Assembly: GCF_001598255.1 (NCBI RefSeq)
Contig: NZ_BCYP01000007.1
Span: 62,001 to 126,000 of the forward strand
DNA from: Mitsuaria chitosanitabida ATCC BAA-476 = NBRC 102408
Lineage (GTDB): Bacteria > Pseudomonadota > Gammaproteobacteria > Burkholderiales > Burkholderiaceae_C
DNA: 64,000 bases
Direction: 5' to 3'
Position 1 is the stretch's first letter. Each line of letters opens with the position of its first letter. The translations under genes and the position numbers were made by a program. Shown piece after piece: positions 1-64,000 of the stretch. Below the pieces are notes generated by a model that was not told the DNA's origin, ran no database searches, and saw nothing but the letters and a program-made list of their open reading frames with translations.

Positions 1-175
1 TGCGGTAGCGTCGCCAGACGATGTAGACGGCAAAGATGATGCCGCCGATCTCCAAAGCTGTGTGACCAAACGTCCGATGGTCATCGCTCCATAGCAGGTA
101 GCTGAACAGCAAGAAAAGCAGAGGCCCAAGCACGTATGCGGGGAGCTTCTCCCAAGGCAAGAAGGCGAGTCCCAT
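1..175 (-). CDS. Small membrane protein, 3' end cut by window edge
   Basis: A minus-strand frame opens with ATG at 175 and runs without a stop off the left edge (58 codons visible). It begins MGLAFLPWEKLPAYVLGP and has two hydrophobic stretches, roughly residues 13-30 (VLGPLLFLLFSYLLW) and 45-56 (IGGIIFAVYIVW), separated by a short charged loop (SDDHRTFGH). This looks like a small two-pass inner-membrane protein. I do not recognise the family and no function can be assigned. The intact hydrophobic pattern and ATG support a real gene, but most of it may lie outside the window. Confidence 0.55.
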   Translation of the reverse strand, partial: MGLAFLPWEKLPAYVLGPLLFLLFSYLLWSDDHRTFGHTALEIGGIIFAVYIVWRRYR

Positions 176-285
176 TGTGCAGTCCTATCGAACCTTGACC
201 GAGAAATCGTAGCTCAGTCGCCTCGACGCAGCCAGGTAGTCGCGCTGCTTCCAGCCGGCTACGGTCGTACGCCGGATGTTGGGCC

Positions 286-338
286 GACGTCCGCTTCCGC
301 TGCGATGCTGCCGCGGTTTCAAGCTGGGAGCGGACGTC
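286..338. repeat. Imperfect palindromic repeat, copy 1
   Basis: Left arm GACGTCCGCTTCC (286-298) and right arm GGGAGCGGACGTC (326-338) pair at 12 of 13 positions around a 27-nt loop, so the segment can fold into a hairpin. The stretch just after it (about 339-357) is shared with the copy at 5693-5768, which also precedes a gene starting ATGAAGCT. Confidence 0.6.
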
Positions 339-434
339 GCCAACGCAAGGGAATTTCACCAGCCCGCTCCTAGGTGCACATGCTCCAATGCAGGTCAGAA
401 GTCGTTAGCACCCCGCACACAACGCGCAAGACCC

Positions 435-1079
435 ATGAAGCTCCATCGCATCGTAGTCATCACGCTGATGTCGGTTCTTGGCTTGTTTTCGAACCGTTCC
501 AACGCAACGCCGGAAACAGATTTCTGGAGTTGGTTTCAGAAGAACCAACCCGCTCTCTTTGACTTCGAGCGCGATCAGGAACGGACCTTCGACCGATTGG
601 CAGCGGAGATGCACAAGGTTGACCCCAACCTGACCTTCGAGTTTGGTCCGAAGGACGGCGGCAGGCGTGAGTTCGTCATCAGCGCAGACGGAATTCGCGA
701 CGCCTTTCCCAAAGTCGAGGCCTTGTTCGCTGCGGCTCCATCGCTACCGAAGTGGACGTTCATCAAATTTCGACCACGTCGCGACCCATTCGACTTGCAG
801 TACGGCGGTGTCTCGGTCAAGGCAAGCTCTATTTCCGTAATGCTCGAACGCGACGGTCAGAAGGTAGGCCTGACGGTCGTGATTCCCGGCTACACCCTGG
901 CCTCCCGCAAGACCTACGCGGGCATTGCAATCCTGCTCCTCGATCAAGCGCTTGGTGAGTACGACGTTGAAACACGCGTGGGGTCTATCGACGTGCGAGC
1001 GCCTTCAGCGGCTACAGCTTCAGCCGTTCCGCTTTCGCGACTGCCGACGGCCTTCGACTCATTCTTTGTCACACGATGA
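435..1079 (+). CDS. Secreted hypothetical protein
   Basis: Encodes 214 aa when started at the ATG at 435. That start gives a convincing signal peptide (MKLHRIVVITLMSVLGLFSN, cleavage near SNA-TPE about residue 24), whereas the longer upstream reading starts inside the palindromic repeat. The mature part (TDFWSWFQKNQPALFDFERD...) is soluble and contains 'GPKDGGRREFVISADGIRDAFPKVEALFAAAP', split here as GPKDGGRREFVISADG followed by an amphipathic stretch. This resembles a group of uncharacterised proteins of about 200 aa found in mixed small-gene arrays, but I cannot name a family with confidence. Likely periplasmic or secreted; function unknown. Codon use is less GC-rich than the later core genes. 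Confidence 0.6.
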   Translation: MKLHRIVVITLMSVLGLFSNRSNATPETDFWSWFQKNQPALFDFERDQERTFDRLAAEMHKVDPNLTFEFGPKDGGRREFVISADGIRDAFPKVEALFAAAPSLPKWTFIKFRPRRDPFDLQYGGVSVKASSISVMLERDGQKVGLTVVIPGYTLASRKTYAGIAILLLDQALGEYDVETRVGSIDVRAPSAATASAVPLSRLPTAFDSFFVTR

Positions 1080-1278
1080 GCAGGACGAAGACCTGTTCCT
1101 GTTCACCGCAATTGAAGCGGAGTTGGACCACATTCCCGTCGAGTCTGCTCGCCCATATTGCGCCCCTGATTGGCTGCGGCAATGTGATTCCGAGGTCGCT
1201 CAAGCGGAGGCCCTTTACGAGAGCCGAGTAAGCGCCGCTTGTCGAGGCATCATTGCGCGCTTCCGTACGGCCGGTTGA
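1066..1278 (+). CDS. Possible small ORF overlapping the previous gene
   Basis: A plus-strand frame with a possible TTG start at 1066 encodes about 70 aa, beginning MSHDEQDEDLFLFTAIEAEL and continuing with DHIPVESARPYC. Its composition (acidic, balanced hydrophobics) is more protein-like than the other two frames here. There is no clear ribosome-binding site and no ATG. It overlaps the end of the preceding gene by 14 nt. It may be a coupled small gene, the remnant of a larger one, or chance. Apart from this, 1080-1432 holds only a half-copy of the palindromic repeat near 1314-1330. Confidence 0.25.
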   Translation: MSHDEQDEDLFLFTAIEAELDHIPVESARPYCAPDWLRQCDSEVAQAEALYESRVSAACRGIIARFRTAG

Positions 1279-1313
1279 CGGACTGCATGTATTACGGGCC
1301 CGCTGGCAGAGTC

Positions 1314-1330
1314 GGGCTGGAAGCGGACGA
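1314..1330. repeat. Half-copy of palindromic repeat (right arm)
   Basis: GGGCTGGAAGCGGACGA matches the right arm of the repeat family seen at 326-338, 4605-4620, 5115-5129, 5758-5768 and 8279-8295. A convincing left arm is not visible; CGCGCTTCCG about 55 nt upstream is the nearest candidate. Confidence 0.4.
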
Positions 1331-1432
1331 CAACCTCGCCGCGAGCGGTCACGGCGCAAACGTCGTCGCATGATCAACCGGCCGCGTGCGGCCGGTTGCC
1401 GCACGCATTGCTTCTTCAGTCCTGGTGGCTTC

Positions 1433-2365
1433 TCAACGGCCAACCCACCCCGCAATCAGCACATCGACGAACGCGCGGACTTTCGCGGGGCGGAATCTGG
1501 CCGTTGGAAAGACGGCGTGGATGCCTCCGACGGGCAAGGACCAGCGCGGCAGAACTGGGATCAGGGTGCCACTGGCCAGTTCATCGGCAACTGCGTAGTC
1601 TGGCAGGATCGACAGACCAGCCCCGCGCACAACGGCTTCCCGGACGGCCAGGGTGGCATCGAGCGATATGGCGGGATGGACGATCACGCTCTGCCGTTCC
1701 TCGTCGCCGCGGTTGAACGTCCAGCGAGTGGGATCCCGTAGCGCCGTGTTGGCGATGAAGGGCAGCGCGTCGATGTCCTTCGGGGTCTTGGCCCGCCGAA
1801 GCTCCGCGCGCCACGACGGTGCCGCCACCAGCAACTGCCGGAACGTGCCGATCTGCCTCGCTTGGAGATGGAGTTCGGTCAACCAGCCTACACGGATCGC
1901 CAGTTCAGCCTGTCCAGCCATGAGGTCGAGTGACTGATCGCTCAGCGATGCATCGACCTTGCACTTCGGGTAGCGCCGCGTGAACTCCGCGATGGCTGGA
2001 ACGACCGCGCTGATGCCGAAGTCCAGTGGCGCAGTCAGTCGAAGCGTCCCGGACGGCTCGGCCGCCACCTCGGCCAGTTCGTCGAACGCCTCGCCGGCCT
2101 CCTTCAAGATGAGAACGCTGCGCTGATACAGCGCCAGGCCGGCTTCGGTCGGCGTGACTTTTCGCGTGGTGCGTGTCAGCAAGGTCGTGCTGAACTCACG
2201 CTCCAGCCGCGCAACCTGCTGGCTGACCACTGCCTTGGTGATGCCCAGACGTTCTCCGGCCGCGGTGAAGCTTCCTGCCTCCACCACGGCGGCGAAGTAG
2301 GCCAGTCGCTTGAGATTGGCGAAATTTCCCTGAGTCGACGGCGCTTTACTGTTTGCTGATGGCAT
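1433..2365 (-). CDS. LysR-family transcriptional regulator
   Basis: Encodes 310 aa. The N-terminal winged helix-turn-helix spans about residues 17-76 (NLKRLAYFAAVVEAGSFTAA, then GITKAVVSQQVARLE), followed by the linker 'TTRKVTPTEAG' and a periplasmic-binding-protein-like effector domain from about 105 (GTLRLTAPLDFG) to the end. Length and order are typical of LysR regulators; the motif set resembles the AaeR/CrgA-like group. It is transcribed divergently from the DsbA-like gene at 2448 with only 82 nt between start codons, the usual arrangement in which a LysR protein controls its divergent neighbour. The effector is unknown. Confidence 0.93.
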   Translation of the reverse strand: MPSANSKAPSTQGNFANLKRLAYFAAVVEAGSFTAAGERLGITKAVVSQQVARLEREFSTTLLTRTTRKVTPTEAGLALYQRSVLILKEAGEAFDELAEVAAEPSGTLRLTAPLDFGISAVVPAIAEFTRRYPKCKVDASLSDQSLDLMAGQAELAIRVGWLTELHLQARQIGTFRQLLVAAPSWRAELRRAKTPKDIDALPFIANTALRDPTRWTFNRGDEERQSVIVHPAISLDATLAVREAVVRGAGLSILPDYAVADELASGTLIPVLPRWSLPVGGIHAVFPTARFRPAKVRAFVDVLIAGWVGR

Positions 2366-2447
2366 ACGGTCTATCAGTTCAGTGGCGATTTATCTATCAA
2401 TTCTCGCTCCCTACGATGGCGGTATTGATTGGATACGAGACGCCTTC

Positions 2448-3086
2448 ATGAACAAGATCCTGCACTACATCTTCGACCCCCTGTGTGGTTGGTGCTACGG
2501 CGCCAGTAGCGCGCTGGCCGCGTTGGTCGACGTGCCCGGAGTCAAGTTGCGACCACTGCCCAGCGGGCTGTTTGCCGGCGCGGGCGCGCGTCCGATGGAC
2601 GGGGAATTCGCCGCCTATGCGTGGAGCAACGACCAACGCATCGAGCACCTGACGGGCCAGCGCTTCACCGAACGCTATCGCAGCGATGTCCTGGCTGATC
2701 GCCAGCAGAGGTTCGACAGCGGGCCCGCGACCATGGCGCTGACGGCCGTTGCATTGACAGCGCCGGCGCGCGAACTGGATGCCCTCAAGGCGATTCAGCA
2801 AGCCCGCTACATCGCGGGCCAAGACATCACGCAGCTGGACAGGCTGGCGACCGTCCTGGTCGACCTGGGGCTCCACCAGGCCGCGGAGCGCTTGGCTCAG
2901 CCCGATGACGAACTGCTCGCGGCCGACCGCGCCCGTGTCGCGGGCGCACAGGCTCTGCTGAGCGAGTTTGGCGCACGCGGCGTTCCCACCTTCATCCTGG
3001 AAGCCGACGGGCATCGGCAGTTGCTGCACTCCAGCGCTGCCTTCTCCAACCCCAGGGAGTTCGTCGAGCAGATCGCTGCTGCCTGA
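2448..3086 (+). CDS. DsbA-family thiol-disulfide protein
   Basis: Encodes 212 aa from ATG 2448. The longer reading frame from 2382 would run through the LysR promoter region, so the internal ATG directly before HYIFDPLCGWCYG is preferred. Residues 8-15 carry the thioredoxin-fold active site CGWC in the context DPLCGWCYG, and a cis-proline segment 'GARGVPTFILEADG' occurs near residue 180. There is no signal peptide, so it is probably cytoplasmic, like the FrnE/2-hydroxychromene-isomerase-like DsbA relatives. It leads a plus-strand group with the metallo-hydrolase-fold gene at 3135 and is likely controlled by the divergent LysR gene. Confidence 0.85.
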   Translation: MNKILHYIFDPLCGWCYGASSALAALVDVPGVKLRPLPSGLFAGAGARPMDGEFAAYAWSNDQRIEHLTGQRFTERYRSDVLADRQQRFDSGPATMALTAVALTAPARELDALKAIQQARYIAGQDITQLDRLATVLVDLGLHQAAERLAQPDDELLAADRARVAGAQALLSEFGARGVPTFILEADGHRQLLHSSAAFSNPREFVEQIAAA

Positions 3087-3134
3087 CAGTCCCGCCTCCG
3101 CCCCGCCGTATCCACCTTCACTCTGAGGACGACC

Positions 3135-4031
3135 ATGATGAATCGCCGCGACTTCGTTCAAACCGCCGCCGCCGTCGGCGCAGCTTCTGCTCTTGTCGGT
3201 TGTGCCGCCGTGCCGGGCTCGACCCCGTTGCAATGGAAGCACTTCCCCACCGGTGACAAAGGCTTCTTCCGCGCCCCGGTGTTGCTCTCCGGCGCCAAGG
3301 AGGCGATCCTCGTCGACGGTGGCTTCTCGCTGCCCGATGGCCGCGCGGTGGCCGACGCGATCAGGGCGTCGGGCAAGACGCTGACCACCATCTACGTCAG
3401 CCAGAGCGATCCCGACTACTACTTCAGCCTGGGCCCGATCAAGGCGGCGTTCCCCACCGCCAAGGTCATCGCCGCGCCGGAGACCATCGCCGCCATCCGT
3501 GCCAACGTGCAGAAGAAGATTGACACCTGGGCGCCGCAGCTCAAGGAGAACGGCCCGCAGAAGCTCGACGACATCGTCTTCCCCGAAGCGTTTGATGGCT
3601 CCTCGCTGATCCTCGAAGGCAACGTCATCGAGATCGTCAAGGCGCAAGGGCTGGAGAACCGACGCTACCTGTGGGTGCCATCGCTGAACGCAGTGTTTGG
3701 GGGCGTGCTGATCTTCTCCGGCCTGCACGTCTGGACGGCCGATACCCCGACGCCTGCCTCGCGTGCCGCGTGGATCAAGAACCTCGAGGCCATTGCCGCG
3801 CGCAAGCCCGCCGTCGTGGTGCCGGGGCACCTCGCCGCAAGCGGCGCGCTGGACGTCTCCGCGGTGAACTACACGCGCGAGTACCTACTGGCCTTCGACG
3901 AAGAACTGGCCAAGGCCGCCAACGGTGACGCGTTGATCGCCGCCATGAGCAAGCGTTACCCCAACGCCGGATTGGCTCCGGCCCTGCAGATCGGTGCCAA
4001 GGTGGCCAAGGGCGAAATGAAGTGGGGTTGA
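3135..4031 (+). CDS. Tat-exported MBL-fold protein with degenerate metal site
   Basis: Encodes 298 aa. The N-terminus MMNRRDFVQTAAAVGAASAL is a twin-arginine signal followed by a lipobox-like LVGC, so export and possible lipidation are likely. The body follows the metallo-beta-lactamase fold: 'AILVDGGFS' near residue 57, the position of the HxHxDH signature near residue 95, and VVPGHLAAS near 232. The signature reads SQSDPDYYF, so the histidines of HxHxDH are Q, D and Y here. Some members of this subgroup are known to carry HGDPD instead, but even that His is missing. A canonical dizinc site therefore looks unlikely. An SD-like GAGGA precedes the start. It lies 48 nt after the DsbA-like gene. 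Confidence 0.8.
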   Translation: MMNRRDFVQTAAAVGAASALVGCAAVPGSTPLQWKHFPTGDKGFFRAPVLLSGAKEAILVDGGFSLPDGRAVADAIRASGKTLTTIYVSQSDPDYYFSLGPIKAAFPTAKVIAAPETIAAIRANVQKKIDTWAPQLKENGPQKLDDIVFPEAFDGSSLILEGNVIEIVKAQGLENRRYLWVPSLNAVFGGVLIFSGLHVWTADTPTPASRAAWIKNLEAIAARKPAVVVPGHLAASGALDVSAVNYTREYLLAFDEELAKAANGDALIAAMSKRYPNAGLAPALQIGAKVAKGEMKWG

Positions 4032-4047
4032 ACCTCGGGGAACGAGC

Positions 4048-4308
4048 ATGACCACGAACCTCGACATCATCCGCGCGACCTACGAAGGCCCGTCGGAAGA
4101 AAACGGCAAGAACCTGCTCTCGGTGCTGACGCCTGATGCCACGTGGACGGAGGCCGCCGGCTTCCCCTACGCGGGCACCTATCGCAAGACGGGCAAGGCG
4201 ATGACTGCGACGTTCGCGCACCTGTACCAGCTCAAGGAAGGCAGGATCTTGAGCATGGAGCAGTATGTGGACAGCCACCGCGTGCAACAGGCGCTGCTGG
4301 CTGACTGA
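4048..4308 (+). CDS. SnoaL/NTF2-like protein, apparently internally shortened
   Basis: Encodes 86 aa. The front half (LTPDATWTEAAGFPYAGTY) and the back half (KAMTATFAHLYQLKEGRI, then QYVDSHRVQQAL) both match the SnoaL-like polyketide-cyclase/NTF2 family. That family is normally about 125-135 aa. The central strand-helix region between 'AGTY' and 'GTYRKTGK' is missing, so the two halves are fused in frame at a GTY-like tripeptide. This suggests an in-frame deletion between two short similar sequences. It sits 16 nt after the metallo-hydrolase-fold gene, in the same orientation. The shortened protein may not form the full cone-shaped ligand pocket. Confidence 0.65.
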   Translation: MTTNLDIIRATYEGPSEENGKNLLSVLTPDATWTEAAGFPYAGTYRKTGKAMTATFAHLYQLKEGRILSMEQYVDSHRVQQALLAD

Positions 4309-4325
4309 GCGGCCCTGTCTCGGTC

Positions 4326-4577
4326 ATGCGCGACGTCCACTCCGAACTCTGCGACATCCTTGCCCTGATGCGCGAGGGAAAGTGGAACGTTGCGCACGAT
4401 CGGGTGCAACGCCACGAAGGCCTGCTCGCCGCCTGGTTGCACGGAATCCTGCATCTGCAGGAAGGTGATCTGGAGGATGCCGAGAACTGGTACGAACGCG
4501 CCGGGCGCCGCTTTCGTCAGCGTGGCACGCTGGAAGAGGAATTTCTTGCTTTCGAGTCGGCGCTCGAGGGGCCGTAG
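4326..4577 (+). CDS. Small TPR-like hypothetical protein
   Basis: Encodes 83 aa: MRDVHSELCDILALMREGKW, later LQEGDLEDAENWYERAGR. It is fully helical in appearance and contains one recognisable tetratricopeptide-like helix pair (HLQEGDLEDAENWYERAGRR, about residues 43-62), common in small proteins of unknown role. It has no signal peptide or membrane segment. It follows the SnoaL-like gene by 17 nt and may be cotranscribed. Downstream, at 4605-4620, is a half-copy of the palindromic repeat. Function unknown. Confidence 0.6.
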   Translation: MRDVHSELCDILALMREGKWNVAHDRVQRHEGLLAAWLHGILHLQEGDLEDAENWYERAGRRFRQRGTLEEEFLAFESALEGP

Positions 4578-4604
4578 GAACCGCTAGCGCTGCCGACGCT
4601 GCTC

Positions 4605-4620
4605 CAGGCTGAGAGCGGAC
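4605..4620. repeat. Palindromic repeat, right arm copy
   Basis: CAGGCTGAGAGCGGAC matches the right arm of the repeat family; the left side AACCGCTAGCGCTGCCG at about 4579-4595 is a weak partner. It lies between the convergent genes ending at 4577 and 4632. Confidence 0.4.
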
Positions 4621-4631
4621 TAACGGTCACG

Positions 4632-4928
4632 TCACTCGTAGAACTTGCCCATCGCCAAGATTTGCGCCATTCGCCGCCACGGATTGGCGGACTTGTCATA
4701 GAACCTGAGGCCATCTACGGAAGCCTCGGCCCACGCTGCTGACGCCTCGATGATGGCGCCGAAACTCCAGTTCTCCCAGCCGAGTGCCGAGGGGCCGTAT
4801 GGACTGGAGGGCGTCTTGGCCTCAATCTCCTCCTCAGCCCTCCAGTCCGCAGCAAGCTCATGCAGGAATCGGAGGAAGGTCGATTCGTCAATGACGGTGT
4901 CAGCCAATTGGAGGAGGTCGACGCTCAT
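4632..4928 (-). CDS. DUF7660-like hypothetical protein
   Basis: Encodes 98 aa from ATG at 4928 (MSVDLLQLADTVIDESTFLR). An upstream extension of this frame has no protein-like character, so this start is preferred. The pattern 'ESTFLRFLHELAADWRAEE ... GWENWSFGAIIEASAAWAEAS' (about residues 14-80) fits the small DUF7660-type family: a helical N-terminus, a WEN motif and a helix ending in a tryptophan. These are cytoplasmic proteins of unknown function, often found in clusters of small immunity-like genes. The family assignment is from memory of the motif and is moderately sure. Confidence 0.6.
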   Translation of the reverse strand: MSVDLLQLADTVIDESTFLRFLHELAADWRAEEEIEAKTPSSPYGPSALGWENWSFGAIIEASAAWAEASVDGLRFYDKSANPWRRMAQILAMGKFYE

Positions 4929-5082
4929 GTGTTCTTGGCAGCCTATAGAAGGGCGAATCATAAGAAACGCATGTCTGCCTCCGCCGCAGTGCGACGGCTT
5001 CAGGCTGATTGCAGCCGTTCGCCGCGCACTCGGTGGCCGACAGCTACCGGCCGGAAGCAGCCCGTCGAGCCAGCGAGTCCAA

Positions 5083-5129
5083 TGTCCGCTCCAGCTGCGT
5101 TTCCACACGGCCTCGGCTGGAAGCGGGCG
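5083..5129. repeat. Imperfect palindromic repeat, copy 3
   Basis: Left arm TGTCCGCTCCAGC (5083-5095) and right arm GGCTGGAAGCGGGCG (5115-5129) form a hairpin-capable pair of the same family as copies 1 and 2. It lies in the gap 4929-5162 between two minus-strand genes. I see no other gene in that gap. Confidence 0.5.
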
Positions 5130-5162
5130 CGCACCCCATGGTCGCTGTTTCGACCCTGCCTC

Positions 5163-5681
5163 TCAGCCGTGCCGAGGCTCCCACCTTACAGGCTGAATGT
5201 GCGGAACGACCCCGGTTCCGTCATTCACAGACGAGACCTTGTTTCCCAGACATTCAAGAAGGGCGACTAGGCAGCCGGTACCACCGAATGGGTAGCTCTC
5301 TGGCTCGAACGTTAGGTAGAAACTGTCTCGTTCTGTCCTTACGCCCGTAATTTCAAACTCGGCGTCCGCCAATGACTCCACCATAGAGCCGAAGTCCCAG
5401 CCCGGAGTTGGCATGTTTGGAGAATGACGCTGCGGCAGAGGCGTTGAGAACCAGAAAGCGTTCCACTCGTGCAACTCCTCGGGTGTTAGAGCTCGAAAAA
5501 ATGCGCGCTCCGCGTCGCTCAGTTCCTTGACCATCGCCCCCTCGTCGAGCGCATCTTCTCTCTTAAGCGCAGCCACGTAGTTCACGCACTCGATGGTTCG
5601 CAGCGCGTGCGCTTCGTCCGGCGGATTGAACTCGACAAAACACCCTTCCATCTCGCGCCTTTGAAGTGTTGGGGACATCAA
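5163..5681 (-). CDS. Hypothetical protein
   Basis: Encodes 172 aa from ATG 5681. ATG at 5651 (MEGCFVEFNPPDEAHALRTI) is an alternative that gives 162 aa. The protein is acidic and soluble, with no signal peptide or membrane helix. Visible segments include a helix 'EGAMVKELSDAERAFFRALTPEELHEWNAFWF' in its first half and FEPESYPFGGTGCLVALLEC near residue 125. It resembles small standalone proteins of unknown function in toxin-immunity-like arrays, but I do not recognise a family. It is flanked on both sides by copies of the palindromic repeat (5083-5129 and 5693-5768). Confidence 0.6.
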   Translation of the reverse strand: MMSPTLQRREMEGCFVEFNPPDEAHALRTIECVNYVAALKREDALDEGAMVKELSDAERAFFRALTPEELHEWNAFWFSTPLPQRHSPNMPTPGWDFGSMVESLADAEFEITGVRTERDSFYLTFEPESYPFGGTGCLVALLECLGNKVSSVNDGTGVVPHIQPVRWEPRHG

Positions 5682-5692
5682 CTTTAGCGGTC

Positions 5693-5768
5693 ATGTCCGC
5701 TTCCGCTGCGACGCCGACCTAGACCGGGTGGACCCGTCGGACGGCACCATCAGGCTGGGAGCGGTCTT
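5693..5768. repeat. Imperfect palindromic repeat, copy 2
   Basis: Left arm ATGTCCGCTTCC (5693-5704) and right arm GGGAGCGGTCT (5758-5768). The following sequence, CCCAAGGGAATGTCACCAGC at about 5772-5791, closely matches the sequence after copy 1 (AACGCAAGGGAATTTCACC). Both copies therefore belong to an extended repeat unit of about 100 nt upstream of a gene starting ATGAAGCT. Confidence 0.6.
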
Positions 5769-5849
5769 AGCCCGCCCAAGGGAATGTCACCAGCAATTTT
5801 TGGCCGGCGCGCGTGCTCAAATGCCCTGACAACGATTGCAGACAAGGCC

Positions 5850-6098
5850 ATGAAGCTTCACGACGTCGAGTATGAGTTTCTGCGTGGCAGCGACCTTCAG
5901 CGCGATGGCATGTTCTTAGAAGTTGCCGTCAAAGGTACGAACCCGCTTCGGCAACTCGCCGAGGTCTTCTACTCAGACCTCACGGGTCAATTCTCACTGT
6001 CTTGCTTTGAGCGAGACGTTCCGATTGAGGTCATCGAACGGTTGCTGTTGCAGGCCCGGGAATCTCTGCCCCCGGCTGGCCAGCAACTCGTGGGCTAG
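5850..6098 (+). CDS. Hypothetical protein
   Basis: Encodes 82 aa from ATG 5850 (MKLHDVEYEFLRGSDLQRDG). This start was chosen because the upstream codons lie in the repeat unit. The sequence has short strand-like segments (MFLEVAVKGTN, EVFYSDLTGQFSLSCFERDV) and a C-terminal helix (PIEVIERLLLQARESL), consistent with a small alpha/beta cytoplasmic protein. Family unknown. It is followed by another unknown gene after 9 nt in the same direction, suggesting a two-gene unit. Confidence 0.55.
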   Translation: MKLHDVEYEFLRGSDLQRDGMFLEVAVKGTNPLRQLAEVFYSDLTGQFSLSCFERDVPIEVIERLLLQARESLPPAGQQLVG

Positions 6099-6107
6099 GC
6101 TGCTCGA

Positions 6108-6446
6108 ATGCAGCTAGTTCTTCGCCTGTACGCCGACTGCGACAGCAACGAAGTTGCTGGCCTCATTGCGGGCCGACTCCTGACACAGCTATCGCGCTTC
6201 TCACCGGAGTCAAGCGCCGAACCTCGGCGCTACTGGAAGATGCCGCAGATGTTCGAGTTCACATACAGACTGGCTCCCGCATGCGCCAAAACGGTCGCGG
6301 ACCTCGTCTCCTGTTCGTCCGGCGGTTGGAGTCATTCAGGTGGGGTCGAAGAGTCCTCGTCTGTTTGGAATCGACAGGCTGACCATATGTGGCTCGTGCC
6401 GGAGGTTGCATGGGCGCACTTGGAGCTTTACGAGGTCACGAGCTAA
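6108..6446 (+). CDS. Hypothetical protein, cytoplasmic
   Basis: Encodes 112 aa (MQLVLRLYADCDSNEVAGLI...). It has an N-terminal strand-helix unit, a tryptophan-rich C-terminus (GGWSHSGG, then VWNRQADHMWLVPEVAWAHL) and no signal or membrane segment. The ending 'VPEVAWAHLELYEV' is reminiscent of small immunity-type proteins, but I cannot name the family. It directly follows the 82-aa gene at 5850 and ends about 30 nt before a left-arm copy of the palindromic repeat and the IS30 remnant. Confidence 0.55.
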   Translation: MQLVLRLYADCDSNEVAGLIAGRLLTQLSRFSPESSAEPRRYWKMPQMFEFTYRLAPACAKTVADLVSCSSGGWSHSGGVEESSSVWNRQADHMWLVPEVAWAHLELYEVTS

Positions 6447-6478
6447 TGCCTGCGGGCGGGTTGGTTGATGCTCAACAT

Positions 6479-6496
6479 GAACGTCCGCTACCGCTG
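6479..6496. repeat. Palindromic repeat, left arm only
   Basis: AACGTCCGCTACCGCTGG matches the left arm of the repeat family. Its right arm is absent and IS30-type sequence begins within a few nucleotides, so the repeat seems interrupted by the element. The nearest unpaired right arm is at 8279-8295. Confidence 0.4.
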
Positions 6497-6514
6497 GCGG
6501 ATTCAACCGGTCGA

Positions 6515-6555
6515 TGCAACACACTGATAGCCGCATATGCGGCAGGAGTGTTGCA
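6515..6555. repeat. Palindrome before the IS30 transposase start
   Basis: TGCAACAC (6515-6522) and GTGTTGCA (6548-6555) are perfect inverted copies around a perfect core palindrome CCGCATATGCGG (6531-6542). It lies 1 nt upstream of the transposase ATG, so it could be a terminal-repeat/transposase-binding region or could sequester the start of the message. Confidence 0.6.
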
Positions 6556-6556
6556 A

Positions 6557-7388
6557 ATGAAGCGACGGCCACGGCTCTACTACTCCGACAGTCAGAAGGC
6601 GCTGATGTGGGAGCGCTGGAAGCAAGGTTGGACCTTGCATGAGATCGGCAAGCTCTTTGACCGGCCGCACACCTCGGTCCAGCAGATACTGGCTCAGACT
6701 GGCGGCTTTCAGCCTCCGGAGCGCGCGCGCTCCTCTACCGCATTAACCTTGGCGGAGCGCGAAGAGATCTCAAGAGCCATGGTGGCCGGCGACTCCATCC
6801 GAGCGACGGCCGCTCGGCTTGGCCGAGCTCCCTCGACGATCAGCCGAGAGGTCAAGCGCAATGGAGGCCGGCGGGACTATCGTGCCAGCAAGGCCGATGG
6901 CGCAGCTTGGGATCGGGCGCTACGTCCGAAACGGCGCAAGCTATGGCTGAACTGTGGGCTGGCACGCATCGTGGCCGAGAAACTGCGCGCGCTTTGGTCA
7001 CCCGAGCAGATTGCGGGATGGCTCAAACAAGCCTATCCGCACGACGAGAGCCTTCACGTGTCGCACGAGACCATCTACCGCAGTCTGTTTGTTCAAGCGC
7101 GCGGCGCATTGAAGAAGGAGCTGCTGGAGCACCTCAGGCGTACGCGGGGGATGCGACGCTCCCGTCACCATACCCAGAAGACGGCGAGCCACGGAAAGAT
7201 CATCGATGCCATACCGATCAGCGAGCGCCCTGCTTGTGTCGAGGATCGCGCGGTTCCAGGGCACTGGGAAGGTGACCTCGTCTTCGGTGGACGCAACAGC
7301 CAGATCGCAACGCTGGTCGAGCGGCAAACGCGCTACGTGATGCTGGTGAAGGTCGATCACAAGGACACGGAGACGGTGATAGATGCAG
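6557..7388 (+). pseudogene. IS30 transposase, C-terminus deleted
   Basis: From ATG 6557 (MKRRPRLYYSDSQKALMWER) the frame shows the IS30 layout: an N-terminal helix-turn-helix (GWTLHEIGKLFDRPHTSVQQ, about residues 20-40), a second HTH (GDSIRATAARLGRAPSTISR about 77-96) and the start of the DDE integrase core with its first Asp in HWEGDLVFGG (about 236-245). It stops resembling IS30 after 'VDHKDTETVIDA' (about residue 277). After that the frame reads through antisense sequence of another gene to 8050. The second Asp and the Glu of the DDE triad are missing, so it cannot be active. Confidence 0.85.
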
Positions 7389-7888
7389 GTCGAATAGCCA
7401 GCCGCGACATAGGCGTTGACGGTCGGCTCATACGAGCGAGTAGCTCGGTCGAAGCTCGCCTGACGCTCGGTATCCTGCACGTAGATCTCCGGCCACGGCT
7501 CCGCCACGAACACGGTCGAGGCGTAGCGGTACTGCGTCGGCGCTTCCAGGTGATGAGGCTCCAGCGCGACATCCGACAGCTGGAGCCAGGCCAAGCATTC
7601 AGGAATGCCTCGGTCGAAGAACACGGGCCCCTTCAGCAACTGCGCGGCTTGGTGGTTGTCGATGTTCCGCTTCAGGACCTCTTCCAGGAACGCCTGGCGA
7701 TTCGACCCGGGAAGCACACTGCCGCCGCACGCTCACTGCTCGCGGAGGATGGCCAGAGCCGCCTCCGGAAAGACGGCGTATCCGAGCTGATTCAGCGCGG
7801 CCAGCAGCGTGGATTTCCCGGCGCCCGAGGCACCGGTGATGACGTGGCAGTCCGTGGTGATGCGAGTGGACATCGACATGCCGGGCAT
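7385..7888 (-). pseudogene. AAA_28-type ATPase with in-frame stop, 3' end lost
   Basis: Reading from ATG 7888 (MPGMSMSTRITTDCHVITGA), a Walker A motif GASGAGKST is followed by 'AVFPEAALAILREQ', then TGA at 7733-7735. The same frame then continues with CGGSVLPGSNRQAFLEEVLK and GPVFFDRGIPECLAWLQL to AYVAAGYSTC. That is the ordinary course of the small (about 180 aa) AAA_28/COG3911-like ATPase family. The stop replaces one residue in the usual REQ-x-x-GG segment. The last 15 or so residues are replaced by IS30 sequence at about 7385. Two independent lesions make it a pseudogene unless the stop is read through. It lies 5 nt after the SMR gene. Confidence 0.75.
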
Positions 7889-7893
7889 CCGGC

Positions 7894-8229
7894 TCAATGC
7901 GCCGAGCTCTTCGAGAACACGTTGATGACCACCACGCCAAGAAGGATCAGCGCGATCCCGACAATCGCGGCGACATCCAGGCGCTGGTTGAACAGGATCA
8001 GCCCCAGCACCGAGATGAGCACGATGCCCACGCCAGACCAGATGGCATAGGCGATCCCCGTCGGGATCGTGTCGAGCGTCTGGGACAGGCAGTAGAAGCA
8101 GGCGCCATAGCCGAGCACGGTCAGCGCACCCGGCAGCAGCTTGGTGAATCCGTCCGAGTACTTCAGGCAGGTGGTCGCGAAGACCTCGAAGAGGATGGCC
8201 GCGGCCAGGAAAAGATAGGACTTGCTCAT
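7894..8229 (-). CDS. Small multidrug resistance (SMR/EmrE-like) exporter
   Basis: Encodes 111 aa with four transmembrane helices. It begins MSKSYLFLAAAILFEVFATT, with the membrane-embedded glutamate that binds drug and proton at residue 15 (ILFEVFATTCLK). The YxIWxGxG-type segment 'AYAIWSGVGIVLISVLG' near residues 60-76 is characteristic, and helix 4 ends 'ALILLGVVVINVFS'. SMR proteins act as dimers in the inner membrane and export cationic compounds in exchange for protons. It is the first gene of a unit with the decayed ATPase gene (start 5 nt downstream). Length and key residue are intact, so it is likely functional. Confidence 0.92.
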   Translation of the reverse strand: MSKSYLFLAAAILFEVFATTCLKYSDGFTKLLPGALTVLGYGACFYCLSQTLDTIPTGIAYAIWSGVGIVLISVLGLILFNQRLDVAAIVGIALILLGVVVINVFSKSSAH

Positions 8230-8277
8230 GCCGGCATTCTTGCAAAGGGCGATGCCGGGTTTCTGCCGAAGAAGGGT

Positions 8278-8442
8278 TCAGGCTGGGAGCGGACGTCGTC
8301 CTTCTGCAGGCCAGTTCTTCCCAGGCGAGTCAAATGAGTCCCGGGTGTTGAGATCCGACCCACGGGCATGCAGCCACGCCACGGCCGCTCCATCGTTCTC
8401 CACGGCGAGGAAATGGAGCACCGTTTCTCCGATGCCGTTCAT
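8278..8442 (-). pseudogene. Ankyrin-repeat fragment
   Basis: A minus-strand frame reads MNGIGETVLHFLAVENDGAA, then VAWLHARGSDLNTRD before ending at a stop inside the palindromic repeat (TCA at 8278-8280). This is one recognisable ankyrin repeat (G-ETVLHFLAVEND...VAWLHARGSDLN) with remnants of a second. The in-frame upstream codons (AARPELIHL) still look ankyrin-like, but no start or N-terminus is available before the neighbouring asparagine-synthase-like gene. It is most simply the remnant of a larger ankyrin gene cut at both ends. Confidence 0.5.
8279..8295. repeat. Palindromic repeat, right arm only
   Basis: CAGGCTGGGAGCGGACG matches the right arm of copies 1 and 2 almost perfectly; no left arm lies nearby. 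It supplies the stop codon of the ankyrin fragment. Confidence 0.45.
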
Positions 8443-8479
8443 GAGATGGATGAGCTCGGGCCGCGCCGCCTGACCTCTC

Positions 8480-10141
8480 TCACACCCGATAGTTCGGCCG
8501 CTTCGCCCGCAGCCACTGCTCCATCATCATGAGGATCCACACCATCTCGCCGTAGTAGCCAGGGTGTTCCTGCAGGCGGTGCTTGAGCAGTTCGTCGATG
8601 AAGCCGGGTCGCACGATGCCGCGCGTGGACAGGCTGCCCAGCGAGTCCGCCGCCAGCGCCTTCAGGCCTTCGTCGCGCGTGGCCCAGACGCCGAAGGGCA
8701 GGCCGAAGCCCTGCTTCTTCTTGACGATGATCTCGTCCGGCAGGAAGCCCTTCAGCGCTTCCTTGAAGAACCACCGCAGCTTCAGACCTCGCAGCTTGTA
8801 GTCCGCCGGCAGCCGCTCCGAGAAGGCCAGCAGCTCGTCGTCCAGCATCGGGAAGCCGACCGACATCTCCGCCAGGCCCGTCGTCCCCACCACCTTGGGC
8901 AGGTCGGTGTCCGCCAGCGTGTAGCGCCAGTCGAAGGCCAGCATCTTGTCGACCAGCTGCCCGGTCTTGATCGCGTTCCACACCTGGCGCTGCTGCTTCT
9001 GCGGGCCCAGCGGATCGACGCGGCGCAGGAAGTCGCTCTCCAGCACGTCCGTCATCCCGAGACGGGTCAGCAGGTTGTAGCTCTGCAGCCGGTCCGGCAT
9101 CGGCACGCGGGCCTGGTCGATGTAGCTCGCCCCCTTCTTCAGCAGCGGCAGCTTGCCCAGCGGCGACGCGAAGGCCGGCTGCAGCAGCAGCTCCCGCACC
9201 GGGCCGGGCACGCGGCCGTACCAGGAGAACACCGTCTGCTTCGCGTAGCGCGTGTTGCCGCCGAAGAGCTCGTCCCCGCCGTCGCCCGCCAGCAGGTGGC
9301 GCACGCCGTCGTCATGCGCCTTGCGAGCGCAGTAGTAGGCCGGCAGCGCCGAGCTGTTGCCGAAGGGCTGGTCGTAATGCGCCGCCACCTTGGCGATGCC
9401 GGCCACCAGGTCCTTGGGCGTCACGTAGTACTCGTGATGCCGGCAACCGAAGTGCTTGGCCGCGATGCGCGCGAAGGCCATCTCGTCGTAGCCCTCCGCC
9501 TCGAAGCCGATCGAGTAGGTGTCCGCCGGCCGGCCCGCGACGCGGCTCAGCATGCCGGCCACCGTGGAGCTGTCCGTGCCGCCGCTCAGGAAGCAGGCCG
9601 CGTCCCCACCGCGCAGCTGGCGCTGCACCGAGCGCGCCAGGATCTGCTTGAACTCGTCCTTCAGGTCCTCCAGCCTCGGCGACGGATCGGCCTTGAAGCT
9701 CGGCGTCCAGTAGGGCGTGACGCGCAGCTCGCCGCGCTCGTAGATCGCCACATGTCCCGGCGGCAGCCGGAAGATGTTGCGGAACACCGTCCGCGGCGAC
9801 GGGATCACGTGGAAGTAGAGGTAGTCGAACAGCGCCTGCGGATCGAGGTCGGCGTCGTCGCCCGCCAGGTCGTCGGCCCGCGTCGCGAAGCGCAGCTCGT
9901 GGCCGACGATGCGGTAGCACAGCGGCTCGATGCCGAAGCGGTCCGTCGCCAGCACCGTGCGGCCCGAGGGCTGGCGCCAGGCCACCGAGAAGCGGCCCGT
10001 GACCTGGCCCAGCGCCGGGCCGGGATCGGTCTGCGACAGCAGCTGCTGCCAGGCGGCGTCGCGCTGCGCCTCGCTCGCGTCGGCGGGAAGGCCGGGCAGC
10101 CCGGCTTGGCCGGTGGACAGGAAGGTGGCGGTGCTTGTCAT
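8480..10141 (-). CDS. Asparagine-synthase-like amidotransferase lacking the N-terminal cysteine
   Basis: Encodes 553 aa from ATG 10141, which overlaps the upstream stop as ATGA. The synthetase domain is intact: the ATP-pyrophosphatase P-loop 'CFLSGGTDSSTVAG' near residue 184, DTYSIGFEAEGYDE about 213-226, HLLAGDGGDELFGGNTRYAK near 285, and the C-terminal 'KKKQGFGLPFGVW'. The glutaminase half is shortened. The MCGI start that gives class II amidotransferases their Cys nucleophile is replaced by MTSTATFLSTGQAGLPGLPA. Recognisable homology begins only near GRFSVAWRQPSGRTVLATDR. Glutamine hydrolysis is therefore doubtful; it may use free ammonia or another amine to amidate a carboxylate during EPS assembly. 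It is the last gene of the minus operon. Confidence 0.85.
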   Translation of the reverse strand: MTSTATFLSTGQAGLPGLPADASEAQRDAAWQQLLSQTDPGPALGQVTGRFSVAWRQPSGRTVLATDRFGIEPLCYRIVGHELRFATRADDLAGDDADLDPQALFDYLYFHVIPSPRTVFRNIFRLPPGHVAIYERGELRVTPYWTPSFKADPSPRLEDLKDEFKQILARSVQRQLRGGDAACFLSGGTDSSTVAGMLSRVAGRPADTYSIGFEAEGYDEMAFARIAAKHFGCRHHEYYVTPKDLVAGIAKVAAHYDQPFGNSSALPAYYCARKAHDDGVRHLLAGDGGDELFGGNTRYAKQTVFSWYGRVPGPVRELLLQPAFASPLGKLPLLKKGASYIDQARVPMPDRLQSYNLLTRLGMTDVLESDFLRRVDPLGPQKQQRQVWNAIKTGQLVDKMLAFDWRYTLADTDLPKVVGTTGLAEMSVGFPMLDDELLAFSERLPADYKLRGLKLRWFFKEALKGFLPDEIIVKKKQGFGLPFGVWATRDEGLKALAADSLGSLSTRGIVRPGFIDELLKHRLQEHPGYYGEMVWILMMMEQWLRAKRPNYRV

Positions 10142-11253
10142 TGTTGTGGGGGCCGTGTCGGGAAGGACGCCTCCCTGGCGTCCATGGGCGCGCCCAGGGG
10201 CGCGGGTGCAGTGTGCGGCGTCGGTGTGACGGTGGCATCGGGATCGCCCCCGACGACGCCCGTCGCGCTCAGCGCGATCCAGTGCGGGCCGCGCCGCAGG
10301 CAGACGGCGCGGTGGCGGCGGATGCGCGGCAGCTGCGGCAGCACGCGCAGCAGCGCGGCCAGCTCGGCGGCCGCCTCGCGCCAGTTGAAGTGGACCAGCA
10401 GCTGCTGCGCGCCACCGAAGAGGTGGGCGCCCAGCACGTACCAGAGGTGGCGCAGCGGGCCGGCGCTCGGCCGCTTGATGTCGCACACGATCTGCGAGCG
10501 CAGCCGCGATCCGCGCCGGCGCAGCTGCTTGAGCCAGGGCTGCGCCGTCTTGACGTGGAAGCCGCGCAGGTGCCGGAAGGTCGCCGCCGGCACCAGCGCG
10601 ATGTCGAAGCCGTGGTGATGCGCCCGCGCGCAGAGATCGTCGTCCTCGCAGTAGAGGAAGAACAGCGGATCGAAGCCGCCCACGGTCTCGAGGAATTCGC
10701 GCGTCACCAGCCAGGCGGCGGCCGGCAGCGCCTCGGCCAGGTAGTGGCCCGCGACCGGATGGCGGGTCAGCGCGTCGCTCAGGTAGCCCGGCACGTGGGG
10801 CGCGACGTAGTAGCGCAGGAAGGTCGGATCCAGCGACTCGCCCTCGCCATCGAGCTGCAGGGGGCACAGGATGCCGAGCTTGGGGTTGAGCGCGGCCTCG
10901 CGCTCCAGGTGCTCGACCGCGTCCGGCGCCAGCACCGTGTCCTGGTTGAGCAGGAAGACGTGGTCCGCGCCGTCCGCCAGCGCCCGCGCGATGCCGGCGT
11001 TGTTGGCGCGGCCGAAGCCCAGGTTCTTGGGCTCGCGGATCATCGTGACCTCGGCGAAGCCGTCGACGATCTCGCAGGTCGCGTCCGAGGACGCGTTGTC
11101 GACCACGATCACCCGCAGCGGCACCGTGCTGGCGCGCAGCGCGTTCAGGCAGTCGGCGATCCAGGGCGCGCCGTTGAAGCTCACCACGACGCAGGCGACC
11201 CGGGGCGCGCGCGCGGACGTCGGGGCGGTGGTCGTGGCGGGGGTCTCGCTCAT
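10138..11253 (-). CDS. GT2-family glycosyltransferase
   Basis: Encodes 371 aa. The start at 11253 overlaps the flippase stop (ATGA), and its own stop overlaps the next start. The GT-A fold is clear: VACVVVSFNGAPW near residue 20, VIVVDNASSDATCE about 48-61, GFGRANNAGI near 80, and the metal-binding DxD-equivalent 'FLLNQDTVLAPDA' around 100. The acceptor region includes GGFDPLFFLYCEDDDLCARA about 190-210, the ED motif with the catalytic base in the rhamnosyltransferase-like WbbL group. It adds one sugar to a lipid-linked EPS repeat unit on the cytoplasmic face. The tail after about 330 is proline/alanine-rich and probably disordered. Donor sugar unknown. Confidence 0.9.
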   Translation of the reverse strand: MSETPATTTAPTSARAPRVACVVVSFNGAPWIADCLNALRASTVPLRVIVVDNASSDATCEIVDGFAEVTMIREPKNLGFGRANNAGIARALADGADHVFLLNQDTVLAPDAVEHLEREAALNPKLGILCPLQLDGEGESLDPTFLRYYVAPHVPGYLSDALTRHPVAGHYLAEALPAAAWLVTREFLETVGGFDPLFFLYCEDDDLCARAHHHGFDIALVPAATFRHLRGFHVKTAQPWLKQLRRRGSRLRSQIVCDIKRPSAGPLRHLWYVLGAHLFGGAQQLLVHFNWREAAAELAALLRVLPQLPRIRRHRAVCLRRGPHWIALSATGVVGGDPDATVTPTPHTAPAPLGAPMDAREASFPTRPPQQ

Positions 11254-12701
11254 GGCAGGGCTCGCTTGCGCAGATGGCCCAGCGCGCGCGTCACTTCGTG
11301 CGCGAGGGGATGGCGCAGCGCCTGCGCCGCGACCACCAGGCCCGCCAGTCCGGCGCCGCCGGTCAGCAGCAGGGCCACCAGCGCCGGCAGCGCGTAGAAG
11401 TGCACCAACTGCGCCATCAAGGCCTGCGCCGCGATCGATCCCAGTGCCACTCCCACGCTCTTGAGACAGGGACCCAGCAGCGCCTGCATCGTCGTGCCCA
11501 GCAGCTCGCGCATCGCCTTCAGGTAGAGCCCCAGGGCGACCAGGTTGCTCACGACCCAGCAGGCCGCCACGGCCTCGACGCTGAAGCGGGAGGCCGCCAG
11601 GATCACCACCAGGTGGATCGGGCTGTAGATCAGGTTGATGCGCAGCCGCTTGGCCACGTTGCCGGTGGCGTTGAGCAGGTTGGGGCCCAGCGTGTAGAGG
11701 TAGGTCGGCATGATGGCCAGCGCCAGCAGCGTGCAGATGGGCGCGGCCGCGTCCCATTGCGGACCGAAGAGCAGCCGCATCATGTCGCGCGACATCAGCG
11801 CGACGAAGCCGAAGAAGGGCCACGCGATGGCCGTGATCATGCCGGTGCTCTGCGCGTAGAGCGCGGTCAGGTTCTCGCCCTGGCGGTGCTGGTCGGCGAA
11901 GGCCGGCGTGGCCACGCGCTGCACCGCCGAGGTCACGTTCGTGTAGAACATCTCCAGCAGCCCCATCGCGCGGCTGAACAGCCCCACCGCGGTCAGGCCG
12001 AAGGTGCGGGCGATGATGAACTCGTGCGCGTTGCGGGTGAAGACCTCCAGCAGCCGGCTCATCACGAAGAAGGAGCCGTAGCCGAAGACGTAGCGCAGGC
12101 CCGTCAGCCCCGGCATCAGCAGCGTGCCCGGCGGACGCATCACCAGCAGCAGCAGCGCCTGGAAGGCGGTGTTGGCCACGCTGGCCCAGGCCATGCTGCG
12201 GAAGCCGTGGCCGTTGAGCGCCAGCAGCACGCCGGTGCTGGCGTGCACGATCGTCGACGAGAGCTGGATCACGAAGATGCGCCGGAACTGCATCTCGCGC
12301 GTGAGCAGCGCGAAGGCCGGCGAGGCGAAGGGCAGGATCGCGAAGTTCAGCGCCAGGATGCCGATCACGTCGACGACGGCCGGCTCCTTCAGGTAGATCG
12401 CCAGCGGATGGCGCAGCAGCATGGCCACCAGCCCCACCGACCAGCCGATCACGATCGCGCCCGAGTAGGCGGCGCGCAGCTTGGTCTCGGAGAGTTCCTT
12501 CTCCTGGATCAGGTACTCGCTGATGCCGAAGTCCCGCATCACCGTGGCGATGGTCACGAAGGCGGCGCAGACCGAGTACACGCCGATGTCCTGCGGCGTG
12601 AGCAGCCGCGCCAGCACCATCGTCGACGCGATGTTGACGACCAGGCTGGCGTAGCGTTCCGCGAAGGACCAGATCAGCGCTCCGCGCACCTTCGCGTTCA
12701 T
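11250..12701 (-). CDS. Polysaccharide flippase (Wzx-like, MOP superfamily)
   Basis: Encodes 483 aa with about 12-14 hydrophobic helices. The N-terminus MNAKVRGALIWSFAERYASL and the pattern 'VLARLLTPQDIGVYSVCAAF', then DFGISEYLIQ, are characteristic of O-antigen/EPS flippases of the PST/MATE-like family. Such proteins move undecaprenyl-linked repeat units to the outer face of the inner membrane. It sits among glycosyltransferases in the operon; the stop overlaps the next gene's start, and 10 nt separate it from the preceding glycosyltransferase. Substrate specificity cannot be read from sequence. Confidence 0.9.
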   Translation of the reverse strand: MNAKVRGALIWSFAERYASLVVNIASTMVLARLLTPQDIGVYSVCAAFVTIATVMRDFGISEYLIQEKELSETKLRAAYSGAIVIGWSVGLVAMLLRHPLAIYLKEPAVVDVIGILALNFAILPFASPAFALLTREMQFRRIFVIQLSSTIVHASTGVLLALNGHGFRSMAWASVANTAFQALLLLVMRPPGTLLMPGLTGLRYVFGYGSFFVMSRLLEVFTRNAHEFIIARTFGLTAVGLFSRAMGLLEMFYTNVTSAVQRVATPAFADQHRQGENLTALYAQSTGMITAIAWPFFGFVALMSRDMMRLLFGPQWDAAAPICTLLALAIMPTYLYTLGPNLLNATGNVAKRLRINLIYSPIHLVVILAASRFSVEAVAACWVVSNLVALGLYLKAMRELLGTTMQALLGPCLKSVGVALGSIAAQALMAQLVHFYALPALVALLLTGGAGLAGLVVAAQALRHPLAHEVTRALGHLRKRALP

Positions 12702-12711
12702 GCGCGCATCC

Positions 12712-13749
12712 TCATGCGGGCGCGCCGCCCGAGCGGCGCAACAGCTTCTCGCCCAGCACCCGGAAGGGCACGGCCGCGGCGAAGAGCAGGAAGGTCGGGT
12801 CGAAGCGCAGGATGTCCCGCACCAGCTTGAAGTTGATCGCCTTGCCGTGCCGCACGCGGTGCAGCAGGTCCCGCACCACGTCCTGCTGCAGGTTGCGGAT
12901 GGTGCGCAGGTTGTTGCGGCGCTGGGTGTCCGTCATCGTGTAGAAGCGCGGCAGCGAGGTCCACACGAACAGCTCGTTGCGCAGCCGGTTCAGCGAGCGC
13001 TCCGTGCCCCAGCCCGCGCCCTGGTAGATGTTGATGCCCTCGCCGTTGTTGCAGTCCACCGCGGTGGAGAAGCAGAAGGTGGCGCCGCCGTTGCCCAGGT
13101 CCATCCAGAAGAAGAAGTCCTGGCCGTTGAAGAACTCCTCGCGGAAGCGCAGCGCGGGGAAGCGGTCGAAGCGGTAGACCACGGTGGAGGTCTGGATCAC
13201 GCCGCCGCCGTCGCTGGTGATGTGCTCCAGCGGCGAGACGCCCAGGTCGTAGCCGGCCGGCGCCGCGCAGACCTGCGTGTGCGGCTTGTCCAGCGTGCCG
13301 ATGCGCTCGAAGTTGGTCTGGTCCGGGTAGTTGAAGGACCACCAGTCGGCGAAGTAGCCGTCGAAGCGCTCGCCCATCACCGCCAGCGCGTTGGCCAGGT
13401 GGTCGGGCCGCCAGTCGTCGTCCGAGTCCAGGAAGGCGACGAACGTCGTGCCCGGCGGCACCAGGTCCAGCGCCTTGTTGCGCGCCGAGCCGGCGCCGCC
13501 GTTGGGCTTGCGCTGCACGGTCAGCTGCTCGCGCGGGAACTCGGGGTGGGCGTCGACCTCGGACTGCGCGCTGATGGGCGACTCGTCGTCGACGACGATC
13601 ACGTGGATGCGGTCGGCGATGGTCTGCGCGAAGGCCGAGGCCAGCGCCTTGGCCAGCAGGCCGCTCTGGCGCTGGAAATGCGGGATGACGACGGCGATCA
13701 GCGGCGCGGTGCCGGTGGCCGCGCGGGGGGCCGGGGCGGTGGGATTCAT
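12712..13749 (-). CDS. GT2-family glycosyltransferase
   Basis: Encodes 345 aa from ATG 13749 (MNPTAPAPRAATGTAPLIAV), which overlaps the preceding gene's stop. GT-A signatures are VVIPHFQRQSGLLAKAL near residue 20, HVIVVDDESPIS about 48-59, GGAGSARNKALDLVPPG near 82-98 and the DxD motif in FLDSDDDWRPDHL near 105. The second half contains FFNGQDFFFWMDLGNGG (about 210-226), the usual position of the acceptor-side acidic residues. Likely cytoplasmic or membrane-associated transfer of one sugar during EPS repeat assembly. The substrate is unknown. Confidence 0.9.
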   Translation of the reverse strand: MNPTAPAPRAATGTAPLIAVVIPHFQRQSGLLAKALASAFAQTIADRIHVIVVDDESPISAQSEVDAHPEFPREQLTVQRKPNGGAGSARNKALDLVPPGTTFVAFLDSDDDWRPDHLANALAVMGERFDGYFADWWSFNYPDQTNFERIGTLDKPHTQVCAAPAGYDLGVSPLEHITSDGGGVIQTSTVVYRFDRFPALRFREEFFNGQDFFFWMDLGNGGATFCFSTAVDCNNGEGINIYQGAGWGTERSLNRLRNELFVWTSLPRFYTMTDTQRRNNLRTIRNLQQDVVRDLLHRVRHGKAINFKLVRDILRFDPTFLLFAAAVPFRVLGEKLLRRSGGAPA

Positions 13750-14939
13750 CGGGAAGCTCCTTGGACTTCGGCCCGGGCGCCAGGCGTGGCGGTGACGGGC
13801 GTGGCACCGGCGGCCGCGTCGGCGGCGCCCGGTGTCGGACCCGCCGGGGCGGCGGGCAGGGCGGAGGCATCGGCGGCGGCGGGCGCCTCGGCCGGGGTCT
13901 CGTCGGCCGGCGCGCCGCGCAGCAGGCGCTTGAGCGCCGGCAGCCAGCCCCAGCGGTACAGGGTCGCGTGGTAGATGGGCCGGCGCGTGTCGGTCCAGCG
14001 GGTGTGCCACTCCATGACCTTCCCGTAGAACTCGATGCGGCGCAGCGGGCCGCCCGCGGCGGCCGCGTCGAACAGCTGCTGGAACTGCAGCTGGCGCATG
14101 AGCGTCGACGGCGAGACGGCCTTGTGGGCCTCGTCGTAGGCGGTCTTGAGGATGACCAGCGTCGCGCCGGACTCGATGCACAGGTCCATGGACACGACGA
14201 CGTCGTCGAAGCGATAGGTGTAGATCCGGGCCCGGCCCTTGCTCGCGAAGTGCTCCAGCATCGCCAGGTAGAACTCGTACTGCGGATGGCCGGGCGCGAT
14301 GGCCGTGCCTTCCTGGCCTTTCCAGCCGCTGGCCTCCAGCCGGCCGTAGTCGGCCAGTGCCGGGGCCACGTCCTCGGGCCGCGTCAGGCAGTCCATGCGG
14401 GTGACGGTGCCGGCGGTGTCCAGCTTCTTCTGCTGCTTGCGCAGGTTCTGGCGCAGGTTCTTGCCGCGCGCCTCCCAGTAGAGGTCGAACTCGCCCTCGA
14501 GGTCCACCCAGGCCGTGTCGATGTAGTCCTGACCGCGCCAGCGCGGGCTGTCCGCGTCGCGCGGATGGAAGCGGCTGTCGATCTGCGTCAGGCCCAGGCC
14601 CAGCGTCGGGAAGGGCAGCGCGCGCAGCAGGCTGGCCGCCAGCGGCGCCAGCGCCGCGCCCGGCGCGCTGAGCCAGGCGCCCAGCGGCAGCTGCGAAGGC
14701 TGGAAGGTGGTCCATTGGCCGTTGCCGCCCTTGACGACGATGGCGGCGGCGTCCGGCGCGCGCGGGTCGCCGTGCAGCGCCAGCCGCTCCGCGCCGGTGC
14801 CGAACACGCGCAGCAGCGGCAGGAGGAAGCCGCTCTCCAGGAAGGGCAGGCCGGCGACGCGCGCCTGCAGGGCATCCCACGCGGCGGCATGGGGCGCGAA
14901 GGCGTCGGCATCGGGCAGGGGGTGGAGCGTCCAGGTCAT
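13746..14939 (-). CDS. FemAB/CelD-like GNAT-fold acyl or aminoacyl transferase
   Basis: Encodes 397 aa from ATG 14939. The diagnostic part is 'YWEARGKNLRQNLRKQQKKL' near residue 155-174, the R-N-x-R block of the Acetyltransf_6 (CelD/BcsL, COG5653) family, followed by the second GNAT half (YTYRFDDVVVSMDLCIESGA near 255, AYDEAHKAVSPSTLMRQLQF near 285). These proteins are linked to polysaccharide modification and are related to FemAB aminoacyl transferases of XrtA loci. The last about 55 residues are an Ala/Pro/Gly-rich low-complexity tail. It is coupled to both neighbours by ATGA overlaps. Whether it transfers acetyl or aminoacyl groups to EPS is inference. Confidence 0.75.
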   Translation of the reverse strand: MTWTLHPLPDADAFAPHAAAWDALQARVAGLPFLESGFLLPLLRVFGTGAERLALHGDPRAPDAAAIVVKGGNGQWTTFQPSQLPLGAWLSAPGAALAPLAASLLRALPFPTLGLGLTQIDSRFHPRDADSPRWRGQDYIDTAWVDLEGEFDLYWEARGKNLRQNLRKQQKKLDTAGTVTRMDCLTRPEDVAPALADYGRLEASGWKGQEGTAIAPGHPQYEFYLAMLEHFASKGRARIYTYRFDDVVVSMDLCIESGATLVILKTAYDEAHKAVSPSTLMRQLQFQQLFDAAAAGGPLRRIEFYGKVMEWHTRWTDTRRPIYHATLYRWGWLPALKRLLRGAPADETPAEAPAAADASALPAAPAGPTPGAADAAAGATPVTATPGARAEVQGASR

Positions 14940-16225
14940 GGGCGGGCTTCGGCGGTGGGCAGGGGGGACGCGCAGGCCTCGTCGAGCAGGCGCGCCAGCT
15001 CGGCAGCGCGCGACTCGCGCGCGGCGGCGGTGACGGCGGCCGGCGCGGGCAGCGGTGCGCGGGCGTTCAGGAGGTCGTCCAGGAAGCGGCGCAGCACGGC
15101 GTCGACGCCGGCGCCGTCCTCCAGCGCGGCCTGGTGCGGCAGGCCGGCGCGGCGCATCAGCTGCGCGGTGTCGCCGGCCGGATCGGCCAGGGTCAGCACC
15201 GGGCGGCGGGCGCGCAGGTACTCGTAGGCCTTGGCGGGAATCTGGTCGTTGCAGTCGGCGGACTGCAGCAGCAGCAGTCCGTCGGCGCGCAGCATCTCGG
15301 TCAGCGCCTGGGCATAGGGCAGCGGCGGGGCGATCTCGACCAGGTCCTCGATCCCGTGCGTGACCGCCAGCGCGCGCACGAAGTCGTCGTGCGCGGTCGC
15401 GCGCAGCCGCAGCCTCAGTCGGGCGGCGTCGACGCAGCCCTCGGCCTTCGCGGCGGCCAGCGCCTCGAACAGCCGCGCCGGGCTGCGCCAGTCGGGATAG
15501 ACGACGCCGCTGTGCAGCAGCACCAGGGGTCGGGTCTTGCCCGCGGTCACCGCGTCGACGGGACCGGCGGCGCGCGAGGCGTGCTCGGCCTGCTGGAAGG
15601 CGGCCTCGGCGTAGCCGTTCTCGATCACGCGGATGCGGTCGGCGGCGGCCGGGAAGCGGGCCGCGTAGAGCCGCGCCGCGCCCGGCGTGGTGAAGCTGAA
15701 GCGCGCGGCCTGCGCGAAGACCTTGCGCTCGACGGCGGCGAAGCTGCGCCACAGCACCGGGTCGGAGGGGTAGCCGTCGTGCGCCATCGGGTCGCGGAAA
15801 TCGGCCACCCAGGGCAGGCCGCTCAGGCGCGACAGCCAGTAGCCGATCAGGTGCGCCGTCGGGATGGGATAGGTGCTCCAGATCGCGTCGGGACGGGTCT
15901 CGCGGATCAGCTTCAGGCCGGCGGGCACGGCGCCCAGCAGCCAGCTGTGCCAGCGGTCCGGCCGAGCGAGGAAGCCCGGATAGCGGCCGGCGATGGCCAG
16001 GTGGCGCGCCGCGTCCAGCGCGAAGGCGCGCCGCACCGGCAGGTCCGCGGGGATCTCGGCCATCAGGTCCTCGCCCGTCTGCGGGTGCACGCGCGGATGC
16101 GCGGTCAGCACGCTCGGCGACCAGCCCAGCGACGGCAGCTGCTGCGCGAAGCGCAGGGCGCGCTGCACGCCGCTGGTCCCCGCCATCGGCGGGAACTGGA
16201 AGGAGACCATGAGGACGCGCTTCAT
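14936..16225 (-). CDS. GT4-family glycosyltransferase
   Basis: Encodes 429 aa. It has the GT-B layout: N-terminal MKRVLMVSFQFPPMAGTSGV with the glycine-rich acceptor loop, 'DAIWSTYPIPTAHLIGYWLS' near 115, and 'PWVADFRDPMAHDGYPSDP' near 138. In the donor half it has 'PLVLLHSGVVYPDWRSPARL' near 240, and 'EMLRADGLLLLQSADCNDQI' near 315 followed by PAKAYEYLRARRPVL, where GT4 enzymes bind the nucleotide sugar. The C-terminal tail is Ala-rich. Probably a retaining transferase for EPS repeat assembly. It starts 16 nt after the DegT gene and overlaps the following gene. Confidence 0.9.
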   Translation of the reverse strand: MKRVLMVSFQFPPMAGTSGVQRALRFAQQLPSLGWSPSVLTAHPRVHPQTGEDLMAEIPADLPVRRAFALDAARHLAIAGRYPGFLARPDRWHSWLLGAVPAGLKLIRETRPDAIWSTYPIPTAHLIGYWLSRLSGLPWVADFRDPMAHDGYPSDPVLWRSFAAVERKVFAQAARFSFTTPGAARLYAARFPAAADRIRVIENGYAEAAFQQAEHASRAAGPVDAVTAGKTRPLVLLHSGVVYPDWRSPARLFEALAAAKAEGCVDAARLRLRLRATAHDDFVRALAVTHGIEDLVEIAPPLPYAQALTEMLRADGLLLLQSADCNDQIPAKAYEYLRARRPVLTLADPAGDTAQLMRRAGLPHQAALEDGAGVDAVLRRFLDDLLNARAPLPAPAAVTAAARESRAAELARLLDEACASPLPTAEARP

Positions 16226-16241
16226 GTCCGGGCTCGGGCGC

Positions 16242-17492
16242 TCAGCCGGGGGTGACCGCCGCGGCGGCGATGTCGGTCGGGACCGACGGGGCGGCGGGGC
16301 CGACGAACAGGCGCTTGACCTCGGCCACGATGCGGCGCAGGTCCTCGTCGGTCAGGTCCTGGTGGCAGGCCAGCTGCAGCACGTGGTGCGACCAGGCCTT
16401 GCCCACGTCGCCCGGCAGCGCGGGCACGCCGGGCCACAGGCGGTCCCAGCGCGAGACCGGGACGCCCAGGCGGCGCATCTCGGCGTAGCCCGGATCCGGC
16501 GTGCGCACCCACAGCGGAAAGACGTAGGGCGCGCAGTCCGCCGGCAGCGCGGGCAGCAGGGCATGCACGCCGTCGCAGCCGGCGAAGGCCTCGGTGAAGA
16601 AGGTGTAGTTGCGGCGGCGCGCCTCGACGATGCGCCGGCGCGGCACGCGGGTGGAGATCCAGCCGCTGGCGCGGGTGAGCGCGCGGTGCGACAGCGGCAG
16701 GTCGATCAGCGCCATGTTGGCGTCGATCTCCTGGTCCTCGTCCAGATCCCCATGGCGGCTGGGCACCGGCGGGGCGGCGGGGCGCTCGCCGCGCAGCAGC
16801 GCGCGCAGGCCGCTCTTGAGCGCGAAGGCGCCGCGGATCAGCCCGTTCAGGCCGGGCAGGCGGTCGTGGGCCGCGCCCATGTGCAGGATGTCGGAGGCGG
16901 CCTTGACCTGGTCGATGCGCGAGACCGGGCTCAGGTCCGGCAGCCGCAGGTCGGCGCGGTTGAGCGCCAGCACGCCGCCCTCGGGCGTGGGGAAGAACTT
17001 GGTCAGGCTGGCGATGGAGACGTCGCCCCAGGAGCCGATGGCGCGCGCGCCGGCGCGGCCGAACATCGCGTGGGCGCAGTCCTCGATCAGCGCGATGCCG
17101 CGCGCGTCGCACCAGGCGCGCACCGTGTCCATCGGCTGGGGCAGGCCGAAGTAGTGCGGCACCAGCAGCGCGCGGGTGCGCGCCGGCACGTGCGCGGTCA
17201 GCCAGTCCAGGCGCGGCGCGCCGTGCTCGTCGATGGGATAGAAGACCGCCTCGGCGCCCAGCGTCATGACGGGCGAGACCATGGTCGGGCAGTGGTAGCT
17301 GGGCAGCAGCACCACGTCCTCGGGGCCGACGGCTAGGCACTCCAGCGCCAGCAGGATGGCCGCGCGGCCGCTGGTGGTCAGGACCTGGCGCGGATGGGCG
17401 AGCAGCGTCGGCACCGGCGCCTCGAGCGGGCCGGAAAAGGTGTTCCAGCCGACGACCGGGAGTCGCGGCGCGGGCAGGGGCGAGGCGCTCAT
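16242..17492 (-). CDS. DegT/DnrJ/EryC1/StrS-type PLP aminotransferase
   Basis: Encodes 416 aa from ATG 17492 (MSASPLPAPRLPVVGWNTFS). Fold type I aminotransferase features are 'LTTSGRAAILLALECLAVGP' near residue 40, DVVLLPSYHCPTMVSPV (about 59-75), LIEDCAHAMFG near 136 (the Asp that binds the pyridine nitrogen) and the Schiff-base lysine in SLTKFFPTPEGGVL near 160-173. Such enzymes aminate keto-sugars for amino-sugar precursors of polysaccharides. No dehydratase or reductase partner lies in the window, so the keto substrate must come from elsewhere, or the enzyme acts on a non-sugar. Start overlaps the preceding stop. Confidence 0.88.
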   Translation of the reverse strand: MSASPLPAPRLPVVGWNTFSGPLEAPVPTLLAHPRQVLTTSGRAAILLALECLAVGPEDVVLLPSYHCPTMVSPVMTLGAEAVFYPIDEHGAPRLDWLTAHVPARTRALLVPHYFGLPQPMDTVRAWCDARGIALIEDCAHAMFGRAGARAIGSWGDVSIASLTKFFPTPEGGVLALNRADLRLPDLSPVSRIDQVKAASDILHMGAAHDRLPGLNGLIRGAFALKSGLRALLRGERPAAPPVPSRHGDLDEDQEIDANMALIDLPLSHRALTRASGWISTRVPRRRIVEARRRNYTFFTEAFAGCDGVHALLPALPADCAPYVFPLWVRTPDPGYAEMRRLGVPVSRWDRLWPGVPALPGDVGKAWSHHVLQLACHQDLTDEDLRRIVAEVKRLFVGPAAPSVPTDIAAAAVTPG

Positions 17493-18301
17493 GGCTTGAC
17501 GGGCGCCGAGGCCGGCGCGGCGGGGGCCGATGCCGCGGGGGCGGCGGACGCGGCGCCCGACGGGGCCGACGCGGCCTCGCCGGCCTGCAGCGCCTGCACG
17601 GCCTGCTCGTCGGCGTCGCCCCAGCGCTTGAGCGCGACCAGGCGCTGCTTGAGCTCGGAATGGACCATGCCGGCGCCGTAGCTGCGGCGGGCGGCCTCGA
17701 CGGCGAAGTCGACGTCGCCCAGGTCCAGCGCCACCATGCCCAGGTTGTAGACGGTGTAGGGGTTGGTCGGCGCGAGCTGGCGGATGGCGTCGAACTGCTT
17801 GCGCGCGGCCTCGGGCGCGTTGTGATCCTTCAGGTAGATCACGTACAGCATGCGCGCCACGATGTCGTCGGGGCGCCAGCGGATCGCGCGCTCGAAGTAG
17901 CAGGCCGGCGTGTAGCGGGCGTTGGGCGCGACGGCGGCCTTGTAGCGGTCGGCCAGGCGCGCCATCGCCAGCAAGGCGCGATGGTGGTTGGGGAAGACGC
18001 GCAGCGTGTAGTCGAACTCGCCGCCGGGGACGCCGGCGGCGCAGCGGATCATCGCCTCGCAGGCCTCCAGGAAGTGGGTGTCCTCGACCAGCGAGATCGG
18101 GGTGCCGGCGCGCTCGCGGCCGCGCAGGTCCTTGTAGTCGCGGTAGTCGAAGGGGCCGTAGGGGTTCTCGAGCGGGCCGCAATGGTCCTGCGCGTGCGCG
18201 ATCACGGCGCCCAGCGCGCAGGAGGCGATCAGCGCCACGCGCGCGGCGCGTGCCGCGCGGTCGGTGAGGCGTCGGAGAAGGGTCATCGTGCGGGGCTCCA
18301 T
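17489..18301 (-). CDS. Exported TPR protein of the EPS locus
   Basis: Encodes 270 aa from ATG 18301 (TGATG overlap with the upstream gene). ATG 18286 (MTLLRRLTDRAARAARVALI) is an alternative that places the signal peptide closer to the start; cleavage is likely after AHA about residue 37. The mature protein has the pattern 'CGPLENPYGPFDYRDYK', then a cysteine pair region (FLEACEAMIRCAAGV) and two or three TPR-like helix pairs (ALLAMARLADRYKAAV; NPYTVYNLGMVALDLGDVDF). A Pro/Ala/Ser-rich tail closes it. This type occurs repeatedly beside XrtA-type EPS genes. It is probably a periplasmic scaffold; precise role unknown. Confidence 0.7.
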   Translation of the reverse strand: MEPRTMTLLRRLTDRAARAARVALIASCALGAVIAHAQDHCGPLENPYGPFDYRDYKDLRGRERAGTPISLVEDTHFLEACEAMIRCAAGVPGGEFDYTLRVFPNHHRALLAMARLADRYKAAVAPNARYTPACYFERAIRWRPDDIVARMLYVIYLKDHNAPEAARKQFDAIRQLAPTNPYTVYNLGMVALDLGDVDFAVEAARRSYGAGMVHSELKQRLVALKRWGDADEQAVQALQAGEAASAPSGAASAAPAASAPAAPASAPVKP

Positions 18302-19323
18302 CAGGCCGGCAGGGCGTCACGGACGAAGTCGGCGGTGAGCCGCTCCACCCGGGCGCGCCATGCGGCGGTCGAGAAGGTGTGATCCGCCTCGGCGAGGTCG
18401 GCACGGCGCAGTCCGGGGCGCGACAGCAGCGCTTGCCAGGCCGGGCCGCCGTCGCGGCAGCGGTCCAGGAACTCCTGGGCGACGACGTCGTCGCCCGACA
18501 GGATCAGCAGCACCGGGCCGGCGAAGCCGCGCAGGCCGTCGGCCATCTGCTCGCTGTAGTGGCGGGTGTCGCGGGCGCCGCGCGCGGCGCCGTCGCCCGT
18601 GGCGCCGGAGGCCGCGGCCGGGGCGCGCGCCAGCGCCAGCTTGCCCAGCAGCTCGCGCACCGCGGACAGGCCGACGCGGCCGCTCAGCAGCTTGCGCCAG
18701 AAGGCCGGCTGACGCAGCCGGTCCAGGTAGTAGTGCTTGACCTGGGCGCGCGCCAGGCTGGTCTCGGTGCGGACCCAGGGATTGGCCAGGCACAGGCCGG
18801 CGACGCGCGGATCGCGGCGGCGATGCGCGTACAGCAGCGCCGCGGAGGCGGCATCGCACAGCCCCCAGATCACGACGCGGCGCAGCCGGGGCCGCGCGCC
18901 TTGCCAGGCGTCGATCGCGGCGCCGATGTCGGCGTCGACATCGGCGAAGTCGCGCATCGCGCCTTCGGCGTCGCCCATGCCGCGGTAGTCCAGGCGCAGG
19001 CACGGGGTCCCGGAGGCGGCCAGCGCGCGTGCCAGCAGCGTGAACTGGCGGTGGGCGCCGACGCGGTACTGCGGTCCGCCGACGATCAGCAGCACCCCGG
19101 TCTCGGCGGTGGCCTCGTCGCCCGCGGCCGCGGCGGGCTCGCTCAGCAGCGCGACCAGCGCATCACCCTCGCAGTCGAAGCCGAGCACGCTGTCGCGGTG
19201 CGACAGCGGCGCGGCGACCGTCGCCGGCGGCTGGCCGGGCTTGGCCATGGCCAGGTCGGTCGCGGTGTCGGCCGCGGCATCGCCGGCGATGCCGCTCGTG
19301 CTCATGCGGGCGCCGGTGCTCAT
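18301..19323 (-). CDS. Exosortase A system-associated hydrolase 1
   Basis: Encodes 340 aa with an alpha/beta-hydrolase fold. Recognisable segments are 'VLGFDCEGDALVALLSEP' near residue 46, GVLLIVGGPQYRVGAHRQF near 77-95, LRLDYRGMGDAEGAM near 112, and 'VVIWGLCDAASAALLYAHRR' near 148-167. The nucleophile elbow reads G-L-C-D-A, with Cys where most relatives have Ser, as is known for this XrtA-linked family. Later segments GPVLLILSGDDVVAQEFL and DHTFSTAAW supply the Asp and His. Several in-frame ATG codons (19323, 19305) leave the start open; the first overlaps hydrolase 2 by four nucleotides. The substrate in EPS/PEP-CTERM biogenesis is unknown. Confidence 0.85.
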   Translation of the reverse strand: MSTGARMSTSGIAGDAAADTATDLAMAKPGQPPATVAAPLSHRDSVLGFDCEGDALVALLSEPAAAAGDEATAETGVLLIVGGPQYRVGAHRQFTLLARALAASGTPCLRLDYRGMGDAEGAMRDFADVDADIGAAIDAWQGARPRLRRVVIWGLCDAASAALLYAHRRRDPRVAGLCLANPWVRTETSLARAQVKHYYLDRLRQPAFWRKLLSGRVGLSAVRELLGKLALARAPAAASGATGDGAARGARDTRHYSEQMADGLRGFAGPVLLILSGDDVVAQEFLDRCRDGGPAWQALLSRPGLRRADLAEADHTFSTAAWRARVERLTADFVRDALPA

Positions 19324-20336
19324 GCCGCGTGGCCCTCCGTGCGAGGCGCCGAGGCGACGGCGTCGCCGCCATCGTCGGCAGCGGCCGGGGCGATCTCGAA
19401 GTCATCCCCGGCGGTCAGCGCGGCGAGGCTGGCCTCGATCAGGCGCGGGGCTTCCTCGATCTCGGTGGCGGCCCAGAAGGACGGACCCTGGCTGACGGCC
19501 GCGCGCACCCGCGCGCCCTGAGCCCGCCATGCCGACACCGCCATCTCGGCGGCCGGTGTCAGGCGGGCGTCCTCGCGCGGGGACAGCTCCATCCAGGCGA
19601 GGCGCGCGACGCGCGGCGACGGCTTGAGCTGGGCGGCCTCCAGGCCTTCGGCCAGCGCGGGCGACAGCGCGTAGCCGGCGATCTCGACGGACTCGCCGCG
19701 GGCGAGCTGGTCGCGCATCGCCTGCATCGCGCCCTTGGCCTGGCCGCCGATCAGGTCGGCGGCCACGCGCAGCCGCATGAACTGCTGCAGCTGGACCTTG
19801 CCGGCGGTGACGGGCTGCCAGAGCAGCAGATTCAGGGGACGGGCGAGGGCGGGGGCGTCGCCGAAGGCGGCCGGCGCCAGCAGCGCGCCGGCGCGCAGGC
19901 CCCAGAGCCACAGCGGCGGCGGGAGGCGGTCCCCCCGGTCGCCGCCCGGGTCGCCCGTGGCCCCGCCGATGGCTTGAGCGCGCTGATCCAGCCAGGCCAC
20001 GCCCAGGCGGACGTCTTCCTGCCAGGCGGCCCAGCTCGCGTCGCCGAAGTCGCCACTGCTGTCGCCGCAGCCCAGCAGATCCATCGTCAGGACCTCGAAG
20101 CCGGCGGCGGCGAAGGCGCGGGCGCCCAGCGCGATCATCCGGCGCGACTTGTTCATCTCCTCGCCGAAGGGCGGGAGCAGCAGGATCTGGCCGCGCGCGA
20201 CCGCGCCGCCGGCCTCGCCGGACGGGGTGTCGGGTGAACCCGGACGGACCGCCGGCGCCGATCGCGCCGGATAGTGGGCGCACAGGCGTTGGCCGCGCGC
20301 GCCGGCATCGAGGAAGAAGACGGTGCTCGCGGCCAT
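19320..20336 (-). CDS. Exosortase A system-associated hydrolase 2
   Basis: Encodes 338 aa. The family hallmark 'LLPPFGEEMNKSRRMIALGA' near residue 52-71 and 'LTMDLLGCGDSSGDFGDASW' near 83-102 identify the second XrtA-associated alpha/beta-hydrolase. At the position of the nucleophile elbow the sequence reads LWGLRAGALLA (about 143-153), so the GxSxG serine is replaced by Arg. Classical serine-hydrolase chemistry is unlikely unless another residue serves. Its first part is insertion-rich compared with typical members (Pro/Gly stretch 20-50). It is read 38 nt after the carrier-protein gene and overlaps hydrolase 1 by ATGA. Confidence 0.85.
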   Translation of the reverse strand: MAASTVFFLDAGARGQRLCAHYPARSAPAVRPGSPDTPSGEAGGAVARGQILLLPPFGEEMNKSRRMIALGARAFAAAGFEVLTMDLLGCGDSSGDFGDASWAAWQEDVRLGVAWLDQRAQAIGGATGDPGGDRGDRLPPPLWLWGLRAGALLAPAAFGDAPALARPLNLLLWQPVTAGKVQLQQFMRLRVAADLIGGQAKGAMQAMRDQLARGESVEIAGYALSPALAEGLEAAQLKPSPRVARLAWMELSPREDARLTPAAEMAVSAWRAQGARVRAAVSQGPSFWAATEIEEAPRLIEASLAALTAGDDFEIAPAAADDGGDAVASAPRTEGHAA

Positions 20337-20374
20337 GGGGGGATGCGGCGCGGCGGACGCGGACGGCGTGCCGC

Positions 20375-20626
20375 TCAGGCGGCCAGCTTGCCGTTGAGGA
20401 AGTCCAGCAGCGATCCGACGGTGGCGAAGGTGGCGCCGTCGATCTCGTCGTCCTCGACGACGATGCCGAACTGTTCCTCCAGGGCGGTGATCAGGCTGAC
20501 CACGGCCATGGAGTCCAGCTCCGGGATCGCGCCCAGCAGCGCGGTGTCGGCGTCGAAATCCTTGGCGCGGCCCTCGAGGCTGAGGACGTCGTCGAGGATG
20601 GCGAGCAGGTGTTGTTGGGTGTTCAT
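20375..20626 (-). CDS. Acyl carrier protein of the XrtA/EPS locus
   Basis: Encodes 83 aa, MNTQQHLLAILDDVLSLEGR... The phosphopantetheine attachment site is the Ser in IPELDSMAVVSLI (about residue 39), in the usual D-S-M context at the start of helix 2. Helix 3/4 region GIVVEDDEIDGATFATVGSL follows, and the protein is acidic, as carrier proteins are. It is the first gene of the minus operon and stands back to back with the AMP-ligase at 20771. This strongly suggests that the ligase loads this carrier. Confidence 0.9.
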   Translation of the reverse strand: MNTQQHLLAILDDVLSLEGRAKDFDADTALLGAIPELDSMAVVSLITALEEQFGIVVEDDEIDGATFATVGSLLDFLNGKLAA

Positions 20627-20770
20627 GATCGGGGCGGATCTTAACTGTGGCCCCCTCGGGGAACCCCGGGTGGCGCCCCCCATTCCAAGGGGATCCCGCG
20701 CCCTTCGTGAGGTACTGCCGCCGGGGCCCGTGAGATACTTTTTTTCCTCACCGCCACGAGCGACCGCACA
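20627..20770. promoter_or_regulatory. Divergent promoter region of the EPS operons
   Basis: This 144-nt gap separates the start codons of the carrier-protein operon (minus) and the ligase operon (plus) and must hold both promoters. Features seen are a TTAAGAT-like -10 candidate on the minus strand close to 20640 and a T-tract (TACTTTTTTTCC, about 20735-20746). I see no convincing sigma-54 -24/-12 element here, unlike the PEP-CTERM gene at 54637. Confidence 0.45.
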
Positions 20771-22399
20771 GTGACCCGCACCGCGACCGAATCCACCGCC
20801 CGCCCGGCCGTCGACGCCCATCTGCTCCCGCACCTGATCTGGCACGCCGCCGACCGCGATCCGGCCGCGCCCGCGCTGCGGGACGGCGCCCGCGCGATGG
20901 ACTACGAGGCCCTGGCGGACCAGGTCCGGGCCCTGGCCAACGGCCTGCTGGCGCTGGGCCTGGGCCGCGCCGAGCGCGTGGGCATCTACCTGGACAAGCG
21001 GCTGGAGACGGTGGTCGCCAGCTTCGCCGCCCCGGCCGCGGGCGGGGTCTTCGTCCCGGTGAACCCCATCCTCAAGCCGGAGCAGGTCGGCTTCATCGTG
21101 CGCGACTGCGACGTGCGGGTGCTGATCACCTCGCGCGACCGGCTCGCCACGCTGCGGCCGGTGCTGGCCGAATGCCCCTCGGTGCGGCACGTGGTGATCG
21201 TCGATCCGGCCGCCGACGCGACGCCCGACGGCTGGCACCGCTACAGCGACCTGCTGGACGCCCCGGCCCGGGCCGCCCACCGCGTGATCGACACCGACAT
21301 GGTGTCCATCCTGTACACCTCCGGCTCGACCGGCCGGCCCAAGGGCGTGGTGCTGTCGCACCGCAACATGGTGGCGGGGGCCAGGAGCGTCGCCAGCTAC
21401 CTGGGCAACCGGCCCGACGACCGGCTGCTGGCGGCGCTGCCGCTGTCCTTCGACGCCGGCTTCAGCCAGCTGACGACGGCCTTCCACGCCGGCGCCTCGG
21501 TGACGCTGCTCAACTACCTGATGCCGCGCGACGTGCTCAAGGCGCTGGAACGCGACCGCATCACCGGCCTGACCGCGGTCCCGCCGCTCTACATCCAGTT
21601 GGCCCAGCTGGAATGGCCCGCGGCGATCGACGCGAATCTGCGCTACTTCGCCAACACGGGCGGACGCATGCCGCGCGAGACCCTGAACCTGCTGCGCCAG
21701 CGCGCGCCCTCGGCGGCCCCCTTCCTGATGTACGGCCTGACCGAGGCCTTCCGCTCGACCTATCTGCCCCCCGAGGAGGTCGACCGCCGGCCGGACTCGA
21801 TCGGCAAGGCGATTCCCAACGCCGAGATCCTGGTGCTGCGCGAGGACGGCACGCCCTGCGCGCCGGACGAGCCCGGCGAGCTGGTGCACCGCGGCGCCCT
21901 GGTCGGCATGGGGTACTGGAACGACGCCGAGAAGACGGCCGAGCGCTACAAGCTGCTCCCCGTGGGCGCCGCCGGTCGCGAGGCCGGCCTGCAGCTGCCG
22001 GAGTACGCGGTGTTCTCGGGCGACAACGTGCGCCAGGACGCGGAAGGCTTCCTGTACTTCATCGGGCGGCGCGACGAGATGATCAAGACCTCGGGCTACC
22101 GGGTCAGCCCGACCGAGGTCGAGGAGATCCTGTATGCGACGCAGCTGGTGGGCGAGTGCGTCGCCTTCGGCGTCGACCACGAGACGCTGGGCCAGTCCAT
22201 CCAGGTGATCGCCACGCCGCCGGCGGGCGCGGCCGCGCTGGACACGGCCGCGCTGCTTGCCGCCTGCCGCGCGCGCATGCCCGCCTACATGGTGCCGGCC
22301 GGCTTCGCCGAGAAGGCCGGCCCGCTGCCGCGCAACCCGAACGGCAAGATCGACCGCAAGCTGCTCAGCACCGAGTGGATCGCGCAGTCGGGCGCCTGA
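20771..22399 (+). CDS. Exosortase A system-associated AMP-dependent ligase
   Basis: Encodes 542 aa from a GTG start at 20771 (first residues MTRTATESTARPAVDAHLLP). It is an adenylate-forming enzyme. The P-loop 'SILYTSGSTGRPKGVVLSHR' is near residue 178-197, the adenine-binding 'FLMYGLTEAFRSTYLP' near 318, the hinge region 'GRRDEMIKTSGYRVSPTEVE' near 433, and the catalytic Lys in NPNGKIDRKLL near 525. The family is tightly linked to XrtA loci. It probably activates a carboxylic or amino acid and transfers it to the carrier protein encoded divergently. It is followed by the decarboxylase after 29 nt. Confidence 0.9.
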   Translation: MTRTATESTARPAVDAHLLPHLIWHAADRDPAAPALRDGARAMDYEALADQVRALANGLLALGLGRAERVGIYLDKRLETVVASFAAPAAGGVFVPVNPILKPEQVGFIVRDCDVRVLITSRDRLATLRPVLAECPSVRHVVIVDPAADATPDGWHRYSDLLDAPARAAHRVIDTDMVSILYTSGSTGRPKGVVLSHRNMVAGARSVASYLGNRPDDRLLAALPLSFDAGFSQLTTAFHAGASVTLLNYLMPRDVLKALERDRITGLTAVPPLYIQLAQLEWPAAIDANLRYFANTGGRMPRETLNLLRQRAPSAAPFLMYGLTEAFRSTYLPPEEVDRRPDSIGKAIPNAEILVLREDGTPCAPDEPGELVHRGALVGMGYWNDAEKTAERYKLLPVGAAGREAGLQLPEYAVFSGDNVRQDAEGFLYFIGRRDEMIKTSGYRVSPTEVEEILYATQLVGECVAFGVDHETLGQSIQVIATPPAGAAALDTAALLAACRARMPAYMVPAGFAEKAGPLPRNPNGKIDRKLLSTEWIAQSGA

Positions 22400-22428
22400 G
22401 CCCGCTTCAACCGGAACACCACGACACG

Positions 22429-23682
22429 ATGAACGCTCCCGTCAAGGCCCCGCCGCGGCACGCGCCCATGGACCAGTTCGAGGTCCGCGACGGCGTGCTG
22501 CAGATCGGCGGCCAGCCGCTGACCCGCCTGGCGGATCGCGTCGGCCGCACGCCGTTCTACGCCTGCGACCGCGCGCTGCTGACGCGCCGTGTCGAGGAAC
22601 TGCGCGCCGCGCTGCCCGCGAAGCTGGAACTGCACTTCGCCATGAAGGCCAACCCGATGCCGGCGCTGGTGGCGCACATGGCGCGACTGGTCGACGGCAT
22701 CGACGTGGCTTCGGGCGGCGAGCTGCAGGTGGCGCTGGACGGCGGCGCCGATCCGCGCGAGATCAGCTTCGCCGGGCCCGGCAAGAGCGCGCTGGAATTG
22801 CGCCAGGCGCTGGCCGCCGGCATCCTGATCAACGTCGAGTCCTTCCGCGAGATCGCGCTGCTGCGCGAGCTCTGCCGCGAGACCGGCTACGCCGCCCGCG
22901 TCGCGGTGCGCGTGAACCCGGACTTCGAGCTGAAGTCCTCGGGCATGAAGATGGGCGGCGGCCCCAAGCAGTTCGGCGTCGACGCCGAGCAGGTGCCCGA
23001 GCTGCTGGCCCGCATCGGCGAGGCCGCGGCCGACGGCGTCGGCTTCGAGGGCTTCCACCTCTTCGCCGGCTCGCAGAACCTCAAGCCCGAGGCCATCGTC
23101 GAGGCGCAGCTCAAGAGCTTCGAGCTGGCGCTGCGGCTGGCGCAGGACGCGCCGGCCCCCGTGAAGGTGCTGAACCTGGGCGGCGGCTTCGGCATCCCGT
23201 ACTTCCCGGGCGAGCAGCGCCTGGACCTGGGCCCGATCGCGGCGAACCTGGCCGCGCTGGTCGAACGCGCCGCGGTCGAGCTGCCGCAGGCCAGGCTGGT
23301 GGTCGAGCTGGGCCGCTACCTGGTCGGCGAGGCCGGCGTCTACGTCTGCCGCGTGGTGGACCGCAAGGTCTCGCGCGGCCAGGTCTACCTGGTCACGGAC
23401 GGGGGACTGCATCACCACCTGGCGGCCTCGGGCAACTTCGGCCAAGTCATCCGCAAGAACTACCCGGTGGCCGTCGGCAACCGGATGGACGGCGCGGTCG
23501 AGGACGGCGTGTCCGTCGTGGGGCCGCTGTGCACGCCGCTGGACCTGCTGGGCGAGCGCATGCCGCTGTCGCGCGCCGAGCCCGGCGATCTGGTGGTCGT
23601 GTTCCAGTCGGGCGCCTACGGCGTGACCGCCAGCCCGCAGAACTTCCTGAGCCACCCCGCGGCGGCCGAGGTCCTGGTGTGA
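22429..23682 (+). CDS. Exosortase A system-associated PLP decarboxylase
   Basis: Encodes 417 aa from ATG 22429. It is a fold-type III (alanine racemase-like) decarboxylase related to diaminopimelate/ornithine decarboxylases. The Schiff-base Lys lies in HFAMKANPMPALV (about residue 71), the PLP-phosphate loop in 'VLNLGGGFGIPYFPGEQ' near 245, and the substrate-side segments 'VELGRYLVGEAGVYV' near 295 and FQSGAYGVTASPQNFLSH near 395. Members of this family belong to XrtA loci and are proposed to act on a carrier-bound or free amino acid. It overlaps the next gene by 4 nt (GTGA). The substrate is not known. Confidence 0.9.
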   Translation: MNAPVKAPPRHAPMDQFEVRDGVLQIGGQPLTRLADRVGRTPFYACDRALLTRRVEELRAALPAKLELHFAMKANPMPALVAHMARLVDGIDVASGGELQVALDGGADPREISFAGPGKSALELRQALAAGILINVESFREIALLRELCRETGYAARVAVRVNPDFELKSSGMKMGGGPKQFGVDAEQVPELLARIGEAAADGVGFEGFHLFAGSQNLKPEAIVEAQLKSFELALRLAQDAPAPVKVLNLGGGFGIPYFPGEQRLDLGPIAANLAALVERAAVELPQARLVVELGRYLVGEAGVYVCRVVDRKVSRGQVYLVTDGGLHHHLAASGNFGQVIRKNYPVAVGNRMDGAVEDGVSVVGPLCTPLDLLGERMPLSRAEPGDLVVVFQSGAYGVTASPQNFLSHPAAAEVLV

Positions 23683-24719
23683 GTTCCACGCCGCGGCTCG
23701 CGCAACTCGATGCGCTCCGCGGCATCGCGGCGCTGGCCGTGGTGCTCTTCCACTACACGACGCGCTTCGACGAGGTCTTCGGCCACGCGCGCGATCCGCT
23801 GGTCGCGGTGCCGTACGGTTACCTCGGGGTCAACCTGTTCTTCATGATCAGCGGCTTCGTGATCTTCATGACGCTGGAGCGCACCTCGCGCCCCCTGGAC
23901 TTCGTGGTGTCGCGCTTCAGCCGGCTCTATCCCGCCTACTGGGGCGCGCTGCTGCTGACCTTCGGCCTGACCCACCTGATCGGGCTGCCCGGCAAGACCG
24001 TCGGGCTGGACGTGCTGGCGGTCAACGTGACCATGATCCAGGGCTTCTTCGGCGTGCCGCACGTCGACAACGTCTACTGGACGCTGGAGGTGGAGCTGCT
24101 CTTCTACTTCTGGGCGCTGCTGAGCCATCGCCTGGGCGGCGCCTCGGGACTCCGCAGCTTCCTGTTCGGCTGCCTGGCGCTGCGGCTGGTCTACGCCGGG
24201 GCGCTGGCGCTGTTCCAGGTCGACCTGCCCTGGGTGGGCCAGCGCTGGCTGTTGCTGCCCTACATCTGCTGGTTCGCGCTGGGCGTGGCCATCTACCGGC
24301 TGAGCCGCGGCGAGCGTGGGCAGGCCGCCGATCGCGCCGACCTGACCCTGGCCGCCGGCGCGCTGCTCGTGATGGCGCTGGCCGACGGCCCGGGCTGGGC
24401 GGTGCTGGGCGCGGTCTTCTTCGCGGTGCTGTTCGGCGCCGCGCGCGGCCGCTGGACCTGGTTGGAGCATCCCGCGCTGATCTGGCTGGGCGGGGTGTCG
24501 TACACGCTCTACCTGGTCCACGAGAACATCGGCTGGGCGATGCTGCGCCGTTTCGAGCAGTGGGGCGTGGAGGTGCACGTCGCGATCCTGCTCACGCTGA
24601 TCGGCGCGAGCCTGCTGGCCCAGCTGCTGACGGCCTTCGTCGAGCGTCCGGCGATGCGCTGGATCCGCGACCGCTATCGCGCGGGGCGACCGGCGAAGCC
24701 CGTCCCCGCCAACGGCTGA
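23679..24719 (+). CDS. Acyltransferase-3 family membrane protein
   Basis: Encodes 346 aa from GTG 23679, which overlaps the decarboxylase stop. It begins MSSTPRLAQLDALRGIAALA, the standard start of acyltransferase-3 proteins. The motif LFHYTTRF supplies the catalytic His in helix 1, and 'GYLGVNLFFMISGFVIFMTL' follows near residue 47-66, with FSRLYPAYW near 85 and 'DNVYWTLEVELLFYFWALLS' near 130. Around ten membrane helices are visible. Such proteins O-acylate (commonly O-acetylate) polysaccharides across the inner membrane. Given the SGNH esterase encoded 111 nt downstream, O-acetylation of the EPS is a reasonable inference. Confidence 0.9.
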   Translation: MSSTPRLAQLDALRGIAALAVVLFHYTTRFDEVFGHARDPLVAVPYGYLGVNLFFMISGFVIFMTLERTSRPLDFVVSRFSRLYPAYWGALLLTFGLTHLIGLPGKTVGLDVLAVNVTMIQGFFGVPHVDNVYWTLEVELLFYFWALLSHRLGGASGLRSFLFGCLALRLVYAGALALFQVDLPWVGQRWLLLPYICWFALGVAIYRLSRGERGQAADRADLTLAAGALLVMALADGPGWAVLGAVFFAVLFGAARGRWTWLEHPALIWLGGVSYTLYLVHENIGWAMLRRFEQWGVEVHVAILLTLIGASLLAQLLTAFVERPAMRWIRDRYRAGRPAKPVPANG

Positions 24720-24830
24720 GCGTCGAACCCGCGACGGGTCGACAATGCGCGCCGGCGTCCGCGAGGCCGGGCGCCGGAACCTGGCCGGCCGGTCTGCGCG
24801 CCGGCCCCAGCATGGACGCGATCGAGAGCG

Positions 24831-25796
24831 ATGACTGAAGAACGGAAGATGCCGCCGCTGCTGGCGGTGGCCATCGGCGCGGTGGCGCTGCTGTCCTGCG
24901 TGGGCATGATCACCGCGGGCGTGGCGATGCTGCGCCAGCCCGAGAAGACCACCCCGGCGGACGCGCTGGCGCGGCGCGTCGAGTCCATCCATGGCATGCC
25001 GGTGACGGCGCAGGACTGCGGCACCGTGTTCAAGGGCGAGCAGCCCGTGATCGTGGTGGTGCTGGGCCAGTCCAACGCGGGCAATCACGCGGACCGCGCC
25101 GATCCGGCGCAGGCGCCGCTGCCGCCGATCCCGGTGCTGCACGAGGGCGGCTGCGGCCTGTCCGGCGCACCACTGCCGGGCGGCACCGGCGACGGGGGCA
25201 GCCTGTGGCCGGCGGTGAACCAGGCGCTGGGCGGACGCTGGCAGGGCCATCCCATCGTCTGGTCGGTGATCGCGGTGGAGGGCACCAGCATCGACGACTG
25301 GACCCGGCCGGATGGCGCGCTGCGCCGCTACTGGACGACGCAGGTCGACCGCCTCAAGGGCACCCACTGGCCGGTGGCCGCGGTGCTGTGGCAGCAAGGC
25401 GAGGCCGATGCGCGCGATCGCACGGCGATGGCGGAGTACCGCGACGCGCTGGCCGCGCTGCGGACCGACATGGGCATGCGCGGGCTGCGCGCGCCGTGGT
25501 GGCTGGCGCGCTCGACTTACTGCCCGCCGCACGACGGCGGCCAGGTGCGCGAGGCGGTGCGGGAGCTGCTGGCGATCCCCGACAGCGGGTTCCTGGCCGG
25601 ACCGGACACCGACGCGCTGAGCCTGCCGCTGCGCAATGGCTGCCACTTCACGGCGGACGGCGTGACGCGCGCCGCGGCGCTGTGGGCGGACGCGCTGCGG
25701 CCCGAGGCCGGCAAACCCACCGCGGCGGGCCCCGCCGGGACCGCGTCGGGGCCCGCGCCGGAGGGCGCCTCGGCGTCCGACGTCAAGGTGCCGTGA
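24831..25796 (+). CDS. SGNH/SASA-type carbohydrate esterase, membrane-anchored
   Basis: Encodes 321 aa. An N-terminal hydrophobic segment (LLAVAIGAVALLSCVGMI, about residues 9-26) anchors or exports it. The nucleophile block reads 'VVVLGQSNAGNHAD' (Ser near residue 81), the middle block 'VLWQQGEADARDRTAMAEYR' (about 185-204) and the C-terminal catalytic pair region RNGCHFTADGVTRAA (about 266-280). This is the arrangement of the sialate-O-acetylesterase-like (SASA, DUF303) esterases. It would remove acetyl groups from a saccharide in the periplasm or outside. It closes the plus-strand EPS operon just before a strong terminator. A Pro/Ala-rich tail follows the domain. Confidence 0.8.
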   Translation: MTEERKMPPLLAVAIGAVALLSCVGMITAGVAMLRQPEKTTPADALARRVESIHGMPVTAQDCGTVFKGEQPVIVVVLGQSNAGNHADRADPAQAPLPPIPVLHEGGCGLSGAPLPGGTGDGGSLWPAVNQALGGRWQGHPIVWSVIAVEGTSIDDWTRPDGALRRYWTTQVDRLKGTHWPVAAVLWQQGEADARDRTAMAEYRDALAALRTDMGMRGLRAPWWLARSTYCPPHDGGQVREAVRELLAIPDSGFLAGPDTDALSLPLRNGCHFTADGVTRAAALWADALRPEAGKPTAAGPAGTASGPAPEGASASDVKVP

Positions 25797-25828
25797 CCCC
25801 CTCGTCAAGGGCGCGCAAGCCCGGGTGA

Positions 25829-25853
25829 AATTCCCCCATCGAGGGGGATTTTT
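25829..25853 (+). terminator. Rho-independent terminator after the ligase operon
   Basis: AATTCCCCCATCGAGGGGG then ATTTTT: a CCCCC/GGGGG stem extended by AAT/ATT with one bulged base, followed by a T-run, 33 nt after the esterase stop. Confidence 0.8.
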
Positions 25854-25924
25854 CGCTCTCGCGAGCGCGTATCGTCGCGGTCTCGACGGGCGGCCGACCG
25901 CCCGCGCTACCCAGGGAGGGACGA

Positions 25925-27718
25925 TTGAACGCACGCCACCTCGCGCCGCTGCTGGCGCTGATCCTGACCGGCACGGCCGGCACCGCCTTCGCCGCCGACG
26001 CCGCGCCCAAGCGCTGCGGGATCGAGACCATGGTCATCCCGGTGCGGCTGGTGGAGTCGCGACCGGTCGCGACGCTCAAGCTCAACGGCGTGCCCGTGCC
26101 CCTGCTGGTGGACAGCGGCGCGTTCTACAGCTTCCTCAGCGAGGCCAGCGCCAGGCAACTGGAGCTCAAGCTGCGCCCGCAGACCAACCTGCGCGTCTAC
26201 GGCGTCACCGGCCAGGTGCAGAACCTGAAGGTGACGACGGTCAAGAGCGTGGAGCTGGAGGGCGCGGTGCTCCCGAACGTGGAGTTCCTGGTCGGGGGCA
26301 ACGAGATCAACGCCGGGATCATGGGCGTGCTGGGCCGCAACTTCCTGTCGCTGGCCGACACGGAGTACGACCTGGCCCATGGCGAGGTCCGGCTGGTCTT
26401 CCCCAAGGGCGATTGCGAGAAGACCGTGATGGCCTACTGGGCCGGGGAGGCGCCGGTGATCGAGGCGCCGCTGATCAGCTACGCGCAGAACGACCGCGCG
26501 GTGCGGGTGCCGGTGCTGGTGAACGGGGAGAAGGTGACGGCGCTGATGGACACGGGCGCGCCGACGACCTCGCTGGCGATCAGCGCGGCGCGCAAGGCCG
26601 GCATCACCGAGTCGCAGATGACGCTGGTGGGCCGCACCGGGGGCGCGGGCGCGTCCTTCGCGCGGCGCTGGACCACCACGGTGGAGCGTTTCGAGATCGG
26701 CGGCGAGAAGGTCAGCAACAACCGCATGGACGTGACCGACACCGACGGCGGCGACTACGGCATGCTGCTGGGCCTGGACTACTTCCTGTCGCACCGGGTC
26801 TACGTGTCGCGGCTGCAGGGCAAGGTCTACGCGACCTGGAATGGCGGCGCGGTCTTCGCCAAGGGCCGCCAGCCCACCGGCGGCGCGGACCCGCGCTACG
26901 CGGCCAAGCCCGAGGAGATCGCGGCGGACGACGCCGACGGTCTGGCGCGGCGCGGCAACGCGGCGCTGGTGAACGGAGAGCCGGCGCGGGCCCTGGAGGA
27001 TCTGGACCGCGCGGTGCAGCTCAAGCCGACGGCGGAGAACTACGAGGCGCGCTCGCGGGTGAAGCTGGCGCTGAAGAAACCCAAGGAGGCGCTGGCCGAT
27101 CTGGACGAGGCGCTACGCCTGGATCCGGCGCTGTCGGAAGCGCGGCTGCGCCGCGTGCCGCTGCGCATGGCCTCGGGCGATCGCGACGGTGCCGGCGCGG
27201 ACCTGGCGGAGCTCGACGCGACGCTGCCACCGGGCTCCAACCTGCGCTCACAGCTCGGGCAGCTGCATGCGCGGCGCAACGAAGGGCCGCAGGCGATCAA
27301 GCAGTTCGATCTCTGGATCCAGACGCACCAGCGCGACGCGCGGCTGGGCCAGGTGCTGGGCGAGCGCTGCTGGTTGCGCGCGCGGATGAACCTGGAGCTG
27401 GCCAAGGCGGTCGACGACTGCAAGGACGCGGTGGACGAGGACGGCGACGACCCGCTGCTGCGCTACTTCCTGGGCTGGGCGCGGTTGCGGCAAGGGGACG
27501 CCTCGGCGGCGCGCAAGGCCTTCGACAAGTCCATCGAGCTCAAGCCCCAGCTGGCCTGGGCCCTCTACGGCCGGGGTCTGGCGCAGACGAAGCTGGGCGA
27601 GGCGGAGAAGGGCCGGCAGGATCTGGAAGCCGCGCGCAAGCTGCTGCCGGCGATCGACGAGCAGGTCAAGCGCGCGGGCTTCGCGGCGCTGGTGGAGGGG
27701 GGCGCGGCGGCGCCGTGA
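25925..27718 (+). CDS. Periplasmic retropepsin-like aspartic protease with TPR domain
   Basis: Encodes 597 aa from TTG 25925. This start is favoured by an AGGGAGG Shine-Dalgarno 6-8 nt upstream and a signal peptide (MNARHLAPLLALILTGTAGT, cleavage after AFA). Two retropepsin-like units follow. The first has the active-site motif LLVDSGAFYSFL near residue 59-70 and ends with 'GIMGVLGRNFLSL'; the second has ALMDTGAPTTSLAI near 207-220 and ends with YGMLLGLDYFLSH. From about 330 there are several TPR-type helix pairs (ALVNGEPARALEDLDRAVQL, later ARLRQGDASAARKAFDKSIE). One polypeptide thus carries both halves of a possible pseudo-dimer protease plus a protein-binding scaffold. It is monocistronic after the EPS terminator. 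Confidence 0.85.
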   Translation: MNARHLAPLLALILTGTAGTAFAADAAPKRCGIETMVIPVRLVESRPVATLKLNGVPVPLLVDSGAFYSFLSEASARQLELKLRPQTNLRVYGVTGQVQNLKVTTVKSVELEGAVLPNVEFLVGGNEINAGIMGVLGRNFLSLADTEYDLAHGEVRLVFPKGDCEKTVMAYWAGEAPVIEAPLISYAQNDRAVRVPVLVNGEKVTALMDTGAPTTSLAISAARKAGITESQMTLVGRTGGAGASFARRWTTTVERFEIGGEKVSNNRMDVTDTDGGDYGMLLGLDYFLSHRVYVSRLQGKVYATWNGGAVFAKGRQPTGGADPRYAAKPEEIAADDADGLARRGNAALVNGEPARALEDLDRAVQLKPTAENYEARSRVKLALKKPKEALADLDEALRLDPALSEARLRRVPLRMASGDRDGAGADLAELDATLPPGSNLRSQLGQLHARRNEGPQAIKQFDLWIQTHQRDARLGQVLGERCWLRARMNLELAKAVDDCKDAVDEDGDDPLLRYFLGWARLRQGDASAARKAFDKSIELKPQLAWALYGRGLAQTKLGEAEKGRQDLEAARKLLPAIDEQVKRAGFAALVEGGAAAP

Positions 27719-27768
27719 GGATGAGGCCGCCGAGGACGGCGCCGGGATGAGGGCGCCGTCGCCGCGGC

Positions 27769-28257
27769 TCAGTCGATCCGGTCGTCTCCGGCGGCGCGTT
27801 CCACGCGCGCCGCATAGCAGCCGCGCTTGGCGTAGTGCACCTGGAGGTAGTCGACTTCGGGTCGCGAGAACAACCGTTCGATGAGGGACTCGGCCTGGTC
27901 ACCGTCGACGAGGTCGGCGTCAACCATCATGCCCGTCGCGTCGAAGGCGCGGATCGAGAGGATCCGGCCACGCAGCGCCTTCGGGATCTCGTTGGTGCGA
28001 TCGAAGCGGTCGCCGCCGTTCTCTCGCAGGTAGATCGCGTGGGTGCCGCGATAGGGCGAGTCGACGTCCAGGTAGGTGTGGTTGAGCAGCAGCACCGTCT
28101 CGCCCGGCTCGGCGTCGTCGAGCGTGATGCGGTCGGGCGCGGAGCGCGGACGGTCGATCCGCACGCGCAGGATGCCGCGCTCGCGCAAGGCCTCGTCGGA
28201 CAGCGTGAAGAGCGGGCGGAACGGGGCCGGATCGAGGCCGAGGATACGGAAGTCCAT
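27769..28257 (-). CDS. DUF1203-family protein
   Basis: Encodes 162 aa, starting MDFRILGLDPAPFRPLFTLS. The layout fits DUF1203: the opening 'FRILGLDPAPFRPLF', 'PDRITLDDAEPGETVLLLNH' near residue 41-60, SPYRGTHAIYLRE near 67-79, and the conserved 'VHYAKRGCYAARVERA' at the C-terminus (about 139-154). No signal peptide. DUF1203 proteins are small cytoplasmic proteins of unknown function that are common in proteobacteria. It stands alone between the protease gene (convergent) and the nucleotidyltransferase-like gene. Confidence 0.85.
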   Translation of the reverse strand: MDFRILGLDPAPFRPLFTLSDEALRERGILRVRIDRPRSAPDRITLDDAEPGETVLLLNHTYLDVDSPYRGTHAIYLRENGGDRFDRTNEIPKALRGRILSIRAFDATGMMVDADLVDGDQAESLIERLFSRPEVDYLQVHYAKRGCYAARVERAAGDDRID

Positions 28258-28394
28258 GTGAGCGCGGCACGCGGGCCGTCGTGGTGGTGAATGGCGCTCA
28301 CGATAGAGAGGCCGACGCCACCGGTCGCGCCGGAATCGGACATGGAATTCAAGAGGTGCTCAGCGCCGCGCGATCCCGTCAGGTCGCGCACCGA

Positions 28395-28973
28395 TCATTC
28401 CGGACTCACGATCGTCAGCCACGGCCAGCGGCGCTGGTACGAGGCGGCCTTGGCCTCGAAGAGGTCGCGGTGCGGCGTCAGCGGGTTCATCGCCAGGGTG
28501 CCCGCGTAGAGCGACTCCAGGCCGTAGGGCGCGTAGATCTCGCCAGGTCGGACGCCGACGCAGGTCGACGGCACCAGGAAGCGCTCGATGCCGTCGCGCG
28601 AGCAGGTCAGCGCCTCGTACGGATGACCGAAGTCCTCCTCGTACCAGAGATGCACCCGCGCCTGGTTGATCGCCTCGATCTGGATGCCCAGGTCCCCCAG
28701 CACCTCGTCCACCCGCGCCTGCACGCGTTGCTCGGTCTCGCGGGTCAGGTCTTGCCCGTCGAAATAGAAGAGGTCGTAATCCTTGATGTCCGACTCCGGC
28801 GCGCGACCCATGCGCAGGTTCCAGACGCTCTGGAACAGGCAGCCGGCCACCAGCCAGCCGTCGGGCAGGGCGAGCCGGTCCCAGCGATCGAGGATGGTCC
28901 GGTTGTGGCGGTTGGTCAGCAGGTCGGCGAGGAAGCGCTCGCGCAGCGGCATCGGGGTCAGGGTGTCGGACAT
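28395..28973 (-). CDS. Nucleotidyltransferase-fold protein (DUF925/NTP_transf_6-like)
   Basis: Encodes 192 aa from ATG 28973 (MSDTLTPMPLRERFLADLLT); ATG 28982 is an alternative. The core motif is 'LPDGWLVAGCLFQSVWNLRM' near residue 35-54 followed by 'ESDIKDYDLFYFDGQDLTRE' near 59-78. This has the G-(x)n-DxD layout of the polymerase-beta nucleotidyltransferase fold with both carboxylates (D-Y-D). The family (COG3575-like) is widespread, cytoplasmic and uncharacterised. It may be cotranscribed with the DUF1203 gene after it; the two are 137 nt apart. Confidence 0.8.
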   Translation of the reverse strand: MSDTLTPMPLRERFLADLLTNRHNRTILDRWDRLALPDGWLVAGCLFQSVWNLRMGRAPESDIKDYDLFYFDGQDLTRETEQRVQARVDEVLGDLGIQIEAINQARVHLWYEEDFGHPYEALTCSRDGIERFLVPSTCVGVRPGEIYAPYGLESLYAGTLAMNPLTPHRDLFEAKAASYQRRWPWLTIVSPE

Positions 28974-29026
28974 GCGGATCATTCTGACCGGGCCCGCATC
29001 GCCGCTCCGGTCAGTGGAATCCCTCT

Positions 29027-32000
29027 CTAGCCGAGCGGCGAGTTCGCGCCCCCCGGGGGCGGCGCCTCGCCCGATGGGGCCGGACGGGCCGTGCCGACCG
29101 GATGTCCCGCGCCATCGGGCGGCGGGGCCTCCGGCAGTTTCACCATCTCCGGCACGCTGACCACCACCAGCGCCTGCTCCGGCGACAGCGAGGCCAGCTC
29201 CACCGACTCGCCCGCCGACTCGCGCCGGGCGCCTGGCTCGCGGGCCAGCGCGGCGCGGCAGGCGCTCTCGTTGGCGCAGACGATCACGCGCAGCCAGCGC
29301 CCCTCGTGCCGCAGTCGGACCTCCGCCTGATCCCAGTGCACCGGCAGGCAGGCGTCCACCCGCACGCGGCCCTGCGCGACGACCACGCCGCAGATCGATT
29401 CCAGCGAGGCCCGCAGCAGCCAGCCCGCCGAGCCGCTGTACCAGCTCCATCCCCCGCGTCCCACCCACGGCGGCTGCGAGTAGATGTCGCCGGCCATCAC
29501 ATAGGGCTCGATCGCGTAGGTCGGACCCAGGCGCGGATCGGCCCAGCGGTGCGCGGGGCTCAGGCCGGTGTAGACCTGCCACATCGTGTCGCGCTGGCCC
29601 AGCCGCGCCAGCGCCATCAGCGCCCACACCGCGCCGTGGTTGTACTGGCCCCCGTTCTCCCGCACCCCCGGCGCGTAGGACTGGATGTAGCCCGCGCTCG
29701 GCTGCGCGACCGCCAGCGGCGGATGCAGCAGCCGCGCCAGCCTCGCCACCGGATCGAGCAGCTGCGCGCAGGCGCTGGCCATCGCCTGCCGCGCATGCGC
29801 CGGATCGGCCGCGCCGGTCAGCACCGCCCAGCTCTGCGCGATCAGGTCGATGCGGCACTCGCTGTTGCGCGCCGAGCCCAGCGGCGAACCGTCGTCGAAG
29901 AAGCCGCGCCGGTACCAGGCGCCATCCCAGCCCGCGTCGTCCAGCGCCTTCACCCAGCCGTCACGCGCCACCTTCCAGCGCTGCGCGCGCTCGTGCTCGC
30001 CGCGGGCCGTCGCCACCGGGGCGAAGTCCTCGATCACCTGGCACAGGAACCAGGCCATCCACACCGACTCGCCCCGGCCCTCGTGGCCGACGCGATTCAT
30101 GCCGTCGTTCCAGTCGCCGGTGCCGAACAGCGGCAGGCCGTGCGCGCCGCTGTCCAGGCTGCGGTCGATGGCGCGCGCCGCGTGCTCGTAGACGGACGCC
30201 ATCGGGCCGTCGGTGCGCGGGCTCTCGTAGATGTCCTCGGCGCCCTCGGGCACGGTCTGGCCGATCAGGAAGGGTTCGGTCTGGTCGAGCAGCGAGACGT
30301 CGCCGGTGCGCGCCAGGTAGTGCGCCACCGCGTAGGGCAGCCACAGCCGGTCGTCGGAGAAATGGGTGCGCACGCCGGCGCCGCCCGGCTCGTGCCACCA
30401 GTGCTGCACATCGCCCTCGGGGAACTGCCGCGCGGCGTTGCGGCGGATCTGCTGCGCCAGGAGCTGCGGAGCGACGTCGGTCAGCGCCATCGCGTCCTGC
30501 AGCTGGTCGCGGTAGCCGAAGGCGCCGCCGGCCTGGTAGAAGCCGGCTCGCGCCCACATGCGGCAGACCAGCGTCTGATACGGCAGCCAGTGATTCGTGA
30601 GCGCGTCGAAGCGCGGATCCGGCGTCGAGACCTGGATGCCGCCGAGCAACGCCGGCCACTGCTGCCGCTGGGCCGCGAGGCGCTCGGCGGGATCGACCTG
30701 CCAGGCCGCTTCCATCAGCGCGTGCGCCTCGTCGGGTGAGCGCGCGTGGCCCAGCAGCACCGCCAGCTGGGCGGGCTGCGTCCCGTCCAGGTCGAGGCGG
30801 GCGCCCAGCCCCGCGCACGCGTCGAGGCCGCCGCCGCAGCGCCGGCTCAGGCCGGTCGGCAGCACCATGCGACCGGCGCCGTCGAAGAACTCGCGCCGGT
30901 CGCAGGTCCAGTCCTGCGTGTCCAGCCGCACCTGCGGTGAGCCCGGCCGGATGCACAGCGCCGCGGTCGCCTCGCCGAAGCCGCCCAGGTGATCGCGCTG
31001 CGTCGCCTGCAAGCTCAGCGCGCGCTCGGGTTGCGGCAGCCCGGCGCCGATCGGTCCGACCGTGAGCCAGTCGCTGTGCGTGGTCACCGACAGGCGCTCG
31101 CTGCGCGCGCTGCCCAGTTGCCACTCGGCCAGCGCCACCAGTCGCAGCCGGCGGCGCCCGCGGCCGTCGACCCGGCCGTCGCCGCGCGCATCGGCCCGGA
31201 TCGAGACCTGCACCTGCTTGATCGACGCGTCCTTGTCCACGCACCAGCACAGCTCCACCGTGAGGTCGTCCAGGTGCTGGCGGCTGCGCGTGTAGCCGAT
31301 GCCGTGCTCGATCATCAGCGGCGCGGCGCGATGCAGTTGCCGGCCCAGCGGCCAGACCCGCTCGTGGTCCAGGTCGTGCAGCAGCAGCCATTCGCCGGGC
31401 GGGTCCAGCAGCGGATCGTTGGACCAGGGCGTGACCTGGTGCATGCGGCTGTTGCCCGCCCAGGTGTAGCCGGCGCCGATCTCGGTGACCTGGCAGCCGA
31501 AGTCCGGATTCGCCAGCACGTTGACCCAGGGCCGCGAGGGATGGCGGTCCGGCGAGACCTCGAAGGAGAAGCCGCCATGCGTGCCGTCGAAGCGACCCTC
31601 CGGCGCGCGAGGGGCGGCATCGGGGGAAGGGCGCCCGACCAGCGCATGCGCGACCGGCAGGCGCGGCACGTCCTCGGCGGGGCGCAGGTCGTCGAGCCAG
31701 CGCGCCAGCTGCTGCGCGAGCGCCCGGCCGTCCGCCTGCAGCCGGACCCGCGTCAGCATCTGCAGCGTGAGCCGCTCGTCGGGCTGCAGGTCCGCGTCGC
31801 GCAGCACGTGCAGCGCGGCGCACAGATGCGCCGGCCGACCCTGGTTCTGTCCCTGCAGGCGCGATTGCAGGGCTTGAAGCGCCTGCTGCACCGGGGCCAG
31901 GTAGGAGGGCGGTTCCTCGTTGAGCACGACCAGGTCCACGCCGACGGCGTGCGCGGTCCACAGGCGCAGCGCCTTCTTGAGCGCGCGCACGAGGTCGATG

Positions 32001-35000
32001 CCTTCCTCGCCGCTGATGGTGACGGCCAGGATGGGCCGGTCGCCCGAGATGCCGAAGCGCCACAGCGCGCGCCGGTCCACGCGGCCGCCCGGCGTGCGCG
32101 GATGGGCCGCCTCGCGCGCGGCCTGGCCCGTGATCAGCGTGTTGAGCTGCAGCAGCGCGCCCCAGGTGGCGGTGTCGAAGCTGAGCTCGCGCAGCCGGAT
32201 GCCGCCCATGGTGTGCGACATCGAGGCCGCGCGCTCGACGTGCGCGGGCTGGCGGTACTTGTCGACCAGCGCGGCCAGCAGGTCGCCGTCGCGCGCGGCC
32301 GCGGTGCAGAAGGTCAGGCGGACCGTGGCGCCGGGCGCGAGCGTCAGCGGCACGCGGATGCCCGCGACGGGATCGAGGCCGGTGTCCAGCAGACGACCGG
32401 GTTCGCCCTCGGCGCCGGGATCGGCCGTCTCGGCCACGTCGTCGACGAAGACGGCGCCCGCGTCGCCCACCGGCCGCGTCGAGCTGCCGTAGCGGCCCAG
32501 CCAGCGCGCGCGGTCCGCGACCGGCGTCACCTCGCCGACGCTGAAGTGGCCGGCCGCCAGCGCCGAGGCCTCCGGGCGCGGCCCCCCGTGGTCATGGGAC
32601 ATCGCGGGCGTCACCCCATCGGCCAGGTCCTGCCTCGCGGTGCCGTCGCGGTGCGGTCGCTGGCCCGCCGGGCCGCCGTCGTCGATGCCGGCGAGGAAGT
32701 GGACGGCGCGCATCGCCGCCTCGTCGAAGAGCCGGGGGCGGCGTCGCAGATGCAGCGCGTGCTCGGCCGCGTCCCAGCGCGCCTGGATGAAGAGGTTGGA
32801 GAAGGCCGGGTGCGCCTCGTCGCCGCGTTGCGGCGCCAGCGTCGCCTCGAAGCAGGAGACCAGCTCCAGCGTCAGCGGCCGGTCGCCGCGATGGGTGATC
32901 TCCACCTGGCGCAGCTCGCAGTCGTCCTCGGGGCTGACCCAGACCGTGGTGCAGGCGTGCAGGTCGCGCCAGCGCGCCTCCAGCAGCACGCGCTCGGCCT
33001 GCATGCGCGTCTCGTAGCGGGCGCGCGGATCGGGCGCGGGCCGGGCCGTGGTGCTGAACCAGTCCTCCTCGCCCGCGCGGCGCAGGAACAGGAAGCTGCC
33101 GTGCTGGTCGCGCAGCAGGTCGTCGCGCCAGCGGGTCACGCTGACGCCGTCCCAGTTGCTGTAGCCGCCGCCGTGGCTGCGCAGCACCACCGCATAGCGG
33201 CCGTTGGTCAGCATGTGCGTCAGCGGCAGGGTCTCGGTCAGCGGCTCGGTCTCGCGCACCATGCGCGTCTTGCGCTGCGGGCGCTTGCGCGGCAGCACGT
33301 CGGACGCGGGCAGCGCGAGCGGGGCGACCTCGCGGGGCGCGCGCTCGTGCAGCAGCGTGGCCACGGCCTTCAGGTGCGGGTCCGTCATCAGCCAGCGGCG
33401 CGGCGCGTCGTCGCACAGCAGGTTGGACAGCGCGGCGAAGCCCATCGCCTGGTGGTGCGCCATGTAGGTCCGCACCAGGGTGTGGCCGGCGCCCGCGGTC
33501 TGGCGCTGCGGCGTGTAGTCGACGGCCTCGATGAAGCCGAAGTCGCCGCGCGCGCCCAGGCGCTCGTAGGCCTGCAGGTTGGCCACCACCGGCACCGGCG
33601 CCACCAGCGCGGCCATCACCGCCGCATAGGGGGCGATGACGCGCTCGTCCGTCGCCAGGCGTGCCAGCGCCAGCGTCTGCACGCCCTGCGGTCCGTACTG
33701 GTAGGCGAGGGTGTGGTCCTGACCCGCGATGGCCGATTCCGAGATGCCCCAGGGCGTGCCCTTGCCGACGGCCTCCAGGCGCTGCTCGGCGACGGCGGTG
33801 CGGATCGCGCGGCCCAGCGCGCTGGCCGCCGGCTCGCGCAGCACCAGCGAGGGCATGAGGTACTCGAACATCGAGCCCGACCAGGACTTCAGTCCCAGCG
33901 AGTCGCCCGCGCCGTCGCGCGAGAAGAAGGGCCGGCCCAGCGCGCGCCAGTGCTCTGGCGGCAGGTCGCCCTTGGCGATCGCGACCAGGCTGGTGAGGCG
34001 GGCCTCGCTGGCGAGCAGGTCGTAATGGTTGTCGTCGAGCTGCTGCGCATCGCCGCGCCAGCCGATGCGCAACAGGCCGCGCTCGGGGTCGAAGAGCGGG
34101 CGGTAGTCCGCGGCGAGTCCCAGCGCGCGGAACCGCGCGGCCAGATCGCGCAGGCGCAGACGCGCGTCGGCGAAGGCCGCGCCCTGATCGCGCCAGGACG
34201 ACGCCAGCTGCGCGAGCAGGTCGCGCAGCAGCCAGTGCGTCGGCGTGGGCTCGTGGCCTTCGACCTGGGCGAGCGCCTCGAGCTCGGCGCGCGCCGCGTC
34301 CGCATGGGCGCCGAGCACGGCCTGCTGCTCCTCGGCCTGGAGATCCGCGTTGCCCGGATCGCTCAGTGCCGCCACCAGCGCGGCGCCGGCGGCGAGCACC
34401 CCTTCGGCGGACAGCGGCGGCTGGATCACGCGCAGGCGACGCAGGGTCCGGGCGAGCGCGTCGCGCGGCGCGGCGGCGGCCTGCTCGGCGTCGAGTTCCG
34501 CCGCCAGCTCGCAGGCGCGCGCGACCGCCAGCAGATGCGCCGAGCAGTTGCCGCTGTCCACCGCCGAGACATAGCCCGGCGCGAGCACCACCAGCGACTC
34601 GGTGTCGTACCAGTTGTAGAAGTGGCCGTTCCAGCGCGGCAGACGCTCCAGCGTGTCCAGCGTCGCGGCCAGGCGCTCGGTCATCGAGACCAGGCCGATG
34701 AAGCCGAACTCGCGCGCGCAGGCGACGGTCAGCAGGTACAGGCCGATATTGGTCGGCGAGGTGCGATGCGCCACCAGCAGATGCGGCGTGAGCTGGACGT
34801 TGTCCGGCGGCAGGTGGTGGTCGGCGGCGCCGACGTGCTGGTCGTAGAAGCGCCAGGTGTCGCGGGCGAGGCGCCAGAGGTATTCGCGCCCCTGGGGATC
34901 GAGCGTCGCCTCCCGGCGCCACAGCGGGGCGCGCGCGGCGCTGGCCCACCAGATCCACAGGGGGGAGAGGGCCCAGACGATCAGCACGGCGAAGGCCGCG

Positions 35001-37921
35001 CCGACCCGCACCGGCGCGCCCAGCAGCGAGGCCAGCAACAGCACGCCGCCGAGCACCGCGGCGGTGACGGGCACGCGCAGGTGCTGCTCGACCAGGGCCG
35101 GGAGCTCGCGCTTGGCGGCGGCCTGCGCGGCGGCGGCGGTGGTCCATTCGAGCAGGTGGCGGCGCGTCACCCACTGGCGCCACAGCGCGCGCGTGATCGC
35201 GTCGAGGTAGAGCAGCGACAGGTGCAGCAGCAGCGCCAGGTGCCAGGCCGCCAGGCCCAGCGCGCGCAGCAGGTCGTGGCCGGTCTCGCGATAGAAATGG
35301 CGCCGGGCCAGGCCGTCCCGGCTCGGTACCAGGCCCGCGAGCGCGCCCACCAGCGGCCCGATGGCGAAGGCCGCGGCGACGACCAGCAGGGTCAGCCCCA
35401 GCGGCAGCACCTCGCCGCCCAGCGCCAGCAGCACCAGGCCCAGCGACATCGGCGCCACCAGCGAGCGCCGCAGGTTGTCGATCAGTTTCCAGCGATTGAT
35501 CGGCGCCAGGCCGTAGCGGCCGGCGCGCGCGATGAAGGGCAGCAGCTGCCAGTCGCCGCGCGTCCAGCGATGCAGCCGCGCATGCGCGACGTCGGCATGC
35601 ATGGGCGAGTCCTCGACCAGCGTGATGTCGGACACGCCGGCGCAGCGCGCCAGGCTGCCCTCGAGCAGGTCGTGGCTGAGCACCTGGCCTTCCGGCAGGC
35701 GCTCGCCCAGCGCGGCATGGCAGGCGCGCACGTCCAGCAGCCCCTTGCCGGTGAAGCTCCCTTCGCCGAACAGGTCCTGGAAGATCTCCGAGCTCACCGC
35801 GCTGTAGGGATCGATGCCGAACTGGCCGACGAAGAGGCGGTGATAGGGCGTGCTCGCCTTGTCCTCCGGCATGGGCGCGAGCACCCTCGGCTGCAGGATG
35901 GCGTAGCCCTCGACGACGCGATGGCCCGGGTCCGCCAGACGCGGCCGGTTCATCGGATGGGCGGCCGTGCCGACCAGCGCGCGCAGCCGGCCCGGCGGCA
36001 TGTCGGTGTCGGCGTCCAGCGTGATCAGGTGGCGCACCCCCTCGGCCGGCGTCGACAGCGGCCCCAGGTCCACGAAGGGCGAGGCCAGGCCGCGCGTGGC
36101 CAGCAGGCGCAGCAGCAGCTCGAGCTTGCCGCGCTTGCGCTCCCAGCCGATCCAGCGGCGCTCCGTCGGCGACCACTCGCGCTGCCGGTGCAGCAGCAGG
36201 AAGCGCGGACGGCCGTCGGCCAGGGCGCCGTGGCGCTCGTTCAGCGCGGCGATCGCATCGGCCGCGGTGACCACGATCATGGTGTCGCCGGGCTGGTGTT
36301 CCTCGTAGGCATCGGCGTGATCGCTGAGCAGGGCGAACTGGACCAGGCGTTCCGGATTCGCCAGGTGGTGCTGCTCCAGCTGCGCCACCAGGGGCGCCAC
36401 CGAGGCTTCGCTGGGCAGCAGCACCGGCATGACGACCAGGGTGCGCTCGCTGTCGGGCAGGCCGGCGCTGAAGTCCAGGCGAGGCAATCGCGTGGGTCGC
36501 GTCAGCTCGCTGATCCAGCGGTTGGTCAGCGCGACCACCGCTTCGCCGATCGGTCCGGCGGCCAGCAGCGCGGCGGCGCACCACATCCACAGCGGCGCGT
36601 CGGCGCGGGCCTGGCTCATCAGCCAGGACAGCCCCAGCAGCCCGAGCACGGCCAGCCCGCCCAGGTAGGCCGCGGCCGACCAGCGCTGGCGCTGCTCCGT
36701 GTCGTGCGGCCGCCAGCGGCGCTCGGGCAGGCCCAGCGCCGCATGCAGCGTCGGTCGTCCGGCGCCGCGCCACCAGTAGATCGGCGCGCTGCGGCGGTCG
36801 GGCTCGCCGTCCACCGGCGGACCGGCGCGGCGGGTCAGCTCGATCAGTCGTTGGGCGATCTCGAGCTCGGTGCGCGCGCAGCGGCGCGCCAGGCGCTCGA
36901 TCTCATGCAGGGTCAGGTCTTGTGTGTCGGTGGCCTCGGCGGCGTGGACCGGCGATTCGGCCAGGGTCTGCATCACCGGGCTGACGGACTGGATCAGCTT
37001 GCGCCAGTCGGTCTGGTCGATGCGGCGCAGCGCGGTGATGGCGTTGCGGATGCTCTGCAGGTCCTTGATGGACTCGTCCTGCTGGCGCGCCAGCGACTGC
37101 GCGGGCGCGGGCAGCCGCGTGCTCAGCCAGGCGCCGAGCTCGCCCATCAGCGGCTGCGGCAGTTCCTCCATGCGGTGGTCCAGCTGCAGCCAGAAGGCCT
37201 CGGCGACGCCGCGCTCCTTCATGCGCGGCTCGAGCTCCTGGATCCGGGCCATGCCGTGGTCGGCGGGGTGGCCGTCGTACCAGTGGTGGACCACGTCGCG
37301 CGCGGCCTGCAGGGTGGCGAAGCGCTCGGCCAGGCGGCGCAGGTTCTCGACCAGCACGACGCGCAGCGTGGTCGGCAGGGCCCAGAGCTCGGCGAGCGAC
37401 AAGGCGCTCTCGCGTTGATAGGCGCGCAGGTAGGCGGCCAGCAGATCGATGTCGAAGCCGCCGTCCGTGTGCGCGACCCAGGCCCAGGCGATGCCGTAGA
37501 TGCGGGGCAGTCCGGCCAGCGGTTCGTCGCGCAGGCGCGGCAGCAGGCGGAAGAAGCCGCGCGGCAGGCCGCGGCGGACCTGGTGGGTCTGTTCGTCGAT
37601 CAGCGCGGCGTTGTCCAGCAGCCATTTGCCGGCGGCGCCCAGGTGGCGGAAGTCGCGATGGCGCTTCTCGATCAGCCGCCGCGCCTGCTGGAGCATCGCG
37701 ACGTTCTCGTCCAGGCGCGGGAAGAACTGTCCCGCGCCGGCGGTGCCTTGCACGGCCTGGGCCTGCGCGAGGCTGCGGCCGTGCTGCTCGAAGCGCGCCA
37801 GGCCGAACAGCACCGCGCGCACGGGCGGCTCGATCGGCCCGAGCGCGGGATTCAGCAGCGCAAGTTCTTCCGCAACTTCGGGGTGAGGGGCGGGGTCCTG
37901 CGCGCGCTGGGTGTCGTTCAT
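29027..37921 (-). CDS. ndvB: Cyclic beta-1,2-glucan synthase
   Basis: Encodes 2964 aa from ATG 37921, which overlaps the preceding stop as ATGA; NdvB proteins are usually about 2800-2900 aa. It builds cyclic beta-1,2-glucans in the inner membrane for the periplasm. There is an N-terminal cytosolic helical region, then membrane helices near residue 410-460. The GT84 glucosyltransferase domain has RHLITLDADTDMPPGRL (DxD, near 630) and 'HRWTRGDWQLLPF' near 786, and further membrane helices lie around 840-1010. A glycoamylase-type domain (GLKSWSGSMFEYLMPSLVLR near 1345) is followed by a C-terminal GH94 phosphorylase-like module (WNDGMNRVGHEGRGESVWMA near 2605) that sets ring length. A Pro/Gly-rich tail ends the protein. 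Confidence 0.93.
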   Translation of the reverse strand: MNDTQRAQDPAPHPEVAEELALLNPALGPIEPPVRAVLFGLARFEQHGRSLAQAQAVQGTAGAGQFFPRLDENVAMLQQARRLIEKRHRDFRHLGAAGKWLLDNAALIDEQTHQVRRGLPRGFFRLLPRLRDEPLAGLPRIYGIAWAWVAHTDGGFDIDLLAAYLRAYQRESALSLAELWALPTTLRVVLVENLRRLAERFATLQAARDVVHHWYDGHPADHGMARIQELEPRMKERGVAEAFWLQLDHRMEELPQPLMGELGAWLSTRLPAPAQSLARQQDESIKDLQSIRNAITALRRIDQTDWRKLIQSVSPVMQTLAESPVHAAEATDTQDLTLHEIERLARRCARTELEIAQRLIELTRRAGPPVDGEPDRRSAPIYWWRGAGRPTLHAALGLPERRWRPHDTEQRQRWSAAAYLGGLAVLGLLGLSWLMSQARADAPLWMWCAAALLAAGPIGEAVVALTNRWISELTRPTRLPRLDFSAGLPDSERTLVVMPVLLPSEASVAPLVAQLEQHHLANPERLVQFALLSDHADAYEEHQPGDTMIVVTAADAIAALNERHGALADGRPRFLLLHRQREWSPTERRWIGWERKRGKLELLLRLLATRGLASPFVDLGPLSTPAEGVRHLITLDADTDMPPGRLRALVGTAAHPMNRPRLADPGHRVVEGYAILQPRVLAPMPEDKASTPYHRLFVGQFGIDPYSAVSSEIFQDLFGEGSFTGKGLLDVRACHAALGERLPEGQVLSHDLLEGSLARCAGVSDITLVEDSPMHADVAHARLHRWTRGDWQLLPFIARAGRYGLAPINRWKLIDNLRRSLVAPMSLGLVLLALGGEVLPLGLTLLVVAAAFAIGPLVGALAGLVPSRDGLARRHFYRETGHDLLRALGLAAWHLALLLHLSLLYLDAITRALWRQWVTRRHLLEWTTAAAAQAAAKRELPALVEQHLRVPVTAAVLGGVLLLASLLGAPVRVGAAFAVLIVWALSPLWIWWASAARAPLWRREATLDPQGREYLWRLARDTWRFYDQHVGAADHHLPPDNVQLTPHLLVAHRTSPTNIGLYLLTVACAREFGFIGLVSMTERLAATLDTLERLPRWNGHFYNWYDTESLVVLAPGYVSAVDSGNCSAHLLAVARACELAAELDAEQAAAAPRDALARTLRRLRVIQPPLSAEGVLAAGAALVAALSDPGNADLQAEEQQAVLGAHADAARAELEALAQVEGHEPTPTHWLLRDLLAQLASSWRDQGAAFADARLRLRDLAARFRALGLAADYRPLFDPERGLLRIGWRGDAQQLDDNHYDLLASEARLTSLVAIAKGDLPPEHWRALGRPFFSRDGAGDSLGLKSWSGSMFEYLMPSLVLREPAASALGRAIRTAVAEQRLEAVGKGTPWGISESAIAGQDHTLAYQYGPQGVQTLALARLATDERVIAPYAAVMAALVAPVPVVANLQAYERLGARGDFGFIEAVDYTPQRQTAGAGHTLVRTYMAHHQAMGFAALSNLLCDDAPRRWLMTDPHLKAVATLLHERAPREVAPLALPASDVLPRKRPQRKTRMVRETEPLTETLPLTHMLTNGRYAVVLRSHGGGYSNWDGVSVTRWRDDLLRDQHGSFLFLRRAGEEDWFSTTARPAPDPRARYETRMQAERVLLEARWRDLHACTTVWVSPEDDCELRQVEITHRGDRPLTLELVSCFEATLAPQRGDEAHPAFSNLFIQARWDAAEHALHLRRRPRLFDEAAMRAVHFLAGIDDGGPAGQRPHRDGTARQDLADGVTPAMSHDHGGPRPEASALAAGHFSVGEVTPVADRARWLGRYGSSTRPVGDAGAVFVDDVAETADPGAEGEPGRLLDTGLDPVAGIRVPLTLAPGATVRLTFCTAAARDGDLLAALVDKYRQPAHVERAASMSHTMGGIRLRELSFDTATWGALLQLNTLITGQAAREAAHPRTPGGRVDRRALWRFGISGDRPILAVTISGEEGIDLVRALKKALRLWTAHAVGVDLVVLNEEPPSYLAPVQQALQALQSRLQGQNQGRPAHLCAALHVLRDADLQPDERLTLQMLTRVRLQADGRALAQQLARWLDDLRPAEDVPRLPVAHALVGRPSPDAAPRAPEGRFDGTHGGFSFEVSPDRHPSRPWVNVLANPDFGCQVTEIGAGYTWAGNSRMHQVTPWSNDPLLDPPGEWLLLHDLDHERVWPLGRQLHRAAPLMIEHGIGYTRSRQHLDDLTVELCWCVDKDASIKQVQVSIRADARGDGRVDGRGRRRLRLVALAEWQLGSARSERLSVTTHSDWLTVGPIGAGLPQPERALSLQATQRDHLGGFGEATAALCIRPGSPQVRLDTQDWTCDRREFFDGAGRMVLPTGLSRRCGGGLDACAGLGARLDLDGTQPAQLAVLLGHARSPDEAHALMEAAWQVDPAERLAAQRQQWPALLGGIQVSTPDPRFDALTNHWLPYQTLVCRMWARAGFYQAGGAFGYRDQLQDAMALTDVAPQLLAQQIRRNAARQFPEGDVQHWWHEPGGAGVRTHFSDDRLWLPYAVAHYLARTGDVSLLDQTEPFLIGQTVPEGAEDIYESPRTDGPMASVYEHAARAIDRSLDSGAHGLPLFGTGDWNDGMNRVGHEGRGESVWMAWFLCQVIEDFAPVATARGEHERAQRWKVARDGWVKALDDAGWDGAWYRRGFFDDGSPLGSARNSECRIDLIAQSWAVLTGAADPAHARQAMASACAQLLDPVARLARLLHPPLAVAQPSAGYIQSYAPGVRENGGQYNHGAVWALMALARLGQRDTMWQVYTGLSPAHRWADPRLGPTYAIEPYVMAGDIYSQPPWVGRGGWSWYSGSAGWLLRASLESICGVVVAQGRVRVDACLPVHWDQAEVRLRHEGRWLRVIVCANESACRAALAREPGARRESAGESVELASLSPEQALVVVSVPEMVKLPEAPPPDGAGHPVGTARPAPSGEAPPPGGANSPLG

Positions 37922-38160
37922 AGCCAGTGGGCGAACAGTCCCAGGGTGATGGCGCCGAGCGCGGCGGTGGTGGCCAGGCGGGGCAGGACCAGGCCCTGGA
38001 CGCGTTCGGCCATCAGCGCGATGCCGAACCATCGACCGCGCGCCTTGGCGCACTGGATCAGGTGGCGTTGCAACGCGGCCTGGTCATGCGAGGGCAGGTT
38101 CGACGGCAGGCTCGTCGACAGCAGAGACACCGATGCGACGGGGCCGATCGGACGGGTCAT
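37918..38160 (-). CDS. Small membrane protein coupled to ndvB
   Basis: Encodes 80 aa from ATG 38160 with the SD-like GAGAGGAA about 8 nt upstream. It starts MTRPIGPVASVSLLSTSLPS and ends with a hydrophobic helix LPRLATTAALGAITLGLFAH. The stop overlaps the ATG of the giant glucan synthase (ATGA), so translation of the two is probably coupled. The N-terminal part contains HDQAALQRHLIQCAKARGRW, an amphipathic basic helix. I do not recognise a family. It may be an accessory subunit or a translational leader for the synthase. Confidence 0.6.
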   Translation of the reverse strand: MTRPIGPVASVSLLSTSLPSNLPSHDQAALQRHLIQCAKARGRWFGIALMAERVQGLVLPRLATTAALGAITLGLFAHWL

Positions 38161-38183
38161 GGTTGGATTCCTCTCTACAAGTT

Positions 38184-38202
38184 TTGAAACCGGGCGTTTC
38201 AA
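38184..38202. promoter_or_regulatory. Palindromic operator-like site upstream of the glucan synthase operon
   Basis: TTGAAAC-CGGGC-GTTTCAA is a perfect 7-bp inverted repeat with a 5-nt spacer, 24 nt before the start of the small membrane protein and inside the likely promoter (the only gap, 38161-38331). The operator role is inferred from position. Confidence 0.5.
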
Positions 38203-38331
38203 CTTGGCAAGCCCCATGCCCGCCGGACGGCGGGAGGCGATGCGGGAGAGGAAAGGCCCGCGCCCAGGGGCGGCGCGGGGGGCGCGGGCGTGAAGGCCGC
38301 GGTCAGGCCGCGGCACGAAGTTGTTACGGGA

Positions 38332-38865
38332 TCACTGGATCACGCCGCAGGCGATGCGGGCGCCGCCACCGCCGAGCGGGGCGGGGTGGTCGGCGTGGTT
38401 GTCGCCGCCGGCGTGGACCATGAGCGCATGGCCCTTGACGTCGTTCAGCGTCAGGCGCGGCGCGAGCACGGGCTGCACGGCCTCGCCCTCGGCGTTGACG
38501 TACATGGGCGGCAGGTCGCCGAGGTGGCCGTCGCCCCAGGGCTCGCCGTGCTTGCCGGACTTCTTGGGATCGAAGTGGCCGCCGGCGCCGTCGGCGGGCA
38601 CGGGCTTGCCGTCCTTCTCGCCCGCGGCGCAGGAGGGGTTGGCGTGGACGTGGAAGCCGTGCAGGCCCGGCGGCAGGCCGCTCAGCTTGGGCGTGAAGAC
38701 CAGGCCGTACTGGGTCTCCGTCATCGTCACCGTGCCGACGGGGCCGCCTTCGCCCTGCGGCGTGGCGACCTTGAGAGTCACGGTGGCCGAGGCTTCCGCG
38801 GCGAGCGCGGCGGACAGCGGCGCGCAGGCGATCAGCGCGGCGGCGAGCAGGGGACGCAGGGTCAT
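38332..38865 (-). CDS. sodC: Periplasmic Cu/Zn superoxide dismutase
   Basis: Encodes 177 aa, with signal peptide [20 protein letters not shown] cleaved near ALA-AEA. Copper and zinc ligands are visible in order: [13 protein letters not shown] (two His and the disulfide Cys, near residue 67-79), '[20 protein letters not shown]' (His and zinc-loop residues near 95-115, including the Asp/His set), '[20 protein letters not shown]' near 144-163 and the closing Cys in ARIACGVIQ. It converts superoxide to peroxide in the periplasm. It is followed by the glucan-synthase operon after 171 nt, with no sign of cotranscription with it. Confidence 0.95.
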
Positions 38866-38999
38866 GGGGGCTCCTTGTGGTTCCTGGAAGGACGATCGTC
38901 GCGGTCGACAAACGGCATGCCGCCGCTCGGGGCGATCGTCGCGGAAATCAGGACGGGGAGGGGATCCCCCTGCGGGGAACAGGGGTGAGGGGGCTGAGG

Positions 39000-39629
39000 T
39001 CAGCGCGACACGATCAGCCGCAGGCCCAGCGCCACGAACACCGCGCCGGCGACGCGGTCCAGCCAGAGGCCGGCGCGCGGCTTGCGCTGCAGCCACTGGC
39101 CGATGGCGCCGGCGAAGTAGCCCAGCAGCCCGAACAGCACCGCCGCCTGCAGCGTGAAGACCACGCCGAGCGCCGCCGTCTGCGCGGCCACGTGGCCGTT
39201 GGCGGGGATGACGAACTGCGGGAGGAAGGACAGGAAGAAGAGCACGACCTTGGGGTTGATCGCGTTGGCGAAGACGCCCTTGAAGAACAGGCGCATGAGC
39301 GAGTCCTCCACCTGGGACGCGTCGCCGACCCGCGCGCCGCCGCTGCTGCGCAGCGCCTTGAACCCCAGCCAGATCAGGTAGAGCCCGCCCGCGACCTTGA
39401 GCACGGTGAAGGCCACCGGGGAGGCCGCGATCAGCGCGCTCACGCCGATGGCGGCGAGCACGGTGTGGCTCAGGCAGCCCAGCGCGCATCCCAGGCCGAA
39501 GGCCATGCCGTGGCGGCGGCCCTTGGAGACGCCCATGCCCAGCACCATCAGGTTGTCCGGACCGGGCGACGCCGTGATCAGCAGGGCGGCCAGGAGGAAG
39601 CCGAGGAATTGGGTGGAGGTCAGCAGCAT
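39000..39629 (-). CDS. LysE/RhtB-family amino acid exporter
   Basis: Encodes 209 aa with about six membrane helices. The family signature near the N-terminus is '[20 protein letters not shown]' (residues about 15-34, SPGPxxL), followed by [20 protein letters not shown] and '[16 protein letters not shown]' near 84-99. The second half begins '[20 protein letters not shown]' near 118-137, the usual NPK motif. These carriers export amino acids or related small molecules across the inner membrane. The gene ends 134 nt from sodC and starts 26 nt from the terminator of tRNA-Ser. Substrate unknown. Confidence 0.93.
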
Positions 39630-39655
39630 GGGGCCGGATGATAGCGAGCAAAGAA

Positions 39656-39690
39656 AAACGCCCCGCGACTTGCATCGCGGGGCGTTTCCT
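39656..39690 (-). terminator. Terminator of tRNA-Ser
   Basis: AAACGCCCCGCGA / TCGCGGGGCGTTT forms a 13-bp stem; on the minus strand it is followed by TTTTTC. It lies directly downstream of the tRNA gene and before the exporter gene. Confidence 0.85.
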
Positions 39691-39697
39691 GTGGTCT

Positions 39698-39788
39698 TGG
39701 CGGAGAGAGAGGGATTCGAACCCTCGGTAGGCTATTAACCTACACACGCTTTCCAGGCGTGCGACTTAAACCACTCATCCATCTCTCC
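39698..39788 (-). tRNA. tRNA-Ser (anticodon GGA)
   Basis: Read on the minus strand it begins GGAGAGATGGATGAGTGG and ends with the acceptor match TCTCTCC-G-CCA, with CCA encoded. The anticodon loop is CTGGAAA (anticodon GGA), the T arm contains GGGTTCGAATCCC, and a long variable arm (GTAGGTTAATAGCCTAC) identifies a class II serine tRNA. Confidence 0.95.
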
Positions 39789-39860
39789 GAAGCCCGCCAT
39801 CATAGCGCAGTTTTTGGCCTCCGAAGGAAAGTCGTCGGCCTCGGGTCATGAATGCATCGC

Positions 39861-40787
39861 TCAGCGCCCAGGCTGCACCAGCTTCTCGTTCTTGATCAGC
39901 GACATCGCCGTGCCGATCAGGCCCGACACCTCGCTCATGTTGGCCGGCACGATCATCGTGTTGTTCTTCTGCGCCAGCTGAGAGAAGGCCTCGACCGCCT
40001 TCTCCGCGACCTTCAGCTGCACGGCGTCGCCGCCGCCCGGCTGCTGGATCGCCGAGGCGATCTGCCGGATCGCGTCCGCGCTGGCTTCCGCCACCGCCAG
40101 GATCGCCGCGGCCTCGCCCTGCGCCTTGTTGATCTCGGCCTGCTTCTCGCCCTCGGACCGCGCGATCGCGGCCTCGCGCTCGCCGGTCGCGATGTTGATC
40201 TGCTCCTGGCGGCGACCTTCCGACGCCGCGATCAGCGCGCGCTTCTCGCGCTCCGCCGTGATCTGGGCCTGCATCGAGCGCAGGATCTCCGCGGGCGGCG
40301 TCAGGTCCTTGATCTCGTAGCGCAGCACCTTCACGCCCCAGTTCAGCGCGGCTTCGTCCAGCGCCTGCACCACCGAGCTGTTGATGACGTCACGCTCCTC
40401 GAAGGTCCGGTCCAGTTCCATGCGGCCGATCACCGAGCGCAGCGTGGTCTGCGCCAGCTGCGTGATCGCCACGATGTAGTTGCTCGAGCCGTAGCTGGCG
40501 CGCATCGCGTCCGTCACCTGGAAGTACAGGATGCCGTCCACCGTCAGCTGGGTGTTGTCCTTGGTGATGCAGACCTGGCTGGGGACGTCCAGCGGGATCT
40601 CCTTGAGCGAGTGCTTGTAGGCCAGCCGGTCCACGAAGGGGACCAGGATGTTCAGGCCGGGCGTGAGCGTGGCGTGGTACTTGCCCAGCCGCTCCACCAC
40701 CCAGGCGTTCTGCTGCGGGACGACCTTGACCGATTGCACGATGAACACGATGGCCACGAACAGCAGCACCAGTGCGACGATTTCCAT
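39861..40787 (-). CDS. SPFH/band 7 membrane protein (QmcA/stomatin-like)
   Basis: Encodes 308 aa. A single N-terminal membrane segment (MEIVALVLLFVAIVFIVQSV) is followed by the SPFH domain starting 'VPQQNAWVVERLGKYHATLT' near residue 23-42, and by RYEIKDLTPPAEILRSMQAQ near 155. A long charged coiled coil comes next (AEREKRALIAASEGRRQEQI, about 178-240). This is the QmcA/YbbK-type flotillin-like layout; such proteins oligomerise on the inner membrane and affect protease and membrane-domain function. It is preceded by AGGAGGAG and follows the NfeD gene by 77 nt, the classic NfeD-SPFH pair. Confidence 0.93.
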   Translation of the reverse strand: MEIVALVLLFVAIVFIVQSVKVVPQQNAWVVERLGKYHATLTPGLNILVPFVDRLAYKHSLKEIPLDVPSQVCITKDNTQLTVDGILYFQVTDAMRASYGSSNYIVAITQLAQTTLRSVIGRMELDRTFEERDVINSSVVQALDEAALNWGVKVLRYEIKDLTPPAEILRSMQAQITAEREKRALIAASEGRRQEQINIATGEREAAIARSEGEKQAEINKAQGEAAAILAVAEASADAIRQIASAIQQPGGGDAVQLKVAEKAVEAFSQLAQKNNTMIVPANMSEVSGLIGTAMSLIKNEKLVQPGR

Positions 40788-40864
40788 GAACAGGACTCCT
40801 CCTCAAGAGACGTTGCCGGGGCAACGGGAAACAGGTTGGGACAGGGGCAGGGGTGGCCGCGCGC

Positions 40865-41296
40865 TCAGGCCGGCTCGAGCAGCAGGCAGGTGCCCTCGAC
40901 CGCGCGGATCACGTGCCGGCCTTCGTGCGGCTGACCCGTGCCGATGAAGCGCGCCTGCCAGGCGGCGCCGCGGTAGCGGACCTCGGCCGTGCCGTCGGCG
41001 CGCCATTGCGCGACCTCCAGGCTCTGGCCGATGTCGAGGTTCACGTTGGGGTTCTGGTTCGCGGGCGTGCGCGGATGGCGCAGCTGCCGCCGGTGCCACC
41101 AGGTCACCGCGCCGCCGCCGACGAGGGCCGCGATCACGAGCTGGGACCAGAACGGTCCGCCCAGGTGCGCCGTGAGCGCCGCCGCGGCCGCGCCCAGCGC
41201 CAGCATCAGCAGATAGAAGGTGGTCCCGCTGGCGAGCTCCGCCATCACCAGGCCACCGCAGATCACCCACCACCAGGTGGCGAGACTCCAGTCCAT
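40865..41296 (-). CDS. NfeD-family membrane protein
   Basis: Encodes 143 aa from ATG 41296, chosen because AGGAGGA lies 5-8 nt upstream (the upstream ATG at 41311 has no such site). Three or four membrane helices (MDWSLATWWWVICGGLVMAE; TTFYLLMLALGAAAAAL; QLVIAALVGGGAVTWW) are followed by an OB-fold C-terminal domain (IGQSLEVAQWRADGTAEVRY, then GAAWQARF). NfeD proteins of this short type pair with SPFH proteins, and here the partner gene follows at 40787. The exact biochemical role is not established. Confidence 0.9.
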   Translation of the reverse strand: MDWSLATWWWVICGGLVMAELASGTTFYLLMLALGAAAAALTAHLGGPFWSQLVIAALVGGGAVTWWHRRQLRHPRTPANQNPNVNLDIGQSLEVAQWRADGTAEVRYRGAAWQARFIGTGQPHEGRHVIRAVEGTCLLLEPA

Positions 41297-41541
41297 CGCG
41301 TCCTCCTGCATTTGCCGGGCGCTCCCCGCGTCGCCCGGTCGTTCTTGGATGCGGGGCAGTTTACGCCCCGGGGCGCTCTGCAAACACTTCAACGGACCCC
41401 TCCTGAAGAGTGAGCGTCCCTCCGGAATTCGCCCATCCGGTCCCCCTTCGGGGGAGGGGTGTCGGCGCTCGGCGCAGCGGTCGGACGAGGCCAGGGCGGG
41501 GCGCCTGGCGTCCTGTTTCCACGACAAACCCTGATGGACAC

Positions 41542-41569
41542 TTGCGTGACGCGGCTGTAGCCCTACACT
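41542..41569 (+). promoter_or_regulatory. Candidate sigma-70 promoter of the decarboxylase
   Basis: TTGCGT (41542-41547) and TACACT (41564-41569) are separated by 16 nt, about 50 nt before the ATG at 41620. Upstream, the gap 41312-41541 shows a small CCCCCTTCGGGGG hairpin near 41450 and no gene that I can support. Confidence 0.4.
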
Positions 41570-41619
41570 TCGCGCCTTTCGTGTTCGACCCCCTGTTTTT
41601 CCTGTTCCCGGAGAGGCCC

Positions 41620-43926
41620 ATGACGCCGCGTTTCCGCTTTCCCATCGTCATCATCGACGAGGACTACCGCTCCGAGAACACCTCGGGTTTGGGCATCCGC
41701 GCCCTGGCCGACGCCATCCAGAAGGAAGGCTTCGAGGTGCTGGGCGCGACGAGCTACGGCGACCTGAGCCAGTTCGCGCAGCAGCAGTCGCGCGCGAGCG
41801 CCTTCATCCTGTCGATCGACGACGAGGAGTTCTCGGGCAACGGGGATGGCACTGAACTGGATCCCGCGGTCCTGAACCTGCGCAAGTTCATCCAGGAGAT
41901 CCGCTTCAAGAATGCGGACATCCCCATCTATGTGTATGGGGAGACGCGCACCTCGCAGCACCTGCCCAACGACATCCTGCGCGAGCTGCACGGCTTCATC
42001 CACATGTTCGAGGACACGCCCGAGTTCGTGGCGCGTCACATCATCCGCGAGGCCAAGAGCTACCTCGACGGTCTGGCGCCCCCGTTCTTCAAGGCGCTGA
42101 TGGATTACGCGCAGGACGGGTCCTACTCGTGGCACTGCCCGGGGCACTCGGGCGGCGTGGCCTTCCTGAAGAGCCCGGTCGGCCAGATGTTCCACCAGTT
42201 CTTCGGCGAGAACATGCTGCGCGCCGACGTGTGCAACGCGGTCGAGGAGCTGGGCCAACTGCTGGACCACACCGGCCCGGTCGCCGAGAGCGAGAAGAAC
42301 GCCGCCCGCATCTTCAATGCGGACCATTGCTTCTTCGTCACCAACGGCACCTCGACGTCCAACAAGATGGTCTGGCACCACACGGTGGCGCCGGGCGACA
42401 TCGTGGTGGTCGACCGCAACTGCCACAAGTCCATCCTGCACAGCATCATCATGACCGGGGCGGTCCCGGTCTTCATGACGCCCACGCGCAATCACTACGG
42501 CATCATCGGTCCGATCCCGGAGAGCGAGTTCTCCCCGGAAGTCATCCGCAAGAAGATCGCCAAGAATCCGTTGCTCAAGGGCGTGGACGCCAAGAAGGCC
42601 AAGCCGCGCATCATGACGCTGACGCAGAGCACCTATGACGGCGTGCTCTACAACACCGAGACCATCAAGGCCAAGCTGGACGGCTGGATCGACACGCTGC
42701 ACTTCGACGAGGCGTGGCTGCCGCACGCGGCCTTCCACAACTTCTACGGCTCGTACCACGCGATGGGCAAGCACCGCCCGCGCCCCAAGACCGCCATGGT
42801 CTACGCGACGCAGTCGACCCACAAGCTGCTGGCGGGCATCTCGCAGGCCTCGCAGGTGCTGGTGCAGGACTCTCAGAACGTGAAGCTGGACAAGCATCTG
42901 TTCAACGAGGCCTACCTGATGCACACCTCGACCAGCCCGCAGTACTCGATCATCGCCAGCTGCGACGTCGCGGCCGCGATGATGGAGCCTCCGGGCGGCA
43001 CGGCGCTGGTGGAGGAGTCCATCTCCGAGGCGCTGGACTTCCGTCGCGCGATGCGCAAGGTCGAGAAGGACTACGGCAAGGACTGGTGGTTCAAGGTCTG
43101 GGGGCCGGACAAGCTCGCGACCGAGGGCATCGGCAAGGCCGCCGACTGGATGCTCAAGGCCAACGAGAAGTGGCACGGCTTCGGCCCGATCGAGGCCGGC
43201 TTCAACATGCTGGACCCGATCAAGTCCACCGTGATCACTCCGGGCCTGGACATGAGCGGCAAGTTCGCCAAGACCGGCATCCCGGCGAGCATCGTCACCA
43301 AGTTCCTGGCCGAGCACGGCGTGGTGGTGGAGAAGACGGGTCTGTACTCGTTCTTCATCATGTTCACCATCGGCATCACCAAGGGCCGCTGGAACACGCT
43401 GCTGACCGCGCTGCAGCAGTTCAAGGACGACTACGACAAGAACGCCGCGATCTGGCGTATCCTGCCGGACTTCGTGGCCGCCTTCCCGCGCTATGAGCGC
43501 ATGGGCCTGCGCGACCTGTGCCAGAGCATCCACGAGGCCTATGCGTCCGGCGACATCGCGCGCCTGACCACCGAGGTCTATCTGTCGGACCTGGAGCCGG
43601 CGATGAAGCCGTCCGACGCGTACGCGCACATCGCGCATCGCAAGACGGAGCGCGTCGAGATCGACAAGCTGGAAGGTCGCGTGACCACGGCGCTGCTGAC
43701 GCCGTACCCCCCGGGCATCCCGCTGGTGATCCCGGGCGAGCGTTTCAACAAGCGCATCGTGGACTACCTGATCTTCACGCGCGAGTTCAACGCGAAATTC
43801 CCGGGCTTCGCCACCGACGTGCATGGCCTGGTCGCGGAGAAGGGCGCCGACGGCGTGACCCGCTACTACGTGGATTGCGTGGTCGACGCGACGGACGCGA
43901 AGGCGGTGAAGGGCGCGAGGAAGTAA
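41620..43926 (+). CDS. Arginine/lysine/ornithine decarboxylase (fold type I)
   Basis: Encodes 768 aa from ATG 41620 (MTPRFRFPIVIIDEDYRSEN). The upstream frame extension is not protein-like. The N-terminal wing domain resembles a response-regulator-like fold (to about residue 130). The large PLP domain includes the core signatures SYSWHCPGHSGGVAFLKSP near 169-187, FFVTNGTSTSNKMVWHH near 239-255 and the Schiff-base Lys in TQSTHKLLAGISQAS near residue 401. The C-terminal domain reaches 'PPGIPLVIPGERFNKRIVDY' near 700. Length is typical of bacterial basic amino-acid decarboxylases (715-760 aa). Sequence alone does not decide between arginine, lysine and ornithine. It acts in the cytoplasm in polyamine supply or acid resistance. 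Confidence 0.92.
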   Translation: MTPRFRFPIVIIDEDYRSENTSGLGIRALADAIQKEGFEVLGATSYGDLSQFAQQQSRASAFILSIDDEEFSGNGDGTELDPAVLNLRKFIQEIRFKNADIPIYVYGETRTSQHLPNDILRELHGFIHMFEDTPEFVARHIIREAKSYLDGLAPPFFKALMDYAQDGSYSWHCPGHSGGVAFLKSPVGQMFHQFFGENMLRADVCNAVEELGQLLDHTGPVAESEKNAARIFNADHCFFVTNGTSTSNKMVWHHTVAPGDIVVVDRNCHKSILHSIIMTGAVPVFMTPTRNHYGIIGPIPESEFSPEVIRKKIAKNPLLKGVDAKKAKPRIMTLTQSTYDGVLYNTETIKAKLDGWIDTLHFDEAWLPHAAFHNFYGSYHAMGKHRPRPKTAMVYATQSTHKLLAGISQASQVLVQDSQNVKLDKHLFNEAYLMHTSTSPQYSIIASCDVAAAMMEPPGGTALVEESISEALDFRRAMRKVEKDYGKDWWFKVWGPDKLATEGIGKAADWMLKANEKWHGFGPIEAGFNMLDPIKSTVITPGLDMSGKFAKTGIPASIVTKFLAEHGVVVEKTGLYSFFIMFTIGITKGRWNTLLTALQQFKDDYDKNAAIWRILPDFVAAFPRYERMGLRDLCQSIHEAYASGDIARLTTEVYLSDLEPAMKPSDAYAHIAHRKTERVEIDKLEGRVTTALLTPYPPGIPLVIPGERFNKRIVDYLIFTREFNAKFPGFATDVHGLVAEKGADGVTRYYVDCVVDATDAKAVKGARK

Positions 43927-43963
43927 AGGCTTCATGGGCGCCGTCATGGCGCCGCGCTCAAAT

Positions 43964-43991
43964 GAAATCAGGCCCCGCGGGGCCTGATTTC
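43964..43991. terminator. Bidirectional terminator between decarboxylase and fabI
   Basis: GAAATCAGGCCCC and its exact complement GGGGCCTGATTTC abut with a minimal CG centre. It lies between convergent genes and is suitable for both directions. Confidence 0.7.
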
Positions 43992-44025
43992 GTTGGTGCC
44001 GACGAGGGTCGTCGGGCTGGGCTGT

Positions 44026-44808
44026 TTACTCGCCGCCAGCCATCGCCTGGTGGCTGAAGCCGCCGTCGACGTAGATGATCTCGGAGCTCACGCCCGCGGC
44101 GAGGTCCGACAGCAGGAAGGCGGCGGTGTTGCCGACGTCCTCGATCGTGACGTTGCGCTTGATGGCGGCGCTGTCGGCGAACTGCTTCAGCAGCTTGCCG
44201 AAGTCCTTGATGCCCGAGGCGGCCAGCGTCTTGATCGGACCGGCGGAAATGCCGTTCACCCGGATGCCCTTGCCGCCCAGGCCGTAGGCCAGGTAGCGCA
44301 CGCTGGCTTCCAGCGAGGCCTTGGCCAGGCCCATGGTGTTGTAGTTCGGCACGAAGCGGTCGGCGCCCAGGTAGGACAGCGTCAGCAGCGCCGCGCCCGG
44401 ACGCAGGCGGCTCTGCGCGGCCTTGGCCATCGCCGGGAAGCTGTAGGCGGAAATGTCGTGGGCGATGCGGAAGTTCTCCCGCGTCATGCCGTCCAGGAAC
44501 TCCCCGGCGATCGCCTCACGGGGCGCGAAACCGATCGAGTGCACGAAGCCGTCGAATTCCGGCCAGTGTTGACCCAGTTCCTCGAACAGGCGCTCGATCT
44601 GGGCGTCGTCGCCCACGTCGCAATCGAACACCAGCTTGGAGTCGAATTCCGCCGCGAACTCGGTGATCCGGTCCTTGAAGCGCTCGCCCACGTAGCTGAA
44701 GGCCAGTTCAGCGCCCTCGCGATGGCAGGCCTTGGCGATGCCGTAGGCAATCGAACGGTTGGACAGCACGCCCGTGATCAGCAGCCGCTTGCCGGCGAGA
44801 AATCCCAT
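44026..44808 (-). CDS. fabI: Enoyl-[acyl-carrier-protein] reductase (NADH)
   Basis: Encodes 260 aa, [20 protein letters not shown]. The Rossmann glycine segment [13 protein letters not shown] is at residues 11-23, and [10 protein letters not shown] near 87-96 and '[20 protein letters not shown]' near 155-174 supply the FabI catalytic Tyr-(x)6-Lys (YNTMGLAK). The last segment [20 protein letters not shown] is standard. It catalyses the last reduction of each fatty-acid elongation cycle. It is transcribed alone, convergent with the decarboxylase and divergent from rimP. The fold, length and all catalytic residues are normal, so this is a triclosan-target-type FabI. Confidence 0.97.
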
Positions 44809-44883
44809 GTCTGCTCCTGGTATTCATTGGTTCGGGGGAGGGCGGGATTCTCGCACGCCCCATGCGCGACAAATGTCTCAGCC

Positions 44884-44912
44884 TTGCCGGCATGCTGTTT
44901 GCATAGTACACT
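44884..44912 (+). promoter_or_regulatory. Candidate promoter of the rimP-nusA-infB operon
   Basis: TTGCCG (44884-44889) and TACACT (44907-44912) with a 17-nt spacer, about 85 nt before rimP. The remaining leader includes a T8 tract (44960-44970). Confidence 0.5.
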
Positions 44913-44997
44913 TCGAGCTTCGCTGAGAAAGTGAACGGTGGGCGGATTCATCCAGCCCATTTTTTTTGGCCGTCCCACAGGATAGAACCCTTCGTCG

Positions 44998-45684
44998 ATG
45001 AATTTGAGCTGGCAAGCCGTTGTAGAGAAAACCGTGACCGGTCTCGGTTACGAGGTGGTGGGCTGCGAACGCAGCGCCGGGGGCTTGCTGCGCGTCTTCA
45101 TCGACAAACCTCTGGTGAACGGCCAGGAACCTGAGCAGCCGGTCAACGTCGAGGACTGCGAGCGCGTGACGCGCCAGCTCCGCTACGTGATGGAAGTCGA
45201 GGAAATCGACTATCAGCGCCTGGAAGTCTCCACCCCCGGACTCGACCGTCCGCTGAACCATGCTGGCGACTACGCCCGGTTCACCGGTCACGATGCGGAA
45301 ATCACGCTGCGCGAGGCTTTCCAGGGTCGCAAGAAATACAAGGGCGTCCTCGCGGCGGCCGAGGGCGTCTCGGACGACGCCCTGGCCGCGAGCACGAACT
45401 GGCGCCTGATCTTCTCCGACGGCAAGACCGAACAGGTGCTGGACTTCGCGCTGGACGAAGTGCGTTCGGCCAAGCTGGTGCCGGAGATCGTTTTCAGGAA
45501 CCGGGCGTCGGGAACGGCGACCGGTGCGGCGGCTGGCAAGGCCGCGGCGAAAAAGAACACGGGCTTGGCGCCCGGATCGGAATCTGCTGACGGAGCGGCT
45601 GCGAAGCCGAAGGCGTCGAAGAAGAAGAGCAATGCCAAGTCCCGGCAGACGGATGACAAGGTTGACGGAGGTCTCGATCAATGA
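44998..45684 (+). CDS. rimP: Ribosome maturation factor RimP
   Basis: Encodes 228 aa. It begins [20 protein letters not shown], with the RimP N-terminal domain (LRVFIDKPL near 38, '[20 protein letters not shown]' about 49-68, [20 protein letters not shown] about 73-92) and the SH3-like C-terminal domain to about residue 165. RimP assists 30S subunit maturation. From about 168 the protein continues with a Lys/Ala/Ser-rich disordered extension ([16 protein letters not shown], later [15 protein letters not shown]), which most RimP proteins lack. It is first in the operon; its stop overlaps nusA by 4 nt (ATGA). Confidence 0.95.
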
Positions 45685-47159
45685 ACCGCGAACTGTTGAT
45701 GCTGGTGGACGCCATCTCGCGCGAGAAGAGCGTGGAGCGCGATGTGGTGTTCGGCGCCGTTGAGGCGGCGCTGGCTTCGGCCACCAAGAAGTTGTATGGC
45801 GGCGAGGTCGACATCCGTGTGGCCATCGACCGCGACACCGGCGAGTACGAGACCTTCCGCCGCTGGCACGTCGTCCCGAACGAAGCCGGTCTGCAGAATC
45901 CGGATTCGGAAATCCTGCTGTTCGAGGCCCAGGAGCAGATCGCCGACATCGAGGTGGACGACCACATCGAGGAAGGCGTGGAGTCCGTGCCCATCGGCCG
46001 CATCGGCGCGCAAGCCGCCAAGCAGGTCATCCTGCAGAAGATCCGCGACGCCGAGCGCGAACAGCTGCTGAACGACTTCATGTCGCGCGGCGAGAAGATC
46101 TTCGTCGGCACCGTCAAGCGCCTGGACAAGGGCGACATCATTGCCGAGTCGGGCCGCGTCGAAGGCCGCCTCAAGCGCAATGAAATGATCCCGAAGGAAA
46201 ACCTGCGCACCGGCGACCGCGTCCGCGCGGTGATCCTGGGCGTGGACCCAACCCAGCGCGGCCCGCAGATCATGCTGTCGCGCTCGTCGGGCGAGTTCAT
46301 GAAGGAACTCTTCGCCCAGGAAGTGCCCGAGATCGAGCAAGGCCTGCTGGAGATCAAGAACGCGGCCCGCGACGCCGGCAGCCGCGCCAAGATCGCCGTG
46401 GTCTCGCACGACAAGCGCGTCGACCCGATCGGCACCTGCGTCGGCGTGCGCGGCTCCCGCGTGAACGGCGTGACCAACGAGCTGGCCGGCGAGCGCGTCG
46501 ATATCGTGCTCTGGTCCGAGGATCCCGCGCAGTTCGTGATCGGCGCGCTCGCGCCGGCGAACGTGCAGTCCATCGTGGTGGATGAAGAGCGTCACGCCAT
46601 GGACGTCGTGGTCGACGAGGAAAACCTCGCGATCGCCATCGGCCGTGGTGGTCAGAACGTGCGTCTGGCCTCGGAGCTGACCGGCTGGAAGATCAACATC
46701 ATGACCGCCGAGGAATCCGCCGCCAAGCAGGCCGAGGAATCCGATTCGGTGCGCAAGCTGTTCGTCGAGAAGCTGGACGTGGACGAGGAAGTCGCCGACA
46801 TCCTGATCGCCGAGGGCTTCGCGACGCTGGAAGAGGTCGCCTACGTCCCGATGCAGGAGATGCTGGAGATCGAATCCTTCGACGAGGAAACCGTCAACGA
46901 GCTGCGCACCCGAGCCAAGGACGCGCTGCTGACGATGGAGATCGCCCGCGAGGAGAAGGTCGAAGAGGTGTCGCAGGACCTGCGCGATCTGGAGGGCATG
47001 ACGCCCGAGCTGATCGCCAAGCTGGCGGCTGGTGACATTCATACCCGTGACGACCTGGCCGACCTGGCCGTCGACGAGTTGGTCGAGATTTCGTCCCTGG
47101 ACGAGGCAGCGGCACGCGCTTTGATCATGAAGGCGCGCGAGCACTGGTTCAACGCATAA
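45681..47159 (+). CDS. nusA: Transcription termination/antitermination factor NusA
   Basis: Encodes 492 aa. Order: N-terminal RNA-polymerase-binding domain ([20 protein letters not shown] to about 125), S1 domain with [20 protein letters not shown] leading into it (about 128-200), and two KH domains. In the KH part '[20 protein letters not shown]' is near 250, and KH2 includes the [16 protein letters not shown] segment near 322. The C-terminal helix-hairpin-helix repeats ([20 protein letters not shown] and [20 protein letters not shown]) follow. Length is standard. It modulates pausing, termination and antitermination. It is cotranscribed with rimP and infB, the usual proteobacterial arrangement. 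Confidence 0.97.
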
Positions 47160-47236
47160 CGCCCCGGGCACACGCTCGCTAGCGACACAAGCGAAACCAG
47201 ACCGCTCCGCCTACACAAGATTTAAGGATTTCAATA

Positions 47237-50200
47237 ATGGCCGTGACCACCGTCGCCCAGCTGGCCGCAGAGCTGAACAGGCCTGCGAGCACTTTGCTGG
47301 AGCAGCTCCAAGCTGCGGGCGTCAACAAGGCGTCCGCCGAGGACAGCCTGAACGAAAGCGACAAGGAACGTCTGCTGGACCATCTGCGCACCGCGCATGG
47401 CACCGGCGGCGCCGAGCGCAAGAAGATCACCCTGACCCGCAAGTCGACCAGCGAGATCAAGCAGGCCGACGCTTCCGGCAAGGCCCGCACGATTCAGGTC
47501 GAGGTGCGCAAGAAGCGCGTCTTCGTCAAGCGTGAGGACGGTGTCGACGACGCCGCCGCCGCTGCCGCGGAGGAAGCCGAACTGAAGCGCCGCGAGGAAG
47601 AAGTGCAAGCCCAGGCCGAGGCGCTGCGTCAGCAGGAAGAAGAACTCGCCCGCAAGATGCGCGAGCGCGAGGACGCCGAGCGCGCCGCCCGCGAAGCCGA
47701 GGAGAAGCGTCGCGAGGAAGAGCGCGCCGCCCGCGAGGCCGCTGAAGCCGCCGCCGCCGAAGCCGCCGCCAAGGCCGCCGCCGAGGCGGAAGCGCGCAAG
47801 GTCGCCGAGGCCGCCAAGTCCAAGGCCGAGAAGGCCGCCGACAAGGCTGCCGAGAAGGCTGCCGCCGACAAGGCCGCGGCCGAGAAGGCCGCCGCGCCCG
47901 CCCCCGTGGCTGCTCCGGCGCCCGCGCCGGCTCCGGTCGAGCCCGCCAAGCCCGTGCTGCGCGTGGTCAAGGCCGCCGACGTGGCCGCCGACGAGAAGGC
48001 CCGCCAGGCCGAGCTGGAGCGCCGCCGCAAGGCCGCCGAGGCCGAGGCCGCCGCCATCCGCGCGATGATGAACGCACCCAAGAAGGTGCTGGTCGCGAAG
48101 AAGGAAGAGCCGAAGCCGGAAGCCGCCGCTGCCGGCATCAAGGGCACCATTCACAAGAAGCCGGGCGCCGCTCCGGGTGCCGCTGGCGCGACCGCGTCGG
48201 CGGGCGCCGGCGCGAAGCCGGGCGACAAGAAGTCCGTCAAGTCCGAGAAGCTGTCCTCCAGCTGGGCCGACGACAAGAAGCGTGGCACGCCCGGCAAGCC
48301 GGGTGGCCGTGACGCGGGCGCCGGCGCCCGTCCGGGTGCCGCCGGCTGGCGCGCGCCTGGCCGTGGCGGTCCTGGCGGCCGCCGTGGCGGTCGCGACGAT
48401 CGCGGCGCCTCGCAGTCCAACTTCCAGGCCCCCACCGAGCCGGTGATCCAGGAAGTCCACATCCCCGAGACCATCTCCGTCGCCGATCTGGCGCACAAGA
48501 TGTCGGTGAAGGCTTCCGAGGTGATCAAGCAGCTGATGAAGCTGGGCCAGATGGTCACGATCAACCAGCAGCTGGACCAAGAGACGGCCATGATCCTGGT
48601 CGAGGAAATGGGCCACAAGGCGTTCGCCGCCAAGCTGGACGATCCGGACGCCTTCCTCGAGGAAGAGGGCACCGAGACCGAACACGAGCTGCTGCCGCGC
48701 GCGCCGGTCGTGACCGTCATGGGTCACGTCGACCACGGCAAGACCTCGCTGCTGGACAGCATCCGCCGCGCCCGCGTGGCGGCTGGCGAAGCCGGCGGCA
48801 TCACGCAGCACATCGGCGCCTATCACGTCGACACGCCGCGCGGCATGGTGACGTTCCTGGACACCCCGGGTCACGAGGCCTTCACGGCCATGCGTGCCCG
48901 CGGCGCCCAGGCGACGGACATCGTCATCCTGGTCGTGGCCGCCGATGACGGCGTCATGCCGCAGACCAAGGAAGCGATCCACCACGCGAAGGCCGCCGGC
49001 GTCCCCATCGTGGTCGCGATGAACAAGATCGACAAGCCCGATGCCAACCCCGAGCGCGTGAAGAGCGAGCTGGTGGCCGAGGAAGTCGTCCCGGAAGAAT
49101 TCGGCGGCGAGTCCCCGTTCGTCCCGGTGTCGGCCAAGACCGGCCAGGGCATCGACGATCTGCTGGAGCAGGTGCTGCTGCAGGCCGAAGTGCTGGAACT
49201 CAAGGCCCCGAAGGATTCGATGGCCAAGGGTCTGGTCATCGAAGCCAAGCTGGACAAGGGCCGCGGCCCGGTCGCGACGGTGCTGGTGCAGTCCGGCACG
49301 CTCAAGCGTGGCGACGTGGTGCTGGCAGGCTCGACCTACGGCCGCGTGCGCGCCATGCTGGACGAGGACGGCAAGGCCGCGACCGAAGCCGGTCCGTCCA
49401 TCCCGGTCGAGATCCAGGGTCTGACGGAAGTGCCGCGCGCCGGTGATGAATTCATGGTGCTGGGCGACGAACGTCGTGCCCGTGAAATCGCCACCTTCCG
49501 GGCCGGCAAGTACCGCGACGTGAAGCTGGCCAAGCAGCAGGCCGCCAAGCTGGAGAACATGTTCGCCGACATGACCGCCGGCGACGTGCAGACGCTCCCG
49601 TTGATCATCAAGGCCGACGTGCAGGGTTCGCAGGAGGCGCTGGCCTCGTCGCTGCTCAAGCTGTCGACCGAAGAGGTCAAGGTGCAGATCGTGCACGCGG
49701 CGGTGGGCGGCATCAGCGAGTCCGACATCAACCTGGCGATCGCCTCCAAGGCCGTCGTCATCGGCTTCAACGTGCGTGCCGATGCCGGCGCGCGCAAGGT
49801 GGCCGAGCACAACGACGTCGACCTGCGCTACTACAACATCATCTACGACGCCGTGGACGATGTGAAGGCGGCGATGGCCGGCATGCTGGCTCCGGAGCAG
49901 CGCGAGGAGATCATCGGTACCGCCGAGATCCGCACCGTGTTCGTGGCGACCAAGATCGGCACCATTGCCGGTTCGATGATCACCAGCGGCCACGTGACCC
50001 GCAACGCCCGCTTCCGCCTGCTGCGCGACAACGTGGTGGTGTACACCGGCGAGATCGAGTCGCTCAAGCGCATGAAGGACGACGTCAAGGAAGTCCGCGA
50101 AGGCTTCGAGTGCGGTATCAAGCTGAAGAACTACAGCGACATCAAGGAAGGCGACCAACTGGAAGTCTTCGAAATCAAGGAGGTCGCGCGCACGCTGTAA
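47237..50200 (+). CDS. infB: Translation initiation factor IF-2
   Basis: Encodes 987 aa. The RBS AAGGATTTCAATA lies before ATG 47237. The N-terminal IF2_N domain ([20 protein letters not shown]) is followed by a long charged Ala/Lys/Glu-rich linker (about residues 90-300) and a Gly/Arg patch near 370-390. The GTPase domain carries G1 GHVDHGKTS near 495, G3 DTPGHEAF near 541 and G4 NKIDKPD near 595. Domains II-IV (initiator-tRNA binding) complete it, ending in [14 protein letters not shown]. It positions fMet-tRNA on the 30S subunit. It follows nusA after 77 nt and is closed by a terminator-like hairpin at 50223-50251, though rbfA still follows closely. Confidence 0.97.
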
Positions 50201-50222
50201 ACCAGCGCGCCGCAGCCCCCAC

Positions 50223-50251
50223 GCCCGGCGGGTTTCCCCCCGCCGGGCTTT
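50223..50251 (+). terminator. Hairpin with T-rich tail between infB and rbfA
   Basis: GCCCGGCGGG / CCCGCCGGGC (10-bp stem, 6-nt loop) followed by TTTGTTGTTT, 23 nt after the infB stop and 28 nt before rbfA. It may attenuate rather than fully end transcription, because rbfA-truB continue the operon. Confidence 0.65.
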
Positions 50252-50278
50252 GTTGTTTGAGAGAGTGAGGAAAGAGCC

Positions 50279-50659
50279 ATGCGTCACAAGCGATCTATCC
50301 CCAACCGCGGTCTGCGCGTGGCGGACCAGATCCAGCGCGACCTGGCCGAGCTGATCCGCGAGTTGAAGGACCCGCGCATCGGCATGGTGACGATCAGCGG
50401 AGTCGAGGTCACGCCCGATTACGCGCACGCCAAGGTCTTCTATTCGCTGCTGGTCGGCGACGCGAAGGCCACCGGCGAGGCGCTGAACGAGGCGGCCGGC
50501 TTCCTGCGCAACGGCCTGTTCAAGCGCCTGCAGATCCACACCGTGCCGTCGCTGCACTTCCATTTCGACCGCACCACCGAGCGCGCGGCCGAGATGAGCG
50601 CGCTGATCGCCAAGGCGAATTCGGCCCGCGTGCAGGACGACGAGACCACCGAGGACTGA
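50279..50659 (+). CDS. rbfA: Ribosome-binding factor A
   Basis: Encodes 126 aa ([20 protein letters not shown]...). The KH-like fold is visible in '[20 protein letters not shown]' near residue 25-44, [17 protein letters not shown] near 45-61, [20 protein letters not shown] near 78-97 and [20 protein letters not shown] near 98-117. RbfA binds the 30S subunit and helps 16S rRNA 5'-end maturation. Preceded by GAGGAAAGAGCC. It lies between infB and truB as in most proteobacteria. Confidence 0.96.
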
Positions 50660-50719
50660 CGGTCCTCCCGACGTAGACGAGAGTGAAGGACGGCGCCCTG
50701 AGAAGGGTGCCGCACCGTG

Positions 50720-51679
50720 ATGAGCGCAGTAGCCCCCCGCCCGAAAATCGTGAAGCGCGCCGTGCATGGCGTGCTGATGCTGGACAAGCCGCTTGGCCTG
50801 ACCAGCAATGACGCATTGCAGAAGGTCAAGCGTCTGTTCCGCGCCGAGAAGGCCGGCCATACCGGCACGCTGGATCCGCTGGCGACCGGGCTGCTCCCGC
50901 TGACCTTCGGCGCCGCGACCAAGTTCAGCCAGGTCTCGCTGGAGGCCGACAAGGGCTACCGCGCGACGCTGCGCCTGGGCATCACCACGACCACCGGCGA
51001 CGGCGAGGGCGAGATCGTCGAGCAACGCGACGCGGTCGCGAAGTCGCTGGACGTGGCCACGATCCGTGCCGCGTGCGCGGAGTTCAAGGGGGCGATCTCG
51101 CAGCTCCCGCCGATGTTCTCCGCGCTCAAGCATCAGGGCCGCGCGCTGTACGAGCTGGCCCGCGAGGGCGTGACCGTCGAGCGCCAACCGCGCAACGTGA
51201 CGATTCACGTGCTGGACATCGTCCAGTGGCAGGCTGACGAACTGCTGCTGATCATCGATGTCCGCTGCTCCAAGGGCACCTACATCCGCACGCTGGCCGA
51301 GGACATCGGCGCGAAGCTGGGTTGCGGCGCCCACCTGGCCGGCCTGCGCCGGACCTCGAGCGGCCCGGTGGCCATCGAGCAGGCGGTGACGCTGGAGCAG
51401 CTCGAGGCGATGGACGACGAGGCCCGCCTGGCGCTGCTGAAGGCCCCCGACAGCCTGCTGGGCGAGTGGCCCGAGGTCGAGTTGAGCAACGACGAGGCCG
51501 GCCGTTTCCTGTCGGGCATGCGGCGCCGCGTGGCGGTGGCCGACATGGCGCAGGTGCGGGTCTACGGCCAGATGCCGCGGGCCTTCCTGGGCAGCGCGCA
51601 CGTGGCCGCCGGCGAGCTGATCGCCGACCGGCTGCTCAGTCCCACCGAGATCGCCACCATGCTGATGCAGGCGGCCTGA
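50720..51679 (+). CDS. truB: tRNA pseudouridine-55 synthase
   Basis: Encodes 319 aa from ATG 50720; a GTG at 50717 would add one residue. The catalytic Asp is in HTGTLDPLATGLLPL (near residue 50). Other family segments are 'DKPLGLTSNDALQKVKRLFR' near 19-38, 'QLPPMFSALKHQGRALYELA' near 132-151, and RCSKGTYIRTLAEDIG near 181. It converts U55 to pseudouridine in tRNA T loops. The C-terminal PUA-like region is present but less conserved (PDSLLGEWPEVELSNDEAGR). It is read after rbfA in the operon. Confidence 0.95.
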   Translation: MSAVAPRPKIVKRAVHGVLMLDKPLGLTSNDALQKVKRLFRAEKAGHTGTLDPLATGLLPLTFGAATKFSQVSLEADKGYRATLRLGITTTTGDGEGEIVEQRDAVAKSLDVATIRAACAEFKGAISQLPPMFSALKHQGRALYELAREGVTVERQPRNVTIHVLDIVQWQADELLLIIDVRCSKGTYIRTLAEDIGAKLGCGAHLAGLRRTSSGPVAIEQAVTLEQLEAMDDEARLALLKAPDSLLGEWPEVELSNDEAGRFLSGMRRRVAVADMAQVRVYGQMPRAFLGSAHVAAGELIADRLLSPTEIATMLMQAA

Positions 51680-51769
51680 GCCCGGATCCGCATCGAGACC
51701 GAATCCCTTTCAAGAATCCCCCCGACTTCCTCCGAATCCAAGAGAAAGCCTTCTTAGCGAAAGCGTCCC

Positions 51770-53593
51770 ATGAGCAAGCAAATCCGCAACATCGCCATCA
51801 TCGCCCACGTCGACCATGGCAAGACCACCATGGTGGACCAGCTCCTGCGTCAGAGCGGGACCTTCGCCGATCACGAGAAGGTCGTCGACACGGTGATGGA
51901 CAACAACGCCATCGAACGCGAGCGCGGCATCACCATCCTGGCCAAGAACTGCGCGGTCAGCTGGGAAGGCACCCACATCAACATCGTCGACACCCCGGGA
52001 CACGCGGACTTCGGCGGTGAAGTCGAGCGCGCGCTGTCGATGGTCGACGGCGTGGTGCTGCTGATCGACGCCCAGGAAGGCCCGATGCCGCAGACGCGCT
52101 TCGTGACCAAGAAGGCGCTGGCGCTGGGCCTGAAGCCCATCGTCGTCGTGAACAAGGTCGACAAGCCGGGCGCCAAGCCCGACGCCGTCATCAACGCCGC
52201 CTTCGACCTGTTCGACAAGCTGGGCGCCACCGACGAGCAGCTGGACTTCCCGGTCGTGTACGCCTCGGGCATCAACGGCTGGTCGTCGCTCGAAGAGGGC
52301 GCTCCGGGCGAGAAGTGGGGCGAGGACATGTCCGCCCTGTTCAACACCGTCCTGAAGCACGTCCCCGCGCAGAAGGGCGACCCGGCCGCGCCGCTGCAGC
52401 TGCAGATCTCCGCGCTGGACTTCTCGACCTTCGTCGGCCGCATCGGCGTGGGCCGCATCAGCCAGGGCACCCTGAAGCCGGCCATGGACGTGGTCGTGAT
52501 GGAAGGTCCGGACGGCAAGACGACCAAGGGCCGCATCAACCAGGTGCTGACCTTCCAGGGTCTGGACCGCATGCAGACGAATGAAGCCGGCCCCGGCGAC
52601 ATCGTGCTGATCAACGGCATCGAGGACATCGGCATCGGCGTGACCGTGACCAGCCCGACCAATCCGGCGCCGCTGCCGATGCTGAAGGTCGACGAGCCGA
52701 CGCTGACGATGAACTTCTGCGTCAACACCTCGCCGCTGGCGGGTCGCGAAGGCAAGTTCGTCACCAGCCGCCAGATCTGGGACCGCCTGCAGAAGGAACT
52801 GCAGCACAACGTCGCGCTGCGCGTGAAGGAAACCGACGAGGACGGCATCTTCGAGGTGTCGGGCCGCGGCGAACTGCACCTCACCATCCTGCTGGAGAAC
52901 ATGCGTCGTGAGGGCTACGAGCTGGCCGTCTCCAAGCCGCGCGTGGTGTTCCAGGAAATCAACGGCGAGAAGTGCGAGCCGATCGAGCTGGTCACCGCCG
53001 ACGTGGAAGAAGGCCATCAGGGCGGCGTCATGCAGGCCCTGGGCGAGCGCAAGGGCGAGCTGGTCAACATGGAGCCGGACGGCCGTGGCCGTGTCCGCCT
53101 CGAGTACCGCATCCCGGCTCGCGGCCTGATCGGTTTCTCGAACGAGTTCCTGAACCTGACGCGCGGCTCGGGTCTGATCTCCAACATCTTCGACGGCTAC
53201 GAGCCGCACAAGGGTGACATCGCCGGTCGCAAGAACGGCGTGCTGATCTCGATGGACGCGGGTGAGATCTTCACCTACGCCCTGGGCAAGCTGGACGATC
53301 GCGGCCGCATGTTCGTGAAGCCGAACGACCCGGTCTACGAAGGCATGATCGTCGGCATCCACAGCCGCGATAACGACCTGGTCGTGAACGCGACCCGTAC
53401 CAAGCAGCTGACCAACTTCCGCGTCAGCGGCAAGGAAGACGCGATCAAGATCACGCCCCCGATCGAGCTGACCCTGGAGTACGGCGTCGAGTTCATCGAG
53501 GACGACGAACTGGTCGAGATCACGCCGAAGTCGGTGCGTCTGCGCAAGCGCCACCTGTCGGAGAACGAACGCAAGCGCGCGGCGCGTAGCTGA
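51770..53593 (+). CDS. typA: Ribosome-associated GTPase TypA/BipA
   Basis: Encodes 607 aa ([20 protein letters not shown]). G1 AHVDHGKTT is at residues 12-20, the switch region [12 protein letters not shown] near 46-57, G3 [12 protein letters not shown] near 72-83 and G4 [10 protein letters not shown] near 128. EF-G-like domains III and V and the BipA-specific C-terminal domain ([20 protein letters not shown] near 486-505) complete it. It is a ribosome-binding translational GTPase needed for stress and surface-related gene expression in many bacteria. It lies 90 nt after truB and probably has its own or a read-through promoter. Confidence 0.97.
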
Positions 53594-53713
53594 CGCGACG
53601 CTCCGCGCGCAAGCGCGGAAGCAGTGGGCTCCCCCAGCCCCCTCCGAGAGGGGGCTCCAGCTTGAACTGGGCGCACCCTGACGGGTGCGGTGGGGGACGA
53701 AGGCTCAGACAAG

Positions 53714-53751
53714 AACGCCCGATGCAGTGATGCATCGGGCGTTCTGCTTTT
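53714..53751 (+). terminator. Terminator after typA
   Basis: GAACGCCCGATGCA and TGCATCGGGCGTTC form a 14-bp perfect stem around a 4-nt GTGA loop, followed by TGCTTTTG. Upstream, 53594-53713 holds only a CCCCCTC/GAGGGGG-type extragenic palindrome. Confidence 0.75.
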
Positions 53752-53775
53752 GTGGGCGGGCGTTGCCGCGCGGAC

Positions 53776-53803
53776 GAAAAAAAGGCGACCCGAAGGGTCG
53801 CCT
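53776..53803 (-). terminator. Terminator of the PEP-CTERM gene
   Basis: AGGCGACCC / GGGTCGCCT with a GAA loop; on the minus strand it is followed by TTTTTTTCG. It begins about 18 nt after the PEP-CTERM stop. Confidence 0.85.
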
Positions 53804-53821
53804 CTTGCGGAGCAGGGAGAC

Positions 53822-54637
53822 TCAGCGTTGCGCTTGCTTGCGTTGGCGGCGGATGCCCATCACGCCCAGCAGCGCGATGGAGGCCAGTGCCAGCGAGGCT
53901 GGTTCGGGGACCTTGATCGTCGTCGTGGCGGTGCCTGCCACGGAGAACAGCTTCACGAAGTCGTAGCCGGCGAAGCTGGTGCCCAGGCCTTGCGTCAGAC
54001 CGGTGGTCGTGCCGGCCGCGCCGGTCGGCGCGCCGCCCAGCTGCGAGTTGTAGGCGGTGATGATCCACCAGCTGGAGCTGATGTTCTGCGAGTTGATGGT
54101 CTTGGCGGTGCCCGTGACCAGGTCCGCGTAGCTGCCCACCAGGCTCCAGCCGGAACCGGTCAGCGTCGAGGCGGTCTTGCCGGTGATGGTGTTGGCCACG
54201 TTCACGCCGGTCGTCGAGCCGGTGTAGGCCAGCACGGTGATGTCGCTGTCGTACTGCGACCAGCCCACGGTGACCTGCGTCAGCTTCACCAGGTCATCGA
54301 ACTTCAGCAGGATCAGGTCTTGATAGCCGTAGTTGTCGATCGCGTGGTTGGGCGACTGCGAATCGCCGCTCGGCGCGGTGACGCCGAAGCCATTGCCCGA
54401 GTAGTAGGCCAGCGTGCTCTGCGCGAAGGCGCCGGTGCTGGAATACGCGCCGCCGCTGGTGTTGATCGCGGCCGAGTAGGCCGAGTACGACACGTTGGGC
54501 GCCGTGTCGCCGGTCTCGCTGCAATTGCTCACGCAGGTGCCGGCGGTCCAGGTCGAGAGCGCGTGCGCGCTCAGCGGCAGCACGCTGGCCAGCGCGACGA
54601 CGGCGATGCCGATCAGACGGGTGTGAAGTTGACGCAT
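53822..54637 (-). CDS. PEP-CTERM exosortase-sorted surface protein (XDP1-like)
   Basis: Encodes 271 aa. The signal peptide MRQLHTRLIGIAVVALASVL is cleaved near AHA (residue 26). The extracytoplasmic domain is Ser/Thr/Gly-rich with 'AIDNYGYQDLILLKFDDLVK' and QVTVGWSQYDSDITVLAYTG in the middle, resembling the exosortase-dependent XDP1-type surface proteins. The C-terminus carries the sorting signal: VPEPASLALASIALLGVMGI then RRQRKQAQR, i.e. the PEP motif, a membrane helix and a basic tail. Exosortase A would cleave at the PEP motif and release or attach the protein in the EPS context. It has its own terminator and a sigma-54 promoter at 54694-54709. Confidence 0.92.
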   Translation of the reverse strand: MRQLHTRLIGIAVVALASVLPLSAHALSTWTAGTCVSNCSETGDTAPNVSYSAYSAAINTSGGAYSSTGAFAQSTLAYYSGNGFGVTAPSGDSQSPNHAIDNYGYQDLILLKFDDLVKLTQVTVGWSQYDSDITVLAYTGSTTGVNVANTITGKTASTLTGSGWSLVGSYADLVTGTAKTINSQNISSSWWIITAYNSQLGGAPTGAAGTTTGLTQGLGTSFAGYDFVKLFSVAGTATTTIKVPEPASLALASIALLGVMGIRRQRKQAQR

Positions 54638-54693
54638 GGTGTTCCCTCGACGGTCCTGACCCGGGTGGGGCAGTTCTAAGTTGCCGACTTCAA

Positions 54694-54709
54694 AGCAAGG
54701 CCTGGGCCA
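54694..54709 (-). promoter_or_regulatory. Sigma-54 promoter of the PEP-CTERM gene
   Basis: On the minus strand TGGCCCAGGCCTTGCT fits the -24/-12 consensus TGGCACG-N4-TTGCW, with the GG and GC dinucleotides at the exact spacing. Predicted start of transcription is about 54683, a 46-nt leader ahead of ATG 54637, which has GAGGGAA as ribosome site. Sigma-54 control of PEP-CTERM genes is known in XrtA systems. Confidence 0.75.
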
Positions 54710-54735
54710 GGCAACTCAAGTCTTTCAAGATCAAT

Positions 54736-54755
54736 GACTTGCGATGATGCAAGTC
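54736..54755. promoter_or_regulatory. Candidate enhancer-binding site upstream of the sigma-54 promoter
   Basis: GACTTGC-GATGAT-GCAAGTC is a perfect inverted repeat (7-nt arms, 6-nt spacer), 26 nt upstream of the -24 element. A further half-site (CAAGTC, 54717-54722) sits between them. Position suggests binding of a bacterial enhancer-binding protein such as the XrtA-linked regulator PrsR; the regulator gene is not in the window. Confidence 0.5.
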
Positions 54756-54803
54756 GGTTTTCGTGACACGAATGTAAGTTTTTCTGACAAGCCGCTGCAC
54801 CCT

Positions 54804-57608
54804 TCACCTGAGGGTCTGCCCGAGGGCCGCGGCCTCCTTGAGGCTGTCGAACGACTTGCTGCGCAGCGCCGCGTCCAGTTCTTCGCGGGCCTCGGCCTTG
54901 CGGCCCGCCTTGGCCAGCGCGGCCGCGAGGTGATAGCGGATGTCGGGGCTGCCCGGCTCGCGCAGACGCGCGTCGCGCAGCAGTTGCAGCGCGCGGTCCG
55001 CATTGCCGGCCAGGTGTTGCGCCCAGCCCGCGGTGTCGATCACCGCCGCATTGCGCGGATCCAGCGCCAGCGCCTTCTCCGCGGTCTGCGCCGCGGCCGC
55101 GGCATCGCCCTGGCGGATCAGGGCATTGGCCAGGTTGTTGAGCGCCTCGACGTCGTCGGCCTTGAGCTTGAGCGCCGTCTCGTAGCTGCGCCGAGCGGCC
55201 GGATAGGCACCCGCCCGGGCCTGGGCGTCGCCCAGCGCCTTCCAGACCGCGAGGTCCTGGGGCCGGGTCTTGAGCCAGCGGTCGGCCAGGTCTTGCGCGC
55301 CACGGCCCGTCGGGTCCTGGCGGCCCAGCGCGCGCATCAGCGCCAGCAGGCTGCCGGTGGTGGGTTGCAGGTCATGCGCCTTGCGCAGTGCCTCGACGGC
55401 CTGCGCCGGCTGGTTGCGGGCCTGGGCGACGTCGGCCAGCAGCAGGTAGCCGGCGGCCTGCGTGGGCTGGAGCTGGACCACCATCCGGGCCTGCTTCTCC
55501 GCCTGCGCCGAGTTGCCCTGCTGCAGGGCGACGGTCGAGGCCAGCGACAGCGCGCCGACATGCTGGGGCGCCGCTTGCAGGGCCTTGTCCAGGCTGTAGG
55601 CCGCGCCGGCGGTGTCCCGGGCATCGAGCTGCAAAGCCGCGATCTGCGTCAGCGGATCCGGACCGAAGCCCGAGCGCCGCGTGGCGTTGGCCAGCGTGGC
55701 GCGGGCGCCCGCCAGGTCGCGGTTGGCCAGCTGCGCGCGGGCATAGGTGGTCATGGTCTGCGGGTCGTCCGGCGCCTTGGCGAGCAGCTTCTTCGCCGCT
55801 TCCAGCGCCGGCCCCGGCTGGTCCCGCTTGAGCAGCCAGGCCACGAGCGCCAGGTCGGCGCGGGTGTTGCGGGGGCCGCTCATGTCGGCCGCCTTGGCCA
55901 GCCAGCGCTGCACCTCGGCCGGCTTGCCGCGCGCCTCGTTCAGCAGCGCCATCTCGTAGAGGGCGTCGACGTTGTGCTCGTCGGCCTTGATCAGCGCGTC
56001 CAGCCGCGCCTGCGCGGCGTCGAACTGCCGCTGGGCGATCTCGATGCGGGCCAGGCCCAGCTTGGCGTCCACCAGCGAGGGGTCGAGCTGCGCCGCCTGC
56101 TGATAGGCCTCCCGCGCGCCGTTCAGGTCCTTGGCGCCGCGTCGCGCCAGGCCCAGCATCAGCCAGGCGCTGGGATTCTTCGCGTTCTGCTTGACCAGGC
56201 GTTCGGCGACCGACACGGCCTTGGCCGTCTGGCCGCCGCGCAGGTAGAGCGTGGCCAGCGCCATGCCGGCGTAGTTCTGGCGCGGGTCGCGCTGGAACGC
56301 CTTCTCGAGCTCCGCGACCGCGCCACCGGACTGGCCCCCGCGCATCAGCGAGATGCCCAGCGCGGTGTGGAACTCGGGCGCGTCGCGGGTGCGCAGCGCC
56401 TCCTGCATCAGCGAGGCCGCGCGGGCGTGCCGCCCCTGCGCCATCTGCAGCGAGGCCATCATGACCAGCGCCTGGCCGTCGCCGGGGAAGGCCTTCAGGT
56501 AGGCCTCCAGCACCTCGCCGGCGCGCTCCAGGTTGGGCTCGGCCACGTAGACCTGCGCCAGCAGCTTGGACATCGGGCTGTTGGGCGTCTGGCGCTGGGC
56601 GTACTCGAGGTAGGGCTTGGCCTTCTCCATCTGGCCCAGGCCGTAATGGGCCAGGCCGTTCAGCATCAGCGCCTGCGGCCGGAAGCGGATGAACTCGATG
56701 GGCACCGGGTCCAGCTGCTCGGTGACCGCCTTGAGCCCGGCCCGCGCGGTGGCGGCGTCGCCGCGGCGCTCGGCCAGCACGGCGTTCAGGTAGAGCGCGC
56801 GCGGCTCGGTCGGCGCCAGCTTGAGCAGAGCTTGCACCTGGGCCAGCGCGTCGGCGTCGCGGTTCATGTCCAGCAGCAGGCCGGCGCGGGCGAGTTGCGC
56901 GTCGATGTGGCGCGGGTCCGCGGCGATCGCGCGCTCGTAGCCCTTGAGCGCCTCGTCGAGCCGGCCCTGCACGTGCGGCACGGTGGCGCGCTGGTAGAGC
57001 GCCTCGGCGTTGGCCGGCTGGAACTTGAGCGCCTGGTCGGCGGCCAGGGCGGCCTTGTCGAACTGGCGCGCGCGCAGGCGCAGCGGCACTTCGGCCAGCC
57101 AGGTGTCGGCGTTGTCCGGCGGGATCGCGCGCGCGGCGTCGATCTGGGTCTGCGCGCGGGCGGGATCGCCCATGTCGGCGTAGGCGGCGGCCCGCACCAG
57201 CAGCACGGCCTTGCGCACGTCGTCGGGCAGGCCCTCGGGCACCAGCGCCGGCAGCTTGAAGACCTCGGCCTGCTTGCCCTGCGCGACCAGCGCCTGCGCC
57301 AGCGGCAGGGCCACCTCGGCCCGGTTGATGCCCTGGGAGAGCGCCTCGTTGAACTCGATCTCGGCCGCGGCGGCCTCGCTGCGCGACAGCAGCGCCTTGC
57401 CCAGCAGCACGTGCACGGTCAGCATCCGCGCGTCCTGCTGGAGCGCGTTCTTGAGCTGGAGGATGGCGCCGTCGACGTCCTTGCGCTCGAAGCGCTTGAG
57501 CGCGTCCTCGTAGTAGCGCGAGGCCTGGGCGCTGTCGGCCTGCGCGAACGTGGCGCCCAGCGCCAGCACCGCGGCGGTCGGCACCGCGAGCCATCGGCGA
57601 ATCGTCAT
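54804..57608 (-). CDS. prsT: XrtA/PEP-CTERM system TPR-repeat protein PrsT
   Basis: Encodes 934 aa from ATG 57608, chosen because it gives a clean signal peptide (MTIRRWLAVPTAAVLALGAT, cleavage after AQA-DSA). The whole mature protein is helical TPR repeat, e.g. 'ASRYYEDALKRFERKDVDGA' at the start, 'ALAVLAERRGDAATARAGLK'-type units mid-protein and 'ALNNLANALIRQGDAAAAAQ' near the C-terminus. The length of about 930 and the N-terminal pattern fit the PrsT family known next to exosortase-A genes. It is probably a periplasmic or lipid-linked scaffold for EPS and PEP-CTERM protein export. It is transcribed toward the PEP-CTERM gene, which lies 166 nt downstream behind its own promoter. Confidence 0.9.
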   Translation of the reverse strand: MTIRRWLAVPTAAVLALGATFAQADSAQASRYYEDALKRFERKDVDGAILQLKNALQQDARMLTVHVLLGKALLSRSEAAAAEIEFNEALSQGINRAEVALPLAQALVAQGKQAEVFKLPALVPEGLPDDVRKAVLLVRAAAYADMGDPARAQTQIDAARAIPPDNADTWLAEVPLRLRARQFDKAALAADQALKFQPANAEALYQRATVPHVQGRLDEALKGYERAIAADPRHIDAQLARAGLLLDMNRDADALAQVQALLKLAPTEPRALYLNAVLAERRGDAATARAGLKAVTEQLDPVPIEFIRFRPQALMLNGLAHYGLGQMEKAKPYLEYAQRQTPNSPMSKLLAQVYVAEPNLERAGEVLEAYLKAFPGDGQALVMMASLQMAQGRHARAASLMQEALRTRDAPEFHTALGISLMRGGQSGGAVAELEKAFQRDPRQNYAGMALATLYLRGGQTAKAVSVAERLVKQNAKNPSAWLMLGLARRGAKDLNGAREAYQQAAQLDPSLVDAKLGLARIEIAQRQFDAAQARLDALIKADEHNVDALYEMALLNEARGKPAEVQRWLAKAADMSGPRNTRADLALVAWLLKRDQPGPALEAAKKLLAKAPDDPQTMTTYARAQLANRDLAGARATLANATRRSGFGPDPLTQIAALQLDARDTAGAAYSLDKALQAAPQHVGALSLASTVALQQGNSAQAEKQARMVVQLQPTQAAGYLLLADVAQARNQPAQAVEALRKAHDLQPTTGSLLALMRALGRQDPTGRGAQDLADRWLKTRPQDLAVWKALGDAQARAGAYPAARRSYETALKLKADDVEALNNLANALIRQGDAAAAAQTAEKALALDPRNAAVIDTAGWAQHLAGNADRALQLLRDARLREPGSPDIRYHLAAALAKAGRKAEAREELDAALRSKSFDSLKEAAALGQTLR

Positions 57609-57770
57609 GTGTCCCCCCATCCCCAGCCGTCCTCGTGTCATGTGTCGTCGCGCAAATGCGAGCAGGGCACGAGGCCCTGCGATGCGCGCCCGCGATCGTC
57701 GCGCGAGCCGGCGTTCCGCGGTGCCCCTCGAACAGGGGCCCGGGCACGCCTGGACGGGGGTTTTCGCGAC

Positions 57771-58265
57771 TTACTTCCGGTAGTTGTCGAAGCTCAGCGG
57801 CAGGTCGGACAGGTCCTTGCGCAGCACGGCCTGGGCGGCCTGCAGGTCGTCGGTGGACTTGCCGGTGATGCGCACGATGTCGCCCTCGATCTGGGCCTGC
57901 ACCTTGAGCTTGCTGTTCTTGATCGCCGCGACGACCTTCTTGGCCTCGGGGGCGTCCAGGCCGTTCTTGATCTTGTAGACCTGCTTGACGCGGTCGCCGC
58001 CCAGCTTCTCGATCTTCTCCTGCTTGTCGACGAAGCCCAGCACGATGCCCTGCTTGGTCAGCTTGGCGTAGAGCACGCCCTCGATCTGCTCGAGCTGGAA
58101 CTCGGCGTCGCCGGTGGCGTGGATTTCCTTCTCCTTGTCCTTCCATTCGATCGAGGCGCTGGTGCCCTTGAAGTCGAAGCGGGTGGAGATCTCCTTCTCG
58201 CTGGCGTCCACGCTGTTGCGGACCTTGACCATGTCGGGCTCGAGGACGGTATCGAAGCTGGGCAT
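57771..58265 (-). CDS. YajQ-family cyclic-di-GMP-binding protein
   Basis: Encodes 164 aa from ATG 58265 (MPSFDTVLEPDMVKVRNSVD). An upstream extension of the frame is basic and not conserved-looking. The YajQ hallmark 'DFKGTSASIEWKDKEKEIHA' near residue 31-50 is present, with GVLYAKLTKQGIVLGFVDKQ about 63-82 and 'GDIVRITGKSTDDLQAAQAV' near 128-147. These small two-RRM-like-domain proteins bind c-di-GMP (shown for some members) and can act as transcriptional effectors. It is read just upstream of prsT but separated by about 160 nt. It may also be independent. Confidence 0.93.
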   Translation of the reverse strand: MPSFDTVLEPDMVKVRNSVDASEKEISTRFDFKGTSASIEWKDKEKEIHATGDAEFQLEQIEGVLYAKLTKQGIVLGFVDKQEKIEKLGGDRVKQVYKIKNGLDAPEAKKVVAAIKNSKLKVQAQIEGDIVRITGKSTDDLQAAQAVLRKDLSDLPLSFDNYRK

Positions 58266-58368
58266 CGTGTGTGCTTTCGTTGTGGGGGAGTGCGGGCCGG
58301 TCGCGGCGCGTGCGAACGAAGGTTCGGGGCGGGACCGGTGGCCGAGGGATATGGGCGAGAATTCTGCC

Positions 58369-59442
58369 ATGCAGTCCTCCTCCGCTCACCCCACCTCGAA
58401 TGACCGCCGCGAGGGGCTGGTCATCGAGACCGACGTCAATCTCAAGCCCTACAACACCTTCGGCCTGCCCGCGACCGCGCGCCGCCTGGTGCGCATCCGC
58501 GAGGAGCTGGACGTGCGGCGGGTGGTCGACCATCCCGAGCTCGGCCGCGCGCCGAAGTTCGTGCTGGGCGGAGGCTCGAACCTGGTGCTGACGCGCGACA
58601 TGGACGCGGTGGTGCTGAAGATGGAGATCCCCGGCCTGCGCGTCGAGGAACGCGAGGACTGCTGGATCGTCGAGGCCGGCGCCGGGGTGACCTGGCACGA
58701 CGCGGTGGCCTGGTCCCTGGAGCAGGGCGTGCCCGGCCTGGAGAACATGGCGCTGATCCCCGGCACCGTGGGCGCGGCGCCCGTGCAGAACATCGGCGCC
58801 TACGGCGTGGAGCTCAAGGACCGGCTGGAGAGCGTCGACGTGGTGGACCTGACGACGGGCCGCCGCGTGGAACTGCCCGCCGCGGTGTGCCGCTTCGGCT
58901 ACCGCGACAGCGTCTTCAAGCAGACGGGCTATGGCGGCCTGGCCGGCAAGAGCGTGATCACCAAGGTGCGCCTGCGCTGCCCCAAGCCCTGGCAGCCGTT
59001 GCTGGGCTACCTGGACATCGAGCGCAAGATGGGCGAGACCGGCATCGCCGCGCCCGACGCGCGTCAGGTCTTCGAGTGGGTCTGCGAGATCCGCCGCGCC
59101 AAGCTGCCGGACCCGGCGCGCATCGGCAACGCGGGCAGCTTCTTCAAGAACCCGGTGGTGAGCGCGGAGCAATGCCGCGACATCATCAGCCGCGACCCGC
59201 ACATCGTGCATTACCCGATGGCCGACGGCAGCTTCAAGCTGGCCGCCGGCTGGTTGATCGATGCCTGCGGCTGGAAGGGCAAGAGCGTCGGCGGCGCCGG
59301 CGTCTACGAGAAGCAGGCGCTGGTGCTGGTCAACCGCGGCGAGGCCCGCGGGGCCGAGGTCGTGACGCTGTCGCGGGCGATCCAGGAAAGCGTCTACGGC
59401 CGCTTCGGCATCCGGCTCGAACCGGAGCCGGTCGTCATCTGA
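58369..59442 (+). CDS. murB: UDP-N-acetylenolpyruvoylglucosamine reductase
   Basis: Encodes 357 aa from ATG 58369; ATG 58351 is possible. The FAD-binding and catalytic motifs are KFVLGGGSNLVLTRDMD near residue 64-80, ALIPGTVGAAPVQNIGAYGV near 128-147, RYR-equivalent FGYRDSVFK, and 'IGNAGSFFKNPVVSAEQCRD' near 264-283, which holds the catalytic Ser. The C-terminal Glu is in LEPEPVVI. The longer E. coli-type (type I) MurB architecture is present. It reduces enolpyruvyl-UDP-GlcNAc to UDP-MurNAc for peptidoglycan. It is divergent from yajQ and convergent with the kinase gene. Confidence 0.95.
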   Translation: MQSSSAHPTSNDRREGLVIETDVNLKPYNTFGLPATARRLVRIREELDVRRVVDHPELGRAPKFVLGGGSNLVLTRDMDAVVLKMEIPGLRVEEREDCWIVEAGAGVTWHDAVAWSLEQGVPGLENMALIPGTVGAAPVQNIGAYGVELKDRLESVDVVDLTTGRRVELPAAVCRFGYRDSVFKQTGYGGLAGKSVITKVRLRCPKPWQPLLGYLDIERKMGETGIAAPDARQVFEWVCEIRRAKLPDPARIGNAGSFFKNPVVSAEQCRDIISRDPHIVHYPMADGSFKLAAGWLIDACGWKGKSVGGAGVYEKQALVLVNRGEARGAEVVTLSRAIQESVYGRFGIRLEPEPVVI

Positions 59443-59458
59443 TCGGGCGCGGGCGGCC

Positions 59459-61420
<1,962 letters not shown>

Positions 61421-61422
61421 GC

Positions 61423-61953
61423 TCAACGCAGCTCCAGGCTGGTCAGCTGCCACGCGGAGCGGCCGTAGTAGACGCTGTTGCGCAGCTCCGCATGGCTGTC
61501 GAAGGGATAGATCAGGAACAGCGGTCCCTTGTCCCGCACCGCCATGGGCTTGTCGTCCAGCAGCCGCGCGACGATCACGTCGTAGCGGCGCGCGTCCTCG
61601 ACGGGGACCATGACGCGGTAGTCGTTGAGCGCGCGCGCCTCGATGAGGCGGCCCTGGGCGCCCGCCTGGGCCAGCACGTCGCGCAGCAGCGGGCCGGTGA
61701 ACTTGCGCGCGCCCGGATACCAGGGCGTCTGCGTGCTGAAGCTGACCTGCGGCAGCTTCTCCAGCATGGCCATGTCGAAGACGGCGCGCCCGTCGCGGTT
61801 GGCATGGCGCAGCGCGCCCCCGATGCTCAGCACGACGGGGCCGGCGGGCTCGGTCAGCGGCTGCTCGGCCTGTCGCGCGAGGGCGGGCGGAGCGATCGTC
61901 AGGACACAGGTGAGCAGCCCCAGCAACAGGGCGGAACGGCGCGCGGTCGGCAT
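61423..61953 (-). CDS. Exported molybdopterin-oxidoreductase-fold protein without active-site cysteine
   Basis: Encodes 176 aa from ATG 61953, with a signal peptide ending near ARQ-AEQ (MPTARRSALLLGLLTCVLTI). The mature part follows the SUOX/oxidoreductase molybdopterin-binding fold: VVLSIGGALRHANRDGRAVF, 'SFSTQTPWYPGARKFTGPLL' near 75-94, RDVLAQAGAQG, and 'VRDKGPLFLIYPFDSHAELR' near 143-162. The only Cys is in the signal peptide, so the cysteine that ligates molybdenum in true SUOX enzymes is absent. It probably serves as a periplasmic ligand or partner protein of the kinase encoded 2 nt downstream. Confidence 0.75.
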   Translation of the reverse strand: MPTARRSALLLGLLTCVLTIAPPALARQAEQPLTEPAGPVVLSIGGALRHANRDGRAVFDMAMLEKLPQVSFSTQTPWYPGARKFTGPLLRDVLAQAGAQGRLIEARALNDYRVMVPVEDARRYDVIVARLLDDKPMAVRDKGPLFLIYPFDSHAELRNSVYYGRSAWQLTSLELR

Positions 61954-62297
61954 GGACGGAACGGGGAGGGCGGCGCCCGCTTCGTGGGCGGCGCGGCTAT
62001 CGGTGAAAGCCCGCATGCTACGCGCGGGACCCCGGCGCACGATCCCCGGGCACCACCCGATTGATGGGGCACGAGTCGGATTTCCACCACAGTGACGCGC
62101 CGCGCGGCCTCGGGCATGAGCCGCAAGGCCCATGGGCAGGCCTCGACCGTCGCACACCGGTGCGACGGGGCGTGGGCGCATGGCGGTCGGTCTGACGCGC
62201 GAGGCTCGGGACCTCCCCGGATCCTGTCGCTGCGGCGACAAGCCCGGCACGGCGCCAGTCGGAAGATGGTTCCAAACAAAGACAGGAGACACAACCG
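61954..62297. other. Divergent intergenic region, no gene seen
   Basis: This 344-nt gap separates the oxidoreductase-fold gene (minus) and the acyl-CoA ligase (plus) and should hold both promoters. I see no obvious -10/-35 pair of high quality, no RNA gene and no protein-like frame. A GGAGACACAACCG ribosome site precedes the ligase start. Confidence 0.5.
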
Positions 62298-64000
62298 ATG
62301 ACGCGTGTGGTCACCCCCCGTCCCGAGAACGCGGACGTGCAGTACAGCCATTGGCCGCAGCGGCTGCCGCGGCGCCTGGCGATCCCGGCCACCTCGCTGT
62401 GGTTCAACCTGGCGGTGGCCGCGACGCGCTACCCGGACAAGGCGGCGACGCAGTTCCTCGGCGCGTCGCTGAGCTACGGCGAGATGCGCCGCCAGGCCGA
62501 GGCGCTGGCCGGCTGGCTCCAGGCGCAGGGCGTGGGCAAGGGCGACCGCGTCGCGCTGTTCATGCAGAACTGCCCGCAGTACCTGATCGCCTTCTACGCG
62601 GTGAACCGCGCCGATGCCGTGGTCGTGCCGGTCAACCCGATGAACCGCGAGGACGAGTTCGGCCATTACCTGACCGATCCCGAGACCAAGGTCGTGATCT
62701 GCAGCGGCGAGCTCTCGGGCATCGTCGCCAAGGCGGCGGAGCGGCTGCCGCAGGCGCAGCGCCCGCGCGCGATCCTGGTGACCCAGTACTGGCAGATGCT
62801 GCCCGAGGGCGGCCCCGATGCGGACTGCGGCGCGCCCGAGCCGATGCGCGCCTGGCTGACCGCCCGTCACGAGCTGCCGCCCGGCGCCACCGACTGGCGC
62901 GAGGCGCTGTCCGCCGGCCTGGTGCCGGGGCCGCACACCGCGGGTCCCGACGACATGGCGATGCTCCCCTACACCTCGGGGACGACGGGACTGCCCAAGG
63001 GCTGCGTGCACACCAACGCGACGCTGATGTCCAACAGCTGCGGCGGCTGCCAGTGGGGCTACGCGAGCGCCGAATCGGTGGGTCTGGCGGTGGTGCCGAT
63101 GTTCCACATCACCGGCACGCTGTACGGGGTGCTGGGGCCGGTCTTCACCGGGATGACGCTGGTGATCATGCCGCGCTGGGATCGCGAGCTCTGCGGCCGC
63201 CTGATCTCGCGGCATCAGGTCACGCACTGGACCTGCATCCCGACGATGATCATCGATCTCTTCGCCAGCCCCAACTACCGCAGCTTCGACCTGACCAGCC
63301 TGCGCTACCTGAGCGGCGGTGGCGCGGCCATGCCCAAGGCGGTGGCCGAACGACTGCTGGAGGAGTTCGGCCTGACCTTCGCCGAGGGCTACGGCCTGAC
63401 CGAGACCGCCGCCCCCAGCCACGGCAATCCGCCCGAGCGCGCCAAGCTGCAATGCCTGGGCATCCCGATCTTCGGCGTGGACTCGCGCATCGTCGATCCG
63501 ACGACGCTGGAGGAACTGCCCGTCGGCGAGGTGGGCGAGATCATCACGCACGGGCCGATGGTCTTCCACGGCTACTGGCAGCAGCCCGAGGCGACCGACG
63601 CCGCCTTCGTCGAGCTCGACGGCAAGCGCTTCTTCCGCACCGGCGACCTGGGGCGCATGGACGAGGAGGGCTACTTCTTCATCACCGACCGGCTCAAGCG
63701 GATGATCAACGCGAGCGGCTACAAGGTCTGGCCGTCCGAGGTCGAGATGCTGCTGTATCGCCATCCGGCGGTGCAGGAGGCCTGCGTGATCGCGGCCAAG
63801 GACGCGTACCGCGGCGAGACCGTCAAGGCCGTCGTGGTGCTGCGGGCCGAGGCCAAGGGCAAGACCACCGACAAGGACATCGTCGACTGGGCCCATGAGC
63901 ACATGGCCGCCTACAAGGCGCCGCGCATCGTCGAGTTCGTCGAGACCTTGCCCAAGTCGGGCAGCGGCAAGGTGATGTGGCGCCTGCTGCAGGAGCAGGA
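62298..64000 (+). CDS. AMP-dependent acyl-CoA ligase, 3' end cut by window edge
   Basis: Starts at ATG 62298 behind ACAGGAGAC and remains open for 567 codons to the window end, close to the usual full length. The sequence begins MTRVVTPRPENADVQYSHWP. The adenylate-forming signatures are 'MLPYTSGTTGLPKGCVHTNA' near residue 221-240, FAEGYGLTETAAPSHGNPPE near 361-380, 'GRMDEEGYFFITDRLKRMIN' near 451-470, ASGYKVWPSEVEML about 471-484 and the catalytic Lys in LPKSGSGKVMWRLL near 555. It most resembles long-chain fatty-acid (or aryl) CoA ligases. It uses ATP to couple a carboxylate to CoA. Substrate is not determined by motifs. Confidence 0.9.
   Translation, partial: MTRVVTPRPENADVQYSHWPQRLPRRLAIPATSLWFNLAVAATRYPDKAATQFLGASLSYGEMRRQAEALAGWLQAQGVGKGDRVALFMQNCPQYLIAFYAVNRADAVVVPVNPMNREDEFGHYLTDPETKVVICSGELSGIVAKAAERLPQAQRPRAILVTQYWQMLPEGGPDADCGAPEPMRAWLTARHELPPGATDWREALSAGLVPGPHTAGPDDMAMLPYTSGTTGLPKGCVHTNATLMSNSCGGCQWGYASAESVGLAVVPMFHITGTLYGVLGPVFTGMTLVIMPRWDRELCGRLISRHQVTHWTCIPTMIIDLFASPNYRSFDLTSLRYLSGGGAAMPKAVAERLLEEFGLTFAEGYGLTETAAPSHGNPPERAKLQCLGIPIFGVDSRIVDPTTLEELPVGEVGEIITHGPMVFHGYWQQPEATDAAFVELDGKRFFRTGDLGRMDEEGYFFITDRLKRMINASGYKVWPSEVEMLLYRHPAVQEACVIAAKDAYRGETVKAVVVLRAEAKGKTTDKDIVDWAHEHMAAYKAPRIVEFVETLPKSGSGKVMWRLLQEQ

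Follow-up and report, generated by a model that had tools for sequence, protein, structure and literature searches.

Haft et al. 2006 described, in the cis-regulatory section of their paper, a 17-nt motif ending in TTTACA that is followed by a spacer and then by a sigma-54 motif, motif 2. The motif pair was found before 99 of 167 proteobacterial PEP-CTERM genes, the spacer having a mean of 62.8 nt, a range of 32-92 and a standard deviation of 10.6, and PrsR was predicted to bind the 17-mer (PMC1569441). In Aquincola tertiaricarbonis RN12, the expression of pepA, a gene situated beside prsT, is RpoN1-dependent and has a mapped -24/-12 start (PMC9850573). The PEP-CTERM genes of Zoogloea are reported to be controlled by RpoN and PrsK-PrsR (PMC9012009). 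Several activated-sludge bacteria require PEP-CTERM proteins to form flocs (PMC9850573, PMC9012009).

We analyzed a window of 64,000 nt (the whole stretch of Mitsuaria chitosanitabida DNA presented above), in which a sequence-only reading had proposed a sigma-54 promoter and an upstream palindrome before a PEP-CTERM gene. The genes concerned are:

53822..54637, minus strand: XDP1-type PEP-CTERM gene, 271 aa, the controlled gene (NCBIfam NF041927, 153.5 bits)
54804..57641, minus strand: prsT, coding for a TPR-repeat protein, the upstream neighbour of the XDP1 gene (TIGR02917, 512.4 bits; cut-off 312.2)

The product of the controlled gene ends in a typical PEP-CTERM tail, VPEPASLALASIALLGVMGIRRQRKQAQR, and in the NCBIfam search it exceeded the cut-off (125 bits) of NF041927, the model of exosortase-dependent surface protein 1 (XDP1). 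With the PepA model NF033554 it scored 39 bits, below the cut-off of 80, and hence falls outside that family. A prsT gene lies upstream of the orthologous gene in all nine named relatives (those labelled Roseateles, Mitsuaria or Rubrivivax), with 70-84% identity, and from these relatives the window would probably belong to the Roseateles group. The candidate promoter region is non-coding, and is located in the intergenic stretch of 166 nt between prsT and the XDP1 gene. A hairpin of the CCCTC...GAGGG type spans the prsT stop codon (54799-54815), and is kept in 14 of 15 same-genus promoters, the aligned stretch of the remaining one (locus L093) ending short of the hairpin. This hairpin may be a terminator-like or a coding-linked element.

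The proposed promoter element is:

54709-54694, minus strand: -24/-12 sigma-54 promoter element TGGCCCAGGCCTTGCT, with GG-N10-GC spacing

It sits 72 nt 5′ of the XDP1 ATG (54637), and from the -24/-12 geometry a transcription start is predicted near position 54683. The spacing proposed earlier was right in that GG-N10-GC is exact, but the gap between TGGC and TTGC is 7 bases, so the N8 given for it was wrong. All 15 same-genus promoters retain TGGC-N7-TTGC. A genome search for TGGC-N7-TTGCW alone gave 105 matches, and the reversed control gave 61. The promoter element by itself is not rare; its conservation and the conserved box behind it lift it above chance. The proposal of a sigma-54-type promoter before a PEP-CTERM gene is also supported by the regulators encoded in the genome, namely PrsK, PrsR and two RpoN paralogues. 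Only one protein exceeded the PrsR cut-off of 502.6 bits (about 697-698 bits; next best, 383). PrsK (777 bits), PrsR (698) and PrsT (592), all above cut-off, are encoded in tandem on contig C12, where the gene order is an epsB2-type glycosyltransferase gene, prsK, prsR and prsT. The genome thus has two prsT genes, one beside prsK-prsR on C12 (L172:10337-13228) and one in the window adjoining the XDP1 gene (54804-57641). Both rpoN paralogues (C42:27260-28699 and C13:12085-13452) are above cut-off.

Upstream of the promoter element we observed a sequence of the motif 1 type:

54789-54773, minus strand: probable PrsR box TGTCAGAAAAACTTACA, 63 nt from TGGC

TGTCAGAAAAACTTACA fits the 17-nt motif 1 with one base off at the 3′ end (CTTACA versus TTTACA), a match judged by length, 3′ end, spacing and associated genes rather than by the published logo. 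The protein search within the genus gave matches in 16 of 16 genomes, of which 15, the window's own included, are full orthologues and one (G127) is a weak partial match. TGTC-N8-TTACA is kept in the promoters of all 15, the window's among them. The distance from the box to TGGC is 63-64 nt in 10 of these promoters and 73-74 nt in the other 5, which corresponds to one helical turn, the additional turn lying between the box and the conserved spacer block described below. Within the genome, TGTC-N8-TTACA occurs at five places, three of them before PEP-CTERM genes; the other two do not match the composite with the sigma-54 element. When TTACA or TGACA was allowed, the composite of box and promoter was found six times in the genome and never in the reversed control, and five of the six precede PEP-CTERM genes. 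At this stringency the composite accounts for 5 of the 23 PEP-CTERM genes, and looser forms are present at two more: a near box match, TGTCGGATTTGTTGACG, at 62 nt in locus L045, and a weak one at 41 nt in locus L034. The sixth composite (L173:2246-2339, on contig C23) precedes the gene of a 768-residue protein with a subtilisin-like part (L173:2346-4652). The match of this protein to a PEP-CTERM family is below cut-off, and it is a possible non-standard member of the regulon.

The strict composite was then counted in other genomes. Of 80 genomes of the family, 12 contain it, at 24 places in total and with no match in the control; of 150 genomes of the order, 35 contain it, at 85 places, against a single match in the control. 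Both counts take in the window's own place. A class-wide pattern with N8 before TTTACA, which is one base too long, gave 6 of 369 genomes with no control match, and is not taken as evidence. A family-wide protein search gave matches, mostly distant, in 42 of 250 genomes, and no result rests on it. From 53 loci we obtained 50 promoters of other genomes, since L123 and L165 were dropped (short, anchor not found) and the window's promoter was set aside. Behind 33 of these 50, a crude ORF picker found an ORF whose last 40 residues include PEP. In the other 17, three ORFs run off the locus and 14 are without PEP; four of the 14 (L145, L153, L155 and L163) show PEP-CTERM-like tails by eye.

With a search that allowed 46-76 nt between box and promoter, 108 spacings were collected, which are not independent, because related genomes are among their sources and at least one promoter is duplicated (L123 and L133 are alike). 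Nineteen of the spacings are at 50-53 nt, 75 at 60-65 nt, 10 at 72-74 nt and 4 elsewhere, so that 104 of the 108 fall in three clusters with means of ∼51.2, ∼62.9 and ∼73.2 nt. We describe these as clusters about one helical turn apart, because the best-fitting period over the 108 spacings is 11.4 and not 10.5. Clusters of this kind would be expected of an activator that has to approach the polymerase on one face of the helix.

The spacer between the box and the promoter carries a putative site for IHF:

54729-54741, plus strand: IHF-like site GATCAATGACTTG, matching the consensus at 8 of 9 bases, at a distance of 19 nt from TGGC and in reverse orientation relative to the gene

By score alone the window site is not significant, since 8 or more of 9 was reached in 8.5% of the window shuffles, and the 14 orthologues score mostly 6-7 of 9 (P 0.17-0.94). 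The consensus scores of single spacers being mostly not significant, the case for the site is made by its position and by pooling. Seven promoters of the window's own genome were scanned. Three of them have a perfect WATCAANNNNTTR (AATCAATCACTTG, AATCAATGGGTTG and AATCAATGGCTTG), all in the same orientation and at a distance of exactly 6 nt upstream of TGGC. In the opposite orientation, 8 of 9 bases match in the window's promoter, at 19 nt, and in one further promoter, at 18 nt; L034 has 9 of 9 (reverse, 8 nt) and L055 has 7 of 9 (reverse, 20 nt). The two positions, first seen in this genome (6 and 18-19 nt), were then counted in the 50 promoters from other genomes, 7 nt joining the counted positions after the 50-promoter profile was seen: a reverse IHF-like site is present at 18-19 nt in 22 promoters, and a forward one at 6-7 nt in 10. 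The stored loci among the 85 order-wide places provided this count, and the remaining places enter the spacing count alone. A site at either position was found in 30 of 50 promoters, compared with a mean of 2.0 and a maximum of 8 in 300 shuffles; at a score of at least 8 of 9, the figures are 20 of 50 and a shuffle maximum of 2. In the other 20 promoters, neither position has a good match. Among the PEP-confirmed promoters, 23 of 33 have the site, and by spacer class it is present in 3 of 8 (50-55 nt), 26 of 39 (60-67 nt) and 1 of 3 (72-74 nt). The position profile has a third rise, forward at 21-22 nt (11 matches). As the core CAA-N4-TTG is close to a palindrome, we interpret this rise as an echo of the reverse site.

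When both sets were turned to one strand (22 reverse and 8 forward sites), an A/T-rich tract was observed ∼8-15 nt to the 5′ side, and such a tract is usual for IHF sites. The first consensus base lies 19-20 nt from TGGC in both orientations, and the two arrangements hence mirror each other around a single point. Since the IHF protein is pseudo-symmetric, with its centre adjoining the first consensus base, it would bend the DNA at one spot in either orientation.

Two blocks of the spacer are conserved in the 15 same-genus promoters, the IHF-like core at -32 to -22 and AAGG at -16 to -13 from TGGC, the latter being:

54722..54725, minus strand: second conserved spacer block, identity per column 0.87-1.00 in the 15 same-genus promoters

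This block reads AAGG in most of the same-genus orthologues and AAAG in the window, and is outside the IHF consensus. The conserved spacer could instead be the site of another sequence-specific protein, or of a PEP-CTERM co-regulator. Within the genus, the core block CAAGTGCTTGT and the AAGG that follows it are indeed kept more strictly than IHF needs, and the second block reappears as TCCTT in the order-wide consensus of the reverse class. Three sister promoters of the same genome, however, have the perfect IHF consensus, and both the mirror-image positions and the 5′ A/T-rich tract suit a pseudo-symmetric bender such as IHF. We consider a protein other than IHF unlikely, with some room left for it.

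The palindrome, which had been put forward as the binding motif of PrsR, lies in the same spacer:

54755-54736, read on the minus strand: palindrome GACTTGC-N6-GCAAGTC, GACTTGCATCATCGCAAGTC, a perfect 7-6-7 repeat, probably fortuitous

Reading of the sequence confirmed that it is perfect, that 26 nt separate it from the promoter element downstream, and that an additional half-site, GACTTG, is present at 54722-54717. A perfect dyad with a further half-site upstream of a sigma-54 element is what speaks for PrsR binding there, whether as its sole site or as a second one nearer to the promoter. Its distribution argues against it. The exact palindrome has one copy in the 5.8-Mb genome, and with up to 2 mismatches it was found at 30 places against 46 in the reversed control, hence without enrichment. 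Just one of the other 29 near matches is less than 6 kb from any of the 23 PEP-CTERM genes, at 4.7 kb. We scanned the stretches preceding the PEP-CTERM tail for all 23 PEP-CTERM genes of the genome, and in the 22 other than the window's the best match had 3 mismatches, while the reversed control reached 1 in one stretch. No recurrence before other PEP-CTERM genes was thus found, the outcome that the sequence-only reading itself had named as refuting the motif, and the palindrome is rejected as a regulon motif. It is also rejected as a conserved element, since none of the 14 orthologous promoters of the genus has it, and its outer arm is not conserved among the 15; one orthologue (L093) bears a different 7-6-7 inverted repeat. 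We regard the binding of PrsR to the palindrome as most improbable; judged from the sequence, PrsR is likely to bind TGTCAGAAAAACTTACA instead. The remark that the regulator's site is closer to the promoter than usual falls with it, because the midpoint of the likely box is at about -98 relative to the predicted start, and activators of this kind ordinarily bind at such distances.

Other roles for the palindrome fare little better. As the operator of a local repressor, or of some other regulator peculiar to the strain, it would be suitably placed, between enhancer and promoter, and a perfect 7-bp inverted repeat with a loop of exactly 6 arose in just 1.25% of 2000 dinucleotide shuffles of the intergenic stretch; with no second copy in the genome and none in the relatives, we consider an operator very unlikely. 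An RNA hairpin of a terminator behind prsT, which ends upstream on the same strand, is barely credible and was rejected, since no T run follows the palindrome and it is not conserved, whereas the different hairpin around the prsT stop codon is. With loops of 0-12 allowed, a perfect 7-bp inverted repeat of some kind arose in 12.25% of 2000 shuffles of the 166-nt stretch, and an unrelated 7-bp inverted repeat is present in the spacer of 2 of 50 comparable promoters. The inner arm has 6 of 7 bases in common with the IHF-like site and largely coincides with the end of that site. As an inverted repeat, the palindrome is probably fortuitous.

We propose that the promoter at this locus very probably depends on sigma-54 and PrsR, as a member of the class that Haft et al. 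described in 2006, and that its spacer carries a putative IHF bend. RpoN-RNA polymerase would sit at TGGCCCAGGCCTTGCT, phosphorylated PrsR would occupy TGTCAGAAAAACTTACA, about six helical turns upstream, and a DNA bender, most likely IHF, would bind GATCAATGACTTG between the PrsR box and the promoter. The bend would fold PrsR onto the polymerase, PrsR would open the promoter, and the XDP1 surface protein would be made. The elements, their conservation, spacing and recurrence were computed, and from them we infer the identity of the bound proteins and the activation step. For PrsR-class PEP-CTERM promoters in general, we lean towards a three-part, phase-locked architecture, in which the box moves in steps of about a helical turn and the IHF site is fixed in two mirror orientations. 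If this is true, the production of exosortase substrates would have IHF as a third, hidden input. The recurrence of the spacer site suggests a role for a global DNA-bending protein in the timing of surface-protein production. The two-orientation layout, if confirmed, would be a natural test of IHF placement and of enhancer phasing in sigma-54 activation. The correction made here directs experiments to the known 17-base box and away from a chance palindrome.

The locus shares with the class of Haft et al. 2006, as its cis-regulatory elements are described there, a 17-nt box with a TTACA end, a spacer of ∼63 nt, a -24/-12 element, a PEP-CTERM gene behind it, and PrsK, PrsR and PrsT in the genome; it differs in that the box ends in CTTACA here and in TTTACA there (PMC1569441). 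As in the account of RN12 pepA, the PEP-CTERM gene adjoins prsT and has a -24/-12 element, and the authors note an upstream enhancer sequence; however, pepA is upstream of prsT in RN12, whereas the gene analyzed here is downstream of it, and its product is XDP1 and not PepA by the NCBIfam cut-offs (PMC9850573). An IHF-like consensus between enhancer and promoter is also found in IHF-assisted sigma-54 promoters as described, but the putative site here appears in two mirror-image orientations across the class (PMC7962754). The cis-regulatory section of Haft et al. 2006 makes no mention of an IHF-like site or of a helical clustering of spacings, and neither "IHF" nor "integration host factor" is a term used in that paper (PMC1569441). 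In the literature searched, which left most subscription papers outside it, no paper joining PEP-CTERM promoters with IHF was found. The spacer standard deviation of 10.6 given in the cis-regulatory section would fit helical clustering (PMC1569441). The promoter class is thus already known, and the positions of the IHF-like site and the spacing clusters are possibly two new details of its architecture.
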